DNA of 64,000 bases from Cupriavidus oxalaticus (GTDB lineage Bacteria; Pseudomonadota; Gammaproteobacteria; Burkholderiales; Burkholderiaceae): the NCBI RefSeq assembly GCF_016894385.1, contig NZ_CP069812.1:1240001-1304000 (forward strand), given 5' to 3'. Below, piece by piece: positions 1 through 64,000 of this stretch. A model generated the notes under the pieces. The model saw only the letters and a list, made by a program, of their open reading frames with translations, ran no database searches and was not told where the DNA came from. The position numbers were made by a program, and so were the translations under genes. Positions within the stretch are counted from its first letter, which is position 1; the number at the start of each line of letters is the position of its first letter.

Positions 1-2
1 GC

Positions 3-1766
3 TACAGGATCGAAGACGATGCCCGGCTGGCCATCGTCACGGACAAGGACGCCGACGGCGTTGACGTCATCCGCCACTCCACCGCGCACTTGCTGGCCTA
101 TGCCGTCAAGGAACTGTATCCGGAGGCGCAGGTAACGATCGGGCCGGTGATCGAGAACGGCTTCTACTACGACTTCGCCTACAAGCGTCCCTTCACGCCG
201 GAAGATCTTGCCGCCATCGAGAAGAAGATGACGGAACTCGCGCGCAAGGACGAGAAGGTCACGCGCGAAGTGTGGAACCGCGATGAGGCCGTGGCGCTGT
301 TCGAGTCGATGGGCGAGAAGTACAAGGCCGAGATCATTGCCTCGATTCCCGCCGACCAGGAAATCGGCCTGTACCGCGAAGGCAATTTCGTCGACCTGTG
401 CCGCGGCCCGCACGTGCCGTCGACGGGCAAGCTCAAGGTCTTCAAGCTGATGAAGGTGGCCGGCGCTTACTGGCGCGGCGACTCCAACAACGAGATGCTG
501 CAGCGCGTCTACGGCACGGCCTGGGCCAAAAAGGAAGACCAGGAAGCCTACCTGCACATGCTGGAAGAGGCCGAGAAGCGCGACCACCGCAAGCTGGGCA
601 AGACGCTCGACCTGTTCCACCTGCAGGAAGAGGCGCCCGGCATGGTGTTCTGGCACCCGAAGGGGTGGCAGGTGTGGCAGGCCGTCGAGCAATACATGCG
701 CGGCCGCCTGGGCGACGCCGGTTATGACGAAGTGCGCACGCCGCAGGTGATGGACCGTTCGCTCTGGGAAAAGTCAGGCCACTGGCAGAACTACAAAGAG
801 AACATGTTCGTCACGGAGTCGGAGAAGCGCGACTACGCGATCAAGCCGATGAACTGCCCGGGCCACGTGCAGATCTTCAATCACGGCCTGCGCTCGTACC
901 GCGACCTGCCGCTGCGCCTGGCCGAGTTCGGCGCCTGCCACCGCAACGAGCCCTCGGGCGCGCTGCACGGCCTGATGCGCGTGCGCGGCTTTGTGCAGGA
1001 CGATGCCCACATCTTCTGCACCGAAGAGCAGATCGTCGCCGAGGCCAAGGCCTTCAATGAACTGGCGTTCTCGGTCTACGACGACTTCGGCTTCAAGAAT
1101 GTTTCGGTGAAGCTGTCGCTGCGTCCCGAACAGCGTGCCGGCTCGGACGAGGTCTGGGACCACGCCGAGGAAGGCCTGCGGCTGGCGCTGCGCGCCTGTG
1201 GCGTGGACTGGGAAGAGCTGCCGGGCGAAGGCGCTTTCTATGGTCCGAAGGTGGAATACCACATCAAGGACGCGATCGGCCGCTCGTGGCAGTGCGGCAC
1301 GCTGCAGCTCGACCTGGTGCTGCCGGAGCGGCTCGATGCCGAATACGTCTCGGAGGACAACTCGCGCAAACGCCCGGTCATGCTCCATCGCGCGATCCTG
1401 GGCTCTTTCGAGCGCTTCCTGGGCATCCTGCTGGAAAACCACGCCGGCGCGCTGCCCGCCTGGCTGGCCCCGGATCAGGTCGTGGTCATGAATATTGCGG
1501 ATTCGCAGGCGGAATACGCCGAAAACGTCGTGCAATTGCTGCAAAAACAAGGGTTTAGGGCCAAGGCCGATTTGCGCAACGAGAAAATTACGTATAAAAT
1601 CCGCGAGCATTCCCTTCAGAAGGTTCCTTACCTGCTAGTGGTAGGCGACAAGGAAAGGGATGCCAATCAAGTGGCCGTGCGTGCCCGTGGCAACGTGGAT
1701 CTGGGTGTGATGCCCGTCTCCGCGTTTGTTGAGCGTCTGCAACACGACGTCGCCAGCAAAGCCTGA
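3..1766 (+). CDS. thrS: Threonyl-tRNA synthetase, 5' end outside window
   Basis: Charges tRNA-Thr with threonine in the cytoplasm. The reading frame is open to the window edge, so about 45-50 N-terminal residues (the TGS domain) are missing. Visible in order are the editing-domain HSTAH signature (HxxxH) near residue 25, the zinc-site Cys in MNCPGH, class II motif 2 (CHRNEPSG), motif 3 ([12 protein letters not shown]) and the C-terminal anticodon-binding domain. It is the first gene of the translation cluster and is followed 48 bp later by infC, the usual order in proteobacteria. No defect is seen. Confidence 0.97.
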
Positions 1767-1814
1767 TGGGTGGTGAGCACGGCTTGTTTTTTTGTCTTCT
1801 TGAGGTAACGCAAC

Positions 1815-2336
1815 ATCGCTACGGACAAAGGTCATCGCATCAACCGGGAAATCAGTGCGCCTGAGCTGCGCCTGGTAGGGGTTGATAACGAGCAGCTCGG
1901 CATCGTCAAGTTCATGGACGCTCTGCGGCTGGCTGAGGACAAGGACTTGGACCTGGTGGAGATCGCCCCGAACGCGACTCCGCCCGTCGCCCGGATCATG
2001 GATTACGGGAAGTTCAAGTACGAGGAAGCCAAGCGCGCCCACGAGGCCAAGCTGAAGCAGAAGATCATCCAGGTCAAGGAAGTCAAGTTCCGGCCGGGTA
2101 CGGATGATGGCGACTACAACGTCAAGCTGCGCAACCTGAAGCGCTTCCTGGAAGATGGCGACAAGACCAAGATCACGCTGCGGTTCCGTGGTCGCGAGAT
2201 GGCCCACCAGGAAATCGGCGCGCGCATGCTCGAACGCCTGAAGGCGGACCTGGAAGAGATCGGCCAGGTCGAGCAGATGCCGAAGATGGAAGGGCGCCAG
2301 ATGGTGATGGTGCTCGCCCCCAAGAAGAAGAAGTAA
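1815..2336 (+). CDS. infC: Translation initiation factor IF-3, ATC start
   Basis: IF-3 binds the 30S subunit and checks start-codon choice. The frame runs upstream of the first ATG (1914), and that upstream part encodes the conserved N-terminal domain ([12 protein letters not shown], then [14 protein letters not shown]). The only sensible start is therefore the ATC at 1815, with a GAGGT Shine-Dalgarno 8-9 nt upstream. This gives 173 aa, the normal length. Conserved signatures are [20 protein letters not shown] and RFRGREMAH. Rare AUU/AUC starts let IF-3 repress its own translation; that is known for infC in E. coli and is inferred here. Confidence 0.96.
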
Positions 2337-2503
2337 TTCTTGCACGGTGCAGCGGCCGGGATGCCAGCGCATCCCGGCGTTGCTTCGTGCGGAAGTCGCG
2401 CGCACCCTGCAAGGGGTGTCGTGCAACAACAAGTGGATGCGGGTCTTGCAAGCGTCGGCGTGAGCCGTCCACCTGCATGCATGTCATAGAGCTGGAGTTT
2501 TTC

Positions 2504-2701
2504 ATGCCGAAGATGAAGACGAAGAAAAGCGCTTCCAAGCGCTTTACTGCACGTCCGAACGGTTCGTTCAAGCGTGGCCAGGCCTTCAAGCGTCACATCC
2601 TGACCAAGAAGACCACCAAGAACAAGCGTCAACTGCGCGGTACTCAGGACGTCCATGAGACGAACCTGAAGTCGGTGCGCGCGATGATGCCTTACGCATA
2701 A
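2504..2701 (+). CDS. rpmI: 50S ribosomal protein L35 (bL35)
   Basis: A 65-aa basic protein starting [14 protein letters not shown], the family signature, with the conserved KRHILTKK stretch near residue 33. The start at 2504 was chosen over upstream in-frame starts because it gives the standard length and follows GGAG at about 8 nt. It sits between infC and rplT as in other bacteria. In E. coli rpmI and rplT are repressed together by L20 binding the mRNA; no equivalent site was resolved here. Confidence 0.97.
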
Positions 2702-2729
2702 CCCCTGACGATAACGAAAGGAGAATTAC

Positions 2730-3086
2730 ATGCCTCGAGTAAAGCGTGGGGTCACTGCACGGGCCCGTCACAAGAAAGTCATCGACGCTGCCAAGGGTTA
2801 CCGCGGCCGTCGCAATAATGTCTATCGCATCGCCAAGCAGGCGGTCATGCGTGCCGGCCAGTACGCGTACCGCGATCGCCGCAACAAGAAGCGCGTGTTC
2901 CGTGCGCTGTGGATTGCGCGTATCAATGCCGCGACGCGTGAGCATGGCATGACCTACAGCGTGTTCATGAACGGTCTGAAGAAGGCCTCGATTGAACTGG
3001 ACCGCAAGGTGCTGTCGGACATGGCTATTCACGACAAGCCTGCCTTTGCCGCCATCGTCAACCAGGTGAAAGCCACCGTTGCCTGA
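2730..3086 (+). CDS. rplT: 50S ribosomal protein L20 (bL20)
   Basis: A 118-aa protein needed early in 50S assembly, binding 23S rRNA. It begins [16 protein letters not shown] and has the standard length. A strong AAAGGAG ribosome site lies 7 nt before the ATG. The gene is 28 bp after rpmI and is followed by an intrinsic terminator at 3163, so it closes the infC-rpmI-rplT unit. Confidence 0.98.
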
Positions 3087-3162
3087 TGCCGGCTCCGGTA
3101 GCGCGCAAGCGCTGCCGGGCAGCACCGACCGCAAGGTCGACCGCTGACCGCAAGGTCTGCTG

Positions 3163-3195
3163 AAACGGGGCTCCTCACCGAGCCCCGTTTTTATT
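3163..3195 (+). terminator. Intrinsic terminator after rplT
   Basis: A perfect 10-bp stem (AAACGGGGCT / AGCCCCGTTT) with an 8-nt loop runs into a T-tract. It separates the infC-rpmI-rplT unit from pheST. Just upstream a GACCGCAAGGTC unit is repeated directly. Confidence 0.9.
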
Positions 3196-3203
3196 TGCGG
3201 TTC

Positions 3204-3243
3204 CGGATGCCGTGTTGCGTAAGTTGTTGCGAGACGGCATCCG
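3204..3243 (+). other. Hairpin in the pheS leader
   Basis: A perfect 10-bp inverted repeat (CGGATGCCGT / ACGGCATCCG) with a 20-nt loop lies 80-120 bp before the pheS start. No U-run follows, so it is not a classical terminator. It could be a leader structure for pheST. No Phe-rich leader peptide was recognised. Confidence 0.4.
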
Positions 3244-3325
3244 AAAACGCATACCGCACGTAGTGCCAACCCCTCGTCGGGCCAGCGACTTCGACCCGAC
3301 GCCAGAACATTCCACGACCGCCGCC

Positions 3326-4357
3326 ATGTCTCAGGATCTGGACCAAATTGTTGCCGACGCCCAGGCCGCCTTCGCCGCCGCCAACGACAACGCCACGCTG
3401 GAAAACGAAAAAGCCCGCTTCCTGGGCAAGACCGGCGCGCTGACCGAACTGCTCAAGGGCCTCGGCAAGCTCGATCCGGAAGCCCGCAAGAGCGAGGGCG
3501 CGCGCATCAACCAGGTCAAGCAGCAGGTGGAAGCCGCGCTGCAGGCGCGCCGCCAGGCGCTGGCCGATGCGCTGATGAACGCGCGCCTGGCCGCCGAAGC
3601 CATCGACGTCACGCTGCCGGGGCGCGCGGTGGCGCGGGGCAGCCTGCATCCGGTGATGCGCACGTGGGAGCGTGTCGAGCAGATCTTCGGCTCGATCGGC
3701 TTCGACGTGGCCGACGGCCCCGAGATCGAAACCGACTGGATGAACTTCACCGCGCTGAACAACCCGGACAACCATCCGGCGCGTTCGATGCAGGACACGT
3801 TCTATGTCGATGGCCGCGACAGCGACGACAAGCTCCTGCTGCTGCGCACGCACACCAGCCCGATGCAGGTGCGCTACGCCAAGATGCACGTGGAGAAGTA
3901 CGCGGGCAAGGCCATGCCGCCGATCAAGGTGATCTGCCCGGGCCGTACCTACCGCGTCGACAGCGACGCCACCCACTCGCCGATGTTCAACCAGGTGGAG
4001 GGCCTGTGGATCAGCGAGGACGTCAGCTTTGCCGACCTGAAGGGCGTGTACACGGATTTCCTGCGCAAGTTCTTCGAGCGCGACGACATCCAGGTGCGCT
4101 TCCGTCCGTCGTACTTCCCGTTCACCGAGCCGTCGGCGGAAATCGACATGGCCTTCGGCAATGGGAAATGGTTGGAAATTTCCGGTTCGGGCCAGGTGCA
4201 CCCGAACGTGCTGCGCAACATGGGGCTCGATCCCGAGCGCTATATCGGTTTCGCGTTCGGCTCCGGCCTCGAGCGCCTGACCATGCTGCGCTACGGCATC
4301 AACGACCTGCGCCTGTTCTTCGAGGGCGACGTGCGCTTCCTGCGCCAGTTCGCCTGA
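3326..4357 (+). CDS. pheS: Phenylalanyl-tRNA synthetase alpha subunit
   Basis: Catalytic alpha chain of the (alpha-beta)2 enzyme that charges tRNA-Phe. The start at 3326 ([13 protein letters not shown]) gives 343 aa, the family length, and begins with the N-terminal coiled coil. Class II motif 2 ([18 protein letters not shown]) lies near residue 210 and motif 3 ([14 protein letters not shown]) near residue 310. An in-frame ORF start at 3212 lacks family support. pheT follows 59 bp downstream. Confidence 0.97.
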
Positions 4358-4416
4358 TCGGCGCACCGTCAAACTCGTCACCGACTACACAGAATACTTA
4401 CCGGATCAGAAGCGCC

Positions 4417-6864
4417 ATGCAATTCTCGGAATCCTGGCTTCGCACCTTCGCCAACCCTGAAAAGATCTCCACCGACGCGCTGTCGCACAGCCTGACCATG
4501 GCCGGGCTCGAAGTGGAAGAGGTGGGCCCGGTTGCGCCGCCGTTCGACAAGGTGGTGGTCGCGCACGTGCTGTCGACCGAGCGCCATCCCAACGCCGACC
4601 GCCTCAACGTTTGCCAGGTCGATGCCGGCACCGGCGAGACCCTGCAGATCGTCTGCGGCGCGCCCAACGTCAAGCCCGGCATCAAGGTGCCGTGCGCGCT
4701 GGTCGGCGCGGTGCTGCCGCCGGCAGAGGACGGCGGCAAGCCGTTCGAGATCAAGGTCGGCAAGCTGCGTGGCGTGGACAGCTACGGCATGCTGTGCTCG
4801 GCGCGCGAACTGAAGCTGTCCGAAGACCACGGCGGCCTGATGGTGCTGCCGGAAGACGCGCCGGTCGGCCAGAACATCCGCGAACACCTGAACCTGGACG
4901 ATCAGGTCTTCGTCATCAAGCTGACGCCGAACAAGGCCGACTGCCTGTCGATCCACGGCGTGGCGCGCGAAGTCTCGGCGCTGACCGGTGCCGCGCTGAA
5001 CCTGCCTGACATGTCGCCGGTGCCGGTGACGATCCAGGACAAGCTGCCCGTAAAGGTGTCGGCGCCCGACCTGTGCGGTCGCTTCTCCGGTCGTATCATC
5101 CGTGGCGTCAACGCACGCGCCGCCACGCCGCAGTGGATGGTGCAGCGCCTGGAGCGCTCGGGCCAGCGCAGCGTGTCCGCGCTGGTCGATATCTCGAACT
5201 ACGTGATGCTGGAACTGGGCCGTCCGTCGCACGTGTTCGACCTGCACAAGATCCACGGTGGCCTGGACGTGCGCTGGGGCCGCAAGGGCGAGCAGATCAA
5301 GCTGCTGAACGGCAATACCGTCGAGGTCGACGAGCAGGTCGGCGTGATTGCTGACGACAAGGAAATCGAGAGCCTGGCCGGCATCATGGGCGGCGACAGC
5401 ACCGCCGTCACGCTGGACACCACCGACATCTACCTCGAAGCCGCATTCTGGTGGCCTGCCGCGATCCAGGGCCGCAGCCGCCGCTACAACTTCTCGACCG
5501 ACGCCGGACATCGCTTCGAGCGCGGCGTGGACTACGCCACCACCGTGGAGCATATCGAGCGCATCACCGCGCTGATCCTCGAGATCTGCGGTGGCCAGGC
5601 CGGCCCGGTGGACGACCACGTGGTCAACCTGCCGGTGCGCAAGCCGGTCAGCCTGCGCGTGGCGCGCGCCGAGCGCGTGCTTGGCATCGAGCTGTCGCCG
5701 GCTGCCATCGCAGATGTGTTCCAGCGCCTGCAGCTGCCGTTCACGCGTGCGCAAGGCGCTGAAGGCGAAGTGTTCGAGGTCACGCCGCCGAGCTACCGCT
5801 TCGACATCGAGATCGAGGAGGACCTGATCGAGGAAGTGGCGCGCATCTACGGCTTCGAGCGCATCCCGGCGCGGCCGCCGGTCGCCGAAAGCGAAATGCG
5901 CCCGACCAATGAAGCCCGCCGCTCGACGCACGTGGTGCGCCACGCGCTGGCTGCGCGCGATTACCAGGAAGTCATCAACTTCGCCTTCGTCGAGGAGAAG
6001 TGGGAACGGGACTTCGCCGCCAACGACAAGCCGATCCGCCTGCTGAACCCGATCGCCAGCCAGCTGGCCGTGATGCGTTCGTCGCTGGTCGGCGGCCTGG
6101 TCGACAAGGTGCGCTACAACCTGAACCGCAAGGCCGCGCGCGTGCGCATGTTCGAGGTGGGCCGCGTGTTCCATCGCGACGAGAACGTGCAGGACGGCGG
6201 CCTGACGGTGGCCGGCTACCACCAGCCGATGATGGCCGCGGGCATCGCCTACGGTCCGGCGTTCGAAGAGCAGTGGGGCATCGCCACGCGCAATGTCGAT
6301 TTCTTCGACGTCAAGGGCGATGTCGAGGCGCTGTTCCATCCGCGCGTGCCGCGCTTCGAGCCGGTGTCGCACCCGGCGCTGCACCCTGGCCGCGCCGCGC
6401 GCGTGCTGGTCGACGGCAAGCCGGTTGGCGTGGTCGGCGAGCTGCATCCGCGCTGGCTGCAGGAATACGAACTGCAGCATGCACCGGTGCTGTTCGAACT
6501 GCAGCTCGACGCGCTACGCGAGACCGGCCTGCCTGCGTACACCGAGATCTCCAAGTTCCCGGCCGCCGTGCGCGACCTGGCGGTAGTGGTGAAGCAATCG
6601 GTACGCGTGCAGGACATGCTCGACGCCATGCACGCGGCGCTGGAAAAGCAGGGCTATGGCCGCTTCTGCCAGGGCCTGGCGCTGTTCGACGAGTTCCGTC
6701 CCAAGGCCGCTTCCACCGCCATCGGCGCGGACGAGAAAAGCCTTGCGTTCCGGGTGACCTTGCAAGATACTGGGTCGACCCTCCAGGACGAAACCGTCGA
6801 CAGCGCAGTGCGCTCCATGGTCGACGCGCTGACAGAGGCCTTCCAGGCCCGGCTGCGCGGCTGA
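4417..6864 (+). CDS. pheT: Phenylalanyl-tRNA synthetase beta subunit
   Basis: An 815-aa beta chain. The N-terminal EMAP-II-like tRNA-binding domain (residues about 40-150) contains [13 protein letters not shown] and [10 protein letters not shown]3/B4 and B5 domains follow, then a class II core-like region and the C-terminal anticodon-binding FDX-ACB domain that starts near [15 protein letters not shown]. The start at 4417 ([11 protein letters not shown]) matches the family N-terminus; the long in-frame extension back to 3664 overlaps pheS and is spurious. Confidence 0.97.
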
Positions 6865-6953
6865 ACCGACGCCACTAGCGACGGCTTACGATAAACAAGG
6901 GCGCCCGGGCCTGGCCCCGGGCGGATCGCCAGACAGACACTAGAGCGATCGAC

Positions 6954-7364
6954 ATGAATGATCGAGACGCGAATTCCATGACCGCTGCAGCACTGGGTGA
7001 CATGAGCGACCGGCAGGCTTCCACCCTTGACGACGCGACGCCGGATACCCGCGCGCCCGAAGTTCCCACGCTGACCAAGGCCGAACTTGCCGAGATGCTG
7101 TTCGACCAGGTGGGCCTGAACAAGCGCGAATCCAAGGACATGGTCGAAGCCTTCTTCGACGTCATCCGCGAAGCGCTGGAGCAGGGCGACAGCGTCAAGC
7201 TGTCCGGCTTCGGCAACTTCCAGTTGCGCGACAAGCCGCAGCGCCCCGGGCGCAATCCCAAGACCGGTGAAGTGATTCCGATCACCGCGCGCCGGGTCGT
7301 GACGTTCCATGCCAGCCAGAAGCTCAAGGGCCTGGTGGAAGAACGCGCGGACATTGCCGGTTGA
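6954..7364 (+). CDS. ihfA: Integration host factor alpha subunit
   Basis: A DNA-bending HU/IHF-family protein; partners with IhfB. The core ([14 protein letters not shown] to [10 protein letters not shown], residues about 41-128) includes the beta-arm [10 protein letters not shown] with the intercalating proline. The predicted protein has about 40 extra N-terminal residues compared with the roughly 99-aa E. coli protein; internal ATGs could be the true start. The position directly after pheT is conserved. IHF is a host factor for lambdoid integration and cos cleavage, relevant to the adjacent prophage. Confidence 0.95.
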
Positions 7365-7498
7365 GGCTTCACCGCGTCACAGCTTCCACCCGAAAGGCGG
7401 ATTGCTTCCGCAGGCCTGCATCGGTATCCTTCTGGGCGCGCAAAACCCTGCGCGCCAACCTCATGGCCGGCATGGCCTGACGCTCGTCTACACACCGC

Positions 7499-7921
7499 AT
7501 GTCGGACAAATCCAGCGAACGCATCGCGTTGCCGCCGATCCCGGCCAAGCGCTACTTCACCATCGGTGAGGTGAGCGAACTTTGCGCCGTCAAGCCGCAT
7601 GTCCTGCGCTACTGGGAGCAGGAGTTCACGCAGCTCAAGCCGGTCAAGCGCCGCGGCAACCGCCGCTACTACCAGCACCATGAAGTGCTGCTGATCCGGC
7701 GCATCCGCGAGCTGCTGTACGAGCAGGGCTTCACCATCAACGGCGCGCGCAACCGGCTCGACGAAGGCCGCCATCACACCGCCGCTGCGGCGGAAGCCGC
7801 TGACGAACGCCGCGAGGAAAGCCCGGCAGCCTTGTCGATCGATGTAGCCGGTCTGCGCAACGAACTGGTCGAGGTGCAGCACCTGCTCGCCCAGCTGCGC
7901 GAGATCGCGAAGCACGGATAA
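7499..7921 (+). CDS. MerR-family transcriptional regulator
   Basis: 140 aa with an N-terminal MerR winged helix (FTIGEVSELCAVKPHVLRYWEQE, residues about 19-41, then RRYYQHHEVLLIRRI) and a C-terminal helical stretch likely to dimerise. A MerR gene directly after ihfA and before tRNA-Pro is the usual proteobacterial arrangement. The effector is unknown; no metal-binding cysteine pair typical of MerR/CueR is seen at the C-terminus. Confidence 0.92.
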   Translation: MSDKSSERIALPPIPAKRYFTIGEVSELCAVKPHVLRYWEQEFTQLKPVKRRGNRRYYQHHEVLLIRRIRELLYEQGFTINGARNRLDEGRHHTAAAAEAADERREESPAALSIDVAGLRNELVEVQHLLAQLREIAKHG

Positions 7922-7938
7922 TTTTGTGCGTCAGAAGC

Positions 7939-7968
7939 TAGTCATGCGAGAAATGCTTCTGATATAAT
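7939..7968 (+). promoter_or_regulatory. Probable sigma-70 promoter of tRNA-Pro
   Basis: A perfect TATAAT at 7963-7968 lies 10 bp before the mature tRNA. A weak -35 (TAGTCA, 7939-7944) is spaced 18 bp upstream. Confidence 0.6.
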
Positions 7969-7978
7969 CTTCTTCTTT

Positions 7979-8056
<78 letters not shown>

Positions 8057-8062
8057 GTAAAT

Positions 8063-8096
8063 AAAGGCCCGGACGGCATTGTCGTCCGGGCCTTTT
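8063..8096 (+). terminator. Intrinsic terminator after tRNA-Pro
   Basis: A 12-bp perfect stem (AAAGGCCCGGAC / GTCCGGGCCTTT) with a 9-nt loop and a short T-tract. Two direct copies of TGTCTAACTTG follow at about 8096 and 8115. Confidence 0.85.
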
Positions 8097-8153
8097 GTCT
8101 AACTTGGGTGCGACTGTCTAACTTGCATTCGCATCGCCCCCTCCTTGGCGTGT

Positions 8154-8762
8154 ATGGCAAACGTAGATTGGGTTACCGTTGGCGCAGGTTTCGTCGGCGC
8201 CCTTTTGGGGGGTGGGGCGACACTGCTTGGAGTCCGCTGGCAACTGTCTACGGCTCAGAAGGATCAGAAGGATCGTGAAGATCGTCATCACGCAGCGATC
8301 CTAAAAGCGGTTCATGACGAGCTGGAAACCCTGTGGGATCAGTACTTGCTTGGAGTCGGGAATGACATTGCCGCGCTGCCGAGCGGACAGCCATTTAAAG
8401 CGTACTGGCCGGTCTCAAACGACTATTTCACCGTATTCCACAGCAATGCGGTATTCCTTGGCCATTTGCGCGATGACGATCTGAGAAAGTCGCTCATCGT
8501 TGCCTACGCAGGGGCAAAAGGGCTGATCGACTCGTTCAGACTCAATAACGCGATGGTCGAGCGCTTTGAGAATGCTGACGCATTTGCGCTCCAGAGTCCC
8601 ACGCCAGCAGCCCAGCATGTCGCTAGGTCTCATCTGCAAGTACTAACCAGTTACGCGGCCGTGTTGAAACAAGGCCACGTGGAAATGGAGGTGGCGGTGA
8701 AGGACGCGCTGCGGCGGTTGAGGAAAGCTGGCGTTCTCGCTCAAAACTCCGGAAAATCCTAG
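8154..8762 (+). CDS. Membrane-anchored helical protein of unknown function
   Basis: 202 aa from the ATG at 8154; a TTG at 8145 is the alternative. Residues about 6-25 form one glycine-rich transmembrane segment ([19 protein letters not shown]), followed by a charged coiled stretch ([13 protein letters not shown]) and a soluble alpha-helical domain. I do not recognise the family. It lies between tRNA-Pro and the integrase, transcribed toward it, with the two stop codons abutting. This attachment-site edge is a frequent place for phage cargo such as exclusion or defence genes, so that role is possible but unproven. Confidence 0.75.
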
Positions 8763-9860
8763 CTAGGGATGCTTTCGTACTGGGCGAACACGCTCGATCT
8801 CGCGCGCCTTGGTGTAGTGCGCGGTCATTTCCGCCGTTGTGTGCCCGGCTAGCGCTTGGGCCGCCGCGGCGCCGGCTTGTCTGCGCAGATCCGTCAGGGC
8901 CTTAGCACGCAAGTCGTGAAAGTGCATCCCTACCAAGTGTCGCGGGTCAGGAGTTTCCCCACTCTCCGCGCAGCTCTTTTCATACCGCTGCCTAGCGCGC
9001 TGGCAAGCTCGCTTCCACGCTGTCTGTGCGCCGCTGTACGTGAATCGTCCGCCGCTCTGCGTGCAGATCACCGGCCCGATGGCCTTAACCTTGCCTGCCT
9101 TCGCGCTATCCAGCGTCGCCTGTAGATCTGGCGTCATCTCGATCAGCATCCGAACGCCGGAACTGTTCACCGTCTTTGCTGGGTGGAACATGATTCCTTC
9201 GTCCGAAACGTTCGACCAGTTCAGCGCCAGCAGATCGCCGATCCGCTGCGCTGTTTGGTAGGCCAAGTCGATCAGCGCGACGATGGGTGCGCCGGACGGC
9301 GTGGGCTTGTTGTTGTTTCCGAGCAACGCCGCGGCGCGCACGGCTTGAAGTTCCGCATCGGTGATGTAGCGGTCACGTTTGCCCTCGGTAGCCCCTGCAA
9401 CTTCCGTCACGGGATTGGCGTTCCGAAGCCCCTTCCGGACGGCAAAGGTGAACATCACTGATAGCAGCGCCCGGTACTTATTACTGGCATTCGGCTTCGC
9501 CTCGAAATGCTTGTCCAGGAAACGGGCGATGTCCTTGGGCTCCACGTCCTCGACGAGCCACTGATCATCGAACTCCGACCGGATGAACGTGGCCATGCGC
9601 CTATATTCCTCCTGCGTCTTGGGCGCATAGGAGCCAAGCTTGGCGAGAAGCCAGGCGTCGACCAAGGCCGGCATGGTGTTCATTCGCCGCTCGTCCCGGT
9701 CTCGGTTGATGCTGGCCAGAGCCGTGTAGAGCGCGGTCAGGCCGTCGCTCACCCGGCAGAGCTTATGCCACTTTCGACGGATGTCTACGAAGTACCAGGC
9801 GCCGTTCTTCTCATAGACGCGCGATGGCAGAGGGGAGGCATTCTTGCGCCGACCGATCAT
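8763..9860 (-). CDS. int: Phage tyrosine-recombinase integrase
   Basis: 365 aa. Catalyses integration and, with an excisionase, excision of the prophage. An N-terminal arm-binding region and a SAM-like core-binding domain (residues about 60-150) precede the catalytic domain. The catalytic residues are visible as Arg in TAQRIGDLL, HDLR, the GH of LAGHTTAEM and the nucleophile Tyr in AHYTK. Its start overlaps the stop of the DUF4224 gene (ATGA), so the two are translationally coupled and the integrase is the last gene of the leftward PL operon. Confidence 0.95.
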   Translation of the reverse strand: MIGRRKNASPLPSRVYEKNGAWYFVDIRRKWHKLCRVSDGLTALYTALASINRDRDERRMNTMPALVDAWLLAKLGSYAPKTQEEYRRMATFIRSEFDDQWLVEDVEPKDIARFLDKHFEAKPNASNKYRALLSVMFTFAVRKGLRNANPVTEVAGATEGKRDRYITDAELQAVRAAALLGNNNKPTPSGAPIVALIDLAYQTAQRIGDLLALNWSNVSDEGIMFHPAKTVNSSGVRMLIEMTPDLQATLDSAKAGKVKAIGPVICTQSGGRFTYSGAQTAWKRACQRARQRYEKSCAESGETPDPRHLVGMHFHDLRAKALTDLRRQAGAAAAQALAGHTTAEMTAHYTKAREIERVRPVRKHP

Positions 9861-10078
9861 GCTGCCTTCCTGTCAGAAGCGAGTTCGGGCCGGCGGCGCG
9901 GTGCTTTGGGTTTGCTACCGCCGATACCGACCAGGTGATGTCGCCATACCCGAACGCTCCCGTCGGGGCGTCGATCAGCAGGAATGCCGGCCTTCAGCAG
10001 GGCGGCAAGCTGTTCCGCCGGGCGGCGATAGCCGGTGGCTTCGGTGATTTCTTCCTTGGTCAAGGTCAGGGATTCCAT
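9857..10078 (-). CDS. DUF4224 protein, probable excisionase
   Basis: A 73-aa protein starting LTLTKEEITEATGYRRP, the hallmark of DUF4224, a short helix-turn-helix family that usually sits directly upstream of phage integrases. It overlaps int by 4 bp. By position it is the likely recombination directionality factor. The family assignment is by motif; the excisionase role is inferred. Confidence 0.8.
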   Translation of the reverse strand: MESLTLTKEEITEATGYRRPAEQLAALLKAGIPADRRPDGSVRVWRHHLVGIGGSKPKAPRRRPELASDRKAA

Positions 10079-10127
10079 CGATTTGCCCCAATCTCTCCGA
10101 GTTGTCTCATGGCATGTGCTGCTTCGG

Positions 10128-10649
10128 TCATGCTGTAAAAGGCTGCGGCCGGACTTTGGCCGCGATATATAGCGGATGCTTCGGACTGCCGCCCTGATTC
10201 AGCCCGAGGTGATGGAGCAGGGCGCTGCGGCCGCGCAGGCGGATGATCCGTAGCACCTCTTCCGCGCGCGCTGGCGCCGCCTTGTGCGCGCCCCAGGCGC
10301 AGATCACCAGCGAGCATCGGTCCAGCGCGTCCATGATCGAGGCGTTGGCCGTATCCTCCCGGCCGAGCGGAGCTGCGTGCGTCAGCAGGCCGGCTGGATC
10401 CGTTGAGCGCAGCGGGAACAGGTTCACCACCTCCAGCCGGCCATACCTGCCAGCCACCGCACGCTGCAGGCAGCGGGTGATTGTCGGATCGTTGACCTGA
10501 TGGTCAGCGGTCGACGGGTTGAGCATGATGAAACCTAGCGCCGGCTGGCTGGCATCCCACTCGCGCCAGAGGCGGTAGCGGTACTGCTCGCAGTCCGAGA
10601 GGATGCAGCCGGCCTCGCCGTCGAGAGTCTGGATGGTCAGGTGCTTCAT
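10128..10649 (-). CDS. DUF1643 family protein
   Basis: 173 aa. The sequence YRYRLWREWD, FIMLNPSTAD and NLFPLRSTDP is typical of DUF1643, a family of unknown biochemical function frequent in phages. The ATG at 10649 has GGAGG 8 nt upstream and was preferred over a TTG five codons earlier. A rightward small gene starts 32 bp away in divergent orientation. The next leftward gene is DUF4224. Confidence 0.85.
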   Translation of the reverse strand: MKHLTIQTLDGEAGCILSDCEQYRYRLWREWDASQPALGFIMLNPSTADHQVNDPTITRCLQRAVAGRYGRLEVVNLFPLRSTDPAGLLTHAAPLGREDTANASIMDALDRCSLVICAWGAHKAAPARAEEVLRIIRLRGRSALLHHLGLNQGGSPKHPLYIAAKVRPQPFTA

Positions 10650-10681
10650 GCTACGATCCTCCAAAACGGGAGGGGGCTACC

Positions 10682-10885
10682 ATGGGCATTGAGAGCTACA
10701 AGGACTACACAGTTCGTGGCTTTGCGAAGCAACTGGCGGATGGCTCGTTCGAAGCCTTTGGCACCGTGCAAAAGGACCATCTCGTTCTGGAAGCGTCTGA
10801 GCCTCTGGGCTCCTATGCAACGTTCAACCTTGCCGTCGCGGCAGGCATCGCATGGGCGAAAGCGTGGATCGAGGATCAACTCTGA
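10682..10885 (+). CDS. Small phage protein, YxxxT...ADGxF family (copy 1)
   Basis: 67 aa, preceded by GGGAGGGGG. Function unknown. It shares the pattern YxxxT(x)nQxLADGxF...AGIxWxxxxIxDxL with the protein at 11926, so the two are distant paralogues. It is oriented against the leftward operon and divergent from the DUF1643 gene. Its 3' end overlaps the 3' end of the gene at 10876 by 10 bp (convergent). Confidence 0.65.
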   Translation: MGIESYKDYTVRGFAKQLADGSFEAFGTVQKDHLVLEASEPLGSYATFNLAVAAGIAWAKAWIEDQL

Positions 10886-11544
10886 ACCCTCCGGAACTCC
10901 ACCACCCACACCCAAGGGTTCGCGTCCCAGGCACCAGCGCCGTTGATGCGATCCCATAGGTCCGCGTAGACAACACGCGGGTCATGGTCAGCCGCGCCAA
11001 GGTATTGCTCACCAGGATTGACGACATAGCGACCGCTTGCAGGCAAGATGTGAAGGCCTTCGGCAACGGCGTCCGCCTCGCTGCAGTCGTTCAGCCGCTC
11101 GACGCGCACGCCGGTGACTTCCAGCCGCAGACGGCACAGCGCGCGCGGCATGTGGATGCTTGGCTTCCAGGTAATCTCGTCGGCCGTAGGAATGCGCTCG
11201 TAGCCGGGCGGCACGCACGCCGGGTAATCAGCTCGGTAGACTGTGGGGCCCGGGTCCAACGGGACCGGCTGTGCCCACGTCTCGCGCACCCACAGGCGGT
11301 CGCCGGGCTGGCCATAAGGGCTGCACAGGCACTCTCCGGTGCGCGTATGCCAGATGGCGCCCTGCAGCGGTACGGTTTCGCCTGCGGCGGTCCGGCCGCC
11401 GTTCTCTCCGCCCATTGTGGTCGGCTCCCACACGCCAAGGGGGTTGTTGTGCGGCAGCTTCACGACGCGTCGGGTCTGTGTCTTCCGGCCATCCAGGATG
11501 GCGCGCACCATGGCTCCAGAGAATAGAATGGGTCTCTCAAGCAT
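10876..11544 (-). CDS. Phage 'morphogenetic'-type protein of unknown function
   Basis: 222 aa starting MLERPILFSGAMVRAILDGR followed by KTQTRR, an N-terminus found in many phage proteins loosely annotated as morphogenetic, which may belong to a PUA/ASCH-like RNA-binding fold. The remainder includes GDRLWVRETW and ends with DRINGAGAWDANPWVWVVEF, both typical of that group. No function is established. The start at 11544 is 10 bp from the divergent start at 11555, and both use the same palindromic AGGAGGCTCC segment as ribosome-binding site. Confidence 0.75.
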   Translation of the reverse strand: MLERPILFSGAMVRAILDGRKTQTRRVVKLPHNNPLGVWEPTTMGGENGGRTAAGETVPLQGAIWHTRTGECLCSPYGQPGDRLWVRETWAQPVPLDPGPTVYRADYPACVPPGYERIPTADEITWKPSIHMPRALCRLRLEVTGVRVERLNDCSEADAVAEGLHILPASGRYVVNPGEQYLGAADHDPRVVYADLWDRINGAGAWDANPWVWVVEFRRVQS

Positions 11545-11554
11545 AGGAGGCTCC

Positions 11555-11785
11555 ATGAACACGATCGTTATCCTTGCTGGTACGCATTGGCAACAGGTGT
11601 CGCCGGTCGTCTTCACGCGTCACAACAGGAGTGATGAGTGGTGCCAAGTGCTCTGCTCGAAGGCTCATGCAGACGGTGCTTTCCTGACGTTCGAGCGCGA
11701 AAGTGCTCGTATTAGCGTGCCGCTGGCGGCTGTTGTGGCTGTTGCTGAGATCGAGGAGGCTAAGCCGATGGGTTTCCGTGACTGA
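11555..11785 (+). CDS. Small phage protein of unknown function
   Basis: 76 aa starting MNTIVILAGTHWQQVSPVVF. AGGAG lies 5 nt before the ATG. The family is not recognised. It is transcribed against the surrounding leftward operon and starts 10 bp from the divergent gene at 11544. It probably depends on a local rightward promoter, which I could not place. Confidence 0.55.
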   Translation: MNTIVILAGTHWQQVSPVVFTRHNRSDEWCQVLCSKAHADGAFLTFERESARISVPLAAVVAVAEIEEAKPMGFRD

Positions 11786-11839
11786 CGGCAGGTTCGCGCG
11801 GTCTTTGTGGGGCGCTGGCATGGCCTTAACCGGGCCGCA

Positions 11840-11893
11840 GCGACGACCGCGTGCCATGGCGCCACTGATGAGGATGGGGCGTTCTTTGGTCAT
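11840..11893 (-). pseudogene. 5' remnant of a second 'morphogenetic'-type gene
   Basis: The leftward frame from 11893 begins MTKERPILISGAMARG, matching the MLERPILFSGAMVRA start of the gene at 11544, then jumps to GRRCGPVK, which resembles the later GRKTQTRRVVK part with an internal deletion. Family similarity stops there, although the frame stays open to 11537 on the strand opposite the gene at 11555. It abuts the divergent gene at 11926, repeating the layout seen at 11544/11555. Confidence 0.5.
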
Positions 11894-11925
11894 GCTAGGA
11901 TTCCCGAAACTGGAGGGAGAGATCG

Positions 11926-12378
11926 ATGACGAAGACCTACCGGAGGCACACGCTCAATTGTGAGCCGCAAATCCTGGCCGACGGCCGCTTTGGCCCGCGG
12001 CTCGTTGTGACCGAACACCAGGCTGACGCATCTGTGGATCACCGTGTTGACGTTGGCCCGGACGTCTATAGAACAGCACAGGAGGCCTCTCAAGCTGCGG
12101 TGCGTGCGGGAATCCGATGGATCGACGACGCCCTCGGCCCGCTGCATCGGCACGGAGCCTTTGGTTTCGAGATCTCCGCCACTTCTCACGACGATGGCTG
12201 GACTGGCGACGTGCGGATTTACGGATCCAGTTCGGATGCCGCGATCTTTGATCGGCGTACGAACTATCTTGTTGCGCCGGGCGTATTTCGTGATGACGCG
12301 CTCGCCCGCAATGCTGCGCGCGAACATGCCATCCATCTGATTGATAGCCGCACCGCGTTTGAATGGGAGGACATGTAA
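11926..12378 (+). CDS. Small phage protein, YxxxT...ADGxF family (copy 2)
   Basis: 150 aa preceded by GGAGGGAGA. Residues 1-70 align with the 67-aa protein at 10682 (YRRHTL, QILADGRFG, AGIRWIDDAL). Residues 70-150 are a second region absent from copy 1, with YVxF-like charged segments and an acidic C-terminus. Function unknown. It is rightward inside a leftward operon and divergent from the remnant at 11893; convergent with the MazG-like gene 50 bp beyond its stop. Confidence 0.65.
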   Translation: MTKTYRRHTLNCEPQILADGRFGPRLVVTEHQADASVDHRVDVGPDVYRTAQEASQAAVRAGIRWIDDALGPLHRHGAFGFEISATSHDDGWTGDVRIYGSSSDAAIFDRRTNYLVAPGVFRDDALARNAAREHAIHLIDSRTAFEWEDM

Positions 12379-12428
12379 CGTGTTCTGAATTGCGTGCCAG
12401 TTGTGCGCAGAGCAGTGGTCGAGTGCCA

Positions 12429-13175
12429 TCACTCGCTCCCCTTGGCTGCTGATGGCGTGGCGCTCATGGCGGCGTCGATGCGGTCTGCAATGGACTCAGC
12501 GAGATCCGGTGCCGCATTGCCATACTGGTAGCTTCGAAGCGCGTTGGATGCGGCGGTCAGCAAGTCGCGCGCATCGTCTGCGCCTGTAGCGGGCGGCACA
12601 TGCTCAGGCAGCGGCGAGTGCTTCGGCTTGGCGGCCTGCTTTGAGCGGATCTGCTCGAGCTTCGTCCAGATGCGCGCCAGTTCCGTTTCGCCGGCTGCGT
12701 GCATGTCCAGTCCTTGCGCCAGGCACAGCGCCGCTAGCGTGACCATCACGCCTCCGGCTTCCTGGTGCTTGTCGCCGACCGGGCGGCCGTAGACGTAGTC
12801 GACGAGCTGGTGCGCCTCGCTGGCCGTGGCGCCGCATGCCTGCACCAGTTCCAGCGCCTCTTCGAGAAAGCGGTGGTTGCGCTCCTGCTGGTCGGCGGCA
12901 ATCTCGGCGCCGAAGCATGACAGCATCCACGGCCGCACGCGCTGCTGGAACGGCTCGGCGCTTTGGCTGGCCACCCGACCAGCCGCGTGCCCAATCATGT
13001 AGGCGGTATCCCCGGCGTCTTCGCTGGCTGCGGCAGGCGTGCGGATGCTTTCAGCAAAGCGAGCCAGCGCGGCATCCCATGCGTTGGTGCCCAGCGTTGC
13101 CGCCATCAGGCCGCATTCGCGCGCGAGGTTCCAGTCTTCGTCCCGGCACTGTGCTGGTGTGGTCGATTCGCTCAT
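12429..13175 (-). CDS. MazG-like nucleotide pyrophosphohydrolase-domain protein
   Basis: 248 aa. Residues about 98-170 carry a MazG-like helical signature (RNHRFLEEALELVQACG, then EAGGVMVTLAALC) with acidic residues placed as in metal-binding all-alpha NTP pyrophosphatases. The substrate is unknown; phage relatives may clean nucleotide pools or counter ppGpp signalling. The C-terminal tail (IADRIDAAMSAT) matches the tail of the 416-aa protein at 16683. It overlaps the 39-aa gene upstream by ATGA. Confidence 0.75.
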   Translation of the reverse strand: MSESTTPAQCRDEDWNLARECGLMAATLGTNAWDAALARFAESIRTPAAASEDAGDTAYMIGHAAGRVASQSAEPFQQRVRPWMLSCFGAEIAADQQERNHRFLEEALELVQACGATASEAHQLVDYVYGRPVGDKHQEAGGVMVTLAALCLAQGLDMHAAGETELARIWTKLEQIRSKQAAKPKHSPLPEHVPPATGADDARDLLTAASNALRSYQYGNAAPDLAESIADRIDAAMSATPSAAKGSE

Positions 13176-13291
13176 TTCTCAGTGTCCTTGTCCTTAATCC
13201 ATTCCGCCTGGCGGATTACCGCGTAGATGCCGACAGCAGCGAAAACCGCCCCAGCCGCGGCGACGACGATCAGTGCTGTGATGCTGCTCAT
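13172..13291 (-). CDS. 39-aa single-span membrane protein
   Basis: A small ORF between two genes, overlapping each by ATGA (stop over the 13175 start, start over the stop at 13288), which strongly supports translation. Residues 4-26 are hydrophobic (ITALIVVAAAGAVFAAVGIY) and the tail is charged (KDKDTEK). Function unknown. Confidence 0.7.
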   Translation of the reverse strand: MSSITALIVVAAAGAVFAAVGIYAVIRQAEWIKDKDTEK

Positions 13292-13986
13292 GGCGTCGTG
13301 TGGGTTGGTGTGGCGCTGCGGAGCAGACTCAGGCCAGCTTGCGGAAAGGCTGCCGCGCGGACGATGGAAGCCTCTCGGTAATCGTCAGCCCGGAGCGGCT
13401 GGGCGCCATGCTGGGGCGCCTGCTGCATCCACTTGACGGCTGCATCCGGGCGGATGAGCTTCCCGGTCTTCTCGGCGTAGCGGCGCCGGGCCAGCAGGTT
13501 CTGACGTGCGCAGTACTCGGGGTCTTTCCGCATGCGGCGCGAGTAGTCACGGTTGACCTCATTCTTGGTCTTGCGCGGAGGCGGCGGCACGTCCGGCCCG
13601 GGTCCAAGCTTCCAGCGGCTGACCTGCGTCGAATGGACTGCCACCTTGGTATGGCCGCCGACATGGACCTCAGTGCCGTGGCGATCGCGCATGCATTCCT
13701 GCACAGCGTGCGGCGTGACCTTTAGCGCCTTGGCCAGTTGCCCAGCCGTCATCATCTTGCCGCCTGCCAGCATGCGCTTCACGCCTTCCCATACAGGGGA
13801 AAAGCTCTCGCGGCCGCAGTCGCGCGGGCCCAGGCTGAGGGCCACGTATCCGTGCTTCAAAATGGCCGCCGGGGTCCGGCCCGGGAATAGCTCGGCCAGG
13901 CGCTTAGTCGGTACCTTGTCAGCCCAGCGCTCCCGCAGCAGTGCATCTTCCTCGGGCGTCCAGACCTTCCATGCCTTCGTCGTCAT
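13288..13986 (-). CDS. Phage DNA-binding protein with SANT/Myb-like N-terminus
   Basis: 232 aa from the ATG at 13986, which overlaps the rdgC stop (ATGA). Residues about 5-45 ([34 protein letters not shown]) form a Myb/SANT-like trihelical domain. Residues 75-100 ([21 protein letters not shown]) look like a helix-turn-helix. The C-terminal part is basic. Its role is unknown; it sits beside recombination genes. Confidence 0.75.
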
Positions 13987-15131
13987 GCCGGCATCTCCGC
14001 CAGAACCTTGCGGCATCCATCAGAAGCCATGGCTGAGACGATGCGGCCACTCTCCATCAGTTCGAGCAATCGGGCCGCGCGGTTGTACCCGATCCGTAGG
14101 TGGCGCTGGACCAGCGAGATGCTGGCGCGCTTGGCCTTCTGGACCACCTCCACTGCCTGCGGGTAGAGCGGGTCTACGTCGCCGGCTGCCGGCGATTCCG
14201 CATCTTCCGCGGCGGACACCAGGTCATCGGGTGCCTCGGGGGCATGCTCGCCGCCCAGCGCGTCCAGAAGATCGGAAAGAAGGCGGGCCAGCTCGCCGGC
14301 CATGAGCAGAAAGTCGCCGTCGAAAGCCTCGTCGGCGGTCTGCTCGGTACCTGCTGAGGTCTCCTTGATGACATCCAGAGCAGCAACGCGCTTCAGCGTG
14401 AGGCCGTCGGTCAGCACGAACGAGATGCGGTCGTTCCACGTCATCGCCAGCTGGGTGCAGCGCTTGCCGGCTGCGATGTGGCGAGATACGTCTGCCGGTT
14501 CCAGGGTGTGCTGCACATAGCGCACCGTGGCGCGGCCCTCGCCGGTGGCGCGCAGTTCGGCATCCTGGTCGATCGTGAAGCTTGCAGGCGCGGTGTCAGT
14601 GGCAAGCCATTCCGTCATGGCGGCCACCGGCGCCTGATTGACGCGCAGGGCTACCAGTTCCAGCTTGTCGACGGACTTGAACAGGTAGCCAATCAGCGTA
14701 TCGGCCTTTGCACTGCTGGAGGCATCGATAGCTAGCCACCCGTTGGCCGGGTCGATCCAGGCGGAAATCTTGGACCGGATGCTGAAGGCCTTCGGCAGCA
14801 GTTCGTCGGTGACGGCTTGCTTGATTTCGCGCAGTTGCTTGCGACCAGGCTTGTAGCCTTGCTGCTCTTCGATCTCGGCGGCGCGCGCTTGGGTGGTTTC
14901 CTTGATCACGGCGGCAGGCAACAGCTTCCTCTCGATGCACAGGGTGATGAGCATCTGGCCGTTGACGCTGTGCACCAGGCTGCCGCCGTCGCGCGGCGGG
15001 ATCCAGCCTTGCGAGGACAATTCCAGATCCGTGCACGGAATGTAGGCCTGCTGCGCCAGAGCTTGGTCCAGTTCCTCGGCGCTCAAATTGAAGTCGGGCA
15101 GGCGGTACAGGGTAAGGTTGCGGAACCACAT
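13983..15131 (-). CDS. rdgC: RdgC recombination protein fused to an FtsK gamma domain
   Basis: 382 aa. Residues 1 to about 300 are RdgC ([38 protein letters not shown]), a ring-shaped dsDNA-binding protein that limits RecA. Residues about 318-380 ([20 protein letters not shown], then [17 protein letters not shown]) match the winged-helix gamma domain of FtsK, which reads KOPS sequences on the chromosome. Ordinary RdgC is about 300 aa and lacks this domain. GGAG lies 7 nt before the ATG. It heads a cluster with the exonuclease and annealing protein, so a role in phage recombination is likely. Confidence 0.9.
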
Positions 15132-15149
15132 ATTCGGTCTCCGTGTGGA

Positions 15150-15785
15150 TCAGGCGGCCAGCTTGCGCAGCTCGGCCACGTTGTCTTGCACTAGGCTGTC
15201 GAACTCCAACAAGTCGGCAACCATGGCTTCGATGTATTCCTCGTCCCGCTGGATGCGCCAGCGGAAGAAGTCCTTGCCGATGGCCTTCATGGCCGGGCAG
15301 TAGATTCCGAAGTCCCAGTAGCGGCGGCCGGACAGCCAGAGATTCCCCTGAACCTGGTCCATGTACTTGGCCAGGTCGTGGCCGATCAGCGTCGTGCGCA
15401 GTTCGGCGGGGGACACCAGGCACTTGTATTCCGCGCCGCCGTCGTCGCCGATCCAGCCGTCCGCGCTGGCGCCGAAGCGCCCGTCATCCGACAGCACCAT
15501 GCCGACCGGCTGCACGTAGACGCCAATGTCAGCCTGGTGCGCGATGCGTGCGTCCGGCTCCAGTTCGTGGCCGCGGCGCATGGCCCAGGTCTCGAAGTTG
15601 TCGTCCAGCGCTTCGCCGCTCAGGATCTCGACGGCCAGGCGGAAGGCGTAGTCCAGGGCGGCTTCGGTGCGCTCGCTGCTACCTTTCTTGCGCGAGCGGG
15701 CGGTGCGGAACATGCTGGCGGTACAAACGCCGACCCTGGCCGCGATCCACTCCTTTGATCCCTGCTGACAGGTTACGAGGCGCAC
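15150..15785 (-). CDS. YqaJ/lambda-exonuclease-type recombinase nuclease
   Basis: 211 aa from a GTG at 15785 with GGAGGA just upstream; the longer ORF is not family-like. It begins CQQGSKEWIAARVG, the YqaJ signature, and has HELEPDAR and ADGWIGDDGGAEYKC, supplying the PD-(D/E)xK acidic residues and lysine. It degrades one strand of dsDNA ends for single-strand annealing. The partner is the ERF protein two genes upstream. Confidence 0.9.
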   Translation of the reverse strand: MRLVTCQQGSKEWIAARVGVCTASMFRTARSRKKGSSERTEAALDYAFRLAVEILSGEALDDNFETWAMRRGHELEPDARIAHQADIGVYVQPVGMVLSDDGRFGASADGWIGDDGGAEYKCLVSPAELRTTLIGHDLAKYMDQVQGNLWLSGRRYWDFGIYCPAMKAIGKDFFRWRIQRDEEYIEAMVADLLEFDSLVQDNVAELRKLAA

Positions 15786-16024
15786 GATTCCTCCGCGATC
15801 GGGTGGCCAAGGCATCCGCTCTTCGGGTCGAAGTTGTCGCACTTGCCGATGGGCAGGAACTCGTTGCCAGCGGCCAGCGCGTCGAGCAGGTGATACTTGG
15901 CCTCGTCCGGCGTCATCTGGCGGCCGTCGTCGTGGCGGAACATGCCGCGGTACCGGCTCTTTGGTGCGTTGGCCAGAAAGCCCTTCACGTCCAGCGACAG
16001 GTGGATGCTGCGCGCCCCGCTCAC
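15773..16024 (-). CDS. Conserved small phage protein in recombination operon
   Basis: 83 aa containing GFLANAPKSRYRGMFR and CDNFDPKSGCLGHP. I recognise this as a recurrent phage hypothetical protein near exonuclease genes, but its function is unknown. The two Cys residues could bind metal. It overlaps both neighbours (13 bp with the exonuclease, 4 bp with erf), which supports a single operon. Confidence 0.75.
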   Translation of the reverse strand: MSGARSIHLSLDVKGFLANAPKSRYRGMFRHDDGRQMTPDEAKYHLLDALAAGNEFLPIGKCDNFDPKSGCLGHPIAEESCAS

Positions 16025-16686
16025 GCTGCCTCCTGTGCCGCGCGCAGCTCCTGCATGCGCTGCTCAAAATAGGGGTTGTACTTGGCGCGCTCGTCCTTTG
16101 GCAGGCCGCTCATGACCTTGCTCAGTTCGCCGATGCTGGTGGCGTCGCGCATGCCGGTGTGTACTTCGGGCCGCACCGGCGACAGGCCGGCGCCTGCATT
16201 GGGGTCTGGGCTCTCGTCCAAATCCGCCTCGCCTGCGACGTTCAGCATGGCGGCCACGATGTAGCGACGCAGGATCGTGATCGTGGCGCCGAAGGTCTTG
16301 ATGTCCGCGTCGCCGCGTACCACGCTCAGGGACGACTCCACGCGTGCGGCAGACTTGTGGGCAATGATCGTGCGAATGTGCGTGCCGCCGTTGGGCTTAT
16401 CCGTGACGATCTGCATGAGCGCCAGCGAGTGCTTCGACAGGGCGGGGGTGGTCTTTTCCCGGATCTCATGCATGTCGGAGTAGTCGTAGGAGTACGGCGC
16501 CTTGCGCGAGTCTTCCGGTATTACGTGGGCAGTACGGTTCTTCGCGATGGGCATGAACTCGCCCTGCGCGCTGGCCAGGGCTTCGAACAGCTGCCCAAGG
16601 CTTTCCGGCGCCGGGCCCGGAATCAGGTTCATGTCAATCGGCTGGCAGGTCAGTTCGGTGAGCGGAACAATTTCAGCGTGGTTCAT
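16021..16686 (-). CDS. erf: ERF-family single-strand annealing protein
   Basis: 221 aa. Residues about 28-180 fit the ERF superfamily (LFEALASAQGEFMPIAKNRT, YDYSDMHEI, TPALSKHSLALMQIV). ERF proteins anneal complementary strands during phage recombination and circularisation. The C-terminal 40 residues are acidic/helical. It pairs functionally with the YqaJ nuclease, as Bet does with Exo. ATGA overlap with the upstream 416-aa gene. Confidence 0.9.
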   Translation of the reverse strand: MNHAEIVPLTELTCQPIDMNLIPGPAPESLGQLFEALASAQGEFMPIAKNRTAHVIPEDSRKAPYSYDYSDMHEIREKTTPALSKHSLALMQIVTDKPNGGTHIRTIIAHKSAARVESSLSVVRGDADIKTFGATITILRRYIVAAMLNVAGEADLDESPDPNAGAGLSPVRPEVHTGMRDATSIGELSKVMSGLPKDERAKYNPYFEQRMQELRAAQEAA

Positions 16687-17933
16687 TGCTGGGCTCCGGT
16701 GGCCGCATTGATGGCGGCGTCGATGCGGTCGGCCAGGTCGCCGGCCGGCACATGGGCGCGGGACTCGACTAGCAGGGCGAGCAGGGTTTCGGCCTGCGCG
16801 CGCACGCGCTGAGCGGCAGCCTCGGCGGCTTCCTTCTCGCGGCGGCGGGCCTCGGCTTCGTCGCGCTGGCGCTTTTGCTCGGCTGCGCGGGCTTCTGCCT
16901 GGCGCTTCGCTTCGGCTTCGCGCTCGGCGCGCTCCGCAGCGGCCTTGGCGTCCTGCTCTTCGCGCACCTTGCGCTCGGCGGCTTCCTGCTCTTCCTGCTT
17001 GCGGCGGGCCGCGTCGGCGCGCAGCTGGGCGAGCTCTTCGGCATCGCGTGCGGCGGCCAGCATGGTGTTCAGGTTGCCCAGCGCGGCTTCGATCGCAGCG
17101 CCGGCCTCGGCCTGGAATTCCGCGAAGTCGTCGGCCGCTTCCCGGGCCAGCGCATCGATACGCTGCTGGATCGCCTTCGTGCCCAGCCCGATGCAGGTGG
17201 TCGGGGCAATCTCGATCGCGTGGATGCGGTCCTTAATGCCGGCCACGCGCTTGCGCTCGGCCTCGACCTTGGCTTCCTCGGCGCGGCGGGCGGCGGCTTC
17301 GGCTTCCTGTTGGGCTTTCATGGCGGCCAGTTCCTCGCGCGCCTTGGCGTTGTCCAGGTGAGCGCGCAGTGTCGTCAGGGCAGTGGCGACAGCTTCCTTC
17401 GCCTGGTCGGCATATTCCTCCCAGTCGCGCTGGCCGAGGTATTCTGGGGATTCCAGGTCACGGATGGCCGCTGACACGTCCGCCGACGAAGCGGTGAGGT
17501 AGTCCTTCGGCAGGGCGGCGATCGCATTCAAGCACGCCTGATGAACGCTGATCCGTGCGCTCTCGGCGCGGGCCTTGGTAATGCGTTCCTCGTCCTTGCG
17601 CTTCTGCTCGGCGTCGATCTGCTCTTTGACCGGCTGCTCGATTTCTTTGACGGCGGCAAGAATCTCGTCGCGCTTCTCGCGTACCCGTTTCTGCGCGGCA
17701 AGGATCGGGCGATTCCACTGCGTGTAGGCCTCTTCCGTGGCGGTGCGCGTGCTCACGCAGCGCTGCACGAACTCACGGGCCTCTTTGTTGCCCTCGGTGT
17801 TCTTCACGTCGAAGGCCTCGGCGCCGGCCGTGCGCAGCTCGGTCAGTCCGGCTTCGATGGCGTCGTACAGGGTGAGGCTAGTAGTCGGCTCAGCATGAAC
17901 CGGGTCCAGAACTTCGATTTCGGGTGCTCCCAT
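16683..17933 (-). CDS. Long coiled-coil phage protein (DUF1351-like)
   Basis: 416 aa from the ATG at 17933, with AGAGGA 5 nt upstream. Residues about 30-130 resemble DUF1351/phage recombination-associated proteins (NTEGNKEAREFVQRCVSTRT, QKRVREKRDEILAAVKEIE). Residues about 190-375 are an almost continuous Ala/Glu/Arg/Lys coiled coil. It lies directly upstream of erf and probably acts in the same recombination complex. The final residues repeat the LADRIDAA motif of the MazG-like protein. Confidence 0.75.
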   Translation of the reverse strand: MGAPEIEVLDPVHAEPTTSLTLYDAIEAGLTELRTAGAEAFDVKNTEGNKEAREFVQRCVSTRTATEEAYTQWNRPILAAQKRVREKRDEILAAVKEIEQPVKEQIDAEQKRKDEERITKARAESARISVHQACLNAIAALPKDYLTASSADVSAAIRDLESPEYLGQRDWEEYADQAKEAVATALTTLRAHLDNAKAREELAAMKAQQEAEAAARRAEEAKVEAERKRVAGIKDRIHAIEIAPTTCIGLGTKAIQQRIDALAREAADDFAEFQAEAGAAIEAALGNLNTMLAAARDAEELAQLRADAARRKQEEQEAAERKVREEQDAKAAAERAEREAEAKRQAEARAAEQKRQRDEAEARRREKEAAEAAAQRVRAQAETLLALLVESRAHVPAGDLADRIDAAINAATGAQQ

Positions 17934-17958
17934 GGATTCCTCTTTGGATGGCGGGCAG

Positions 17959-18186
17959 TCAAGCGACTTTGATGTAGGCGAATGCGCGGGCAACGGCAGG
18001 CGGCACGTGCGCGCTGCCAATGACGACGCGCGGAGCGATGCCGCGGCGCGCGTTCTCGGCCTTGCGCTGCTGGCGCTGGGCTTGATTCGACGCGACCAGG
18101 TGACGCAGCTGCGCTTCCATGCGTTCGATGCGCGAGAGCTTCACGCCGGTCACGAAGTGGCGCAGATCCGTGTTTTTGCTGATCAT
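17959..18186 (-). CDS. Small basic phage protein
   Basis: 75 aa from the ATG at 18186 with GGAGG 7 nt upstream. It is basic and glutamine-rich in the middle (RHLVASNQAQRQQRKAENAR). No domain recognised; the charge suggests nucleic-acid binding. Part of the leftward early operon. Confidence 0.65.
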   Translation of the reverse strand: MISKNTDLRHFVTGVKLSRIERMEAQLRHLVASNQAQRQQRKAENARRGIAPRVVIGSAHVPPAVARAFAYIKVA

Positions 18187-18188
18187 GT

Positions 18189-18308
18189 TCAACCTCCGAG
18201 ATAGAGAGTGATTTCGTGCGTCGCTACGATGACCGCAAACAAGCCCAGCACGTAGTAGTGAAGGGCGCGATTCCGAGCCTGAGCCTCGCGGAGCTTGTCT
18301 TCAGACAC
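18189..18308 (-). CDS. 39-aa small membrane protein, GTG start
   Basis: GTG at 18308 preceded by GGAGG at 6 nt. The first 15 residues are charged (SEDKLREAQARNR) and residues 18-38 form one membrane span (YYVLGLFAVIVATHEITLYL). It starts inside the end of the upstream gene, as expected in a packed operon. Function unknown. Confidence 0.6.
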   Translation of the reverse strand: MSEDKLREAQARNRALHYYVLGLFAVIVATHEITLYLGG

Positions 18309-18540
18309 GTTGTGCCTCCATGGCTCTGGCGATGACTGCCTCACGCTCATGGGCGCGGGTAGTGCCTTCGCTGTCATTGCCGCTCAGGATGTTCCTGGCG
18401 GCCCACTCCGATTTCTGCTCGGGGGTCATGACCGCCAGCGCGTTGAAGATCATCCGGTGCGCCAGTTGGAGCTCATGCAAAAGTTCGCGCTGCAGGTTTT
18501 GGCGCAGGGCCTGACGCATTGCCGCTTGTTCTGCTGTCAT
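18301..18540 (-). CDS. Small helical phage protein
   Basis: 79 aa starting MTAEQAAMRQALRQNLQREL. Mostly alpha-helical and charged. The ATG at 18540 overlaps the upstream stop (ATGA) and GGAG lies 7 nt before. It contains MTPEQKSEWAARN. No family recognised. Confidence 0.65.
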   Translation of the reverse strand: MTAEQAAMRQALRQNLQRELLHELQLAHRMIFNALAVMTPEQKSEWAARNILSGNDSEGTTRAHEREAVIARAMEAQRV

Positions 18541-18893
18541 TGCTGCTCTCCGACGGCTTTGGTGATGGCGGCGCGTGCAGCCGCAAGCAGTTGGCTCTCG
18601 GGGTCCGGCCCGTCGACGATCCACTTCTGTTTGGTGAGCAGGCGATCTACCTCGATGGCGACGGCCAGCAGGTCGTGAACTGCGGCGATCGCTTGCGCAT
18701 TCGCCAGCGCTTGAGCCTCGGTTTCGACATAGCAAATCCGCTGCTGCACGTCGGATGCATACGAGGTCTGGGCCAGGATGAGGCCGCGCTCGTTATCGTC
18801 CTTGGCGGGACCGCGCACCTTTATAGAGACGGTCTCGCCGTCGACGATGAATGGTTCGACGCGCCACGGCCCCTTTGTGATTGCCGGCTTCAT
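18537..18893 (-). CDS. Phage hypothetical protein (GPWRVEPF family)
   Basis: 118 aa. It starts MKPAITKGPWRVEPFIVDGE, an N-terminal pattern common in small phage proteins, and ends with a helical AAARAAITKA segment that may dimerise. Function unknown. ATGA overlaps link it to both neighbours. Confidence 0.7.
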   Translation of the reverse strand: MKPAITKGPWRVEPFIVDGETVSIKVRGPAKDDNERGLILAQTSYASDVQQRICYVETEAQALANAQAIAAVHDLLAVAIEVDRLLTKQKWIVDGPDPESQLLAAARAAITKAVGEQQ

Positions 18894-19171
18894 ACCGCCA
18901 CCCCATAGGCAAAGCGACGCTCTTCCCGCTGACGGTCAGCCGCCTCGCAGGCCTCAGCCGCTTCGTTGTCGAGGTAGATTTCCAGCGCCAGGCCGGCAAT
19001 CTCGTCCAGATCGTGGATGTGTGTGACATCGACACCGCTGTCGGTGATCGTGTCGACATAGAAGCCCTCGGGCTCGCCGGGCTGCTCGAGCGTGGCGTCA
19101 TAGCCGCGGCAGTAGCTGCCGGACACCTTCAGTTCGGTGCCGTTATGGAAAATCGTGACGGTGGTAGCCAT
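18890..19171 (-). CDS. Small acidic phage protein
   Basis: 93 aa from the ATG at 19171, preceded by GAGGGG at 6 nt. The N-terminus is beta-rich (TTVTIFHNGTELKVSGSY) and the C-terminus helical and acidic. Function unknown. It is the second gene after the PL-like promoter. Confidence 0.65.
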   Translation of the reverse strand: MATTVTIFHNGTELKVSGSYCRGYDATLEQPGEPEGFYVDTITDSGVDVTHIHDLDEIAGLALEIYLDNEAAEACEAADRQREERRFAYGVAV

Positions 19172-19181
19172 GGCGCGCCCC

Positions 19182-19388
19182 TCAAAGACCGTAGTACCGG
19201 ACTTCGACGATGTGATCGCCGGTAGAGGCATCCATGCGCGGCAGGCCCATGGAAGGGCTGCGCATGGCGTCAATCGCGCTGAGGCGCGAGCGGGCGCGAT
19301 CCGTGACAGCCTGAAGGTTCTTGCCACGCAGGGTGTAGATGCCGCCAGTGCCCTTGGGGCGGTGGCGCTCTCTTACCTCTGGAACCAT
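19182..19388 (-). CDS. First gene of the PL operon, small basic protein
   Basis: 68 aa from the ATG at 19388, chosen because GGAG precedes it by 6 nt and because upstream in-frame ATGs fall on or near the predicted PL transcription start. It has RHRPKGTGGIYTLRGKNLQ and is basic overall. Function unknown; by position it is the analogue of lambda N, but no arginine-rich boxB-binding motif is clear. Confidence 0.6.
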   Translation of the reverse strand: MVPEVRERHRPKGTGGIYTLRGKNLQAVTDRARSRLSAIDAMRSPSMGLPRMDASTGDHIVEVRYYGL

Positions 19389-19437
19389 GTCGCTCTCCAT
19401 CTGCTGACACGCACCGAGTGGTGCGTTGATGGAGTTA

Positions 19438-19466
19438 ATATTAGGCATTGCCATATCTATAGTCAA
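19438..19466 (-). promoter_or_regulatory. PL-like early leftward promoter
   Basis: On the minus strand, TTGACT (19466-19461) and TAATAT (19443-19438) are separated by exactly 17 bp. The spacer starts with operator 1 abutting the -10, and operator 2 lies 2 bp upstream of the -35. The layout matches a repressor-controlled lambdoid early promoter driving the operon down to int. Confidence 0.8.
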
Positions 19467-19499
19467 GAGGCAATGCCATATTTCGTGTGAGGCGATGCC
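19444..19499. promoter_or_regulatory. OL-like operator cluster (three sites)
   Basis: Three 9-bp near-palindromes: GGCATTGCC (19444-19452), GGCAATGCC (19469-19477) and GGCGATGCC (19491-19499), centres 25 and 22 bp apart. The same core recurs at the repressor/Cro intergenic region. Binding by the CI-like repressor is inferred from the shared motif and promoter overlap. Confidence 0.75.
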
Positions 19500-19535
19500 T
19501 AATTGACTGCAGTTCACGCGGCTCGCGGCGCGGCA

Positions 19536-19550
19536 ACACAAGTGTTGTGT
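19536..19550. repeat. Inverted repeat ACACAA-GTG-TTGTGT
   Basis: A perfect 6-bp inverted repeat with a 3-nt centre, 37 bp beyond OL and 65 bp before the rightward gene at 19615. It may be an operator for the rightward cargo genes. No matching second copy was noticed. Confidence 0.4.
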
Positions 19551-19614
19551 CCAAACAACCGCGACGTCCGTTACCTAAACTGGATCGACAAGCACAAGCA
19601 GACTGGGAGGCATC

Positions 19615-19806
19615 ATGGCAAACGGGAAGCCCGGCCTACTGCACCAAGCGGCTTATCTGGCAGGCCTGATCTTCGGAGCCAAAATTGGATGGGAATTCGG
19701 GAGTGAGTATGGAACGACCCTCGGCGTGATAGGAGCAGTTGTCGGCGCCGTGGCGCTTTCAACGCTTGTCGGTGTGGTGGCCGGGCTCTTCGGATATAGG
19801 CCTTGA
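19615..19806 (+). CDS. Glycine-zipper membrane protein
   Basis: 63 aa preceded by GGGAGG. Two hydrophobic glycine-rich stretches (residues about 10-30 and 35-60; GLIFGAKIGWEFG, GVIGAVVGAVALSTLVGVV) resemble glycine-zipper membrane proteins. Rightward cargo between PL and the repressor, followed directly by the gene at 19808. Function unknown; membrane exclusion is possible. Confidence 0.65.
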   Translation: MANGKPGLLHQAAYLAGLIFGAKIGWEFGSEYGTTLGVIGAVVGAVALSTLVGVVAGLFGYRP

Positions 19807-19807
19807 T

Positions 19808-20161
19808 ATGGGAACGTTTGAGCGAATAGAACGCCCAGATGGGCGCTTCGCTGTCAGCTTGGTCAAGTGGGGAATCCTGCGTCGATTGATCGTCTCCCTG
19901 ATGTACAGGGTATCGAGACCGAACAAGTTCGAGCGGCCGTCGTTTGTGCCAGCGTTCGAGTTGGCGGTTTTCCCCAGCAGTTCCCTGACCCGACCGGTCG
20001 TGGTGATCCACTTCTCGGACGAACAAGCCGCGAGGCGGGGGTGGGAAGCAATCCTGATGGCCATGAGGGAGCACGGACTCGATGGAGCTGCTAACTACGT
20101 CTGCAGCATCCGACTCAGCGAGATGCGCGAGTTCGGCCGTATTTACCCAGAGGCGCTATAG
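19808..20161 (+). CDS. Hypothetical cargo protein
   Basis: 117 aa from the ATG at 19808, immediately after the 19615 gene. It has a basic amphipathic stretch (WGILRRLIVSLMYRVSRP, residues about 22-39), then a mixed alpha/beta part (VVVIHFSDEQAARRGWEAIL). No family recognised. Probably cotranscribed with the membrane protein. Confidence 0.6.
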   Translation: MGTFERIERPDGRFAVSLVKWGILRRLIVSLMYRVSRPNKFERPSFVPAFELAVFPSSSLTRPVVVIHFSDEQAARRGWEAILMAMREHGLDGAANYVCSIRLSEMREFGRIYPEAL

Positions 20162-20231
20162 GCGATGAAAGCATTCTTCGTTGGGTCACGCCGTCGCCTA
20201 CACTTGACCGACACGCCACTAGGAGATGCCC

Positions 20232-20441
20232 ATGGAGCCGGATGATGTGATTCGCGAGTTCGAGCGCCTGGCGCTGGATGACGATGAAGAACTGCAGGTG
20301 GACGAGGCGATCACCGGCTTGGCCGTGCTGCTGTCCGATCCATCGATCAGGGGGAAGGAAAGGGCGCTGCTGACGCTGGTAGGGGCAACTCTCTACCGCG
20401 TGGGCCTAAATGAGCGGTTGATCGCCGCAATCAAGAAGTGA
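20232..20441 (+). CDS. Small acidic cargo protein
   Basis: 69 aa from the ATG at 20232, with AGGAG 6 nt upstream; an ATG at 20226 overlaps the ribosome site. All-helical and acidic at the N-terminus (EPDDVIREFERLALDDDEEL). Ends just before the bidirectional terminator at 20454. Function unknown. Confidence 0.6.
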   Translation: MEPDDVIREFERLALDDDEELQVDEAITGLAVLLSDPSIRGKERALLTLVGATLYRVGLNERLIAAIKK

Positions 20442-20453
20442 TGGGATATAAAA

Positions 20454-20475
20454 AAAGCCCACCGAGGTGGGCTTT
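20454..20475. terminator. Bidirectional intrinsic terminator
   Basis: A 9-bp stem (AAAGCCCAC / GTGGGCTTT) lies between convergent genes 20232 and 20492, with an A-tract before it and T residues after, so it can stop transcripts from both sides. Confidence 0.8.
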
Positions 20476-20491
20476 GTAGGCATGTCGCGGC

Positions 20492-21250
20492 CTAATGCCA
20501 GGTTTGTGTGCCTGCGGCCTTGGTAAGGCTAGAAAACAGCATTGCGCTAGCCATGGAGCCGATAATTTGCTTCTCCGTTTCAGCGCGCTCAAAGTCGTCG
20601 CGGTCATCAATGATGACCCTGACAATGGGCGGCTCTCCAGGCGCACTCATGACATCGCCGAGTTTGCGCATTAGCCCACCAGTGGCTTGGTGGCTTGGCG
20701 TCACAACATCGACCAACTCATTGCCCCAAAGGAAGTCGAAAGTATATTCGTGTCGCGAGATTCCCTTTGCTTTGGGGTGCCGAACAATCTGCTCGGCTGG
20801 CTTCCATAGCCGGAGATAGTGCTCCACCTCATCTGCAAAGTTATTCACCTGCTCGGGTACGCCCAGCCAACCTCGCTCTTGGCTAGCCAAGGCCAGAAGG
20901 CTTGCAATGTAGGTGGCGACAACATGCGGGCCTGCCACGGATGCGCCGATGGCCCTGATCTCGCCGTTTGCCTCAAGGGCCACACCGAAGGGCGCAAGAA
21001 TATTGCGGATCGCCGATTCTCTTCGTCGATTAAATGGATCCAGCCCGACCGAACTGAGGTGAGCGAGGGTATCGCCGTTGTCACTAATCAGGGTGTGGGT
21101 GCCCTGCTCAACCATGTAGAAAACAATGGCGGTGCCATCTGCGAAACTGAACGGTGTGCCAACCTCGAGCGCAGGTTCCCCATTCACCGTTCTGACCTGG
21201 CGGCACTCATATGCGAAGTTTTGGCGCAACCATGCGCAATTCAGTGTCAT
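20492..21250 (-). CDS. DUF1828/DUF1829-domain protein
   Basis: 252 aa. Residues about 30-95 match DUF1828 (TPFSFADGTAIVFYMVEQGT, LISDNGDTLAHLSSVG). The C-terminal half (residues about 120-250; EYTFDFLWGNELVDVVTP, RVIIDDRDDFE) fits DUF1829, so it is a DUF1828-DUF1829 fusion of unknown activity. It overlaps the gene at 21247 by ATGA, making a two-gene unit next to the repressor, the place of lambda rexAB exclusion genes. A defence or toxin-antitoxin role is plausible but not shown. Confidence 0.8.
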   Translation of the reverse strand: MTLNCAWLRQNFAYECRQVRTVNGEPALEVGTPFSFADGTAIVFYMVEQGTHTLISDNGDTLAHLSSVGLDPFNRRRESAIRNILAPFGVALEANGEIRAIGASVAGPHVVATYIASLLALASQERGWLGVPEQVNNFADEVEHYLRLWKPAEQIVRHPKAKGISRHEYTFDFLWGNELVDVVTPSHQATGGLMRKLGDVMSAPGEPPIVRVIIDDRDDFERAETEKQIIGSMASAMLFSSLTKAAGTQTWH

Positions 21251-21702
21251 GGAAGGACGATCTTCCCGGTGAAAGTGATGTTCGCTTCTGCGCAGAATAG
21301 CCTAAAAAAATCATCTATGGGTGTCGAGCACGACACCTTGGAATGGTCGTATTCTAGGGCGCAGTCGCCGATGTGCTGGTGAGGGCCATAGAGGGTGTTC
21401 CCCGGCTCATTGTGCGAGCGTTTCGCAGCGGGCTGAACCTCGAGCTGATATACCCGATACTTGACGCCATGCCGCGAAAGGTAGATCGAAGCGATGTTCT
21501 TGCAGGCGTCTATCAGAGACGGGGCTTTCAACTCCAACTCTACAGTGAGGCCAGGTATTGTCGCCCCGAACATATCATCTGGACGGGCGGAGGCGGACGT
21601 GTACCCGGCGTGATTCCTGCGCGGCTGCAGGTGCAAATCGCTGCCGACATATTTGCTCATCGCAATTAAAACCTCTGCTTGAGCGCGCGGTAAATCTGCC
21701 AT
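21247..21702 (-). CDS. DUF6978-like partner of the DUF1828 protein
   Basis: 151 aa. Pattern: an N-terminal helix (QAEVLIAMSKYVGSDL), a beta-rich middle (GLTVELELKAPSL, KYRVYQLEV) and a YGPHQHIGDCALEYDH segment reminiscent of DUF6978, ending in DDFFRLFCAEANI. The family call is tentative. It is translated with the DUF1828 gene (4-bp overlap). It lies downstream of the repressor terminator, so it may have its own weak promoter or rely on read-through from the repressor promoter. Confidence 0.6.
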   Translation of the reverse strand: MADLPRAQAEVLIAMSKYVGSDLHLQPRRNHAGYTSASARPDDMFGATIPGLTVELELKAPSLIDACKNIASIYLSRHGVKYRVYQLEVQPAAKRSHNEPGNTLYGPHQHIGDCALEYDHSKVSCSTPIDDFFRLFCAEANITFTGKIVLP

Positions 21703-21753
21703 CCCGTTATCTTTCTTGGTTGCCGGCAGGTCCGGATCTTCTGCTAAGTTGCA

Positions 21754-21775
21754 AAACCCGCCGCAGGGCGGGTTT
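21754..21775 (-). terminator. Terminator downstream of the repressor gene
   Basis: A 9-bp perfect stem (AAACCCGCC / GGCGGGTTT) with a 4-nt loop. On the minus strand it ends in TTTT. It lies 41 bp past the repressor stop and before the DUF6978-like gene. Confidence 0.75.
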
Positions 21776-21816
21776 GGGGTCGGTTGTTGTCCTTACAGCC
21801 GTTATCGTTCCAAGCT

Positions 21817-22620
21817 TCAGAAATCTCCCATCCCGGAACGATACTTGACACGCCCAACCACCGAAATGTGCTCGACCTGATCAGGCTGAAGGATGATGGG
21901 CTCATACCGCTCGTGGTTGTCGCTGACAATTTTCAGGATGCCGCCTGGTAGCTGGAAAAGGCGCTTCACTAACATCTCGCCAGCGTAGACAAGGGCAAAT
22001 ACACCGCCGTTGGCGGGCACCCGTGTGTCAGCGCGATCCACTATCACGGAGTCGTCGTCGAACAGCCGCGGCTCCATGCTGTCGCCAGTAACTTTGACCG
22101 CCACCAGATTTTTCGGCTTGGCATCCAGGCGCCGGATGTAGTCTGCCTGGAATGGCAGCGGCTCCTTCTCCTCGATGTGCCAAGTCTCTTTCCCATTCCC
22201 CGCCGACAATTCCACATCAATCCTCGTCACGAGAACCGTCGACTCTTGTGGAAGTTCTTCCAGGCTCTCGTAGGTAACAATCGGCCGCACGTAGACGCCG
22301 TGAAGCGTCTTGGCGGCCGTTGGCGGGGGATTGTAAGCGTCTGTTTCAGACTTCTCGTTAAGTTTTGTTTTTTTCTGATCTGCGCCAAATTTTGGATTGA
22401 CGGTGGGCGCAAAGTCTAGGCCCCAGTGCTCTGGGCCGACGACGTCCGAAAAGTACGCGACGAGGTCGTTAATACGCTCCTTAGCGATGCGGCCGTACTT
22501 CACCCAGTCCTGAACGGATGCGGGTTTGACCCCCATAGCATCCGCGAGCGCCTTCTTTGAGACGCCCTTCTCTTGCCTGGCCTGCTCGATGGCAGCGCCC
22601 AATTTTTCACCAGTAAGCAT
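21817..22620 (-). CDS. CI-type prophage repressor, S24 peptidase family
   Basis: 267 aa. The N-terminal helix-turn-helix (residues about 5-60; KKALADAMGVKPASVQDWVK) is joined by a linker to a LexA/CI-type autoprotease domain. The likely cleavage Ala-Gly is in LSAGNG; the catalytic Ser is in VTGDSMEP and the Lys in LVKRLFQ. It should keep lysogeny by binding the GGCAWTGCC operators at OR and OL and be inactivated by RecA during DNA damage. Its start codon overlaps an operator half, suggesting autoregulation. The sequence contexts are seen; the regulation is inferred. Confidence 0.92.
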   Translation of the reverse strand: MLTGEKLGAAIEQARQEKGVSKKALADAMGVKPASVQDWVKYGRIAKERINDLVAYFSDVVGPEHWGLDFAPTVNPKFGADQKKTKLNEKSETDAYNPPPTAAKTLHGVYVRPIVTYESLEELPQESTVLVTRIDVELSAGNGKETWHIEEKEPLPFQADYIRRLDAKPKNLVAVKVTGDSMEPRLFDDDSVIVDRADTRVPANGGVFALVYAGEMLVKRLFQLPGGILKIVSDNHERYEPIILQPDQVEHISVVGRVKYRSGMGDF

Positions 22621-22681
22621 TGCCTAATTTGACTCACTTTGGGCGAGATACGGCAATGCCTTGCAAAAAGAAGGCAATGCC
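22616..22681. promoter_or_regulatory. OR-like operator cluster (three sites)
   Basis: AGCATTGCC (22616-22624, covering the repressor start codon), GGCAATGCC (22652-22660) and GGCAATGCC (22673-22681). The third lies in the spacer of the rightward promoter. Centres are 36 and 21 bp apart. Same core as OL. Confidence 0.75.
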
Positions 22682-22688
22682 ATATAAT
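22661..22688 (+). promoter_or_regulatory. PR-like early rightward promoter
   Basis: TTGCAA (22661-22666) and TATAAT (22683-22688) with a 16-bp spacer holding an operator. The predicted start of transcription falls at or within a nucleotide or two of the Cro ATG (22696), so the message looks leaderless. Confidence 0.75.
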
Positions 22689-22695
22689 GGGCCTC

Positions 22696-23004
22696 ATGAG
22701 CACAGAAACCACATCCGCAATCCAGCGGGCCAGCGAGATCGCAGGCGGGAAAGCTGCACTCGCTCGTCAGGTCGGCGTCAAGCCCCCCACTGTACAGCAA
22801 TGGGCAAGCGGCACTCGTCCCGTTGCGATCGAGCGCTGCGTTGCGATCGAGATGGCGACCAAGGGAGCGGTGACCCGAAAAGACCTGCGCCCGAATGATT
22901 GGCATTTGATCTGGCCGGAACTCGCTGCCGATGCCGATGCAATCAAAGCCACCGACGACACCCAGCCTTCGGTCGGCACGCCGAGCAGAAAGCAGAAGAC
23001 GTAG
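22696..23004 (+). CDS. Cro-like regulator (YdaS family)
   Basis: 102 aa from the ATG at 22696. Residues about 10-60 form a YdaS/Cro helix-turn-helix (SEIAGGKAALARQVGVKPPT, VQQWASGTRP). The next part, DLRPNDWHLIWPEL, is typical of YdaS/Cro proteins. It is divergent from the repressor and should act as its antagonist at the shared operators. No ribosome site precedes the ATG; the transcript is predicted leaderless. Confidence 0.88.
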   Translation: MSTETTSAIQRASEIAGGKAALARQVGVKPPTVQQWASGTRPVAIERCVAIEMATKGAVTRKDLRPNDWHLIWPELAADADAIKATDDTQPSVGTPSRKQKT

Positions 23005-23024
23005 GCGGTTCACAGTTTTCATTG

Positions 23025-23050
23025 AGGCGTCCGAAGTGACGCCTTTATTT
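23025..23050 (+). terminator. tR1-like terminator after cro
   Basis: A 7-bp stem (AGGCGTC / GACGCCT) with a 6-nt loop runs into TTTATTT, 20 bp after the Cro stop. An early terminator here is common in lambdoid phages. A short frame in this region (22931-23176) looks partly protein-like, so the call is moderate. Confidence 0.6.
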
Positions 23051-23112
23051 GACGCCATTCGGTACGTGGAACGCCACGGAGAACAGGTGGAACTTGTGTG
23101 GGGGAGCGAACG

Positions 23113-23478
23113 ATGCAACGAGAAATGCCGTTTTTCGAAGTCGTCGGAGAGCCTCAGATGGTTGCGGACTTTCTGATCGCGCGCCTGCGGCACGAGGCTG
23201 ACGCGACTGTCCTCTGCTGGGCGAAACGTCGCGTCCGCTATTCGATCTCGGACGCAGCGGCGATCCTGGGCATGCCCAAGTCGCACCTCTCCAACATCCT
23301 GAGCGGAAAGAAGTACCTGCCGTTCGACTTCCGCATCAAGTTCCAGGCGCTCTGCGGCAACTGGGCCATCCGCCAGTACGAAGACAGCGTCTGCGGCTTC
23401 GTGACCAGTCGCGAAACGACTGAGCAGCGCCGCATCCGCGAGCTGGAATCGCAAATCGAGGCGATGAAAGCAGCCTGA
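23113..23478 (+). CDS. Phage helix-turn-helix regulator (CII position)
   Basis: 121 aa from the ATG at 23113 with GGAG 7 nt upstream. Residues about 45-75 (RYSISDAAAILGMPKSHLSN, then ILSGKKYLP) form a helix-turn-helix. The C-terminus is a short coiled coil (RRIRELESQIEAMKAA), suited to oligomerisation. Its place after cro matches the CII-type activator slot, but no clear CII homology is claimed. Confidence 0.75.
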   Translation: MQREMPFFEVVGEPQMVADFLIARLRHEADATVLCWAKRRVRYSISDAAAILGMPKSHLSNILSGKKYLPFDFRIKFQALCGNWAIRQYEDSVCGFVTSRETTEQRRIRELESQIEAMKAA

Positions 23479-23541
23479 ACGTAGCGCGCCGACACAAGGC
23501 GCCGCGTACCACTTTCATTTACCGGAAAGCCGGGGAGAAAC

Positions 23542-23880
23542 ATGGATCAGATTTACAGCACCCGCTCGGGCCACCGTGTCTCGGGCGCGCAGTTCGACTC
23601 GTACCACTCCTTGACGGACAAGGAGCTTTCCGCCAGCCAGCAGATGGTGATCAACGCTTTCGATGGCGCCGGCGCGAAGCTGACGCGCGAAGAGATCTCG
23701 CGTCGCACGAACATGAAGCTGTCCGGTGTCTGCGGTCGCGTGCGCGAGCTGCTCGACGCCAAGCGCCTGGTCGTCTGCGGAAGCATCAAGGATCTCTACA
23801 CAGGCAAGCCGCAGGAGCTGCTGAAGCTAGCTGCCGAACCTTCGAACACTGCGCCGGCCACCACGGCCGCAACGCTGTAA
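23542..23880 (+). CDS. Winged-helix DNA-binding protein
   Basis: 112 aa preceded by GGGGAGAA. Residues about 35-80 (KLTREEISRRTNMKLSGVCG, RVRELLDAKRLVV) fit a MarR/ArsR-like winged helix. Function in the phage is unknown; it precedes the cytosine methyltransferase by 14 bp and may be cotranscribed or regulate it. Confidence 0.75.
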   Translation: MDQIYSTRSGHRVSGAQFDSYHSLTDKELSASQQMVINAFDGAGAKLTREEISRRTNMKLSGVCGRVRELLDAKRLVVCGSIKDLYTGKPQELLKLAAEPSNTAPATTAATL

Positions 23881-23894
23881 CAAGGGGCGGCAGC

Positions 23895-25511
23895 ATGATC
23901 CGCGACCAGTTCCTGCTCGACATCTCCGAAGAGATCATCGTTGACAACTTCGCTGGCGGTGGTGGGGCCAGTTGCGGCATTGAGCTCGCACTTGGCCGAC
24001 ACGTCGACATCGCCATCAACCACGACCCCGAGGCCGTGGCGATGCACGCCATGAATCACCCGCAGACCGAGCATCATTGCGAGTCGGTGTGGGACGTGGA
24101 TCCGCTCGACTTGGTGAAGGGCCGGCCGGTAGGCCTCGCCTGGTTCAGCCCGGATTGCAAGCACTTCAGCAAGGCCAAGGGCGGCAAGCCGCGCGACAAG
24201 AAGATTCGAGGCCTGGCCTGGGTGGCAATGCGCTGGGCGGCACTGGTCCGGCCGCGCGTGATCATCTTGGAGAACGTCGAGGAGTTCCAGACTTGGGGGC
24301 CTCTTCTCGATGACGGCAACCCGTGCCCGAAGCGAAAGGGCGACACGTTCCGCTCGTTCGTCCGCCAACTGAACGAGAAGGGCTATGCCGTCGAATGGCG
24401 AGAGCTGCGCGCGTGCGACTTCGGCGCTCCGACCATCCGCAAGCGCCTGTTCCTGATCGCCCGCTGCGACGGCAAGCCCATCGTCTGGCCGGAACCCACG
24501 CACGGCGCGCCGGGTAGCACCGCGGTGAAGGCAAAGCAGCGCAAGCCGTGGCGCACGGCCGCCGAGTGCATCGACTGGTCGATCCCGTGCCCATCCATTT
24601 TTGAGCGCCCGCGCCCGCTGGCGGAGGCTACCCAGCGTCGCATCGCGCGCGGTCTGCGCCGCTACGTCATCGACGCGGCCGCGCCGTACACCGTACGGCT
24701 GCCAGCTGCCACCATGGCGCCAATAGTGACTGAATGCGCCAACGCATCCAGCCAGCGCGCTTTCCGCGCCGACGAGCCGCTCCGCACGCAATGCGCCGAG
24801 GTCAAGGGCGGCCACTTCGCGCTGGCGTCGGCAACCCTGATCCAAACAGGGTACGGCGAGCGGGCCGGCCAGGCGCCGCGTGCGCCCGGACTGGACAAGC
24901 CGCTCGGCACGGTCGTCGCCGGCGGCGCCAAGCATGCGCTCGTGTCTGCCTTCCTGGCTAAGCATTACGGCGGCAACTACGATGGGCCCGGCGTTGGCCT
25001 GAATGAGCCTGCCAGCACCATCACGACCGCCGACCACCACGCGCTGGTCTCGTCCAACCTGGTGAGGCTACGCGGCGAGTGCACGGGTAGCCCGACCGAT
25101 GTGCCGACGCCGACTGTGACCGCCGGCGGCACGCATATCGGCGAAGTCCGCGCCTTCCTGGTGAAGTACTACAGCGAGGGCGGCCAGGACCAGGATTGCC
25201 GCGACCCGATGCACACCATACCGACCAAGGACCGTCTCGGCTTGGTGACGGTCGCTGGCGAGCAATACCAGATTGCCGACATCGGCATGCGCATGCTGGA
25301 GCCGCATGAACTGTACGCCGCGCAGGGTTTTCCCGCTTCCTACGTGATCGCGCCGGTGATCAACGGCCGGCGCCTGCCCAAGCATGCCCAGGTGCGCATG
25401 TGCGGCAACAGCGTGAGCCCGCCGATGGCCGCCGCGCTGGTGCATGCAAACGTGCCGGATATGGCGAGTTGGCCGGCGCGAGAGGCGAAGCGGATGGGGG
25501 TGGCTGCGTGA
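23895..25511 (+). CDS. dcm: DNA (cytosine-5) methyltransferase
   Basis: 538 aa. Motif I (DNFAGGGGASCGIE) is at residues about 17-30, the catalytic Cys in SPDCKHFS near 82, motif VI ENVEEF near 123, motif VIII GAPTIRKRLFLIA near 178, and motif X CGNSVSPPMAAA near 503. A large region of about 300 aa between VIII and IX is the target-recognition part; it contains repeated TVxAGG-like units. No restriction enzyme is adjacent, so it is an orphan, most likely protecting phage DNA from host restriction. Specificity is not predictable from sequence. Confidence 0.93.
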   Translation: MIRDQFLLDISEEIIVDNFAGGGGASCGIELALGRHVDIAINHDPEAVAMHAMNHPQTEHHCESVWDVDPLDLVKGRPVGLAWFSPDCKHFSKAKGGKPRDKKIRGLAWVAMRWAALVRPRVIILENVEEFQTWGPLLDDGNPCPKRKGDTFRSFVRQLNEKGYAVEWRELRACDFGAPTIRKRLFLIARCDGKPIVWPEPTHGAPGSTAVKAKQRKPWRTAAECIDWSIPCPSIFERPRPLAEATQRRIARGLRRYVIDAAAPYTVRLPAATMAPIVTECANASSQRAFRADEPLRTQCAEVKGGHFALASATLIQTGYGERAGQAPRAPGLDKPLGTVVAGGAKHALVSAFLAKHYGGNYDGPGVGLNEPASTITTADHHALVSSNLVRLRGECTGSPTDVPTPTVTAGGTHIGEVRAFLVKYYSEGGQDQDCRDPMHTIPTKDRLGLVTVAGEQYQIADIGMRMLEPHELYAAQGFPASYVIAPVINGRRLPKHAQVRMCGNSVSPPMAAALVHANVPDMASWPAREAKRMGVAA

Positions 25512-25513
25512 AT

Positions 25514-25768
25514 TCATCTACCCCAAATCCACTTCAACGCATGCCAAGGGCCTCGCGCTGTTTCGTGCCCCCATGCTCTGGCCGCATCAAGAGCCGCCTC
25601 GTGAGTGGAGAAGATGCCCGGAACCTGGTCGCTTTGCGCAGGCACCGCATGCCGCAGATGCTCTTCAATGCAGACGAACCTGACCACCGCGGTATATCTG
25701 CCTTCCGCGCCCCTGACCTCGGGCCAGTAGTAGTAGCCATTGGCCTGATAGAGCTCAACATGCCCCAT
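25514..25768 (-). CDS. Small phage protein on the opposite strand
   Basis: 84 aa from the ATG at 25768 with AGGGGG upstream; a GTG at 25774 is possible. It starts MGHVELYQANGYYYWPEV and is beta-rich then helical. It exactly fills the gap between two rightward methyltransferase genes, on the opposite strand. Function unknown. Confidence 0.6.
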   Translation of the reverse strand: MGHVELYQANGYYYWPEVRGAEGRYTAVVRFVCIEEHLRHAVPAQSDQVPGIFSTHEAALDAARAWGHETARGPWHALKWIWGR

Positions 25769-25800
25769 GTCCACCCCCTTACGAGAGAGGGGATCGTAGC

Positions 25801-26892
25801 ATGCTGACCAACTACTGCTACCGAGGCGACTGCCGCGCCGTCATGCGCGACCTGATCGCCGCCGGCGTGCGAGTGCAGTGCATCGTCACCAGCCCGCCGT
25901 ACTGGGGCTTGCGCGACTATGGCCATGCCGGGCAACTTGGCCAAGAGCCGACGTTGCGTGAGTTCCTGGCCAACATGGTCGAGGTGTTCCACCTGTGCCG
26001 TGAACTGCTGGCCGACGATGGAACGCTGTGGCTCAACATGGGTGACGCCTATGCCGGATCGTGGGGCGCGCAGTCGCGGGAGCATGCCGGCAAGCATGCG
26101 CCGAACATCTCGGCTTTGAGCGCAAACCAGATGAAGGCGGCGCAGCGCAAGCAGTCCGGAACCGGTACGATCCGCGACGATTTCCTAAAGGCGAAAGACC
26201 TGATGGGGCAGCCGTGGCGCCTTGCATTTGCGCTGCAGGACGCCGGCTGGTGGCTTCGCCAGGACATCATCTGGCACAAGCCGAATCCCATGCCGGAGAG
26301 CATCACAGATCGGTGCACGAAGGCACACGAGTATCTGTTCCTGATGACCAAGAGCGCACGTTATCGCTTCGATGCGGGCGCGATCAAGGAGCAAGCCACG
26401 GGCGGGTTGGCGGGGAATGTGCAGCACGCCAAGGGCGCCCAGGCCTACGTCGACGGCGACGAGAGCCACCGTACCAAGCTGGGACTGTCCAACTGGGCGG
26501 AGCGTCAGCGTAGTAGGCGCAACAGCTTCGCGCGCGAGACCAAGTACTCCGACGGCGAGCACGGCCAGAAGGCGCAACACCGGCCTGGGCGCGAGGACAT
26601 CGACTACAGCGAGACGCGGAACAAGCGCTCTGTGTGGACGATTGCCACCCAGTCGTACAGCGGGGCGCACTTCGCCACCTTCCCGGAAGCGCTGGTCGAG
26701 CCCTGCATCCTGGCGGGCAGCCGGCCGGGTGACATCGTCTTCGACCCGTTCATGGGCTCCGGCACGGTGGCCAGCGTCGCGCAGCGCCTCGGCCGCCGCT
26801 GGCTGGGCGCCGAGATCAATCCGGACTACATCGCGCTGCAGGCCGAGCGCACGCGCCAGCCGGGCCTGATGCTGGAGGTCGAGCCGTGCTGA
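25801..26892 (+). CDS. DNA methyltransferase, beta class, likely N4-cytosine
   Basis: 363 aa. Motif IV is SPPYWGLRDYG (residues about 31-41) and motif I FDPFMGSGT near 315, i.e. IV before I, the beta arrangement. SPPY favours N4-cytosine but N6-adenine cannot be excluded. The target-recognition region lies between. No cognate nuclease is nearby. GTG of the next gene overlaps its end. Confidence 0.92.
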   Translation: MLTNYCYRGDCRAVMRDLIAAGVRVQCIVTSPPYWGLRDYGHAGQLGQEPTLREFLANMVEVFHLCRELLADDGTLWLNMGDAYAGSWGAQSREHAGKHAPNISALSANQMKAAQRKQSGTGTIRDDFLKAKDLMGQPWRLAFALQDAGWWLRQDIIWHKPNPMPESITDRCTKAHEYLFLMTKSARYRFDAGAIKEQATGGLAGNVQHAKGAQAYVDGDESHRTKLGLSNWAERQRSRRNSFARETKYSDGEHGQKAQHRPGREDIDYSETRNKRSVWTIATQSYSGAHFATFPEALVEPCILAGSRPGDIVFDPFMGSGTVASVAQRLGRRWLGAEINPDYIALQAERTRQPGLMLEVEPC

Positions 26893-27329
26893 GCAGGTCA
26901 AAGCCAATGAAGCGAACCGGCCTGCTGCAGCGCCACACCCCGCTGCGGTCCAGCGCCTGGCTGAAGCAGACGGCCGGCTTGGTGCCTAGCCCCTTCAAGA
27001 AGAAGGGGCCGAAGCGCCGACCGATGGCTGAGCGCCGCTATGCGCTGGCCTGCCGCGGCGAGCCTTGCTACCTGCTTATCCCGGGCGCGCCTTCGCACGA
27101 CCGCGAGACGGTGGTCGACTGCCACAGCAACCAGTTGAAGCACGGCAAGGGTGGCGCCATCAAGGCCGCCGATGAGAAGACGGTACCGGGCTGCGCCTGG
27201 TGCCATCACGCGATCGACCAAGGCAACTGGTTGACGAAGGAACAGCGCCGCAACTACTGGGATGACGCATACCAGCGCTGGGTGCCGGTGCGCGCCGTCA
27301 AGTTGGCGGGGCAGGGGGTATCGACGTGA
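26886..27329 (+). CDS. DUF1364 (YbcO-like) putative nuclease
   Basis: 147 aa from a GTG at 26886 with GGAGG 7-8 nt upstream. The C-terminal half has RGEPCYLLIPGAP, the His/Cys pair in VDCHSNQLKHGKGG, and CAWCHHAIDQ, an HNH-like metal site as in E. coli YbcO (DUF1364), a phage recombination nuclease. The N-terminal 50 residues are basic. Overlaps both neighbours. Confidence 0.8.
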   Translation: MLSRSKPMKRTGLLQRHTPLRSSAWLKQTAGLVPSPFKKKGPKRRPMAERRYALACRGEPCYLLIPGAPSHDRETVVDCHSNQLKHGKGGAIKAADEKTVPGCAWCHHAIDQGNWLTKEQRRNYWDDAYQRWVPVRAVKLAGQGVST

Positions 27330-28393
27330 GCAAGGCAAAGGACAAGGTAGACGTCTGGATGCCGCTGTTCATCGGCGACTACCTTGCGGACACCACGCGC
27401 CTGACCACCGAGCAGCACGGGGCATACCTGCTGCTGCTCATGGATTACTGGCGCAATGGGCCGCCGCCCAACGATGACGCGACGCTGGCGCAGATCACTC
27501 GCCTTACGGCAGCCGCCTGGAAGAAGGCAAAGCCTGCCGTGATCCGGTTCTTCAAGGAAGAGGGCGGATTGCTGCACCAGAAACGTGCTGATGAAGAGCT
27601 TCGAGCAAGCCAGACACGCAAGGAAAGTGCCGTAGCAAAGGCCACGCTAGCAGCAGAAAAGAGGTGGGGCAAGAAGTCCCCCGGATCTGCCACAAGCAGT
27701 GCTCCAAGCATGCCACAAGCACAGCCCGAAGCAGTGCCTGATGCACTGCCCGGGGTTGTTCTTGAGGACTGCCCTTCACCATCACCATCACCTACTGCTT
27801 CAAAGGTCAGTGGTGATGTGAACCTCTGCGGTACCGCGGGCGCAGCGGCCCACGCCACATCACACCTGCTGAACGCAACGACCGGGGAGGAAAACCCGCG
27901 GCACGTGCAGTTGGCGATCCTGCTGCGCAAGACCTACGGCATGGCGGTGACCAGCAATCACGCCGACGTTACGGAGATGGTCCGCCTGGCCGTGTCTGAT
28001 CAGGAGATCGCCGAGGCCGTCGAGGTGTTCGGCATGAAGAAGCCCGGGGACAAGCCGAATGCCGGCTACATCCTCGGGATGATTCGCTCGGCCCGCGAGC
28101 AGGCCGCCAAAGCCGCCGCGGCAGCTGCCGGCAGCCCGGCCGCAGCGGGCGCCCCGGCGCTGGTGTCCGTCGAGTGGTGGTTGAGCGCCGAAGGGATTAA
28201 GGCCAAGGGGAAGGAACTGGGCTCCGTTTGGAAAGAGGCCGAGGGCGAGCTATTCATGGCGTTCAAGGTTCGTGTTTTCAAGCGTGCCGGCGAGGGCCCG
28301 TGGCGTCACCAGCTCCTGCGCGAGACCGAGCGCGACGAGGCGATGCACGCCCGCCTGATGGCGTTCTTCTACCCGGCTGAGGAAGAGGCATGA
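27326..28393 (+). CDS. YdaU-like (DUF1376) phage replication protein
   Basis: 355 aa from a GTG at 27326. Residues about 10-90 are DUF1376 (DVWMPLFIGDYLADTTRLTT, EQHGAYLLLLMDYWR), found in phage replication initiators. A low-complexity Pro/Ser linker (residues about 110-165) separates it from a helical C-terminal part. No DnaC-type ATPase lies beside it, so the phage probably borrows the host helicase loader. The likely replication origin within or near this gene was not identified. Confidence 0.8.
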   Translation: MSKAKDKVDVWMPLFIGDYLADTTRLTTEQHGAYLLLLMDYWRNGPPPNDDATLAQITRLTAAAWKKAKPAVIRFFKEEGGLLHQKRADEELRASQTRKESAVAKATLAAEKRWGKKSPGSATSSAPSMPQAQPEAVPDALPGVVLEDCPSPSPSPTASKVSGDVNLCGTAGAAAHATSHLLNATTGEENPRHVQLAILLRKTYGMAVTSNHADVTEMVRLAVSDQEIAEAVEVFGMKKPGDKPNAGYILGMIRSAREQAAKAAAAAAGSPAAAGAPALVSVEWWLSAEGIKAKGKELGSVWKEAEGELFMAFKVRVFKRAGEGPWRHQLLRETERDEAMHARLMAFFYPAEEEA

Positions 28394-28632
28394 CGACCAC
28401 CTGCATTACCTGCGAGCACTTCACCCTGAGGCCACGCCCCGACGAAGACGGCGAGCACCTGCGTGCCAGCGACATCGCGCATGCAAGGGTGGGAATGGGG
28501 CGCTGCCTGAAGGAAACATTGACGCAGCGCTGGCAAGCAGCAGAGACAGAGCGGCATTGCGACATGCATTCGCCGGTATCGGAAGAGCAGGCGGCGCAGC
28601 GCCGCCAATGGATGAGGGAAAAGGGCGTATGA
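28390..28632 (+). CDS. Small Cys-rich phage protein
   Basis: 80 aa, ATGA overlap with the DUF1376 gene. Cysteines in TTTCITCEHF, RCLKE and RHCDMH could form a zinc site (four Cys). Such short zinc-binding proteins are common in phage ninlike regions. Function unknown. Confidence 0.7.
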   Translation: MTTTCITCEHFTLRPRPDEDGEHLRASDIAHARVGMGRCLKETLTQRWQAAETERHCDMHSPVSEEQAAQRRQWMREKGV

Positions 28633-29438
28633 GCGTGGAGAAGGTTGTGATTGGAGACGCGGTCCTGTATCTGGGCGACGGCTTGGCAGTCCTGAGGGAT
28701 ATGGCCGATGGGATAGCGGATGCGGTCATTACTGACCCTCCCTATTCAAGCGGTGGGGCATTCCGCGGCGATCGCGCGATGGACACGAAGACCAAGTACT
28801 TGAGCTCGAGTAGCGGGAACATCGCAAAGACCACTGATTTTGGCGGTGATAACCGGGACCAACGCGCATTCCACTTCTGGTCTTGCCTATGGTCGGCTGC
28901 AGCGCTGCGTGTCAGCAAGCCTGGGGCTCCCGGTCTGTTTTTCACCGACTGGAGGCAACTGCCGGTTTCGACGGACTATCTGCAAGGTGGCGGATGGGTT
29001 TGGCGCGGCGTGGTCCCGTGGGCAAAGAAGGCGGCAAGGCCGCAGATGGGGCGCTTTTCCGCTCAGTGTGAATACGTGGTGTGGGGAAGCGCGGGGCCTA
29101 TGCCAATTGAACGTGGCGTAGGTTGTTTGCCCGGATTCTATGAGTTCGCCTATCCGGCAGATCGCGAGCACATCACACAGAAGCCCGTAGATCTGATGGC
29201 GGCAATGGTCGAGATCTGCCCGGAGGGCGGTACCGTCCTCGACCCGTTCATGGGGAGCGGTACGACTGGCGTGGCCGCAATCAAGATGGGCCGGAAGTTC
29301 ATCGGGGTTGAGCAGCACCCCGAGTATTTCGCCGTCGCTTGCCGCCGGATCGAAGACGCGACGCGGCAACGGTCGCTGTTCGACGCGCCTGCACGAAAGG
29401 CAGAACAAATCGGCCTCGGATTGGATGTCGCGGCATGA
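28629..29438 (+). CDS. DNA methyltransferase, beta class, likely N6-adenine
   Basis: 269 aa from the ATG at 28629. Motif IV ITDPPYSSGG is near residue 35, motif I DPFMGSGTTGVAAI near 205, followed by FIGVEQHPEYF. DPPY and size fit orphan phage adenine methyltransferases. Third methyltransferase of this early block. ATGA overlaps on both sides. Confidence 0.92.
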   Translation: MSVEKVVIGDAVLYLGDGLAVLRDMADGIADAVITDPPYSSGGAFRGDRAMDTKTKYLSSSSGNIAKTTDFGGDNRDQRAFHFWSCLWSAAALRVSKPGAPGLFFTDWRQLPVSTDYLQGGGWVWRGVVPWAKKAARPQMGRFSAQCEYVVWGSAGPMPIERGVGCLPGFYEFAYPADREHITQKPVDLMAAMVEICPEGGTVLDPFMGSGTTGVAAIKMGRKFIGVEQHPEYFAVACRRIEDATRQRSLFDAPARKAEQIGLGLDVAA

Positions 29439-29872
29439 GCGGCATGCTTCGCTGGACGCCGGAGCAGCTTGCCGCTCACCAGGCGCGCAAGCCTGCGCCG
29501 TCGCCGGCCACCAAGGCGGATCCGATGGCGCGCTTCCACGCGCTGGGCCGGCTGGCCAAGGACGTCATGAACAAGACCGAGCGCGCCTATGCCGACGTGC
29601 TCGAGCAACAGAGGCAGCGCGGCGAGATCATCGATTGGAAGTTCCACCCGATGAACGTGCGCCTTGCCAAGAACACCTTTTACGAGGTGGATTTTCTGGT
29701 GCTGGCCGCTGACATGCGCGTCGAGATCCACGAAACCAAGGGCGGCTACACCACCGAGAAGGGCGGCATGAAGATCAAGCTGTGCGCCGAGGCGCTGCCC
29801 TGGTTCCGATTCATCAAGGCAACGAAGCTGCCCGCCAAGCTGGGCGGGGGCTGGAAGCGGGAGGATTTCTGA
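29435..29872 (+). CDS. DUF1064 PD-(D/E)xK nuclease-like protein
   Basis: 145 aa from the ATG at 29435. Core: KTERAYADVLEQQRQRGEI, then YEVDFLVL and VEIHETKGGY, giving the D...ExK metal site of DUF1064 (RusA-like role in phages, VRR-NUC-related fold). It may resolve recombination or replication junctions. Located before the ninlike genes. Confidence 0.85.
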   Translation: MSGMLRWTPEQLAAHQARKPAPSPATKADPMARFHALGRLAKDVMNKTERAYADVLEQQRQRGEIIDWKFHPMNVRLAKNTFYEVDFLVLAADMRVEIHETKGGYTTEKGGMKIKLCAEALPWFRFIKATKLPAKLGGGWKREDF

Positions 29873-29873
29873 G

Positions 29874-30380
29874 ATGGCCAAGAGCCAGAAGAAGCGCAAC
29901 AAGGCCTACCGCCCGCGCCCGACGTTACTCGACCAACTGCGCGCGACACAGCGCCTGTACGTGGAGAGCCTGCCGGTGCGCGAATCAGAGGCGGACCGCT
30001 TCCGGCTTGCCGTGCTGACCTCGCTGGACGGGATCACGCGCGGCACCGGCGGCGCGCGGGAATGGAACACGATCGTCAGCGCGCTACGCCACTCCCACAC
30101 CTTGGCACATGAGGGCACTGGCGAGGAAATCATGCCGGCGCTAATCGCCGCCAATGACGGCATGATCCGGGCCCGCGAACGGTTTGAGCGCACCGGCCGG
30201 ATGGGCTTCGACGGCGACGCGCTGTGCGACATCCGCCTGGCGCTGGATCTTTGGTTCGAGCAGATCCAGCTTTGCAAGATCAGCGAGGTCGACAGGGCCA
30301 CGCGCGCCGTAGTGGCGGAATACGACGGGAAGGCGCGGCTGCCGGTGCCGGCCCTGACCGACGTGCGGCAGGCCGCATGA
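29874..30380 (+). CDS. Phage hypothetical helical protein
   Basis: 168 aa, starting 2 nt after the DUF1064 stop. All-alpha; basic N-terminus (AKSQKKRNKAYRPRP). No motif recognised. It is linked to the next gene by an ATGA overlap. Confidence 0.7.
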   Translation: MAKSQKKRNKAYRPRPTLLDQLRATQRLYVESLPVRESEADRFRLAVLTSLDGITRGTGGAREWNTIVSALRHSHTLAHEGTGEEIMPALIAANDGMIRARERFERTGRMGFDGDALCDIRLALDLWFEQIQLCKISEVDRATRAVVAEYDGKARLPVPALTDVRQAA

Positions 30381-30619
30381 CAACCGCCCAGGCACCGGCC
30401 GCGACCGCGGCCATGCCGGAAGGCACGGAGCAGCGCGAAGGCGTGACCTACGCCCAGGCCATGGAGATCTTCGAGCGGTTCCTGGTCGCCGACCGCAATC
30501 AGGCTGTTCCGACCATCGCTGTCGAGATGGGCATCCCTTACAACACCGCCTGCCGCGTGCTGGATGGCCATATCTGGCCGGCTGCGCGCCAGTACTGGGT
30601 GGACAGGGTACTTCCATAG
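30377..30619 (+). CDS. Small phage protein with helix-turn-helix-like segment
   Basis: 80 aa from the ATG at 30377. Residues about 45-70 (QAVPTIAVEMGIPYNTACRV, then LDGHIWPAAR) look like a homeodomain-type helix-turn-helix. Function unknown. Confidence 0.65.
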   Translation: MTTAQAPAATAAMPEGTEQREGVTYAQAMEIFERFLVADRNQAVPTIAVEMGIPYNTACRVLDGHIWPAARQYWVDRVLP

Positions 30620-30632
30620 GAGAACAGGAAAC

Positions 30633-30758
30633 ATGCGAATCAAGTTCCGCGGGCTCAATCCGCTCCGTTGGGGGTTCTGGTACTGGCGCGCGCCGCGCGG
30701 CCGCGCAGTGTTCGAGCTGGGCCCTGTCGACATCTACCTGCCTGCCAAATACCGATGA
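30633..30758 (+). CDS. 41-aa phage protein
   Basis: Starts at 30633 after AGGAGAACAGGA. Basic and aromatic (LNPLRWGFWYWRAPRG). The next ATG overlaps its stop. Unknown function; support comes from ribosome site and coupling. Confidence 0.5.
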   Translation: MRIKFRGLNPLRWGFWYWRAPRGRAVFELGPVDIYLPAKYR

Positions 30759-31114
30759 TGAAGCCGTACAGCAAGGAAGAGATTGAACTGATCGAGGCCG
30801 CGGCGCACGCCGCCGGCTATGACGTGCGCCGATTCCGAGTGCGTGAGCTCGAGGTCGTGCACGTAGGCGTAGGCGACCAATGGGCGTTGTTCGACCCGAA
30901 GCGACACGACGGCGACGCCTTCCGCCTGCAAATCGATTGCCGACTGTCCGTCAACGTGGGCCGAGAGCACGCCATTGCCACTGCATACCCGGGTGGCGTA
31001 GCCCTGACGCTGTTGGAGGCGATTGGAGACAACGCCTCCGCCGCTGTGCGCCTGGTGATCACCCGCGCCGCGGCCGCGCTGTACGAACACCACCAAGCAG
31101 CGGTGGCCGCGTGA
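30755..31114 (+). CDS. Phage hypothetical protein
   Basis: 119 aa from the ATG at 30755 (MMKPYSKEEIELIEAAAHAA). Alpha/beta with a DQWALFDPKRHDGDAFRLQI segment. No family recognised. Overlaps both flanking genes. Confidence 0.65.
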   Translation: MMKPYSKEEIELIEAAAHAAGYDVRRFRVRELEVVHVGVGDQWALFDPKRHDGDAFRLQIDCRLSVNVGREHAIATAYPGGVALTLLEAIGDNASAAVRLVITRAAAALYEHHQAAVAA

Positions 31115-31551
31115 CGCTACACATCGTGCCCATAATGTTCGCCGAGGCGAACGCGTTTGTGGCCAGGCATCACCGGCACCACCGGCCTGTCGTCGGCACG
31201 AAGTTCTGTGTCGCGGTGGCCGATGCCGGCGAGGTCGTCGGGGTGGCGCTGATCGGGCGTCCAGTGGCTCGGGCGTTGGATGACGGCTGGGTGTTGGAAG
31301 TGAACCGGTGCTGCACGGATGGTACGGCGAACGCCTGCAGCATGCTTTACGCCGCCGCTTGGCGGGCGGCTCGCGCGTTGGGTTACAGGAAACTCATCAC
31401 CTACACGCTACCGGAAGAAGGCGGGGCGTCGCTGCGCGGCGCCGGTTGGCGGCTGGTGGCGCAAACGGATGGCGGGTCGTGGGGCTGCCCGAGTCGGCCG
31501 CGCGTAGATACGCACCCGACACAGGGGAAACTGCGCTGGGAGTCCGTATGA
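31111..31551 (+). CDS. XF1762-type GNAT-like protein
   Basis: 146 aa from a GTG at 31111. The sequence ANAFVARHHRHHRPVVGTKF, then VVGVALIGRPVAR and YAAAWRAARALGYRKLITYT is typical of the XF1762 family found in phages and Xylella, which has an acetyltransferase-like fold. The substrate is unknown. Overlaps ninB by ATGA. Confidence 0.8.
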   Translation: MTLHIVPIMFAEANAFVARHHRHHRPVVGTKFCVAVADAGEVVGVALIGRPVARALDDGWVLEVNRCCTDGTANACSMLYAAAWRAARALGYRKLITYTLPEEGGASLRGAGWRLVAQTDGGSWGCPSRPRVDTHPTQGKLRWESV

Positions 31552-31964
31552 GCCAGGTCTTTCGGGAATTCACCTTGCGTGGCCGCGCAGACTGGAACGA
31601 GGTTGTGGCCATGGTCAAGGCCGCGGCCCCAACCATGGCCAGCGATGGGCGGCCAATGCGGGTGATTCTGGTGGACGACGGCGCCGACCGCACGGAAGAG
31701 CAGGTGCGCTTCTACTGGAAAGCGGTGATTGAGCCGATCGCGGAGCAGGCGGTGGTCGCCGGCTGTCGGTTCACCAAGGCAACGTGGCACAAGCACATGA
31801 AGGAGCGGTTCCTGCCACCGAAGGAGCACCGCCTATCGGACGGCCGGATAGTGCTGGTCGAGCCGTCGATCGCCAGCGGCGAGATCACTGTCGGGGCGAT
31901 GGCGGAATACATGAGGCAGGTCGAGGCGCACGCCGCTTCCACCTACGGGGTTGTCTTTGACTGA
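31548..31964 (+). CDS. ninB: NinB recombination mediator
   Basis: 138 aa. Matches NinB/Orf of lambda (SQVFREFTLRGRADWNEV, RTEEQVRFYWKAVIEPIAEQ, TKATWHKHMKERFLP), a ssDNA-binding protein that helps load recombinases and can replace RecFOR. It fits the phage recombination set. Directly precedes the Mor-like regulator. Confidence 0.9.
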   Translation: MSQVFREFTLRGRADWNEVVAMVKAAAPTMASDGRPMRVILVDDGADRTEEQVRFYWKAVIEPIAEQAVVAGCRFTKATWHKHMKERFLPPKEHRLSDGRIVLVEPSIASGEITVGAMAEYMRQVEAHAASTYGVVFD

Positions 31965-31972
31965 GCGGGGAT

Positions 31973-32422
31973 ATGATGGACAGAACCAAGGCAAATGGAG
32001 TGCTGGAGGATGTGAGCGCTGAAATCGGCTACACGGCCACCTCGCTGCTGGTGGCTTGGTTCGGTGGCGCCAACCTGTACGTCCCGGCCGCGGCAGACGA
32101 AAACCACCCGGTGTCCCGCCTGATCGGGCTGCCAGCCTTCCGACGCCTGGTCGCGGCGTACGGCTCCGAGACGCTGGCCATCCCTGAGGGCCATCTGGAA
32201 GAGATTGACCGCCGGAACCGCCTCATCGCCCAGTTGATCGCCAAGGGCAAGGGCTCCAAGGAGATTGCTCAGATCACTGGCTTGACTGAGCGCCGGGTGC
32301 AGCAGCTCCGGACCAAGATCGAGCGTATGGACCTGATCCCGCTCATCATGCGCCGTGCCCAGAAGAAGGCATTGGAAGGCAACCCCGCCCAAATGCCGCT
32401 TGACCTGGGCTGCCTAGCCTAG
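31973..32422 (+). CDS. Mor-family transcription activator
   Basis: 149 aa. N-terminal half LEDVSAEIGYTATSLLVAWF, GGANLYVP, LIGLPAFRRLVAAYG fits Mu Mor/Martha-like activators; the C-terminal part (SKEIAQITGLTERRVQQLRT) is the helix-turn-helix. Last gene of the early/middle block and 0.9 kb before the terminase, so it is the best candidate for switching on late genes. No lambda Q-like protein is seen. ATGs at 31973 and 31976 are equivalent. Confidence 0.85.
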   Translation: MMDRTKANGVLEDVSAEIGYTATSLLVAWFGGANLYVPAAADENHPVSRLIGLPAFRRLVAAYGSETLAIPEGHLEEIDRRNRLIAQLIAKGKGSKEIAQITGLTERRVQQLRTKIERMDLIPLIMRRAQKKALEGNPAQMPLDLGCLA

Positions 32423-32468
32423 CCAGCGGCAGAGTAGCAGACATATCAGCACACCAGCACAGAACGAG

Positions 32469-32497
32469 GCAGGGCCACCTTCGTGAGGTGGCCCTGC
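32469..32497. other. Strong GC-rich hairpin after the Mor-like gene
   Basis: A perfect 12-bp stem (GCAGGGCCACCT / AGGTGGCCCTGC) with a 5-nt loop. No T-tract follows, so it is not a clear intrinsic terminator. It may end the early transcript with Rho or protect RNA ends. Confidence 0.55.
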
Positions 32498-32581
32498 TGC
32501 ACGTACCTTAAAGTGAGGGAACTCCGAAAGAGTGGGGCAATTTGGTTCGCGGACTGCGAACAGTTGACGCGAAACCGGTCC

Positions 32582-32845
32582 CTACTTTTTATCATCCTCG
32601 ACAAAACCATCGCGATTGGTGACCCTCGCGCCATCGGTGAATACGTCGCGCCCGCCTGTAGCTCTCGCCCCATCGGTGTACACGTCTCGCCTATGCGTAA
32701 CTCTCGCGCCATCGGCATAGACGTCATACTTTCCAGCTTTCGCTCCATCTGTATAGGGGTCACGCGCCCCCATCGTGCCGGCAGAAGCTGCACCAGCGCC
32801 AAGTGCAGCACCTGCAACTGTGAGCAGTAAGACCTTCTTCAGCAT
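32582..32845 (-). CDS. Secreted DxYTDGAR-repeat protein (moron)
   Basis: 87 aa from the ATG at 32845 with a perfect GGAGG 6-7 nt upstream. Residues 1-23 are a Sec signal peptide (KKVLLLTVAGAALGAGAASA, cleavage near ASA-G). The mature part is four 10-13-residue repeats: DPYTDGAK, DVYADGARVT, DVYTDGARAT, DVFTDGARVT. Small exported repeat proteins of this kind occur in Cupriavidus/Ralstonia chromosomes. It lies on the opposite strand between early and late genes, a typical moron slot, and is probably expressed in the lysogen. Function unknown. Confidence 0.8.
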   Translation of the reverse strand: MLKKVLLLTVAGAALGAGAASAGTMGARDPYTDGAKAGKYDVYADGARVTHRRDVYTDGARATGGRDVFTDGARVTNRDGFVEDDKK

Positions 32846-33034
32846 TTTCCACCTCCTCTGCAGGTGGCTATCTTTCCCATCCCTAAGTGCACTATAGGTT
32901 GGCACCATCAGTTTGTGCATCGCAGAAAACTTATACTTTGGTCATTAGATTTATGACTCCCGGATATAAGCGCTTTCTTCAACGTGCCAATTGGTGCACC
33001 CGCACATGTCCTCTCAGCGTCTCCTATACGGTCC

Positions 33035-33099
33035 CTGCCGGCTGGATGGACGCTCGGCTACCCAAGAGATGTGTATAAGCGGATGGTTCCAGCCGGCAG
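33035..33099. repeat. 12-bp perfect inverted repeat with 41-nt loop
   Basis: CTGCCGGCTGGA (33035-33046) pairs with TCCAGCCGGCAG (33088-33099). The loop contains GAGATGTGTATAAG, a 14-base match to the Tn5 mosaic-end sequence. It could be a terminase-related structure, a small element, or a library artefact. Confidence 0.6.
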
Positions 33100-33260
33100 C
33101 CATCATGCGCATCGCCGACTTGGCGGGGGCCCCGGAGGGATTCCGCTACGTGCGGGCGCGAAGAGGCCCGGCCTTCGGGAGTTTTTCGGATTTTCAAACT
33201 TGATTTCAGGGCATTGACCACTGAAACATCCCCACCAGCCCCGACACCACAGCTAGAACC

Positions 33261-33280
33261 CCGAAATCCATCCGCAGGAC
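33261..33280 (+). repeat. Late-region intergenic repeat, copy 1
   Basis: CCGAAATCCATCCGCAGGAC, 31 bp before the 33312 start. A CCGAAAA/TTTTCGG hairpin (33290-33310) follows and ends 1 nt before the ATG, where no Shine-Dalgarno is seen. Confidence 0.7.
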
Positions 33281-33311
33281 GCGACAGCACCGAAAACGCA
33301 CCATTTTCGGC

Positions 33312-33545
33312 ATGGAAAGAAATCAAGTTGCGCCCGCGGCGTCGCCAGGCCTCTACCGGCTCGCCGCTGCGGCCGCCCTCGTGGGCATCTCCGTCGATCT
33401 GTTGGAGTCCGCAATCAGGCGGGGTGAGGCGCCGCTCGAGCTGGTGAAGCTTGGCGAGCGCGGGCTGCTATTCGTGCGCGCCTCGGAGCTTCATGCCTGG
33501 TTGAAGCCGACCGCGGCGACCGCCGAGTGCGCGGCAAGGGGTTGA
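33312..33545 (+). CDS. Small phage protein with AlpA/excisionase-like fold
   Basis: 77 aa. LYRLAAAAALVGISVDLLES, then AIRRGEAPLELVKLGERG and LLFVRASELHAWL resembles AlpA/MerR-like winged helices with the final wing VRASELHAWL. It overlaps the terminase small subunit start (TGATG). May regulate or assist packaging. Its ribosome site is inside a hairpin. Confidence 0.7.
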   Translation: MERNQVAPAASPGLYRLAAAAALVGISVDLLESAIRRGEAPLELVKLGERGLLFVRASELHAWLKPTAATAECAARG

Positions 33546-33550
33546 TGGGG

Positions 33551-33940
33551 ATGAGCCAAACGACCCCGGCCCGCACCTCGAAGGGCAACGGCCACGGCGG
33601 TGCGCGCTCCGGCGCCGGCCGGAAGCCGAAGGAGTACGTGAAGCCCCCGGTGCTTGAGGACTTCGATGAGGCCCGGGCGCGCAATGAGCGGGCCAAGGCT
33701 GACCTGAATGAGCTCGAGTTCAAGATCAAGAGCGGCGAGTACGTTTCCCGTGCCGCGGTGGTGCAGGCGACCGCCACGGCCTACTCCACGATTGCCCAAA
33801 CCTTGCGCTCCTTGCCTGATCACCTAGAGCGGCGCCTGGCGCTGGCGCCTGACATTGCCGAGGAAATCGGCCGGCAGGTCGATGAATCCTTGGCCGAACT
33901 GGCGGATGTGTTCGAAAGAATGGGGGGCGGGAATGTTTGA
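33551..33940 (+). CDS. Terminase small subunit
   Basis: 129 aa from the ATG at 33551 (an ATG at 33545 overlapping the previous stop is the alternative). GGARSGAGRKPKEY is the typical start of phage small terminases; the rest is helical (RNERAKADLNELEFKIKSGEYV, shortened here: NERAKADLNELEFKI; SRAAVVQATATAYSTIAQTL). DUF1441/Nu1-like. It should recognise the cos region and recruit the large subunit. Confidence 0.85.
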   Translation: MSQTTPARTSKGNGHGGARSGAGRKPKEYVKPPVLEDFDEARARNERAKADLNELEFKIKSGEYVSRAAVVQATATAYSTIAQTLRSLPDHLERRLALAPDIAEEIGRQVDESLAELADVFERMGGGNV

Positions 33941-36095
33941 CGAAACCGCCCACTACGCCATCGCACTCGGCGACGTGCTGAGTCCGTTCGAGGCGTTCCG
34001 CCCGCCGAAGCGCATGTCGGTGAGTGAGGGCGCCGCACAGAACCTCATCATCAAGCAGACCGGAGGGCCAGCCACACCCTGGTCCCCCGATGAGACGCCG
34101 TACATGGTCGAACCGACCGACATGCTTGCCAGTCGGCGACACGAGGCACTGGCGTTCATCGGCCCGGCGCGTACAGGCAAGACTGCTGCGCTGCTGCTCG
34201 GCTGGATGGCGCATGCCGCTGTGAATGACCCGGGCGATATGCTGATTGTCCAGATGTCGCAGGATAAGGCGCGCGAGTTCTCAAAAACGGACATCGATCG
34301 AGCCCTGCGCCACTCGCCGAACCTCGCGGCTATGAAATCGGCGGCCAGCCAGGACGATACCGTGCACGACAAGCAATTCCGGCACGGCATGTGGCTGCGC
34401 ATCGCCTGGCCAACCGTCTCGAACCTGTCCGGGTCGACCTATCGCTATGTCGCCTTCACGGATCTGGACCGGATGCCGGACGACATCGGCGGCGAAGGTG
34501 CGCCGTTTCCTCTTGGACTGAAGCGCACCACGACGTTCATGTCCCGGGGCATGGCCTTGGCGGAGTCTTCGCCCGGCCGCGATCTGGAAGACCCAAACTG
34601 GCGGCCTGCCACACCGCACGAGGCGCCGCCGACGAGCGGCATCTTGGGCATATACAACGGGAGCGACCGGCGCCGCTGGTACTGGAAGTGCCCAGATTGC
34701 CGAGAGTGGTTTGAAGCCGCTCCCGGCCTGGGGCTGTTCAACTTGCCGTCGGATGACGAACTAGGTCAGATCGTCCGCGAGGGCGACATCAACGCCCTGG
34801 CCGATCAGTACAACCGGATCATCTGCCCGCATTGCGGTGCGGTCCACCTGCCGAAGGCGAAGCCGGCGCTGAATCGGTGCGGCCGCTGGCTGGCTGAGGG
34901 GCAGCACATCACCGCAGACGACGAGTTGATCGGAGAGGCCGTCACCTCGCCGACGGTTGGCTACTGGCTTGGCGGTGTCGCGGCCGCCTTCCAGTCGTGG
35001 AAGTCCCTTCTTCTGCGCTACTTCCAGGCGTTGCGCCAGTACGAACTCAGCGGGGACGAAGAGCCGCTCAAGAACACGACCAACGTCGACCAGGGCATGC
35101 CCTACATGAGCCGGCATCTGGCGGAGGCTGGCCGAACCTCAGTTGGCCCGGCCGATCGCGCGGAGCAGGGCTTGGCGCGCTACATCGTGCCGGAGCAGAC
35201 GCGCTTCCTGACAGCTCAGGTCGACGTGCAGGGCGGTACCAACGCGCGCTTCGTCGTGCAGGTGCACGCACACGGGCCACACAATGAGCAGTGGCTGGTC
35301 GACCGCTACAACCTCACCGAGTCGGCGCGCGAAGGCATGGGCGGCATGGCACCGATCGACCCGGCGAGCTATGCAGAGGACTGGGACGTGCTGACCGAGC
35401 GCGTGGTACGCGCCACCTACCGCACGCCCATGGATGGGCTGGAACTGCGGGTCAAGATGGTCGCCGTGGACTCGGGTGGCGAAGACGGCGTTACCGACAA
35501 GGCGTATGCGTGGTACCGGCGCCTTCGGCGCGAGGGGCTGCACGGCCGGGTGATGCTGGTGAAAGGCGCTTCGTCAAAAACGGCGCCGCGGATCAAGGAA
35601 TCGTGGGTTGGGAACCGCAACGGGCGTGAGAAGGGCGACATCCCGCTCTACGTCTTCAACCCCAATTTGCTGAAGGATGAGGTCGCTGCCGGGCTGCGGC
35701 GGCCGTCGCCCGGGCCCGGCTACTACCACTTCCCGAAGCCGAAGAGCCCGCAGAATCCCGGTGGTTGGCTGCCGATGGCGTTCTTCGACGAACTCACCGC
35801 CGAAGTCCGCGACCCGAGAGGTGTCTGGCGCCAGGTGCGCAAGCGAAACGAGGCGTTTGACCTATGCGTCTACGCGATCGCCGCGCGCCTGCGTCTGGGT
35901 GCCGACAAGATCAAGAACTGGGGCCGCGCCCCCACGTGGGCGAAGCCTCTGGCGGAGAACTCGGAACTGATAGCGGTCGAGGGTCGCCGCGAGATGAAGG
36001 CAAGCGTGGCTGTTGAGCGTCCGCCTGCCGAAGCAGCGCCAGCCGCGCCGGCAGTCCGCAGGCGCCGCGTCGCCCGCTCGTCGTACTTGGGGTGA
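33933..36095 (+). CDS. Terminase large subunit (lambda gpA family)
   Basis: 720 aa from the ATG at 33933. Packaging ATPase and nuclease. Walker A GPARTGKT is near residue 76, an ATPase segment YVAFTDLDRMPDD near 170, and two CxxC pairs (CPDC near 255, CPHC near 303) form a zinc-binding insert as in gpA. The C-terminal half has acidic nuclease residues (VDVQGG, VAVDSGGEDG). It predicts a cos-packaging, lambda-type head. Confidence 0.95.
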   Translation: MFDETAHYAIALGDVLSPFEAFRPPKRMSVSEGAAQNLIIKQTGGPATPWSPDETPYMVEPTDMLASRRHEALAFIGPARTGKTAALLLGWMAHAAVNDPGDMLIVQMSQDKAREFSKTDIDRALRHSPNLAAMKSAASQDDTVHDKQFRHGMWLRIAWPTVSNLSGSTYRYVAFTDLDRMPDDIGGEGAPFPLGLKRTTTFMSRGMALAESSPGRDLEDPNWRPATPHEAPPTSGILGIYNGSDRRRWYWKCPDCREWFEAAPGLGLFNLPSDDELGQIVREGDINALADQYNRIICPHCGAVHLPKAKPALNRCGRWLAEGQHITADDELIGEAVTSPTVGYWLGGVAAAFQSWKSLLLRYFQALRQYELSGDEEPLKNTTNVDQGMPYMSRHLAEAGRTSVGPADRAEQGLARYIVPEQTRFLTAQVDVQGGTNARFVVQVHAHGPHNEQWLVDRYNLTESAREGMGGMAPIDPASYAEDWDVLTERVVRATYRTPMDGLELRVKMVAVDSGGEDGVTDKAYAWYRRLRREGLHGRVMLVKGASSKTAPRIKESWVGNRNGREKGDIPLYVFNPNLLKDEVAAGLRRPSPGPGYYHFPKPKSPQNPGGWLPMAFFDELTAEVRDPRGVWRQVRKRNEAFDLCVYAIAARLRLGADKIKNWGRAPTWAKPLAENSELIAVEGRREMKASVAVERPPAEAAPAAPAVRRRRVARSSYLG

Positions 36096-36105
36096 TCCAC
36101 TCCGC

Positions 36106-36124
36106 CCGAAATCCAACCGCAGGC
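36106..36124 (+). repeat. Late-region intergenic repeat, copy 2
   Basis: CCGAAATCCAACCGCAGGC in the 87-bp gap between terminase and the gpW-like gene. The adjoining GGCACTGCC resembles the prophage operator core. Confidence 0.7.
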
Positions 36125-36182
36125 ACTGCCGGACTTGAACCCTGATGATCTGCGTGAACGAAACAAGCCCACGCAAATCCAC

Positions 36183-36392
36183 ATGGCAGTCACCCAAGCG
36201 GACATCGACGCGCTGAACGAAGCTATCGCATCCGGCGAGCGGCAAGTCACGCTCGGCGGGCAGAGTATCACGTATCGCTCGGTCGATGACCTCATCAAGG
36301 CGCGCGCCGACCTGGAAGCCCAGTTGGCGAAGCAGTTGGGCAAGACTCGCCCGCGCCGCGTGTATCTGTACCAGAACGGGCGGGGCTACTGA
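36183..36392 (+). CDS. Head-tail joining protein gpW
   Basis: 69 aa from the ATG at 36183; lambda gpW is 68 aa. Helix-beta-helix pattern: TQADIDALNEAIASGERQVT, GGQSITYRSVDDLIKARADL. It plugs the portal and forms the tail-attachment site. Located between terminase and portal, as in lambda. An upstream in-frame start at 36135 overlaps the intergenic element and is less likely. Confidence 0.9.
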   Translation: MAVTQADIDALNEAIASGERQVTLGGQSITYRSVDDLIKARADLEAQLAKQLGKTRPRRVYLYQNGRGY

Positions 36393-37936
36393 TGGCGTCG
36401 GCTCGTAAGCGGAAGGCTGCGGCACAGGCCGCCGCACAAGGCGCCGGTGGCGGCGTGCTGGCGGTCAAGGCGCGATATGACGCCGCCGGCTCCGGCCGAC
36501 GCATGCGCGGCTGGAACCCGCCCACGTCCGGGCCGAACCGGGCGATCACCGGTCTGCAGAAGATCCGGGACCGCGCGCGCGACGCCGGTCGCAATGACTG
36601 GTCGGGCGAATCCAGTACACAGCACTGGACGACGAACCTCATCGGCATCGGCATTGTGCCGCGCCTGCGCCGCATCAAGTCCAAGAATCGGAAGCAGGAG
36701 CTGAATGACCTGTGGGATGCCTGGGTGTCGCAGGCCGACGCAGATGGGGTGCTCAACTTCTATGGTCTACAGACCCTTGCGGTACGTTCCTGGCTTGAAT
36801 CGGGGGAGGTCTTCGCACGCTTGCGCCCTCGCCAGATCGACGCACCACTGGCGGTGCCTCTGCAGGTCCAACTTATTGAGGCGGACTTCGTGCCGCTGCT
36901 TGACGCCGATTACTGGCCGGGTATGCCGGCGGGCAATACCATCCGGCAGGGCATCGAGCGCAACAAGTACGGGCGCCGAGTCGCCTACTGGATGTATCGC
37001 GATCACCCGGGCGACGGCCAGCTCTCCAGCGCCATTGACGCGAGCAGGCTCCTGCGCGTGCCGGCAGACCAAGTGCTGCACATGTTTGAGCCCAAGCGCC
37101 CGGGCCAACTGCGCGGCGTGTCGTCGCTTGCTCCGATCCTGGCGCGCCTGCGCAATGTGGCGGACTTCGACGACAACGTGCTGGAGCGGCAGAAGCTGGC
37201 CAATCTCTTCACGGTGTTCATCACGCGCACCATGCCTGGAGGCGTCGATGGCGACTTCGATCCTCTGACCAACCTTCCAGTGGATTGGGGGAACGATGGC
37301 CTTCCGCTGGCAGGCCTTGAGCCGGGCATGTCGCAGGAACTCGATCCCGGGCAGGACGTGAAGTTCTCCGCCCCGCCGGATGCGGGCACGGCGTATCCGG
37401 ACTACATGCGCACACAGCACCTGGGCACGGCGGCGGGCCAGGGCTTGCCCTACGAGCTGTTCAGCGGCGACATCAAGGAGGTGTCTGACCGCACGCTGCG
37501 CGTGATCATCAATGAATTCCGCCGCTTCGCCGAGCAACGCCAGTGGCAGATCGTCATCCCGATGCTATGCCAGCCAATCCGTGATGCCTGGGTTGATGCC
37601 GGTGTTCTCAGCGGTGCCATTTCCGTGGAGGAGGCCAACGACGCGAAGCGAGTCGAGTGGGCGCCCCACGGCTGGCAGTACATCCACCCCGTGCAGGACG
37701 TGCAAGGCAAGAAGTTGGAGGTTGACGCTGGCTTTCGCAGTCGGTCCAGCGTCATTGCTGAACGCGGCGATGACCCCGAGCAGGTTGACGCCGAGCGCGC
37801 CGCTGACAAGGAGCGCGACGAGGAACTGGGCCTGTTCACCGCACCTATACAACCCGATCCGAATCGCTCAGATGGCGACAGCAGCGGCGAATCCTCGCCG
37901 GGCCGGCGTCCCGACTCCAACAAGGCGAAAAAATGA
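36392..37936 (+). CDS. Portal protein (lambda gpB family)
   Basis: 514 aa. Family signatures: RARDAGRNDWSGESSTQHWT near residue 60, SGEVFARLRPR near 137, VLHMFEPKRPGQLRGVSSLA near 230 and SDRTLRVIINEFRR near 365. Forms the dodecameric DNA gate of the capsid. TGATG overlap with the gpW gene; the C-terminus is hydrophilic and low-complexity. Confidence 0.95.
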   Translation: MASARKRKAAAQAAAQGAGGGVLAVKARYDAAGSGRRMRGWNPPTSGPNRAITGLQKIRDRARDAGRNDWSGESSTQHWTTNLIGIGIVPRLRRIKSKNRKQELNDLWDAWVSQADADGVLNFYGLQTLAVRSWLESGEVFARLRPRQIDAPLAVPLQVQLIEADFVPLLDADYWPGMPAGNTIRQGIERNKYGRRVAYWMYRDHPGDGQLSSAIDASRLLRVPADQVLHMFEPKRPGQLRGVSSLAPILARLRNVADFDDNVLERQKLANLFTVFITRTMPGGVDGDFDPLTNLPVDWGNDGLPLAGLEPGMSQELDPGQDVKFSAPPDAGTAYPDYMRTQHLGTAAGQGLPYELFSGDIKEVSDRTLRVIINEFRRFAEQRQWQIVIPMLCQPIRDAWVDAGVLSGAISVEEANDAKRVEWAPHGWQYIHPVQDVQGKKLEVDAGFRSRSSVIAERGDDPEQVDAERAADKERDEELGLFTAPIQPDPNRSDGDSSGESSPGRRPDSNKAKK

Positions 37937-38124
37937 CCCTCAGCGAGCTGTTCAACGAGATGTGCAAGGTCGCGCCCGCAGCAGTGGTCGGCAGTATCCA
38001 GTGGCTCACCGGGATGCTGCCGAGCCTGCTTCTGTGGGTGACCTTCATCTATACGAGTCTGCAGCTCTATGTGTTCGTGCGCGACAAGGTGAGGCGCCGC
38101 GTGAAGCCGGATCCCGAGGTCTGA
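37933..38124 (+). CDS. Small membrane protein after portal
   Basis: 63 aa, ATGA overlap with the portal gene. One strong membrane span (residues about 24-50: GMLPSLLLWVTFIYTSLQLY) and a basic tail (RDKVRRRVKP). It is an odd gene within a head cluster; it might be an accessory holin/pinholin-like or exclusion protein. Function unknown. Confidence 0.7.
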   Translation: MTLSELFNEMCKVAPAAVVGSIQWLTGMLPSLLLWVTFIYTSLQLYVFVRDKVRRRVKPDPEV

Positions 38125-38143
38125 CCGAAATTCATCCGCAGGC
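38125..38143 (+). repeat. Late-region intergenic repeat, copy 3
   Basis: CCGAAATTCATCCGCAGGC, 49 bp before the protease start; it merges into an imperfect hairpin (CCGCAGGC / GCCTGTGG). Confidence 0.75.
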
Positions 38144-38192
38144 GGTGTTGCCTGTGGATGCCGAAAATTCGCTTCATCAAAAAAGGACTGCC

Positions 38193-39215
38193 ATGAAGAA
38201 CTGGTATTCGATCACCGCCAAGGCGAACACCCCCGAGGAAGCGGACATCTCGATCTTCGACGAGATTGGCTTCTGGGGTGTCACCGCCAAGGATTTCATT
38301 GCCGATCTGAGCAAGATCACGGCCAAGAAGATCAATCTCTCGATCAACTCGCCGGGAGGCTCAGTATTCGACGCCCTGGCCATCTTCAATGCCCTGCGCA
38401 ACTCGGGCAAGGAAATCCATGTTCGCGTGCTTGGTATTGCTGCCAGCGCCGCGAGCTACATCATGCTGGCAGGCGACAAGATCGTTATGCCGGAAAACAC
38501 TTTCGTGATGGTGCACAACCCGCTGGCGGGCATGTACGGCAATGCTGAGGAATTCCGCGAGTTTGCCGACGTGCTCGACAAGGTTGGCGCGAGCCTGCGC
38601 GCCACCTACGTGAAGCGCACCGGCAAGAGCGAGGAAGAGATCGACGCGCTTCTGTCGAAGGACACCTATCTCACGGCCGCCGAAGCCGTTGAAATCGGCC
38701 TGGCCGACGAAATGGAGCCGGCGATGAACGTTACCGCCAGTTACGAGACAGACCGCCTGCCTGAGAACGTGAAGGCTGCGTTCACGGCAGCGCAGACGCC
38801 TGCAGCGAAGACCGATCCCGCGCCTGAGCCGAAGCAGGCGGCGCAGGAAGCCAATGCGACCTTCGCAGATCAGGTGACCGCTCTCGCTGAGCAGGCGGGT
38901 CTGGCGGAATTCGCCACCGTCTGGGCACTGGATCAAAGCCTTGGGGCTGTCGAAGCCGTCACCGCGGCAATCAACGATGCCCGGGAAATCAAGGCGCTGT
39001 GCGCCGTCGCCAAGAAGCCCGATGCCGCTGCTCAGTTCATCAAAGCGCGGACTTCGACGGCAGACGTTCGCGCAAAGCTGTGCTCAATGCTTGCCGAAGC
39101 AGACGAGCAGCAGCATATCGACACCGCGCCGAAGGGCAATAGCACGGCAACCAATCCCGCGCAGCCGGTAGCCGTCAAGACTGCGGATATTTGGGCTGCG
39201 CGTCGTTCTCGGTAA
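38193..39215 (+). CDS. ClpP-like head maturation protease (gpC/Nu3 position)
   Basis: 340 aa from the ATG at 38193 with AGGA upstream. Residues 1 to about 190 are ClpP-type: INSPGGSVFDALAIFN, the nucleophile Ser in GIAASAASYIML and His in MVHNPLAG. The C-terminal 150 residues are helical and Ala-rich, likely the scaffold part, as lambda C contains Nu3. It cleaves scaffold/capsid proteins during head maturation. A longer upstream frame overlapping the portal gene was rejected. Confidence 0.93.
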   Translation: MKNWYSITAKANTPEEADISIFDEIGFWGVTAKDFIADLSKITAKKINLSINSPGGSVFDALAIFNALRNSGKEIHVRVLGIAASAASYIMLAGDKIVMPENTFVMVHNPLAGMYGNAEEFREFADVLDKVGASLRATYVKRTGKSEEEIDALLSKDTYLTAAEAVEIGLADEMEPAMNVTASYETDRLPENVKAAFTAAQTPAAKTDPAPEPKQAAQEANATFADQVTALAEQAGLAEFATVWALDQSLGAVEAVTAAINDAREIKALCAVAKKPDAAAQFIKARTSTADVRAKLCSMLAEADEQQHIDTAPKGNSTATNPAQPVAVKTADIWAARRSR

Positions 39216-39227
39216 GGAGTTAAGGAA

Positions 39228-39572
39228 ATGGCACTCATCGAAGGCAAGCACACCGGCGAGTTTCTGCTGTCGGAAGGCAACGGCTCCATCAGCCGGGAAG
39301 AAGTCACCATCGCGGCGGCTGCCGGCGCCTTGGTCCCAGGCACGGTGATGGGCAAGATCTCTGCCAGCGGCAAGTATGTCGCTTACAACAACGCGGCGGC
39401 TGACGGTAGTGAAGTCGCGGCTGCGGTGCTGTACGCAGGCGCCCCGGATCTGGCCGTGGATCAACAAGCGGTCGTTATCGCCCGCCAGGCGGAAGTCATC
39501 GAGGCTGAGTTGACTGGCCTCGACGCTACTGCCAAGGCCGACTTGGCTGCCGTCGGCATCATCGTTCGCTAA
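39228..39572 (+). CDS. Head decoration protein (gpD family)
   Basis: 114 aa; lambda gpD is 110 aa. Pattern EGKHTGEFLLSEGNGSISRE and AALVPGTVMGKI, typical of HDPD-family trimers that stabilise the expanded capsid. Lies between protease and major capsid as in lambda. Confidence 0.93.
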   Translation: MALIEGKHTGEFLLSEGNGSISREEVTIAAAAGALVPGTVMGKISASGKYVAYNNAAADGSEVAAAVLYAGAPDLAVDQQAVVIARQAEVIEAELTGLDATAKADLAAVGIIVR

Positions 39573-39614
39573 CCAGGCACAGTACGGCCAAGATACAGAG
39601 GGAGGTTCATAGAC

Positions 39615-40613
39615 ATGCCGCATCTCGATATTTTCAACAACGACGCATTCAGCGTCGCGTCGCTCACCAAGGCGATCAACGACGTGCCCCATCAACCGAC
39701 TCGCATCGGCGAGCTGGGCCTGTTCACGGAAGAGAGCATCACCACGACCGCCCTGTCGATCGAGAAGCAGGGTACCACCCTGTCGCTCGTGCCCGCGGCG
39801 CAGCGCGGTGCTCCCGGCAAGCCGGTGACCAACGACAAGCGTCAACTGGTCTCGATCAATACCGTGCACCTGCCGCAGCGTGGCGCAGTGGTTGCCGACG
39901 AGGTGCAGAACCTGCGCGCGTTCGGCAGCGAAACCGAACTGGAAGCGGTGCAAACGCTGGTGAACAAGAAGCTCGCCAAGATGCGTCGCAATATCGATGT
40001 GACGATGGAGTACCAGCGCATCGGTGCGATCAAGGGCCAGGTGCTCGATGCCGACGGCACCACGGTGCTGCTCGACCTGTGGTCTACGTTCGGCGTCAGC
40101 CAGCAGTCGTTCCCGATGGTCCTCGGCACGGACTCGACCAAGGTGCGCCTGAAGGCCGTTGCCGCGAAGCGCCTGGTCGAAGACGCGCTGGGCGGCCTGA
40201 TGTACCGCGGCCTGCGCGCCCTGTGTTCGGCGGCCTTCTTTGACGCCCTGGTGGGCCACCCGGCTGTCGAGCGCGCGTACGACCGTTGGATGAACGGCGA
40301 ATTCCTGCGGACCGACAAGCGGGCCGGTTTCGAGTTCGCAGGCATCACCTGGGAAGAGTACCGCGGCAATGTCGGCGGCAACGACTTCATCGAGGACGGC
40401 GACGCGCACCTGGTGCCGGAGGGCGTGCCCGACCTGTTCGTGACGAACTTCGCGCCGGCTGACTACATGGAGACGGTGAACACCAACGGCCTGCCGTACT
40501 ACGCCAAGCAGGAGGCCATGGGGTTCAACAAGGGTGTCGAGCTCGAAGCCCAGTCGAACCCGATCTCCATCTGCACTCGGCCGCGTGCCGTGGTGAAGCT
40601 CACCGTCGCGTAA
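39615..40613 (+). CDS. Major capsid protein (gpE family)
   Basis: 332 aa, preceded by GGGAGG. Matches the lambda gpE HK97-fold family (DIFNNDAFSVASLTKAIND, PHQPTRIGELGLF, WEEYRGNVGG, YYAKQEAMGFNKGVELEAQS). Main shell protein. Confidence 0.95.
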   Translation: MPHLDIFNNDAFSVASLTKAINDVPHQPTRIGELGLFTEESITTTALSIEKQGTTLSLVPAAQRGAPGKPVTNDKRQLVSINTVHLPQRGAVVADEVQNLRAFGSETELEAVQTLVNKKLAKMRRNIDVTMEYQRIGAIKGQVLDADGTTVLLDLWSTFGVSQQSFPMVLGTDSTKVRLKAVAAKRLVEDALGGLMYRGLRALCSAAFFDALVGHPAVERAYDRWMNGEFLRTDKRAGFEFAGITWEEYRGNVGGNDFIEDGDAHLVPEGVPDLFVTNFAPADYMETVNTNGLPYYAKQEAMGFNKGVELEAQSNPISICTRPRAVVKLTVA

Positions 40614-40921
40614 TGGCTCTGCGCGCCTTCGCTCGCATGACGGGTCGCATCCTCGCTAGATTGGGCGAGGATGCGGTTTTGCGTGGTTCGACGCCGTGCC
40701 GCGTCAACATCGAGCGCAACGTCGAAGTGTCGGGTGCTGACGGGCTTGTGTACTCGCGCACCGTTGCTACGCTGCAGAAGTCGTTCGTCGCGCGCAAGGG
40801 CGACACGCTCGCGCTCGTCGACGCCGACGGGCAGCCCCTCCCGGATCATTCCTTCGTGGTCGACGGTCCTGCGTTCGAGGACAACGGCTACACCGCGCGA
40901 TACGTCCTGCGGAGCGCCTGA
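40613..40921 (+). CDS. Head-tail connector protein (gpFII-like position)
   Basis: 102 aa; TAATG overlap with the capsid gene. Beta-rich (VNIERNVEVSGADGLVYSRT, LALVDADGQPLPDHSFVVDG). By position and size it corresponds to lambda FII or a related connector. Sequence similarity alone is not decisive. Confidence 0.7.
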   Translation: MALRAFARMTGRILARLGEDAVLRGSTPCRVNIERNVEVSGADGLVYSRTVATLQKSFVARKGDTLALVDADGQPLPDHSFVVDGPAFEDNGYTARYVLRSA

Positions 40922-41649
40922 TGGCTATCCGTTCATCGTCGTTTTCCGTCACGGTCGAAACCGCAACGCTGAAGGAGGTTGCGGACTCGCTCTCACACCT
41001 GGACGGTGCAACGCTCGGCCGCGCCGCGATGACGGCAGTGAACCAGGTCGCGCTGAAGGCGTTCTCTGACGCGAAGGGGAAGATGAACGCAGGCATCAAC
41101 CTGCCGGACAGCTACATCGACGACCGTATGGCGTTCGAGCAGGCGATGGACCCTGCAAAGCCGGTCGCTCGCATCCTTGCTCGGGCTCGAAACACCACCC
41201 TCACGCAATACGGCGCGCAGCAAATGACGCGGGTCGTGAAGTACCCCAACGACTCGTTCAAAGCCGGCGCGATGGGGAAGAACCCACGCAAAGCCGGCGC
41301 GCTGTTCCCTTGGAAGTTGCGCGTTGGCAATGCCGCGCGCGGCATCCCGGTCGGCATGAAGCAGGACGGGATCTCAGTCGAGGTGAAGCGCGGCTCTCGC
41401 AAGCCCGTGACAAGCGTGAAGGCGTTCTTCGTGCGCGGGCGCAACGGAAACCTGCTGGTGATGTCGCGCAAGGCGGGCACCAGCGGAAAGAGGCGTGGGG
41501 ACCTGAAGTCTCACTACAGTCTGTCGGTCTATCAGCTATTCCGCGCCGCGCTCGACGAGACGTTCTTAAACGACGTAGCGGTGCGCCTCGGGTCGACCGT
41601 GGCCGCTCTCACAGCAGACGAACTGCGAAAGGCATTGGGCAATGACTAA
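40921..41649 (+). CDS. Minor tail protein gpZ family
   Basis: 242 aa. The start SSSFSVTVETATLKEVADSL and the basic central region (FKAGAMGKNPRKAGALFPWK) with LFRAALDETFLNDVAVRLG fit phage minor tail protein Z (PF06763). Involved in tail completion and head-tail joining. Overlaps neighbours. Confidence 0.85.
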   Translation: MAIRSSSFSVTVETATLKEVADSLSHLDGATLGRAAMTAVNQVALKAFSDAKGKMNAGINLPDSYIDDRMAFEQAMDPAKPVARILARARNTTLTQYGAQQMTRVVKYPNDSFKAGAMGKNPRKAGALFPWKLRVGNAARGIPVGMKQDGISVEVKRGSRKPVTSVKAFFVRGRNGNLLVMSRKAGTSGKRRGDLKSHYSLSVYQLFRAALDETFLNDVAVRLGSTVAALTADELRKALGND

Positions 41650-42097
41650 GGCAAGCGACATCGCGCTCGCGCTCTCAGCGCGCCTGGCGGCGATCCAGGT
41701 GGCAAACGGCTTCAATACGGACATCGGCCTGAAGGTATTCCGCGGAAAACGTGCGCTCGATGCAGATGTCGACGTGCCTTGCGTGGTGATTGTCGAGGGT
41801 AACGACACCGTGCTGGAGGCGGCGCAGGCAAAGGCCAATTTGAGCCAGCGGTACCAGTTTGAGGCGCATGTGACGTGCGACCCCGACCATCCGAACGATG
41901 CGGCCCACCTGGTCATCGAAGACCTGAAGCGCGCGATTTTCAGCGGGCAGAACAAGTACGCAGCGCCGCTCGACGGACTGGTGAAGAACCTGAACTACAA
42001 GGGACGCGTGATCGGCGCACGCGAGGACGGTATTGACGTGGTGTTTGCGGGCATTCACGTCGATGCGGTGTATCCCGAGGACTTGACTAACCCCTAA
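41642..42097 (+). CDS. Tail terminator (gpU-like)
   Basis: 151 aa. Alpha/beta protein (RYQFEAHVTCDPDHPNDAAH, LVIEDLKRAIFSG, VDAVYPEDL) of the size and position of tail terminator/gpU proteins that cap the tail tube. The assignment rests on order (Z-U-V). Confidence 0.75.
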   Translation: MTKASDIALALSARLAAIQVANGFNTDIGLKVFRGKRALDADVDVPCVVIVEGNDTVLEAAQAKANLSQRYQFEAHVTCDPDHPNDAAHLVIEDLKRAIFSGQNKYAAPLDGLVKNLNYKGRVIGAREDGIDVVFAGIHVDAVYPEDLTNP

Positions 42098-42098
42098 C

Positions 42099-42117
42099 TC
42101 GAAATTCATCCGCAGGC
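42099..42117 (+). repeat. Late-region intergenic repeat, copy 4
   Basis: TCGAAATTCATCCGCAGGC immediately after the gpU-like stop. It is followed by GGCACTGCC and a CTGCC/GGCAG hairpin (42119-42131) and ends 64 bp before the tail-tube start. Confidence 0.75.
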
Positions 42118-42181
42118 ACTGCCCGCGGCAGCCCGCCACACTACCGTCGGTGCCAGTGCTGGCAATCTTTGGAGATCATCA

Positions 42182-42949
42182 ATGACAGCAGCTCGTGGTT
42201 TTATCGGTGCTGGCGACCTATACATCGCCCGCTACAACATCAGCATCGCGGATTTCGACCCGTGGAAGGGCCCGTACGAGGCGAACAAGTTCGAGATCAA
42301 GCCCAATGTCGAGATCAAGGACAACACGTCGAAGGGCCGTAGCACCTACGGCCAGATCCTCGAAACGGTTCCGCTGCCGAAGCCGACCGACTTCACGCTG
42401 GAAATGGCCGAAGTGAACCGCGAGTCGATGTCGTCCGCACTGCTCGGCACCGACTCCGACATCAACGTAGCTGCCGACAGCATTGCCGACGAGGCAATCA
42501 CCGCCAAGCTCGGCGCCTGGGTGCAACTCTCGCTGCAGAACTTCCAGAAGGCCGGCTTTACCGTGAAGGACACCGCCGGCAGCACGACCTACGTGCTCGA
42601 CACCGACTATGAAGTCAACTGGCGTCTCGGCTGGATTCGCGCCAAGGTGGGCGGGGCCATCACGGACGCGCAGGCACTGAAGGTTACCGGCAACACGAAC
42701 GCCATGACCGGCACGCTGATCCGCGGCTCGACCAACACCCAGATCCGCGCAAAGCTGATGCTGGACGGCATCAACTTCGCCGACCAATTGCCCGTGATCG
42801 TCGAAGTGTACGAAGCGGTGATCGCGTCGAACAACGCATTCGACTTCCTGCAGAGTGACTTCGCAAAGGTCAACCTGCCGGGTCGTCTGAAGACGCCGGT
42901 CGGCAAGCAAGAGCCGTACACCGTCAAGCTGCTGGACAGCGCCGCCTAA
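42182..42949 (+). CDS. Major tail tube protein
   Basis: 255 aa, GGAG upstream. GDLYIARYNISIADFDPWKG, EIKPNVEIKDNTSKGRSTYG and FTLEMAEVNRESMSSALLG fit siphophage tail tube proteins; residues about 115-175 look like an inserted domain. Precedes the tape measure gene, with no chaperone genes between. Confidence 0.85.
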   Translation: MTAARGFIGAGDLYIARYNISIADFDPWKGPYEANKFEIKPNVEIKDNTSKGRSTYGQILETVPLPKPTDFTLEMAEVNRESMSSALLGTDSDINVAADSIADEAITAKLGAWVQLSLQNFQKAGFTVKDTAGSTTYVLDTDYEVNWRLGWIRAKVGGAITDAQALKVTGNTNAMTGTLIRGSTNTQIRAKLMLDGINFADQLPVIVEVYEAVIASNNAFDFLQSDFAKVNLPGRLKTPVGKQEPYTVKLLDSAA

Positions 42950-42964
42950 GCGGCAATGCGCAGG

Positions 42965-43012
42965 CCCGGGGCGTTCGTCCCGGGTTCCGGGGGAGGGCGC
43001 TGACGCTCCCCC
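42965..43012. other. Two tandem hairpins between tail tube and tape measure
   Basis: CCCGGG/CCCGGG with an 8-nt loop (42965-42984) and GGGGGAG/CTCCCCC with a 10-nt loop (42989-43012). No T-tract. They may attenuate transcription or stabilise the abundant tube mRNA 3' end. GCAATGCGCAGGC just before is a degenerate match to the intergenic repeat. Confidence 0.55.
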
Positions 43013-43042
43013 GCAATCCCTTCATATTTCTCGCAGGCCGAC

Positions 43043-46000
43043 ATGGCAGACAACAACCGCGACGTATCTCTCCAGGTTTCTGCCACTACGATTGGCTCCG
43101 AGAAGATCCGCGACCTGGCAAAAGACGTACACGACCTGGCGAAACAGGGCGGGGATGCCGCGCCCGAGTTTAAGCGCCTTGGCGACGAGTTGGACAAGCT
43201 GGCCGACCAGAACGACGCCATCGACACCTTCACCCGGATGAAGGATGCGGTCGACACCCTTGCGGTCGACCAAGAGAAGGCGAAAGATGCCGCCGCGGCG
43301 CTCGGCAATGAACTGACCACGCTGTCCGGGACCAACGAGAAGTTCGTCGTGTCCGAGCAGGAGGCAGTTGAAGCCGTGCGTGCTGCGCGGCGCGACATCG
43401 CCGAAAAGCGCGAAGCATTGGCGCTGCTGAAACTCGACACCGACGACACCGGCAAGACGACAGCCGAATATAGGCTCCGGGTTGTCGAGCTGAGCAAGGC
43501 GATCATCGAGGCGCGCGGCACGCTGCGCGAGAAGCGGGACGCCCTGGACGCAGCGAAGCAAGCGGCCCGGGACGCCGGCGAGGCTGAAGCCAACCTCGCG
43601 GCGCAGTCGAAACTCGCCAACGCCGAAGTGAACGCGGCCACGCGGGAATTGACCCGCCGCACCGCCGCGCTGAACGAGTCGCGCGATGCGTTGCAGGCAA
43701 CGGGTATCGCCACCGACGACGTGGCGCGGGCGCAGGCGGATCTCGGCCGCGCTTATGCTGAGACGGTCGCAGCCATCGAGCGGCAGCAGGCGGCTATTGT
43801 GGCGCAGCGCCAGGCGCAGGCAGAAGCCACCGCGCAGGCAAGGGCCGCGATGGAAGCCGAAGATCGGCTCACCAGCCTGCAGATCAACAATCGGTACCGT
43901 CTCGAAGCCGCTGCGCGCGAGCAACTAGAGGCTGAGCGCAAGCAGTACGCCGAAGCGGAGCGCTTGGCGAAGCAGGCTGCCGATGCGCGCATCGCTGCAG
44001 AGCAGCGGTACCAGCAGTTCGTGCAATCGTCTGCGCAGGCCCGCAAGGCGCTCGACGAGGCGTTCGCTACGACCGGCGTAAGGTCGGCACAGGCGGTCAC
44101 GACCGAGATCAACCGCATCAACGCCGCGCTGCACACCCTGGCGAACGATGCCACGGTTTCCGGTGCCGAGTTCGACCGCGCATTCGCCGCGGGCCAGCGG
44201 CGGATCGAGTCGCTGAAAAACTCCCTGAACGAAGCGAGCGACGCTGCGCAGAAAACCGGCACGGCCGGCCGCCTGGTGTCCAGCATGCTCGGCCAACTGG
44301 CCGGTGCGTATGGTGCGTTTGAGCTGTCGAAGAAGTTCCTCGATGCGAACACGCAGCTCGAATCCATGCGGCGGACGCTGGCGATCACGACCGGCAGTCT
44401 CCAAGAGGCGGCGCGGCAGATCGAGTTCCTGCGTGTAACGGCGAACAACTCCGGTATCGCCATCGGCGAGATCAGCGAGAGCTACAAGCGGTTCTCTGTC
44501 TCGATGCAGCAGGCCGGTATCGCGTCGGAAGCCACCGAACGGGTGTTCGGGTCTGTCATCCGCGCGACGGGTCAGATGGGGCAGGGTAGTGAGCGCGCAT
44601 CCCTCGCGCTCGAGGCACTATCTCAGATCGCTGGGAAGCAGGTCGTGTCCCTCGAAGAACTCAGGCAACAGCTCGGGGATTCACTCCCAGGCGCGCTGAA
44701 AGTTGTTGCCGACGGCATGGGTCTGTCGGTCAAGCAACTGACCGCGATGACCGAGGCGGGGCAGATCATGGCGGCAGATATGCTGCCCGCTCTCGCCGAC
44801 CAGCTCACGAAGACCATCGCCAAGGGTACGGAGCAGGTCGAAGGGTTCAGCGCAACGTGGGCGCGCTTCAAGAACCTGATGACCGAGGCGTCGACGACCA
44901 TCGGCGATACCGGCGCGCTGACCGTGCTCACCGCCGCGCTGCGCGCCGCGGGCGTGGTGGCCGGCTCCGTAGCGATGGGTGTCTCGACCACGCTCGACGT
45001 GGTGTTCACCGGCGTGAAGCAACTCGCCACGCTGACCGCAGGCGTCGTGCATGGTGACCTGAAGGGTGCCGTGAGCGAGGCGGGCGTGCTGTTCGACCAG
45101 ATGATCGACCGGCAGGCCAAACTCGGGCGCGCAATCGGCGAGATGGCTGGTGGCGGCGACCAAGCGGCGGCTGCCCAACGTGGCGCCGGCGCGGCGGCTC
45201 AGCAGGCCGGATCTCAGGCGCAAGCTGCCGCAGCAGGGGTCAACGCCAATGCGCAGGCGCACGGGGCTGCTGCAGCGGCTGCTACGGGCAATGCGCAGGC
45301 ACAGCAGGGCGCAGGTGCTGCAGCAACGACTGCCGGCACGCAAGCGACTGGCGCCGCGCAGGGCTGGTACGCGATCCAGGCGGCGTACATCGACGTGAAC
45401 AAGACCGCTGAGCAGAACACCCTGATCGCAGAGAAGCTGGCGCAGGCGAAGAAGCACGAAGGCGAGGCATCCGTCCAACTGGCGCAGATCGGCGGCAACG
45501 AGATCGAGATGCGGCAGGCTGCTGTCCGCGCCGCGCAGGGAGACGAACAGTCGCTGCGCACGCTCGCCCTGGCGCGTCAGCAAGAGGTGATCTATCTCAA
45601 GGCGCAAGCCGAGTCGCTGATCATCGCGGCCGGCGGGTCGGAGAAGCTGCGCGACGACCAGCGCGAGCAGATCAAGGTGCTGAACGACCTGATCGACAAG
45701 AAAACGGCCGAGGCTGAACGGTCCAAGGTCGCCGCCGATTCGGCGCAGGTCGAGACGGTCGAACGCCGTGCCGCTGCGGAGACGTACAAGGACAACGCCG
45801 CGCGCCTGGCCGAGCTGAAGACTGCTGCGGAGACTGCGGCGTCGGAACTGGCTCGTATGCGGTCGCAGGAGGTGGATACCGCCGAATCGCACGCCAACGT
45901 CGCTAGGGCTGCGCAGGATGCGGCTTACGCAGAGGGGCTGTACCGCGACGCGCTGTCCGACACCGCTGCGGCTGCCGAGCGCAAGATCGCCGTCCTGCGG

Positions 46001-46837
46001 CAGAACGCATCCGAGACGGACATCGCCAGCCGCGCCAGCCTCGCGTACCTGAAGACGCAGGAGCAAGAGGCGCAGATGTACGGGCGCGTGGCCGAGGCGC
46101 AGGGGTACCAGATCCGGCAGAAGCAGGTGCAGATCCAGATGGTGCGCGACCACATCGCCGCCGTCGAGGCTGAGACGCGGCAGACCATCGCTGCGGCCGA
46201 GGCGGATCGCGCTGCCCTGGACGCAGCCGGCCAACTGAACCCGGCCAAGCAGCAGGAGATTGAGCTGCGCATCCGGAACGCGCAGGCCAAGTTGCAGGAG
46301 GCGCAAGCCGGCGAGCAGCAGATCCGCCAGTTGCAGAACGAGATTGACGCCATCCGCATGCGCAACGATGTCGTGCAGGAGGGCACCCGTCAGGCCAGCT
46401 CGACCGGCGGCGGGGGGCAGGTTGGCGGACGCCAGCTCCAGGCGTCGCAGAACGACGCGCTGATGAACCTGGCGGACCGGCAGACCCGTGGCACGCTCGC
46501 TGCCGACGACCTGAAGACGGCGCAGGCAGCGTTCGAGGCAGCCGACTTCAATCGCCGGGTCATGCAGCAGTACAGCGGTCAAGGCGTCTACAGCCTGGAG
46601 GGTATCCGCAGCATCAATGCTGCATACAACCAGGCGCGGAACATCCTCGAAACGGTCCAAGGGCTGCAGGCGAAGAAGGACACCGGCGGCGCCCCGCGTG
46701 CAGCCGGCACCAAGACGGTCAACATCAACCTGAACGGTCGCAGCACCCCGGTCAATGTCGCATCCGACGGTGATGCTACGGCGCTGACGGGCGTGATGCG
46801 ACAACTCGAATCCCTGCAAGGGAGGTCCAACGCATGA
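43043..46837 (+). CDS. Tape measure protein
   Basis: 1264 aa. Long Ala/Glu/Arg coiled coils (residues about 15-400 and 800-1180) flank a tape-measure core domain (residues about 405-600; AYGAFELSKKFLDANTQLES, ISESYKRFSVSMQQAGI, QIAGKQVVSLEELRQQLGDS), then a Gly/Ala/Gln-rich low-complexity part near 715-775. At about 1.5 angstrom per residue (known for siphophages) the tail would be near 190 nm. Overlaps the next gene by ATGA. Confidence 0.93.
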   Translation: MADNNRDVSLQVSATTIGSEKIRDLAKDVHDLAKQGGDAAPEFKRLGDELDKLADQNDAIDTFTRMKDAVDTLAVDQEKAKDAAAALGNELTTLSGTNEKFVVSEQEAVEAVRAARRDIAEKREALALLKLDTDDTGKTTAEYRLRVVELSKAIIEARGTLREKRDALDAAKQAARDAGEAEANLAAQSKLANAEVNAATRELTRRTAALNESRDALQATGIATDDVARAQADLGRAYAETVAAIERQQAAIVAQRQAQAEATAQARAAMEAEDRLTSLQINNRYRLEAAAREQLEAERKQYAEAERLAKQAADARIAAEQRYQQFVQSSAQARKALDEAFATTGVRSAQAVTTEINRINAALHTLANDATVSGAEFDRAFAAGQRRIESLKNSLNEASDAAQKTGTAGRLVSSMLGQLAGAYGAFELSKKFLDANTQLESMRRTLAITTGSLQEAARQIEFLRVTANNSGIAIGEISESYKRFSVSMQQAGIASEATERVFGSVIRATGQMGQGSERASLALEALSQIAGKQVVSLEELRQQLGDSLPGALKVVADGMGLSVKQLTAMTEAGQIMAADMLPALADQLTKTIAKGTEQVEGFSATWARFKNLMTEASTTIGDTGALTVLTAALRAAGVVAGSVAMGVSTTLDVVFTGVKQLATLTAGVVHGDLKGAVSEAGVLFDQMIDRQAKLGRAIGEMAGGGDQAAAAQRGAGAAAQQAGSQAQAAAAGVNANAQAHGAAAAAATGNAQAQQGAGAAATTAGTQATGAAQGWYAIQAAYIDVNKTAEQNTLIAEKLAQAKKHEGEASVQLAQIGGNEIEMRQAAVRAAQGDEQSLRTLALARQQEVIYLKAQAESLIIAAGGSEKLRDDQREQIKVLNDLIDKKTAEAERSKVAADSAQVETVERRAAAETYKDNAARLAELKTAAETAASELARMRSQEVDTAESHANVARAAQDAAYAEGLYRDALSDTAAAAERKIAVLRQNASETDIASRASLAYLKTQEQEAQMYGRVAEAQGYQIRQKQVQIQMVRDHIAAVEAETRQTIAAAEADRAALDAAGQLNPAKQQEIELRIRNAQAKLQEAQAGEQQIRQLQNEIDAIRMRNDVVQEGTRQASSTGGGGQVGGRQLQASQNDALMNLADRQTRGTLAADDLKTAQAAFEAADFNRRVMQQYSGQGVYSLEGIRSINAAYNQARNILETVQGLQAKKDTGGAPRAAGTKTVNINLNGRSTPVNVASDGDATALTGVMRQLESLQGRSNA

Positions 46838-47229
46838 GCATCACCCTGGCGGTCGGCGCAACGACCGTGACCCTCAGTTCCGCCCTGTACTGGTCGGACG
46901 AAAACAACTGGGCGCCGGTCGAACAGACGGCTGAACGGACCATCACCGGGGCGATGATCATCAGCGCCGCACAGCGGATCGGCGGGCGCCCGATAACCCT
47001 GGAGCCGGCAGACGACGAGAGCGGGTGGATGCGCCGTGACGTGATCGACCAATTGCGAAATTGGGCCGCAGTCGCCGGACAGCAGATGACTCTTACACTC
47101 TGCGGGCAAGAGCGCACGGTCATCTGGCGACACCAAGACGGCGGCTTTGAAGCCAACCCTGTCGTCCACTACGACGACGTTGTAGACACCGACAACTACC
47201 TCGCCACCCTGCGGCTCATGGAGATTTAA
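46834..47229 (+). CDS. Tail protein of unknown class
   Basis: 131 aa of beta character (MSITLAVGATTVTLSSALYW, then RTITGAMIISAAQRIGGRPI, GGFEANPVVHYDD). By place after the tape measure it corresponds to lambda gpM (distal tail), but no clear motif supports that. Coupled to the tape measure gene. Confidence 0.7.
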   Translation: MSITLAVGATTVTLSSALYWSDENNWAPVEQTAERTITGAMIISAAQRIGGRPITLEPADDESGWMRRDVIDQLRNWAAVAGQQMTLTLCGQERTVIWRHQDGGFEANPVVHYDDVVDTDNYLATLRLMEI

Positions 47230-47233
47230 ACGA

Positions 47234-50200
47234 ATGACAATTACCACCGCAGACATCAAATTGATGAAGTCGGAAGTCCTGCTGGACACCGACAACGGGG
47301 GCGGTCGCATTACGTCGAAAGAGGTAGTCGATGGCGTCAGCAACAACCTGTTCCCCGACGTTTCCGAGTTGGATCGAGTGTACGGTCGCATCTCGCTGCG
47401 CAAGGCGTACCCGCAGATCGACGTGACCGGCACCGACACGTACCTCGGGTCGCACTCGATCATCCTGAAGGAGCCGGACGACGACAACGTGTCGGTGACG
47501 CTGTTCTCGACCAAGAGTTGGACCGACGTGCGCACCGACGCCAAGGACCGGGTCGAGTCGTACCTGGCGCGCGGGGTCAAGTGGCCGGGCCAGCTGCTGG
47601 AGACCCAACTGCAGGGGCAGCGCGCGATCCAGATTCTGCAGAAGCCCAGCGACGCGCTGCCGAAGGTCGGGCAGACGCTGGTGCTGATCCAGGACGAAGG
47701 GCTGTCGACCGAGATCGAGCAGTACGTGCGCATCACCAAGGTCGAGTCGCTGGTGCGCGAGTTCACCGCCAGCAACGGCGTGAAATGGAACGGCCTGCTG
47801 GTGACCTGTACCATCGCCAACCCGCTTCTGTATGACTTTCTTGGGCCGGTTGCCAGCCCCTACGACGATCAGAACGCCAAGGCGAAGTGCCGCGACACGC
47901 GCGTGGCAAACGCCGCTGTGTACTACGGTATCGCCAAGATGGTCGATGACGCCAGCATCGGCGACATCCGGGTTATGGTGAACTCGATCTTCAGCCAACT
48001 GGTGCCGAGCGCGCAGTCGCAGACTGCCCTGGCCGACCTGAACGCCGCCGGTAACCTGGCGCCGATCCTCGCCAGCGGCGCGACAGGTGTCGATCAGGCG
48101 CGTTTCCTCAACATCACCGGCTCGCTCCCGCAGAAGATCTACTTCGGCACGGGCATGGTGCCGGGTTCGTTCCGCTGCGGCGCCGTGGCCGGACTGTCCG
48201 ATGACGGCACCGGCAACCTGATGCTGAATGCGGTGGCAGTCGGCACGGTTGACTACACGACCGGCACGGTGGTGATCACGGCCTCGCTGGGCGCTACCGG
48301 CAACTCGGCTTGGTACTTCAAGCCCGCCGCCGCGCCGCAGCGGGTGTCGGAGACCGCGTCCATCGACGTGGACACGACCAACCGAGGCAACGTGTACACA
48401 ATCACGCTGAACCCGGCGCCGAAGCCTCGCGCGCTGAAGGTCAGCTACATGGCGCAGGGCAACTGGTACGAACTGGAGGACCAGGGCGGCGCCGGAAACC
48501 AAGGCGTGATCAGGGGCTCGGACGGCTCCGTCGGTTCGGGCACGATCAATTACACGACCGGCACGGTGGTGATGACGCTCGGCGCGCTGCCGGACGTGGG
48601 TAGCTCGGTGCTGTTCTTCTGGTCGCCGCCGTCGCAGTACTTCAACCGCGTGACCAGCACCGTGCAGGCGCCCCGCGTGCAGTTCCAGGTCGCCACCGCC
48701 AGCGACCAGAAGCTGATCCCCAGCTCGGTGACGATCACCTGGGACAACGGTGTTGCCAAGTCGGTGACCTCGGACGCCAACGGCATCCTGTCCGGCGACG
48801 GCACCGGCTACGTGCGCTGGCAGAACGGCGTGTACCAGGTCGAGCTGGTGCCGACCGCGATCCCGGCGATGGGCACGGTGTTCACGCTGGCGTACCAGTA
48901 CTCGGTCAAGAAGACTAAGTCGTTCAGCCATCCGCTGCGCGATGGCAACGGCAAGCTGAACCTGCAGCTCGACGACAGCAACATCGTCGCCGGCTCGCTG
49001 CGGGTCAACTGGAACGTGCTGATCAACGACTACTCGGTGATCTCGGGCGTGCCGGCGGCGATGCAGTACATCGAGATCGACCCCACGGTGAACACCAAGG
49101 ACGACGGCTCGGGCAACCTGGTGCTGCCGGTCAGCACGGGCACTGGTAACGGCGACACCGTGGCGGCCGCTGCGGTCAACTACAGCACCGGCGCGCTGTC
49201 GTTCAACCCGGACCGCACGGTCAGCGTGCCGCAGCCAAACTACCAGTCGACATTGATCGGCTACCAGAAGGGGGCCAATGGCTGGCCCGACCGCAACGAC
49301 CCGGTGTACCGCAACACCATGACCGGGATCACGTACTACAACGCCGCCGCGCTGTTCCCGAACGACGAGTCCGGCGTGGTCGACGTGGAGTACCGCGTGT
49401 CCGGCACGCCCGGCAACAACACGCAGACGTTCACCTGGAACGAATCGAAGTTCGATCTCACGCGAGACTTCGCCGAGCCCATCGTTCCCGGCAGCGTGAT
49501 GTTCACCTGGGGCGGCAAGACCTACTTTGACCGCAGTGGCTACCTGTTCACCGACCTGGACCCGACCACCGGCTCGGCCACGCAGGTCGGCACGGTCAAC
49601 TACGCAACCGGCGACTGCACGATCACCAACTGGGGCGCTGGTGTCAGCAACGCCATCAGCATGCAGTCGCTGCTGACGACGATCAACGGCGACCCGACCG
49701 ACTACGTGGTGTTCCGCGTACCGGCAGCGCCGGTGGTGCCGGGCTCGCTGCAGATCCGCGTAGTGCCGCTGGCCGGCGCGCCGTACTCGGTGACCGCCGA
49801 TGCGAATGGCACGATCACCTCGGCCGGCAAGTGCTTCGGCAGCATCGACTACCAGACCGGCGTGGTGCGCGTACGCTTCGGCGACATGGTGACCGCTGCC
49901 GGCAACGAGGCCGCGATCTGGTACAACGCCGCTGCGGTACAGACCGACGGCAAGATCTTCAAGCCACTGCCGGTGTTTGGGGACCAGATACTGTTCAACG
50001 CGGTCGCCTACACGTATTTGCCGCTGGATTCGACGATCCTTGGCCTGGACCCGGTGCGTCTGCCGCAGGACGGCCGGGTGCCGATCTACCGCGCCGGTGA
50101 CGTGGTGGTGGTTCATCACACCGCGAAGCAGGCGGTGACGCCTAGCAGCGGCCTGGTGGTCGACGTGGGCCGCGTGCGCGTCGCGGCGATGCGCGTGATC

Positions 50201-50896
50201 GACTCGTCGAACCCACCGGTGGTGATGAGCCCCGGCATGTACTCGACCGATCTCGATGCCGGCACGCTGACCTTCAACGGCACGGTGTCCACATCGGGTA
50301 TGACTGGCACGATCTACGTCGAGAACCGCGTCGAGGACATGAGCCTGCTGTCGGACGTGCAGATCACCGGTCAGTTGACGCTGATGCGCCAGCTGTCGCA
50401 CGTGTACCCGGCCGACGAGACCCGCGTCAGCTCGGCGCTGATCATGGGCGACCTGCAGGCGCGCATGGCGCTGAGCTTCACGCAGACCAGTTGGGCCAGT
50501 GTGTTCGCCGACGCGCCGTCCGGTGGCAGCCCGGCGTCGACCTACAACTTCACGACTTACCCGCTGCTGCTGACCGATAGGAGCTGCATTCAGGAGCGGT
50601 GGGCCATCGTCTTCACCGACACGATCAACTTCCGCGTGATCGGCGAGAGTGTCGGTCAGGTGGCACTGGGCAACATCAACACCGATTGCTCGCCAACCAA
50701 CCCGACCACTGGCGAGCCGTACTTCACGCTGCGCGCATTGGGCTGGGGCGGCGGTTGGGCAGCCGGTAACGTACTGCGATTCAATTCGGCCGCAGCCAAC
50801 TACCCGCTGTGGCTGGCACGCACGGTGCTGCAGTCGTCGCCGTCGGGCCAGTCGGACAGCTTCCGCGTGCAGATTCGCGGCGACATTGACGCATAA
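47234..50896 (+). CDS. Giant repeat-containing tail-tip protein
   Basis: 1220 aa, unrecognised family. The central part carries at least five beta units with the motif G-x-(V/I)-(D/N)-Y-x-T-G-x-(V/C): near residues 337, 435, 649, 785 and 868. Between them are Ig/FN3-like stretches. The N-terminal 250 residues (VSNNLFPDVSELDRVYGRIS) look baseplate-like. It takes the place of the usual central tail genes, so it may form the tail hub collar or a long straight fibre. Role inferred from position and repeats only. Confidence 0.75.
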   Translation: MTITTADIKLMKSEVLLDTDNGGGRITSKEVVDGVSNNLFPDVSELDRVYGRISLRKAYPQIDVTGTDTYLGSHSIILKEPDDDNVSVTLFSTKSWTDVRTDAKDRVESYLARGVKWPGQLLETQLQGQRAIQILQKPSDALPKVGQTLVLIQDEGLSTEIEQYVRITKVESLVREFTASNGVKWNGLLVTCTIANPLLYDFLGPVASPYDDQNAKAKCRDTRVANAAVYYGIAKMVDDASIGDIRVMVNSIFSQLVPSAQSQTALADLNAAGNLAPILASGATGVDQARFLNITGSLPQKIYFGTGMVPGSFRCGAVAGLSDDGTGNLMLNAVAVGTVDYTTGTVVITASLGATGNSAWYFKPAAAPQRVSETASIDVDTTNRGNVYTITLNPAPKPRALKVSYMAQGNWYELEDQGGAGNQGVIRGSDGSVGSGTINYTTGTVVMTLGALPDVGSSVLFFWSPPSQYFNRVTSTVQAPRVQFQVATASDQKLIPSSVTITWDNGVAKSVTSDANGILSGDGTGYVRWQNGVYQVELVPTAIPAMGTVFTLAYQYSVKKTKSFSHPLRDGNGKLNLQLDDSNIVAGSLRVNWNVLINDYSVISGVPAAMQYIEIDPTVNTKDDGSGNLVLPVSTGTGNGDTVAAAAVNYSTGALSFNPDRTVSVPQPNYQSTLIGYQKGANGWPDRNDPVYRNTMTGITYYNAAALFPNDESGVVDVEYRVSGTPGNNTQTFTWNESKFDLTRDFAEPIVPGSVMFTWGGKTYFDRSGYLFTDLDPTTGSATQVGTVNYATGDCTITNWGAGVSNAISMQSLLTTINGDPTDYVVFRVPAAPVVPGSLQIRVVPLAGAPYSVTADANGTITSAGKCFGSIDYQTGVVRVRFGDMVTAAGNEAAIWYNAAAVQTDGKIFKPLPVFGDQILFNAVAYTYLPLDSTILGLDPVRLPQDGRVPIYRAGDVVVVHHTAKQAVTPSSGLVVDVGRVRVAAMRVIDSSNPPVVMSPGMYSTDLDAGTLTFNGTVSTSGMTGTIYVENRVEDMSLLSDVQITGQLTLMRQLSHVYPADETRVSSALIMGDLQARMALSFTQTSWASVFADAPSGGSPASTYNFTTYPLLLTDRSCIQERWAIVFTDTINFRVIGESVGQVALGNINTDCSPTNPTTGEPYFTLRALGWGGGWAAGNVLRFNSAAANYPLWLARTVLQSSPSGQSDSFRVQIRGDIDA

Positions 50897-50905
50897 GGAA
50901 CCGAC

Positions 50906-52117
50906 ATGGGAACTCCAACCTCGGTCAAGTGGTACAGCAACGTATCGGCGACAGCACCGACCCTCAACGGACTCGCCGGCTCACTGATCGCGCTGCTCGA
51001 TGCGGTGCTGAAGGATGGCTACGGGCTGAAGACGCTCGACTCGTTGATCGTCGCCGGCAACGTCGCCACCTGCACGGTGTCGGCCGGGCACGGCTATCTG
51101 AGCAATCAGGTGGTGGTCATCGCCGGGGCGACGCCATCCGGACTGAACGGCGAAGTCCGGATCACCGTGCTGTCGGCGACAGTGTTTCGCTTCAGCACGG
51201 CCGGTATCTCGGATCAGACTGCAACGGGCACGATCACGGCCAAGATCGCGCCGCTGGGGTGGACCAAGCCGTTCTCCGGCACCAACCTCGCGGCCTACAA
51301 GCCCAGCGATCCGCAGGCCACCGGCATGTATCTGCGCGTCGATGACACGCAGATCGTGACCGCGCGCCATGCCCGCGTGACCGGCTGCGAGGCGATGGTC
51401 GACCTGAACACGTTCACCGGTCAGTTCCCGACCACTGCGCAGCTCAATGGCGGCATGTTCTGGGGCAAGTCCGCGACGCTGGACAGCACCGCGCGCAACT
51501 GGTACGTGATTGGCGACGAACGGTGCTTCTACATCGGCATCTCGCCGCACCCCACCAATGCGGCCAATGGCTTCATCTTGTACTTCGCTGGAGATATCCT
51601 GCCGCTGGGCAGTCAGGATATGTACCACTACCTGCTCAGCGGTCCGAGTTCCGATTTCACCACGTATGGGTCGGGCGGGCTCACGCACTGCATGAGTTGC
51701 GGCGGCCCTGGCGGGGCGGGGCAGATGTACCTGCCCCGACTGAATTCGCAGCTGGGCGGGTCAGTCCTTGCCACCCGTGCAGGGGCGCTGAACTGGGGCA
51801 CCGACTACTCAGGGAGCACCAGCTACGCCGGCGGTTTACTGCCTAGCTTCCCGAACCCGATTGACGGGGCGGTGATGGTGACGCCGGTCCTGATCTTCGA
51901 GGGGGGCAACGCCAGCCAGCGGGGCGCACGAGGGTTCGCCCCCGGGATGTATCACCTGCCGATCAACGGATCGGCCACTGCCTACAACCACCTCGACGTA
52001 GTAACCGGTGTGGACACCATGCCCGGCAAGACCTTCCTAGCGGTACGAACCGGCAACCCCGCACAAACCGCGTACGCCGGGTGCACGTTGTTCGATCTGT
52101 TCGGCCCTTGGCGCTAA
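50906..52117 (+). CDS. Fibre-like tail protein, copy A
   Basis: 403 aa, paralogue of the next protein. The N-terminal 135 residues share GLAGSLIALLDAVLKDGYGL, ISDQTATGTITAK and PLGWTKPFSGTNLAAY; both end in D-(L/I)-F/T-GPWR. The central part differs (Cys pair in HCMSCGGPGGAG). Likely a tail-tip/receptor-binding component; no enzymatic motif seen. Confidence 0.75.
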   Translation: MGTPTSVKWYSNVSATAPTLNGLAGSLIALLDAVLKDGYGLKTLDSLIVAGNVATCTVSAGHGYLSNQVVVIAGATPSGLNGEVRITVLSATVFRFSTAGISDQTATGTITAKIAPLGWTKPFSGTNLAAYKPSDPQATGMYLRVDDTQIVTARHARVTGCEAMVDLNTFTGQFPTTAQLNGGMFWGKSATLDSTARNWYVIGDERCFYIGISPHPTNAANGFILYFAGDILPLGSQDMYHYLLSGPSSDFTTYGSGGLTHCMSCGGPGGAGQMYLPRLNSQLGGSVLATRAGALNWGTDYSGSTSYAGGLLPSFPNPIDGAVMVTPVLIFEGGNASQRGARGFAPGMYHLPINGSATAYNHLDVVTGVDTMPGKTFLAVRTGNPAQTAYAGCTLFDLFGPWR

Positions 52118-52129
52118 GGAGAAATCGAC

Positions 52130-53296
52130 ATGGCAGTGAAAATGTATAGCAGCTACGCCGCTGGCGGCGGGCACCCGGTCATGTCGGGCGTGTCGGGGGC
52201 GCTGATCGCGCTGCTGGACGCCTGTCTGAAGGACGGTTATGGGCTGAAGACCGTCGACTCCATCGTGGTAGCAGGTGGCGTGGCGACGTTGACGATCAAC
52301 GCTGGGCACAGCTTCGAGATCGGCAGCACTGCGCTGATCTCCGGTGCGACGCCCATCGGGTTGAATGGCGACAAGAAGGTGCTGACGGCATCCACCACAC
52401 AGGTGACCTTCGACGCGGCCGGCATTAGCGATCAGACCGCGACCGGCACCATCACCGCCAAGGTCAGTCCCTTGGGTTGGCTGAAGCCGTTCTCGGGCAC
52501 GAACCTGGCCGCCTACACCTCGGCCGCCCCGGACTCGTACGGCATGTACCTGCGGGTTGACGATACCGGCACCATTGACGGTCGCGTGGTCGGCTACGAG
52601 TCGATGACCGATGTCAACACCGGCACCGGGGCGTTCCCAACCGTCGCGCAGCTCAGTGGGGGCATGTACGCCGGCAAGTCGTACCAGGGCAACAGCACCG
52701 CGCGCAACTGGATTCTGGTCGGCGACGAGCGGTTCTTCTACCTGTGGGTCGAGACCAATGCGCTGGCCGCCGGTCTGATGTGGGGCTTTGGCGATCTGCT
52801 GGGCTACAACCCCGGAGATCTGTGGGGCGCTGCGCTGTGCGGTCAGAACGCCAGCCAGGTGAATTACACGGGTCAGTACAGCAGTGAATGCCTGTCGTAT
52901 TCGAGCAACATTTCTCAGTACTACATGCCGCGTGCCGCTTATGGTCAGCCCGGGGCGCTCAAGGTGCAGCGCCTCGGCGGCATGTTCTGGAACACTCAGG
53001 CCGCTTCGGGAGCGAGCCAATATTCGGCGTCGATGCTCAAGTTTCCCAACAATGCCGACAACGCGCTGTTGATTACGCCGGTGTACCTGGTGGTAGCCGG
53101 GCAGGGTCAGCGGGGCCGTCTCCCCGGTTTTTTCCACACGCCGCAGGATCTGACCGTGTCCGGCATCAACCACCGCGACCGATACTCCAGCATGCCTGAC
53201 CTGCCGGGGCGGATTGGCATGATGCTGCGACATGGCGGGCCCGGCTTCGCTGCCAGTTGCTATTCGATGCTGGATATCACCGGACCCTGGCGTTAA
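52130..53296 (+). CDS. Fibre-like tail protein, copy B
   Basis: 388 aa, 12 bp after copy A with AAGGAG before the ATG. Same N-terminal block (GVSGALIALLDACLKDGYGL, PLGWLKPFSGTNLAAY) and the same GPWR end, but a diverged middle (LGYNPGDLWGAALCGQNASQ). The tandem duplication followed by divergence suggests host-range variation. Function inferred. Confidence 0.75.
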   Translation: MAVKMYSSYAAGGGHPVMSGVSGALIALLDACLKDGYGLKTVDSIVVAGGVATLTINAGHSFEIGSTALISGATPIGLNGDKKVLTASTTQVTFDAAGISDQTATGTITAKVSPLGWLKPFSGTNLAAYTSAAPDSYGMYLRVDDTGTIDGRVVGYESMTDVNTGTGAFPTVAQLSGGMYAGKSYQGNSTARNWILVGDERFFYLWVETNALAAGLMWGFGDLLGYNPGDLWGAALCGQNASQVNYTGQYSSECLSYSSNISQYYMPRAAYGQPGALKVQRLGGMFWNTQAASGASQYSASMLKFPNNADNALLITPVYLVVAGQGQRGRLPGFFHTPQDLTVSGINHRDRYSSMPDLPGRIGMMLRHGGPGFAASCYSMLDITGPWR

Positions 53297-53308
53297 GAGG
53301 CTGCTCGT

Positions 53309-56005
53309 ATGGATACCAATCAGGAGTACCTGACCTCGCTGCTGCATTTCGACGGCAGCAACGGGGCCACGACGATCCCCGACACGTCGAAAACCGCGCT
53401 GAACAGCGTGTGCGTCGGCACCTGCGCGCTCAGCACCGCGCAGAAGCAGTTCGGCACCGCGTCGCTGAAGACCGGCAGTGCCAATGGCAACTACCTGAAG
53501 CTCGGCGCCGGCAAGACTGCCCTCGACTTCGGCAGTAGCGACTTCACCGTCGAAGCCTGGGTGTGGCCGGTCTCGCAGGGCGCTGACTACGGCGCGATCT
53601 TTGGGCGCTGGGACGACGCAAGCAGCAACAAGGACTGGTTGGTCTGGCGTGCGGCCGATGGCTCGGTCAACGTGTCGATCAACGGTAGCCAGGTGGTAAC
53701 CGGTGCCGCAGGCGATCTGCCGACCGGTGCCTTCGCGCATGTGGCGCTGGTGCGCTCGGGCACCACCCTGATGGTCTATGTCGGCGGCGTCGCCAAGGGC
53801 AACGGTACGTTCTCCGGCGCAATCAATTGCGCAGTCGGGCAGGCCAACGTACTCGGCCAGTCGAACTTCTCGGCGGGCTCGACCTACCTGGAGGCGTATT
53901 ACGACGATTTTCGCGTCAGCCGGGGGCTTGCACGCTACACCTCGGGATTCACGCCGCCGGCCGCCGCGTTCGAGGACTACTGGAACATCGTGCTGCTGGC
54001 GCACTTTGATAAGAGCTATCCGGCGGGAACGGGCGCTGGTCCGACGTGGCTAGACTCGTCGCGTTACTGCCGGGTGTTGTACAGCAGCTCCGCGTCGGAC
54101 GCGGTCAACACCACGGTGACCAAGTTCGGAGGGGGAAGCTGCTACCACCCGGGTACCTACCTGCTCGCCCCCGACGCGCCGGAGTTGAACTTCGCCGCGA
54201 ACGACTTCACCGCCGAGGGCTGGTTCTACCCGACTATCGTGGCGGCGGGGCAGGCCGGGCTGATCAACAAGCAGAACCTGGTTGGCAACTTCGGCCCGTT
54301 CGACGTGTACCGCACCGGCTCACAGGTGGCGGCGAGGCTGTCGACAACTGGAACCAGTTGGACGCACACCATCGCCGCTGCGGGTAGCCTGACGGTTAAC
54401 ACTTGGCATCACTTCGCACTGGTGCGACAAGGGGCGACGGTCACGCTGTACCTAAACGGCACCTCGATTGGCTCGGTATCGGTCGGCGCTGGCGTGGCGT
54501 TGGCGAACAACACCGCTTATTCGTTGGTAATTGGCGGTTATACCGGCAGCAGCTACCTGGGTGCCTACCTTGACGAGTGGCGCGTGATCAACGGCGTGGC
54601 GGCCTATACTGGCAACTTCACGCCGGCGACTGCCGCTTTCACTGATCCTCCGATGGACGTTGTGGCGACGGGGCAACTGCGCGGAGAGCGTATTCGCGCC
54701 GCGCAAGCTGCGCCCATCCCGGTGGTGAACCGCAAGGCGCCGCTGACTTCGTACGGCCCCTTCCGCCTGAAGGATGCAACCTGGGGCGGCACCGCCAGCG
54801 TCAGCGGCAACGTAACGGTGAACAACGTTGCGGCGGTACGTCGGGTATCCCTGATGGACCTGAAGTCGATGGCGATCATCAAGGCCGCTTGGAGCGACAC
54901 CAACGGTGCCTACAGCTTCCCGAACATTGACGGCAGCCGCAAGTATCTGGTGCTGGGCCGCGACTACACGCAGACCTACAACGCGGTGGTGCAGGACAAC
55001 ATCACGCCGGTGGAGGCCGCACCGGCGCCGTTCCGACCGGCACGTCGCAAGCTGCGCTTCGTCGCCGGCGGCACCGGCCTGGGCGCCAACTACCCGGTGC
55101 TGGTCCGCGTGGCCGAGGGCGGCTCCACCAATCTGGCAGCGCTAGCGTTCTCCGGGGCCGACCTGGTCGCACCGGTGCGCTACATGCCTCGCGCCCGGGA
55201 CGACGTGGCCGATATCGTGTTCACCGACACGGCCGGCAACCAGCTCGACTTCTGGATGGATGCGGTCTACGGCACGGCACCGGACCGCGTGGCCTTCTAC
55301 TGGGTCAAGTTGCCCGGCGATCTCGATGCAGGGCCGGTCGAGATCTATGTGAAGTACAACACCGGCGTGACGCAGACCAAGACCAGCAACGGCGCCGGCC
55401 TGTTCCCAACGCTGTTCGACGACTTCAACGTAGGCACGCTGTCGTCGCAATGGGCTAGCAGTGCCTCCATCGCCATCAACAACTCGATCATCTCGCTGCA
55501 GGGAAACGGCTCCGCGATGTATGTGCAGTCGGTCGCCACCTTTGCGGCCGGGCTTGAGGCGCTGGGCTCCTTCACGCAGTTCGGCACGATGAACGTCGCC
55601 GGGTGGGTGACCAGCCAGTTCGGCTTCGTCAGCAGCACCGCCAATAACGCCGCCGTGGCGGCACTGGAGAACACCGGCGACCTAGCCACGCAGTCGCGCC
55701 TGAGCATCAATGCAGAAGCCACCAGTTCGGCCAACGGTCGATTCACGCCGCAGATCGGCGGGGTATTGGCGCAGCCGAGCCGGATCTCGGTGGGGCGGGC
55801 AACCGATGGCAGTTCCACCGTGGCGCTCAACGGTAATGTGTTGATGGCTCGCGCCGGCGCCGGCACAGCGGCAGCCTACCTGTCGATCCACCGCAGCGCC
55901 ACCAGCGGGGGTGCCGGTATCAGCGCCTTGGACTGGGTGGCGCTGCGCAAGTACATTCCGAGCGGCCCGCCCGCCATGCAGCAGTTTCCGGAGGAATTCC
56001 TGTGA
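53309..56005 (+). CDS. LamG-LamG-DUF2341 adhesin-like tail protein
   Basis: 898 aa. Two concanavalin A/LamG-like domains: residues about 5-205 (LLHFDGSNGATTIPDTS, DFTVEAWVWPVS, FAHVALVRSGTTLMVYVGG) and about 225-440 (LLAHFDKSYPAG, FTAEGWFYPT, WHHFALVRQGATVTLYLNG). A carbohydrate-carboxypeptidase-like beta segment follows (near 490-560) and then a DUF2341 domain (residues about 570-690; KLRFVAGGTGLGANYPVLVR). Lectin-like domains suggest sugar binding at the host surface. Ends overlapping the next GTG. Confidence 0.85.
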   Translation: MDTNQEYLTSLLHFDGSNGATTIPDTSKTALNSVCVGTCALSTAQKQFGTASLKTGSANGNYLKLGAGKTALDFGSSDFTVEAWVWPVSQGADYGAIFGRWDDASSNKDWLVWRAADGSVNVSINGSQVVTGAAGDLPTGAFAHVALVRSGTTLMVYVGGVAKGNGTFSGAINCAVGQANVLGQSNFSAGSTYLEAYYDDFRVSRGLARYTSGFTPPAAAFEDYWNIVLLAHFDKSYPAGTGAGPTWLDSSRYCRVLYSSSASDAVNTTVTKFGGGSCYHPGTYLLAPDAPELNFAANDFTAEGWFYPTIVAAGQAGLINKQNLVGNFGPFDVYRTGSQVAARLSTTGTSWTHTIAAAGSLTVNTWHHFALVRQGATVTLYLNGTSIGSVSVGAGVALANNTAYSLVIGGYTGSSYLGAYLDEWRVINGVAAYTGNFTPATAAFTDPPMDVVATGQLRGERIRAAQAAPIPVVNRKAPLTSYGPFRLKDATWGGTASVSGNVTVNNVAAVRRVSLMDLKSMAIIKAAWSDTNGAYSFPNIDGSRKYLVLGRDYTQTYNAVVQDNITPVEAAPAPFRPARRKLRFVAGGTGLGANYPVLVRVAEGGSTNLAALAFSGADLVAPVRYMPRARDDVADIVFTDTAGNQLDFWMDAVYGTAPDRVAFYWVKLPGDLDAGPVEIYVKYNTGVTQTKTSNGAGLFPTLFDDFNVGTLSSQWASSASIAINNSIISLQGNGSAMYVQSVATFAAGLEALGSFTQFGTMNVAGWVTSQFGFVSSTANNAAVAALENTGDLATQSRLSINAEATSSANGRFTPQIGGVLAQPSRISVGRATDGSSTVALNGNVLMARAGAGTAAAYLSIHRSATSGGAGISALDWVALRKYIPSGPPAMQQFPEEFL

Positions 56006-56421
56006 CGCTCGCCTTTTCAACCACCGTGATCAATGACCGGCTCCAGGCGCTGACCCGCGCCATCGACGGCGGCTCGGGGCCGGGGCTGCTGAAGATTTAT
56101 GACGGCACGCGCCCGGCAACCGGCGCCGCCGTGACCACGCAGCAGCTGCTGGCGATGCAACCGTTCAACGACCCGTCCGCTGGCAGCATCTCCGGCACCA
56201 CGCTGAACCTGAGCATCGGCGCGTCGGTGCTGGCGTCGAAGACGGGCAATGCCAGTTGGGCGCGCATCACCGACAGTGCCGGTACGTTCGTCGCCGACCT
56301 GGACGTTTCTGCCTCGGGAGGAAGTGGAGAACTACAATTGAGCGCCGGTGGCACTCCGACCACCCAACTATACGAGGGCGGCGTTTTCTCCATCTCGGTG
56401 GCGACGCTGGTTGAAGCGTGA
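56002..56421 (+). CDS. Small tail-associated protein
   Basis: 139 aa from a GTG at 56002 overlapping the LamG stop. Beta-rich (GLLKIYDGTRPATGAAVTTQ, TLNLSIGASVLASKTGNASW). Resembles phage proteins that accompany tail-tip genes; function unknown. Confidence 0.7.
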   Translation: MTLAFSTTVINDRLQALTRAIDGGSGPGLLKIYDGTRPATGAAVTTQQLLAMQPFNDPSAGSISGTTLNLSIGASVLASKTGNASWARITDSAGTFVADLDVSASGGSGELQLSAGGTPTTQLYEGGVFSISVATLVEA

Positions 56422-58337
56422 GCAATGTAGATCTCGACTTCCACAAGGCTTACACGCCCCCGTCTGGTGGGGCGGTAGACCTGAACTTCTCGCTGAACCC
56501 CGATGGTGTACTCACCGCCGGGGTTTTGGCGATGGTGCAGCCGAGTCCGACGCTGCAGATCACCGGAAACGCCCAACCCGCCACTCCGGTCGAAGGCTCC
56601 TGTACCCTGACGATCTCGTCGGTGCAGACCGTCCACCTGACCGCCAACTACGATAACAATGTGTTCCGAGGGCCGAGCGTGATTCCCGGTAGCGCCTGGC
56701 AGGCGGCCGTCCCGAATCCGGCGGACAGGTCCAGCACGTTCCAGCAGGCCGGCACTCAGCGCACCGCGCACCAGGACACCTGGCAGCCGGCCGCCCTGCA
56801 GACGGCGGAAAAAGGCAGTGGATTTGAGCAGGCGGCCACCGCGCGGACCGTGTCCGGCGGCGGGTGGCAGGCGGGCGGCCACGTCGAGCAGTTGCTGCTG
56901 TCGCGGTTCGAGTACGGCATCCGGCTGCGCACCGCGCCGCTCGACGGGTGGCAAGCCACCTTGGCTAAGCCCCGCGCCCTGACAGACGGCTTCCAGAATG
57001 GCATCCGCAAGCGCGGCGAGGCGAGGTTGCCGTGGCAGGAGACCACCCCCGCCGCGCGGGACTGGCGCTTCACCTCGCAGCAGGCGGAAAAGACCCGGTG
57101 CGCGCCGGTGATCCCCTGGCAGGAGGCTAAGCAGGCGTACTGGGCGCCGGGCGAGGTGCCGCCGGTCGAGCCGCCCGATGAAACGTACGACGGCACTGGC
57201 AAGCCGTTGGATTTCCGCTGCCTGTGGCTCGACTATGCCGGCGACGACATCCTGCTGAACTTCGCCATCGACCCGTGCCCGCCGGTAAATCCGCCGGATG
57301 GCGAAACCATCATCGTCCCTGTCAAGAGGGTCTACATCGTGATCAACGCAACTACTCTGCGCCGTGTCGACGGCAACGTCCTGATCCCCGCATTCTCGAT
57401 GTCGCTGAGCATCGACGCTGATTCCTGGACATGGGGCTTCAATGCTTCGCTGCCGGCGGAAACGCTCGACGCCATCGAGCCGGGCTCGGACGGCACGCCG
57501 GTCGAACTCGAAGCGGTGATCAACGGTACTGCGTACCGCGTACTGGCCGAAAAGATCAGCCGTGAGCGCACGTTCGGTCGCGCGGCTATCCGCGTGAGCG
57601 GCAAGGGCAAATCAGGGCTTCTCGACACGCCGTATGCGCCCGTGCAGAACTTCAGCAACTCGTCGGCCGCGCGCACGGCGCAGCAGTTGGCGAACGACGC
57701 GCTGACCGTCAATGGCGCCAGCATCGGCTGGACCGTCAACTGGCAAGCAACGGATTGGCTCGTACCCGCGGGCGCTTGGTCGCACCAGGGCTCCTACGTC
57801 TCTGCACTGAACGCGATTGCCGGCGCGGCCGGGGCATACATCCAACCGCACCCGAGCCTGAAGACGCTCAACGTTCTGTCCAGGTATCCGACGGCGCCGT
57901 GGAACTGGGGTTCGGTGACACCCGACTTCGAGCTGCCGGCTTCCGTGACGACGCGCGAGGGTATTGAGTGGCTGGAGCGTCCGCGCTACAACCGCGTGTT
58001 CGTGTCGGGGCAGGGGCAGGGCGTGCTCGGCCAAGTCACCCGCACCGGCACTGCCGGCGACATCCTCGCGCCGATGATGACGGACGCGCTCATCACGCAC
58101 GCAGACGCAGCGCGGCAGCGCGGCCTGGCAATCCTCGGCGACACAGGTCGACAAGCTCACCTCTCGCTGCGTCTGCCGGTGCTGGAGGAAACGGGCGTGA
58201 TCCAGCCGGGTAAGTTCGTGCGGTATGTCGACGGCGGCGTGACGCGCATCGGCATCGTACGCAGCACCAGCGTCGACGTGAGCAACCCGGAAGTGTGGCA
58301 AACCATCGGAGTGGAAACCCATGTCGCTACTGCGTAA
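56418..58337 (+). CDS. Tail hub-like protein
   Basis: 639 aa from a GTG at 56418. The N-terminal 220 residues contain five or six imperfect W-Q-x-A units (SAWQAAVPNP, DTWQPAALQT, GGWQAGGHVE, DGWQATLAKP, LPWQETTPAA, IPWQEAKQAY). The C-terminal 350 residues (SMSLSIDADSWTWGFNASLP, YVSALNAIAGAAGAYIQPHP, YVDGGVTRIGIV) fit a gp27/gpD late-control type hub. It pairs with the small OB-like protein that overlaps its end. Confidence 0.75.
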   Translation: MSNVDLDFHKAYTPPSGGAVDLNFSLNPDGVLTAGVLAMVQPSPTLQITGNAQPATPVEGSCTLTISSVQTVHLTANYDNNVFRGPSVIPGSAWQAAVPNPADRSSTFQQAGTQRTAHQDTWQPAALQTAEKGSGFEQAATARTVSGGGWQAGGHVEQLLLSRFEYGIRLRTAPLDGWQATLAKPRALTDGFQNGIRKRGEARLPWQETTPAARDWRFTSQQAEKTRCAPVIPWQEAKQAYWAPGEVPPVEPPDETYDGTGKPLDFRCLWLDYAGDDILLNFAIDPCPPVNPPDGETIIVPVKRVYIVINATTLRRVDGNVLIPAFSMSLSIDADSWTWGFNASLPAETLDAIEPGSDGTPVELEAVINGTAYRVLAEKISRERTFGRAAIRVSGKGKSGLLDTPYAPVQNFSNSSAARTAQQLANDALTVNGASIGWTVNWQATDWLVPAGAWSHQGSYVSALNAIAGAAGAYIQPHPSLKTLNVLSRYPTAPWNWGSVTPDFELPASVTTREGIEWLERPRYNRVFVSGQGQGVLGQVTRTGTAGDILAPMMTDALITHADAARQRGLAILGDTGRQAHLSLRLPVLEETGVIQPGKFVRYVDGGVTRIGIVRSTSVDVSNPEVWQTIGVETHVATA

Positions 58338-58551
58338 TCCCTACAAAGTCCTGCGCGACCTGATGCCGGACCCTCCGCTCCAGGTCGGCACGGTCGTGTC
58401 GATCACGGGCAGTGTGGCGTCCATCCAACTGCCCGGCGGTGGCGTGGCGCAGGCCCGCGGCGAAGCGGCTGTCAACGACCGTGTGTTCTTCCGCGACGGC
58501 GTGATCGAAGGACCGGCACCAACGCTGCCCATCGTCCTGATTGACGTGTAG
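58321..58551 (+). CDS. Small OB-fold-like baseplate/spike protein
   Basis: 76 aa overlapping the hub gene by 17 bp. The segment VGTVVSITGSVASIQLPGGG, ARGEAAVNDRVFFRDG is an OB-fold-like barrel typical of gpV/gp5 spike N-domains. It probably binds the hub. No needle region is present. Confidence 0.7.
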   Translation: MSLLRNPYKVLRDLMPDPPLQVGTVVSITGSVASIQLPGGGVAQARGEAAVNDRVFFRDGVIEGPAPTLPIVLIDV

Positions 58552-58570
58552 GCGCAATCCATCCGCAGGC
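58552..58570 (+). repeat. Late-region intergenic repeat, copy 5
   Basis: GCGCAATCCATCCGCAGGC, just after the spike-like gene and 56 bp before the holin; followed by GGCGG/CCGCC pairing. Confidence 0.7.
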
Positions 58571-58626
58571 GGCGTTCTGCTGCCCGCCATACGGTGTTCA
58601 CCTGGACAACTTTCAGGAGGACACCG

Positions 58627-59100
58627 ATGTTCAGCGCAATCCTTTCATTCCTCGGCGGCTCCGCATTCCGACTGATTTGGGAACAGATCAGTCAGATGTG
58701 GACCGCCCACCAAGAGCAGAAACACGAACTGGAGCGCATGCGGCTGCAGGGCGAGCTTGACGCCGCGGCGCACGAGCGCAACCAGGCGGCAATCAAACTG
58801 CAGGCGGATCTCGGCGTGCAGACCATCCGCGTGCAGGCTGAAGCGGATCTCGCGCGGCTCGATGCGACCACGTTCGGGCAGGCGGTCACCGAATCCATGA
58901 AGCCGTCTGGCATCGCACTGGTCGACACCTGGAACGGCATCGTGCGGCCGGCAGCCGCAACCATCGCGCTGATGCTGTGGTGCGTGGCGCTGAACGCGCA
59001 GGGCTTCAAGATGACCGAGTGGGACCGCGAGCTGGTGGGCGTGATCCTCGGCTTCTTCTTCGCCGTGCGCGTGCTGTCGTCGACCCGGAGCAAGGTATGA
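58627..59100 (+). CDS. Holin, 3TM type
   Basis: 157 aa from the ATG at 58627, AGGAGG 6 nt upstream. An N-terminal hydrophobic segment (MFSAILSFLGGSAFRLIW), a long charged coiled coil (residues about 25-90) and two C-terminal spans (AAATIALMLWCVALNA, LVGVILGFFFAVRVLS) match holins of the 3TM superfamily. Forms the inner-membrane lesion for lysis. ATGA overlap with the endolysin. Confidence 0.85.
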   Translation: MFSAILSFLGGSAFRLIWEQISQMWTAHQEQKHELERMRLQGELDAAAHERNQAAIKLQADLGVQTIRVQAEADLARLDATTFGQAVTESMKPSGIALVDTWNGIVRPAAATIALMLWCVALNAQGFKMTEWDRELVGVILGFFFAVRVLSSTRSKV

Positions 59101-59558
59101 CGGTCGCCGAGTTTCGCGCGCTGGCAGTCCAGGTTGCTGCTGCGCTGGCTCGGCGCTTCGAGGGGCTGTATCTGCGCCCCTACCTGTGCCCGGCCGGCGT
59201 CCCAACCATCGGCTACGGGGCGACCCGGTACCTGGACGGACGCGCGGTGACGCTGAAAGATCCGCCCATCACCCGGGTGGTCGCCGAGGTAATGCTGCTC
59301 GACCAGGTGCGCACGGTCTATCTGCCGGCGGTGCTGAGGCTCTGCCCGGGTATCGACACGCCCGAGCGCCTGGCTGCGATCATCGACTTCGCGTTCAACC
59401 TCGGGGCTGGCAACCTGAAGGCGAGCACGCTGCGCAAGCGGATCAATGCGAAGCGATGGGCAGACGTTCCGGCCGAGATCCGGAAGTGGAACCGCGGCGG
59501 CGGTCGCGTACTGCGCGGCTTGGTGCTGCGGCGCGAGGCAGAGGCAGCGTTGATATAG
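59097..59558 (+). CDS. GH24 endolysin (lysozyme)
   Basis: 153 aa. The signature FEGLYLRPYLCPAGVPTIGYGAT gives the E-8aa-C-5aa-T version of the catalytic triad (FEGLYLRPYLC then PAGVPTIGYG), with Cys in place of Asp, a known variant among phage lysozymes. Cleaves peptidoglycan. The N-terminus has an Ala-rich weakly hydrophobic stretch but no clear signal-anchor. No Rz/Rz1 spanin gene was recognised next to it. Confidence 0.9.
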   Translation: MTVAEFRALAVQVAAALARRFEGLYLRPYLCPAGVPTIGYGATRYLDGRAVTLKDPPITRVVAEVMLLDQVRTVYLPAVLRLCPGIDTPERLAAIIDFAFNLGAGNLKASTLRKRINAKRWADVPAEIRKWNRGGGRVLRGLVLRREAEAALI

Positions 59559-59593
59559 TCGGGGCTAACTTCTGATAGAAACGTTGCTAAACC

Positions 59594-59719
59594 GGGTGAC
59601 AAAATTTGTCACCCATCGCACAGACAGGGTGACAAATTTTGTCACCTCTACACCCCTCTGTGGGTGACAAAATTTGTCACTTACTCGCCGTGTTCGCAGC
59701 CGCACTGACAAAAATTGTC
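59594..59719. promoter_or_regulatory. Array of four TGTC dyads upstream of the pilin gene
   Basis: Inverted repeats of GTGACAAA/TTTGTCAC around one central base: 59594-59614 (10-bp arms), 59628-59646 (9-bp arms), 59664-59680 (8-bp arms) and a weaker GACAA/TTGTC at 59707-59719. Centres are 33, 35 and 41 bp apart. They lie about 35-160 bp upstream of a sigma-54 promoter, where enhancer sites are expected. TGTC-type half-sites are known for PilR upstream of pilA in Pseudomonas, so PilR binding is the leading idea. Confidence 0.8.
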
Positions 59720-59753
59720 GTTTCACCCCGGGTTTTAACTCATTCGAGGTACC

Positions 59754-59769
59754 TGGCACACCTCATGCT
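59754..59769 (+). promoter_or_regulatory. Sigma-54 promoter of the pilin gene
   Basis: TGGCACACCTCATGCT: GG and GC separated by exactly 10 bp as in -24/-12 promoters, 57 bp before the pilin ATG. A close match to TGGCAC-N5-TTGCW. Confidence 0.8.
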
Positions 59770-59825
59770 CTATTGCCTGCCAGCAGCAATTCGCTGCGTA
59801 ACTTAAAATTCTTGGGGGTCAACTC

Positions 59826-60299
59826 ATGCTGAAAAAAGCGCGGATGGGAAAACGGGTACAAAAAGGCTTCACGCTGATCGAACTGATGATCGTGGTCGCG
59901 ATCATCGGTATCTTGGCGGCAATTGCTATCCCGCAATATGCTGACTACCAGCAGCGCACCAAGGTGTCCGGCGCCGCAGGCGGAATTGGGGCATTTAAGA
60001 CGGCTGTTGCTATGTGTGCTCAGGACAAGGGTACGCTCACTGGTTGCGGCGGTGGTGTGGGCGACATTCCGGCGGACATCGCTGCAGCCAATGCTGGCGC
60101 AACGGTCGCGTATGTCGATCAGCTCACGACGGCCAACGGTATTATTGATGTGATTACCACCGGTACTACCTCGGCGGGCGCTAAGATGGCGCTGAAGTAC
60201 ACCCCTGCCTTGGCAAACGGCGTTGTGCAATGGACGATTACGGGCACTGGCTGCGATGCTACGACGCCTGGTCGTGGCATTAAGTGCGCGGCCAACTAA
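59826..60299 (+). CDS. pilA: Type IV major pilin PilA
   Basis: 157 aa. A short basic leader ([14 protein letters not shown]) ends in Gly before the methylated Phe of [20 protein letters not shown], the class III signal cut by PilD; Glu5 of the mature protein is present. A C-terminal Cys pair (GTGCDATT...GIKCAAN) can form the D-loop disulphide. Mature pilin is about 143 aa. It is preceded by a sigma-54 promoter and dyad array and followed by its own terminator, so it is a monocistronic, PilSR-type unit. Whether it belongs to the host or the prophage is unresolved. Confidence 0.95.
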
Positions 60300-60319
60300 G
60301 CGTTTAGTTGCGAACATCG

Positions 60320-60346
60320 GGCGCCCGCTGTATGGGGCGCCTTTTT
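60320..60346 (+). terminator. Intrinsic terminator of pilA
   Basis: A perfect 7-bp GC stem (GGCGCCC / GGGCGCC), 8-nt loop, then TTTTT, 20 bp after the pilA stop. Confidence 0.85.
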
Positions 60347-60362
60347 CTATCTGGAGTATCCG

Positions 60363-60608
60363 TTGACGCTGCCCATCCTACCCAGCGCAGCCGAATTGGT
60401 CGCCTCGCTGGACGAGGAACTGATCGATCTGCTGTACGAGCGCCTCAAGATGGCGGCCGAACTGCCCCCGATCGAGACGCCCGATGACGTGGCCCGGGAG
60501 GTTCAGCGCATGCGCAATCTAGCTGCGATTTATCGCGTGCCGCCGGATCTCGGGGAGGCGATGGCGCTTGCGCTAATAGAAGCGCGCAAGCAGTGGAAGG
60601 GTGCATAA
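60363..60608 (+). CDS. Small helical protein, possibly chorismate-mutase-like
   Basis: 81 aa from a TTG at 60363 with GGAG 6 nt upstream. The helical pattern SLDEELIDLLYERLKMAAEL followed by PDDVAREVQRMRNLA and a third amphipathic helix resembles the AroQ chorismate mutase fold, but the catalytic N-terminal Arg and the Lys of the family are not evident. The function could be unrelated. Lies just after the pilA terminator. Confidence 0.5.
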   Translation: MTLPILPSAAELVASLDEELIDLLYERLKMAAELPPIETPDDVAREVQRMRNLAAIYRVPPDLGEAMALALIEARKQWKGA

Positions 60609-60806
60609 AGGCAAAAAGGCCCGCCATTGCACCACATCACTCTTCGAGGGGTCATGTAGTACGGCGAGCCGCCGACGAGTCGGCATGCGTAGTGTCCAGC
60701 AATTCGCGGCGCTAGGCAATTGGCGTGTCGTCTGCGCCCAACAGCTTAACGGTCCCAGCAATGCTTCGCAGCCGGTTAGGCGCGCAGCCTTTGGCGGGCA
60801 TCGGCG

Positions 60807-61022
60807 CTAGTGAGTGTCCTTGCTGTAGGTGTAGCGTTCGCGGATTTTGCCGTTTCGGCCGTGGATGAATAGTGCAACGCCATCCTCTTTCGCTTTTTCT
60901 GTGCCAGCGGCGACCGCCTGATCCTGCGTCAGGTATTCCGCGCTCGCTTCGTCTTCCCCCTCGACCTCGACGACCCAGCCGAACTTGCCGGTTGGGATCA
61001 AGTGGATATTGTGCGCGTGCAT
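60807..61022 (-). CDS. DUF2188-like protein, copy 1
   Basis: 71 aa from the ATG at 61022, GGAGG 8 nt upstream. GKFGWVVEVEGEDEAS, AVAAGTEKAKEDGVALFIHG and the final GRNGKIRER match DUF2188, short alpha/beta proteins of unknown function. Related to the protein at 61143. The 198 bp to its left (60609-60806) show nothing recognisable. Confidence 0.75.
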   Translation of the reverse strand: MHAHNIHLIPTGKFGWVVEVEGEDEASAEYLTQDQAVAAGTEKAKEDGVALFIHGRNGKIRERYTYSKDTH

Positions 61023-61142
61023 GGTGGCGTCCTCCATACTGTTAATAAATTACATCTAGCGCTGGTGCGCCCGGAGTGCCATCGGCGACTGTGCGAGACC
61101 GCACAGTCGGATCGTGTGCGCGTCTTTTCGTCGCCAGTCGAA

Positions 61143-61364
61143 TTACTCGACGACGCTGGCTTCGCATTCCTTGAAGAACAGTTCATCTGGCTTGTCATCG
61201 ATGCCATGAATCAGTAGGACGGCGTCGTTCTCAATTGCTATTTTCATCGCTGCAGCGATTGCTACACCCCGCGAGGCACAGGGGACATGATCCTCTGATC
61301 CCTCACAGGCCACTACCCAGCGGCGATCCTTGGTGAACATCACTTCAACTGTGGATACTGACAT
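61143..61364 (-). CDS. DUF2188-like protein, copy 2
   Basis: 73 aa from the ATG at 61364, GGAG 6 nt upstream. RRWVVACEGSEDHVPC, IAAAMKIAIENDAVLLIHG align with copy 1 (WVV-x-x-EG ... A-x-L-x-IHG). A diverged paralogue in tandem, 120 bp upstream of copy 1. Confidence 0.65.
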   Translation of the reverse strand: MSVSTVEVMFTKDRRWVVACEGSEDHVPCASRGVAIAAAMKIAIENDAVLLIHGIDDKPDELFFKECEASVVE

Positions 61365-61989
61365 CGTCATCTCCGCTCGTTGTTTATATCTCCTTTCTAG
61401 GGGCAGGCGGGGGTGGGTTCTGTCGGACGCGGTCCTACATTCTTGTAGGTCACGATGAAGGTGTTGTGGTGGCTGGCTACGGACCGAAGGGGCGAGCGCC
61501 GGGCCAGCAAATGACACCACAGCTGGGTCGCGAGGGGAGGCCAGAAAAGAAAACCCCCGGACGGACCGGGGGTTCAACGGGAAGGGGACAACATGAAGTT
61601 GCGCCCGAACCGCAGTATATACATGCTCTCTGCTTCATACCACAATTGGGTGATGTATTTTTAGACATATGTTCCGAGATCTGGCGATGGTTGGCGCATC
61701 CAAGCCCGGACCACGCCGCGTGTCGTCCTCGGGCCTCCCATGACCTTCAGTAATCCTCGGCCATGCCAAATGGAGGCCGTAAGGCTACACCCAAGCGTCT
61801 CTGATGCTGTGGGCCAGTTGGGCGTGCGGACATGCGCTTTCTTTGTGGTATCGCTCTCAGATGAGTCCTCTGGCCGTCCATCGAAACGAGCCCGGGTTTC
61901 CGTTGCGTCGCCAACATTTCTACCACCTCACGCTACGTTTCTTAAATGAAACTTAGGTTAGTGCTGTACTGAACTGTGTGGGGGGGGCC
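61365..61989. other. Intergenic, no supported gene
   Basis: 625 bp. Apart from the leftward terminator at 61552 and an 8-G run at 61980-61987 I see no convincing gene. Short frames here lack ribosome sites and family-like sequence. Locally lower GC than the flanking phage genes. Confidence 0.5.
61552..61574 (-). terminator. Leftward intrinsic terminator
   Basis: AACCCCCGG / CCGGGGGTT with a 5-nt loop; on the minus strand TTTTCTTTT follows. It would shield the DUF2188 genes from leftward read-through. Confidence 0.75.
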
Positions 61990-62163
61990 GTGCACGACCG
62001 CGACTTGTTCTTTGCCGTCCTTGGGGTGATCGTGTTTTTGGGCTATCTGGTTTTCGGTGGTGTTCCGATCTACGAGCGCCTTACGGCGGGCATCAATGCT
62101 ATCCATGCCATCATGCAGACAGCAAATCATGCGGGCGAAGACAGAGCTGGGCGCGTGCGCTGA
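61990..62163 (+). CDS. Possible small membrane protein
   Basis: 57 aa from a GTG at 61990, right after a run of 8 G. One membrane span (residues about 5-25: DLFFAVLGVIVFLGYLVFGG). No good ribosome site except the G-run itself. Uncertain. Confidence 0.4.
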   Translation: MHDRDLFFAVLGVIVFLGYLVFGGVPIYERLTAGINAIHAIMQTANHAGEDRAGRVR

Positions 62164-62728
62164 ACTGGGATACTGGCGCTGCCGTAGCGGACCCGCTCAC
62201 CCACTTCGGTAGGCCGCGCGGTGTGGCGCGGGCGCGATCTGCGCAAGCTGTTCCTGTCCGTCTTTTGGGGGAGAGCGGTGAAAAGGCCGGGGCAGCCCGC
62301 CGGCGTTACTTCGCTGTGAACGTGGAGAGCGTTATCAAGAAGGCGGCGATTCCTCGTAACCCTGTCAGGGTCTCTGATCTCGTTGTTCACCAGCAATCCC
62401 GGTCCCGTCCCCGTCGGCGGACTGTATCGGGAAGGTTAAACAATGGACGTAAGGCTTGATATGGGCCATATGGTTGATTTGCAAGCGATGCGCGGATTTC
62501 GAATGTAGGCCAAATAGAAAAAGCCCTCGGCCGGGGTGGGCGAGGGCACAAGCATGCGCTGCGCTCAGTGTTGGCAGGGAGGGAGCGCATCCGATCACTT
62601 TATGAGGCCAGGCGCCTTGCGGCAATTAGACTTTGTGAAATTCAGAGTTAAGCGATCACGCGGCGGCGATTGCGGTGGACGCCCCTAGCACGGCGGCAGA
62701 ATTGGTGCCGGGGCTTGGGTGTCATGGG
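62164..62728. other. Intergenic, terminator only
   Basis: 565 bp. It contains the leftward terminator at 62523-62547. Frames in this stretch have no family-like sequence or ribosome site. Nothing else supported. Confidence 0.5.
62523..62547 (-). terminator. Leftward intrinsic terminator
   Basis: GCCCTCG / CGAGGGC with an 11-nt GC-rich loop; on the minus strand the stem is followed by CTTTTTCTATTT. Suits the leftward gene at 62729. Confidence 0.75.
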
Positions 62729-62926
62729 TCAGCTTCTACGAGCGATGGTGGCGAGGAACTGGCGGCCTCGACCGGTAAGGCGTACGCGCCCTTGTTGGTG
62801 CGCTTGGCGGTCCATCTGTACGAGTTCTTTGCGCGCCAGGGCATTCAGGTCGGCGGGATCCAATTCGGGCGTCTCGTTGGCATCCTTAAGGAGCATCAAG
62901 GCGGCAATTTCATGTGGGCTCAGCAT
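62729..62926 (-). CDS. Small winged-helix-like protein
   Basis: 65 aa, GGAG 6 nt upstream. MLSPHEIAALMLLKDA, LDPADLNALARKELV, VRLTGRGRQFLATI is a MarR-like helix-wing pattern seen in short Burkholderiaceae hypothetical proteins. Function unknown. Confidence 0.7.
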   Translation of the reverse strand: MLSPHEIAALMLLKDANETPELDPADLNALARKELVQMDRQAHQQGRVRLTGRGRQFLATIARRS

Positions 62927-63177
62927 CTTCGTCTCCGGCGAAGGGGATAGGTTTGCATGAAGTCCGCACAGCCGAAGGCTGCGCTCGGTAATAGTCCGCC
63001 CACTTTGTGTTGACCCAAGCCGGCTCGCAACGCGGGAAACATTTTTTTACGGCATGAGCTGGGGCTGTGCGCCGCGAAAGCGCAACACCGAAATCTTCTT
63101 GTGATGTCAAGCTCGCGCGAAGTCGCTTGGCTTCGCCCCAAGCTGATCGCCGATCGCAAATCGGCGGCCATAAAAAA

Positions 63178-63195
63178 AGCACCATCACAGGTGCT
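63178..63195 (-). terminator. Leftward intrinsic terminator
   Basis: AGCACC / GGTGCT with a 6-nt loop; followed on the minus strand by TTTTTTTAT. It would stop leftward transcripts before 62926. Confidence 0.7.
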
Positions 63196-63223
63196 CGGCG
63201 CTTTCAGTTGTCGTTGCACGCGG

Positions 63224-63251
63224 CCGAACCGGATCATTTGACCCGGTTCGG
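63224..63251. repeat. 9-bp perfect inverted repeat
   Basis: CCGAACCGG / CCGGTTCGG with a 10-nt spacer. No T-tract. Possible operator or RNA hairpin. Confidence 0.5.
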
Positions 63252-63444
63252 ATTTGCAGGTCGCCGGCCTGCACGACCACGTTTCATATGGGGAAATGTG
63301 ATCGTTTCGCTGACCTACCTTCGCTTGCTACGGGCGTGTCTCAGTCAGCACTTAAATTATAGGTCAGCCGGTAACTGCCTCAAAACTTGGTGGCCACACT
63401 AGTATGAAAGAGCGTTTGGTGGTCCAAATGCGTGCGGAGCGGAC

Positions 63445-63675
63445 ATGGTCAACTTCGAAATGGAGCAGCGGCACTTAGCCCAGTCCCAAAGGCATTTGCG
63501 GGAGGGAAGGGGACGAGTGCGGCAACAGATTAAGATGGTTCGCGCGTTACGGGCCGATGGCCAGGATCCCAGCCTGGCGATTCAGCTACTTGTGGCACTC
63601 CGCGACGCGGTCGCAGTAGGGCGTCAGCACAAAGCCCTCATAGAGGCCGCCTTGCGCGATCAGGTGGCTTACTAG
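63445..63675 (+). CDS. Small helical hypothetical protein
   Basis: 76 aa, GGAG 5-6 nt before the ATG. All-helical and basic (MEQRHLAQSQRHLREGRGRV). No family recognised. Confidence 0.6.
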   Translation: MVNFEMEQRHLAQSQRHLREGRGRVRQQIKMVRALRADGQDPSLAIQLLVALRDAVAVGRQHKALIEAALRDQVAY

Positions 63676-63703
63676 CGCGGGCAGGTTTTTGCGGGGCATT
63701 GCT

Positions 63704-63955
63704 TCAGCGCAGCGAAAAGCGAACCGTGGTGTCGCCCAGCGCAGTCCAGCTCCCGACTGCGAGCCGCACCAGTAGACCATCGGACCAGTAGGAGAGAAAG
63801 TCCGGCCGCCAGGTCAGCGCCTGCAAGTGTCGGGCTTCCAGCCCAGTTACCACGAGCCCGCCGGCCGTGGCCGCGACCGCATCGCACGGCAGCCGCAGTT
63901 CTTCGCTGTCCTCGCCGAAGTAATGGGCTTCGAGAAAAATGGTGGTAGCCGACAT
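63704..63955 (-). CDS. Small beta-rich hypothetical protein
   Basis: 83 aa (MSATTIFLEAHYFGEDSEEL, GLVVTGLEARHLQALTWRPD). Alternating hydrophobic pattern suggests beta structure. Convergent with the 63445 gene. No family recognised. Confidence 0.6.
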   Translation of the reverse strand: MSATTIFLEAHYFGEDSEELRLPCDAVAATAGGLVVTGLEARHLQALTWRPDFLSYWSDGLLVRLAVGSWTALGDTTVRFSLR

Positions 63956-64000
63956 GGCGCTAGTTCGCTAGCTCGGCCCGGTAGGCCGACCAGAAGTAGT

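Follow-up and report, generated by a model that had tools for sequence, protein, structure and literature searches.

Known effects of prophages on the type IV pilus include shutting it off and swapping a minor pilin at its tip. The closest precedent for the locus described here is P-FimU, a minor pilin encoded by the Pseudomonas prophage JBD68. P-FimU is reported to replace the host version in the pilus and is thought to block superinfection while pilus function is retained (PMC12826054). Both proteins are prophage-borne type IV pilins. P-FimU, however, is a minor tip pilin, whereas the protein described here is a major-type subunit. A second difference is that its gene has a sigma-54 promoter and a dyad array like those of the host pilA.

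Other prophage functions reduce or stop pilus assembly: Tip and Aqs1 inhibit PilB, and Pf phages block the pilus (PMC12826054, PMC11436027). These cases resemble the present one in that a prophage would control the type IV pilus as a phage receptor. They differ in that assembly is reduced or stopped there, whereas in the present case the filament would be changed by an added subunit. A further likeness is found in Xylella fastidiosa, where XF0487 is annotated as a major pilin within the prophage-like region xfp6 and appears as an entry in an expression list (PMC2605562); the relevant passage of that paper gives no control region or function.

Two PHROG families match the pilin described here, namely phrog_3433, named “pilin” and placed in the moron category (1.1e-13), and phrog_27437, of unknown function (1e-26). 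Phage-borne pilins are thus already catalogued, in entries that give no mechanism, regulation or position. Among the literature matches listed, which were represented by titles and the beginnings of abstracts and covered few subscription journals, none reports a major pilin that is carried by a phage and controlled in the PilR/sigma-54 manner.

The locus lies in a stretch of 64,000 nucleotides from Cupriavidus oxalaticus, referred to here as the window. The sources given for several of the best homologues also point to the genus Cupriavidus. A complete pilin gene, located inside a mobile element and carrying the control layout of the host's core pilA, can be read from it with firm confidence. 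The left edge of the element is a tRNA-Pro gene (7979-8055, located with ARAGORN), whose last 45 bp (8011-8055, forward strand) form the attL core, as defined by direct-repeat comparison and by empty sites. A tyrosine integrase gene follows on the reverse strand (8763-9860; PF00589, 1.7e-15; phrog_1 integrase, 1.1e-44). When positions 7901-8763 are compared with positions 30001-100000, a span that takes in the window and 36 kb of contig sequence beyond it, there is one long direct match of 45 bp, and the runner-up measures 13 bp. This second copy of the core, attR, is found beyond the window at 64735-64779 (genome C2:1304735-1304779). The two repeats therefore delimit an element of about 56.7 kb, with the pilin gene inside it.

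An earlier reading from the sequence alone had tentatively placed the pilin inside the mobile segment, unless the att core were very short, since no second copy of the tRNA-Pro 3' end occurs between the endolysin gene and the end of the window. Both statements hold, since the search to the right of position 64000 meets the missing copy 735 bp beyond the window's end. An att repeat between endolysin and cassette would have put the pilin outside; the interval 59559-59593 contains no direct repeat of at least 12 bp with 7901-8763. Comparison with prophage-free relatives agrees. The tRNA-Pro site is uninterrupted in three of the five relatives fetched (L309, L310 and L311). At these sites the left flank, 96% identical over about 7 kb, runs up to the 3' end of tRNA-Pro and is joined there to the right flank with nothing in between, and the 45-bp core is present in a single copy. 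The other two sites are not clean: L312 lacks a detected left flank or tRNA, and L313 has the core and the right flank only. The pilin motif is absent from all five fetched stretches, which amount to 10 kb at each clean site. The same prophage is also recorded in IMG/VR as a viral contig of 56,202 bp, which shows no difference in the 14,175 bases compared.

These results leave almost no room for the alternative, also raised from the sequence, that the prophage merely inserted next to a native pilA which is not phage-borne. The attR copy lies past the pilin, the gene is missing from the three clean prophage-free sites, and the core pilA of the host is found at C2:536559, about 0.76 Mb away. The pilin gene sits within the mobile element, not beside it.

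The element has an integrase, structural genes, flanking att repeats and an uninterrupted counterpart site in relatives, and is thus of the temperate-phage type. A tailed-phage late module occupies 33855-58337 on the forward strand and encodes the large terminase, portal, head protease, major head protein, tape measure and tail proteins, of which the last belongs to phrog_6079. It is followed by a gene for an endolysin of the phage lysozyme type (59097-59558, forward strand; PF00959, 1.2e-29; phrog_7, 3.1e-43); the domain scores refer to the open reading frame 58977-59558, within which the start is read at the ATG at 59097. Position 59558 is the last base of the endolysin stop codon, and the next gene, on the same strand, is the pilin.

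Some other genes of the prophage may be mentioned. Two neighbouring tail genes at 50906-53296 both match phrog_9998 and resemble the product of a tandem duplication, which is also seen in the prophages of genomes G039 and G041. A DNA methyltransferase gene is located at 23895-25511 (phrog_116, 2.4e-103). Downstream of the pilin, on the forward strand, is an 81-aa open reading frame (60363-60608) with a weak likeness to chorismate mutase type II (E 0.01, below the cut-off). Related frames stand beside several pilin cassettes: one at L074:10467-10724 is 94% identical, one at about 4214-4426 in L055, the G039 prophage, is 65% identical, and two beside the pilins of L085 and L090 are about 41% identical.

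The pilin gene itself (59826-60299, forward strand) encodes 157 residues and was recognized by motif, profile and structure model. The prepilin methylation motif is matched by PF07963 (1e-10) and by TIGR02532 above its cut-off. A leader and the N-methylation motif GFTLIE are present, with the processing site at KG/FTLIE. The head domain gives no match to PF00114 (Pilin) at 1e-3, whereas the native pilin and that of the G039 prophage do match. An AlphaFold2 model built from 32 sequences (mean pLDDT 88.7, pTM 0.75) shows an extended helix at the N-terminus together with four strands. In Foldseek it yields five matches at E of at most 0.001 and a sixth at about 0.001, comprising Haemophilus PilA, Neisseria pilins and the PAK pilin (5vxx, 5.9e-6; 1oqw, 1e-3), with TM-scores of only about 0.5. 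The confident PDB matches are PilA and PilE structures, and a phmmer search of the PDB sequences also returns pilins. Judged by its modelled fold, which is that of T4a pilins, the gene encodes a type IVa-like pilin. A protein search of named phages produced a single weak match, to a Salmonella record (36%, E 8e-4), and BFVD returned nothing below E 0.88.

The region between endolysin and pilin contains four dyads of the form TGACA-N5-TGTCA (59594-59722, forward strand), a motif that also precedes chromosomal pilA genes. The dyad TGACAAAATTTGTCA is matched with 0 or 1 mismatch at 59597, 59630 and 59665 and with two mismatches at 59706, and the first extended dyad starts 35 bp after the endolysin stop. 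With up to two mismatches, 0.04 matches to TGACAAAATTTGTCA are expected in 64 kb; with at most one, every match in the 6.69-Mb genome falls in this array. A sigma-54 (-24/-12) promoter, CTGGCACACCTCATGC, follows at 59753-59768 on the forward strand. The gene is closed by an intrinsic terminator (60319-60347, forward strand) with an 8-bp stem (60319-60342) and a T run. The terminator scan is weak by itself, because shuffles of the region contain 1.3 such sites on average; the z-score of the hairpin is -1.92. All parts of the unit that the sequence-only reading had described as complete, namely dyad array, sigma-54 promoter, pilin and terminator, are thus located. A sigma-70-type promoter is not found in 59500-60700, where 0.5 would be expected. 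Nor is a terminator-like site found between endolysin and pilin, so that late read-through could also express the pilin.

Seven pilin-like matches occur in the host genome, the prophage gene included. The sole other near-full-length match is the core pilA, at C2:536559-537020, whose protein is 64% identical to the prophage pilin and whose promoter has the same layout. The two pilins have three differences in the first 36 mature residues, and share 60 of 107 residues in the head, which is therefore 44% different. The sequence upstream of the native gene is common to G045 and G057, as judged by eye. Its control region has two related dyads, each with two mismatches, and a sigma-54 box, compared with four near-perfect dyads in the prophage. 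The distance from the start of the proximal dyad to the box is 47 bp in the prophage, 45 bp before native pilA and 46 bp in the G039 prophage; dyads at matching spacing and a sigma-54 box are thus common to the cassette and the chromosomal promoter.

The host also has the PilB and PilQ families above cut-off. About 14 kb from pilB, at C2:3308227-3309918, lies the gene for an NtrC-type regulator, and next to it one for a PAS/HisKA kinase. This pair is taken here to be a putative PilSR, on the basis of sequence resemblance and of position; none of the profile models searched assigns that name. The sequence-only reading had proposed looking in the host for another pilA with pilSR. The pilA has been found, and for pilSR this probable regulator/kinase pair is a candidate.

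Since cassette and core pilA promoter are laid out alike, the pilin is probably driven by a host PilR-type activator and RpoN, and the dyads would be probable sites of that activator. Control of host type can be called likely for the prophage pilin. An RpoN element is present at the Ralstonia pilA gene, for which RpoN1 and PehR have been proposed as joint regulators (PMC4371752). In Pseudomonas, PilR works with sigma-54 and PilS interacts with PilA (PMC6058289). PilR is a candidate for the activator of the prophage cassette; the one proposed in Ralstonia is called PehR.

Dyads and box precede most other pilins at the correctly oriented loci, sometimes with more mismatches; three loci with minus-strand pilins (L023, L028 and L038) are left out of this survey. 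L021 has a sigma-54 box without such dyads. Perfect dyads are also seen in L077, L085, L087 and L089, and one copy stands before the second pilin of G011. As mobile copies are not the only ones with perfect dyads, the idea of a stronger array in the prophage is suggestive only. The dyads are unlikely to be operators of a phage repressor, because with up to one mismatch they have no others in the genome and because like dyads stand before chromosomal pilA genes. A scan of IMG/VR for tandem dyads returned 11 stretches, and a pilin motif is present in the fetched DNA only at the record of this same prophage; dyads alone therefore do not predict pilins. The 10 other viral contigs (L063-L065 and L067-L073) contain tandem GTGACA-N5-TGTCAC and no pilin motif in the fetched DNA. 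They may hold the operators of other regulators.

The 1220-aa tail protein of the prophage is encoded in 3 of 60 genomes of the genus, its own included, and 4 of 398 genomes of the family encode the last tail protein. In two of these four prophages, those of G000 and G039, the endolysin is followed by a pilin preceded by dyads and a sigma-54 box. The G041 prophage has other small genes in the pilin slot, and no pilin is found within the 19.9 kb fetched of the G185 prophage. The gene has the form of a moron: it brings a promoter and a terminator of its own, and it is found in the window and G039 but is missing at that place from G041.

The G039 prophage belongs to another species. Between its cassette and that of the window, DNA identity is 90% in the leader and N-helix, 76% in the sigma-54 region and 54% in the last part of the pilin, and the heads share 27 of 95 residues. 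The same slot thus holds pilins with different heads. An N-helix that is kept while the head varies is as expected if selection varies the exposed head, on the comparison of these sequences. A third such cassette, from another species and not part of this phage family (L074, genome G025), is located near a tyrosine-recombinase-like frame (4.9e-6, just under the cut-off). In the 19.9 kb of L074, only the pilin and the 81-aa gene match proteins of this prophage, and the pilin head shares 83 of 102 residues with that of the G039 prophage. The isolated phages Lodos, PCA1 and ACF1, which have related tails, have no annotated pilin by their tail or lysis genes, and JBD68 is not among the tail matches listed.

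A search of IMG/VR with the pilin alignment returned 215 stretches that encode relatives, and the best 80 of these were analysed. They contain 73 distinct pilins, 69 of them with at least 110 bp upstream. A sigma-54 box, defined as TGGCAY-N7-GC at -110 to -30, is present before 21 of the 69 (the prophage's own record included) and before 15 of the 45 that are embedded by at least 2 kb. As a control, the starts of other long ORFs in these loci have the box in 33 of 4201 cases, a figure that includes overlapping ATG starts and is to be read as a rate, not as a count of independent genes. Two placements recur. In one, seen in phages with homologous tails (L096, L097, L120 and L162), the pilin is by the tail/lysis end, on the strand opposite to the late genes. 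In the other, it is beside helix-turn-helix regulator genes; seven cases were recognized by eye (L114, L116, L117, L146, L148, L156 and L168), and L116, L146 and L168 were checked with PHROGs. Starting instead from the tail protein, 5 of 80 loci (the best 80 of 99) have a pilin, all five with a sigma-54 box; one of the five is the prophage's own record, two have the same pilin, and there is overlap with the census made from the pilin. The fetched stretches of the other 75, some of which end at contig ends, contain no pilin.

A small lipoprotein-like frame with a shared DFGA/DFG-VV stretch was noticed by eye near the boxed phage pilins of L114, L116, L150 and L156. That of L116 (510-857) has no Pfam or PHROG match.

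The model preferred for this locus is that of a lysogenic-conversion cassette, which would alter the major pilin of the lysogen and, with it, probably phage adsorption. It is judged somewhat more probable than its negation. Weighing against it are the missing PF00114 match, the perfect dyads outside mobile copies, the 75 of 80 tail-protein loci and 2 of 4 family prophages in which no pilin is found, the three isolated phages without an annotated one, the 48 of 69 IMG/VR pilins that lack the box, and the possibility of late read-through. In this model a temperate tailed phage, integrated in tRNA-Pro, brings in a type IVa major-type pilin next to its lysis genes, together with an activator array and its own sigma-54 promoter and terminator. 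In the lysogen, a PilR-type activator of the host, together with RpoN, would turn on the prophage pilin alongside native pilA. Once processed, the prophage pilin may join the pilus machine of the host, giving mixed or replaced pili. Extra phage pilin, made from the more regular dyad array, would be expected to lower the native pilin, because PilS reduces pilA transcription when pilin is abundant, as reported for Pseudomonas (PMC6058289). An altered filament would then change the adsorption of phages that use the pilus, leading to superinfection exclusion with pilus function kept. The sequence-only reading had likewise suggested that a phage-borne pilin could replace or mask the host pilin and block superinfection. 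Such an effect on pili and phages is an inference.

Other roles can be imagined for the same gene. The pilin may serve the fitness of the host by varying twitching, surface attachment, biofilm formation or DNA uptake, with any effect on phages incidental. Regulation of host type suits a gene that serves the host, and the cassette of L074 is of the same type and lies outside the phage family, yet the recurrence of pilins by the tail/lysis end or by regulator genes is more specific than such a gene needs, and this role is rather unlikely, if a serious contender. Still less likely is a selfish or neutral passenger, in which array, promoter, pilin and 81-aa gene would move as a cassette of little benefit. 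Its occurrence both in prophages and beside the integrase-like frame of L074 would fit, as would the 48 of 69 distinct IMG/VR pilins (from the best 80 of 215) that have no sigma-54 box. The frame, promoter and terminator, however, are intact both here and in the G039 prophage, and N-helix and promoter are kept while the heads diversify.

A role in the lytic phase is improbable. Pilin made by read-through could saturate or alter receptors and so keep progeny off debris and dying cells, and the gene does stand directly after the endolysin, on the same strand and with no terminator-like site between them. It has, however, its own promoter of the host pilA type, and in L096, L097, L120 and L162 the pilin opposes the late strand.

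If the lysogenic-conversion model is correct, a prophage with a major pilin under control of the host's type could remodel the entire filament and still keep the pilus. The prophage may thereby change a surface that other viruses use for entry, and a phage-driven route for spreading pilin diversity would exist. A broader and more tentative proposal, possible but short of probable, is that several temperate-phage lineages carry a standard pilin cassette, consisting of activator array, sigma-54 promoter, conserved N-helix and exchangeable head, which would take over the major pilin via PilS-PilR feedback. Pilin serotypes would then spread like phage-borne O-antigen serotypes.

Paired pilin genes were also observed in two further stretches. 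In L043 (G011:C15, 1874-3385), tandem pilin genes have unlike leaders and control regions and near-identical bodies, as if gene conversion had taken place between a core-type and a mobile-type pilin. In L044 (G057:C1, 8743-9719), a second pilin gene is located about 50 bp after the core pilA.
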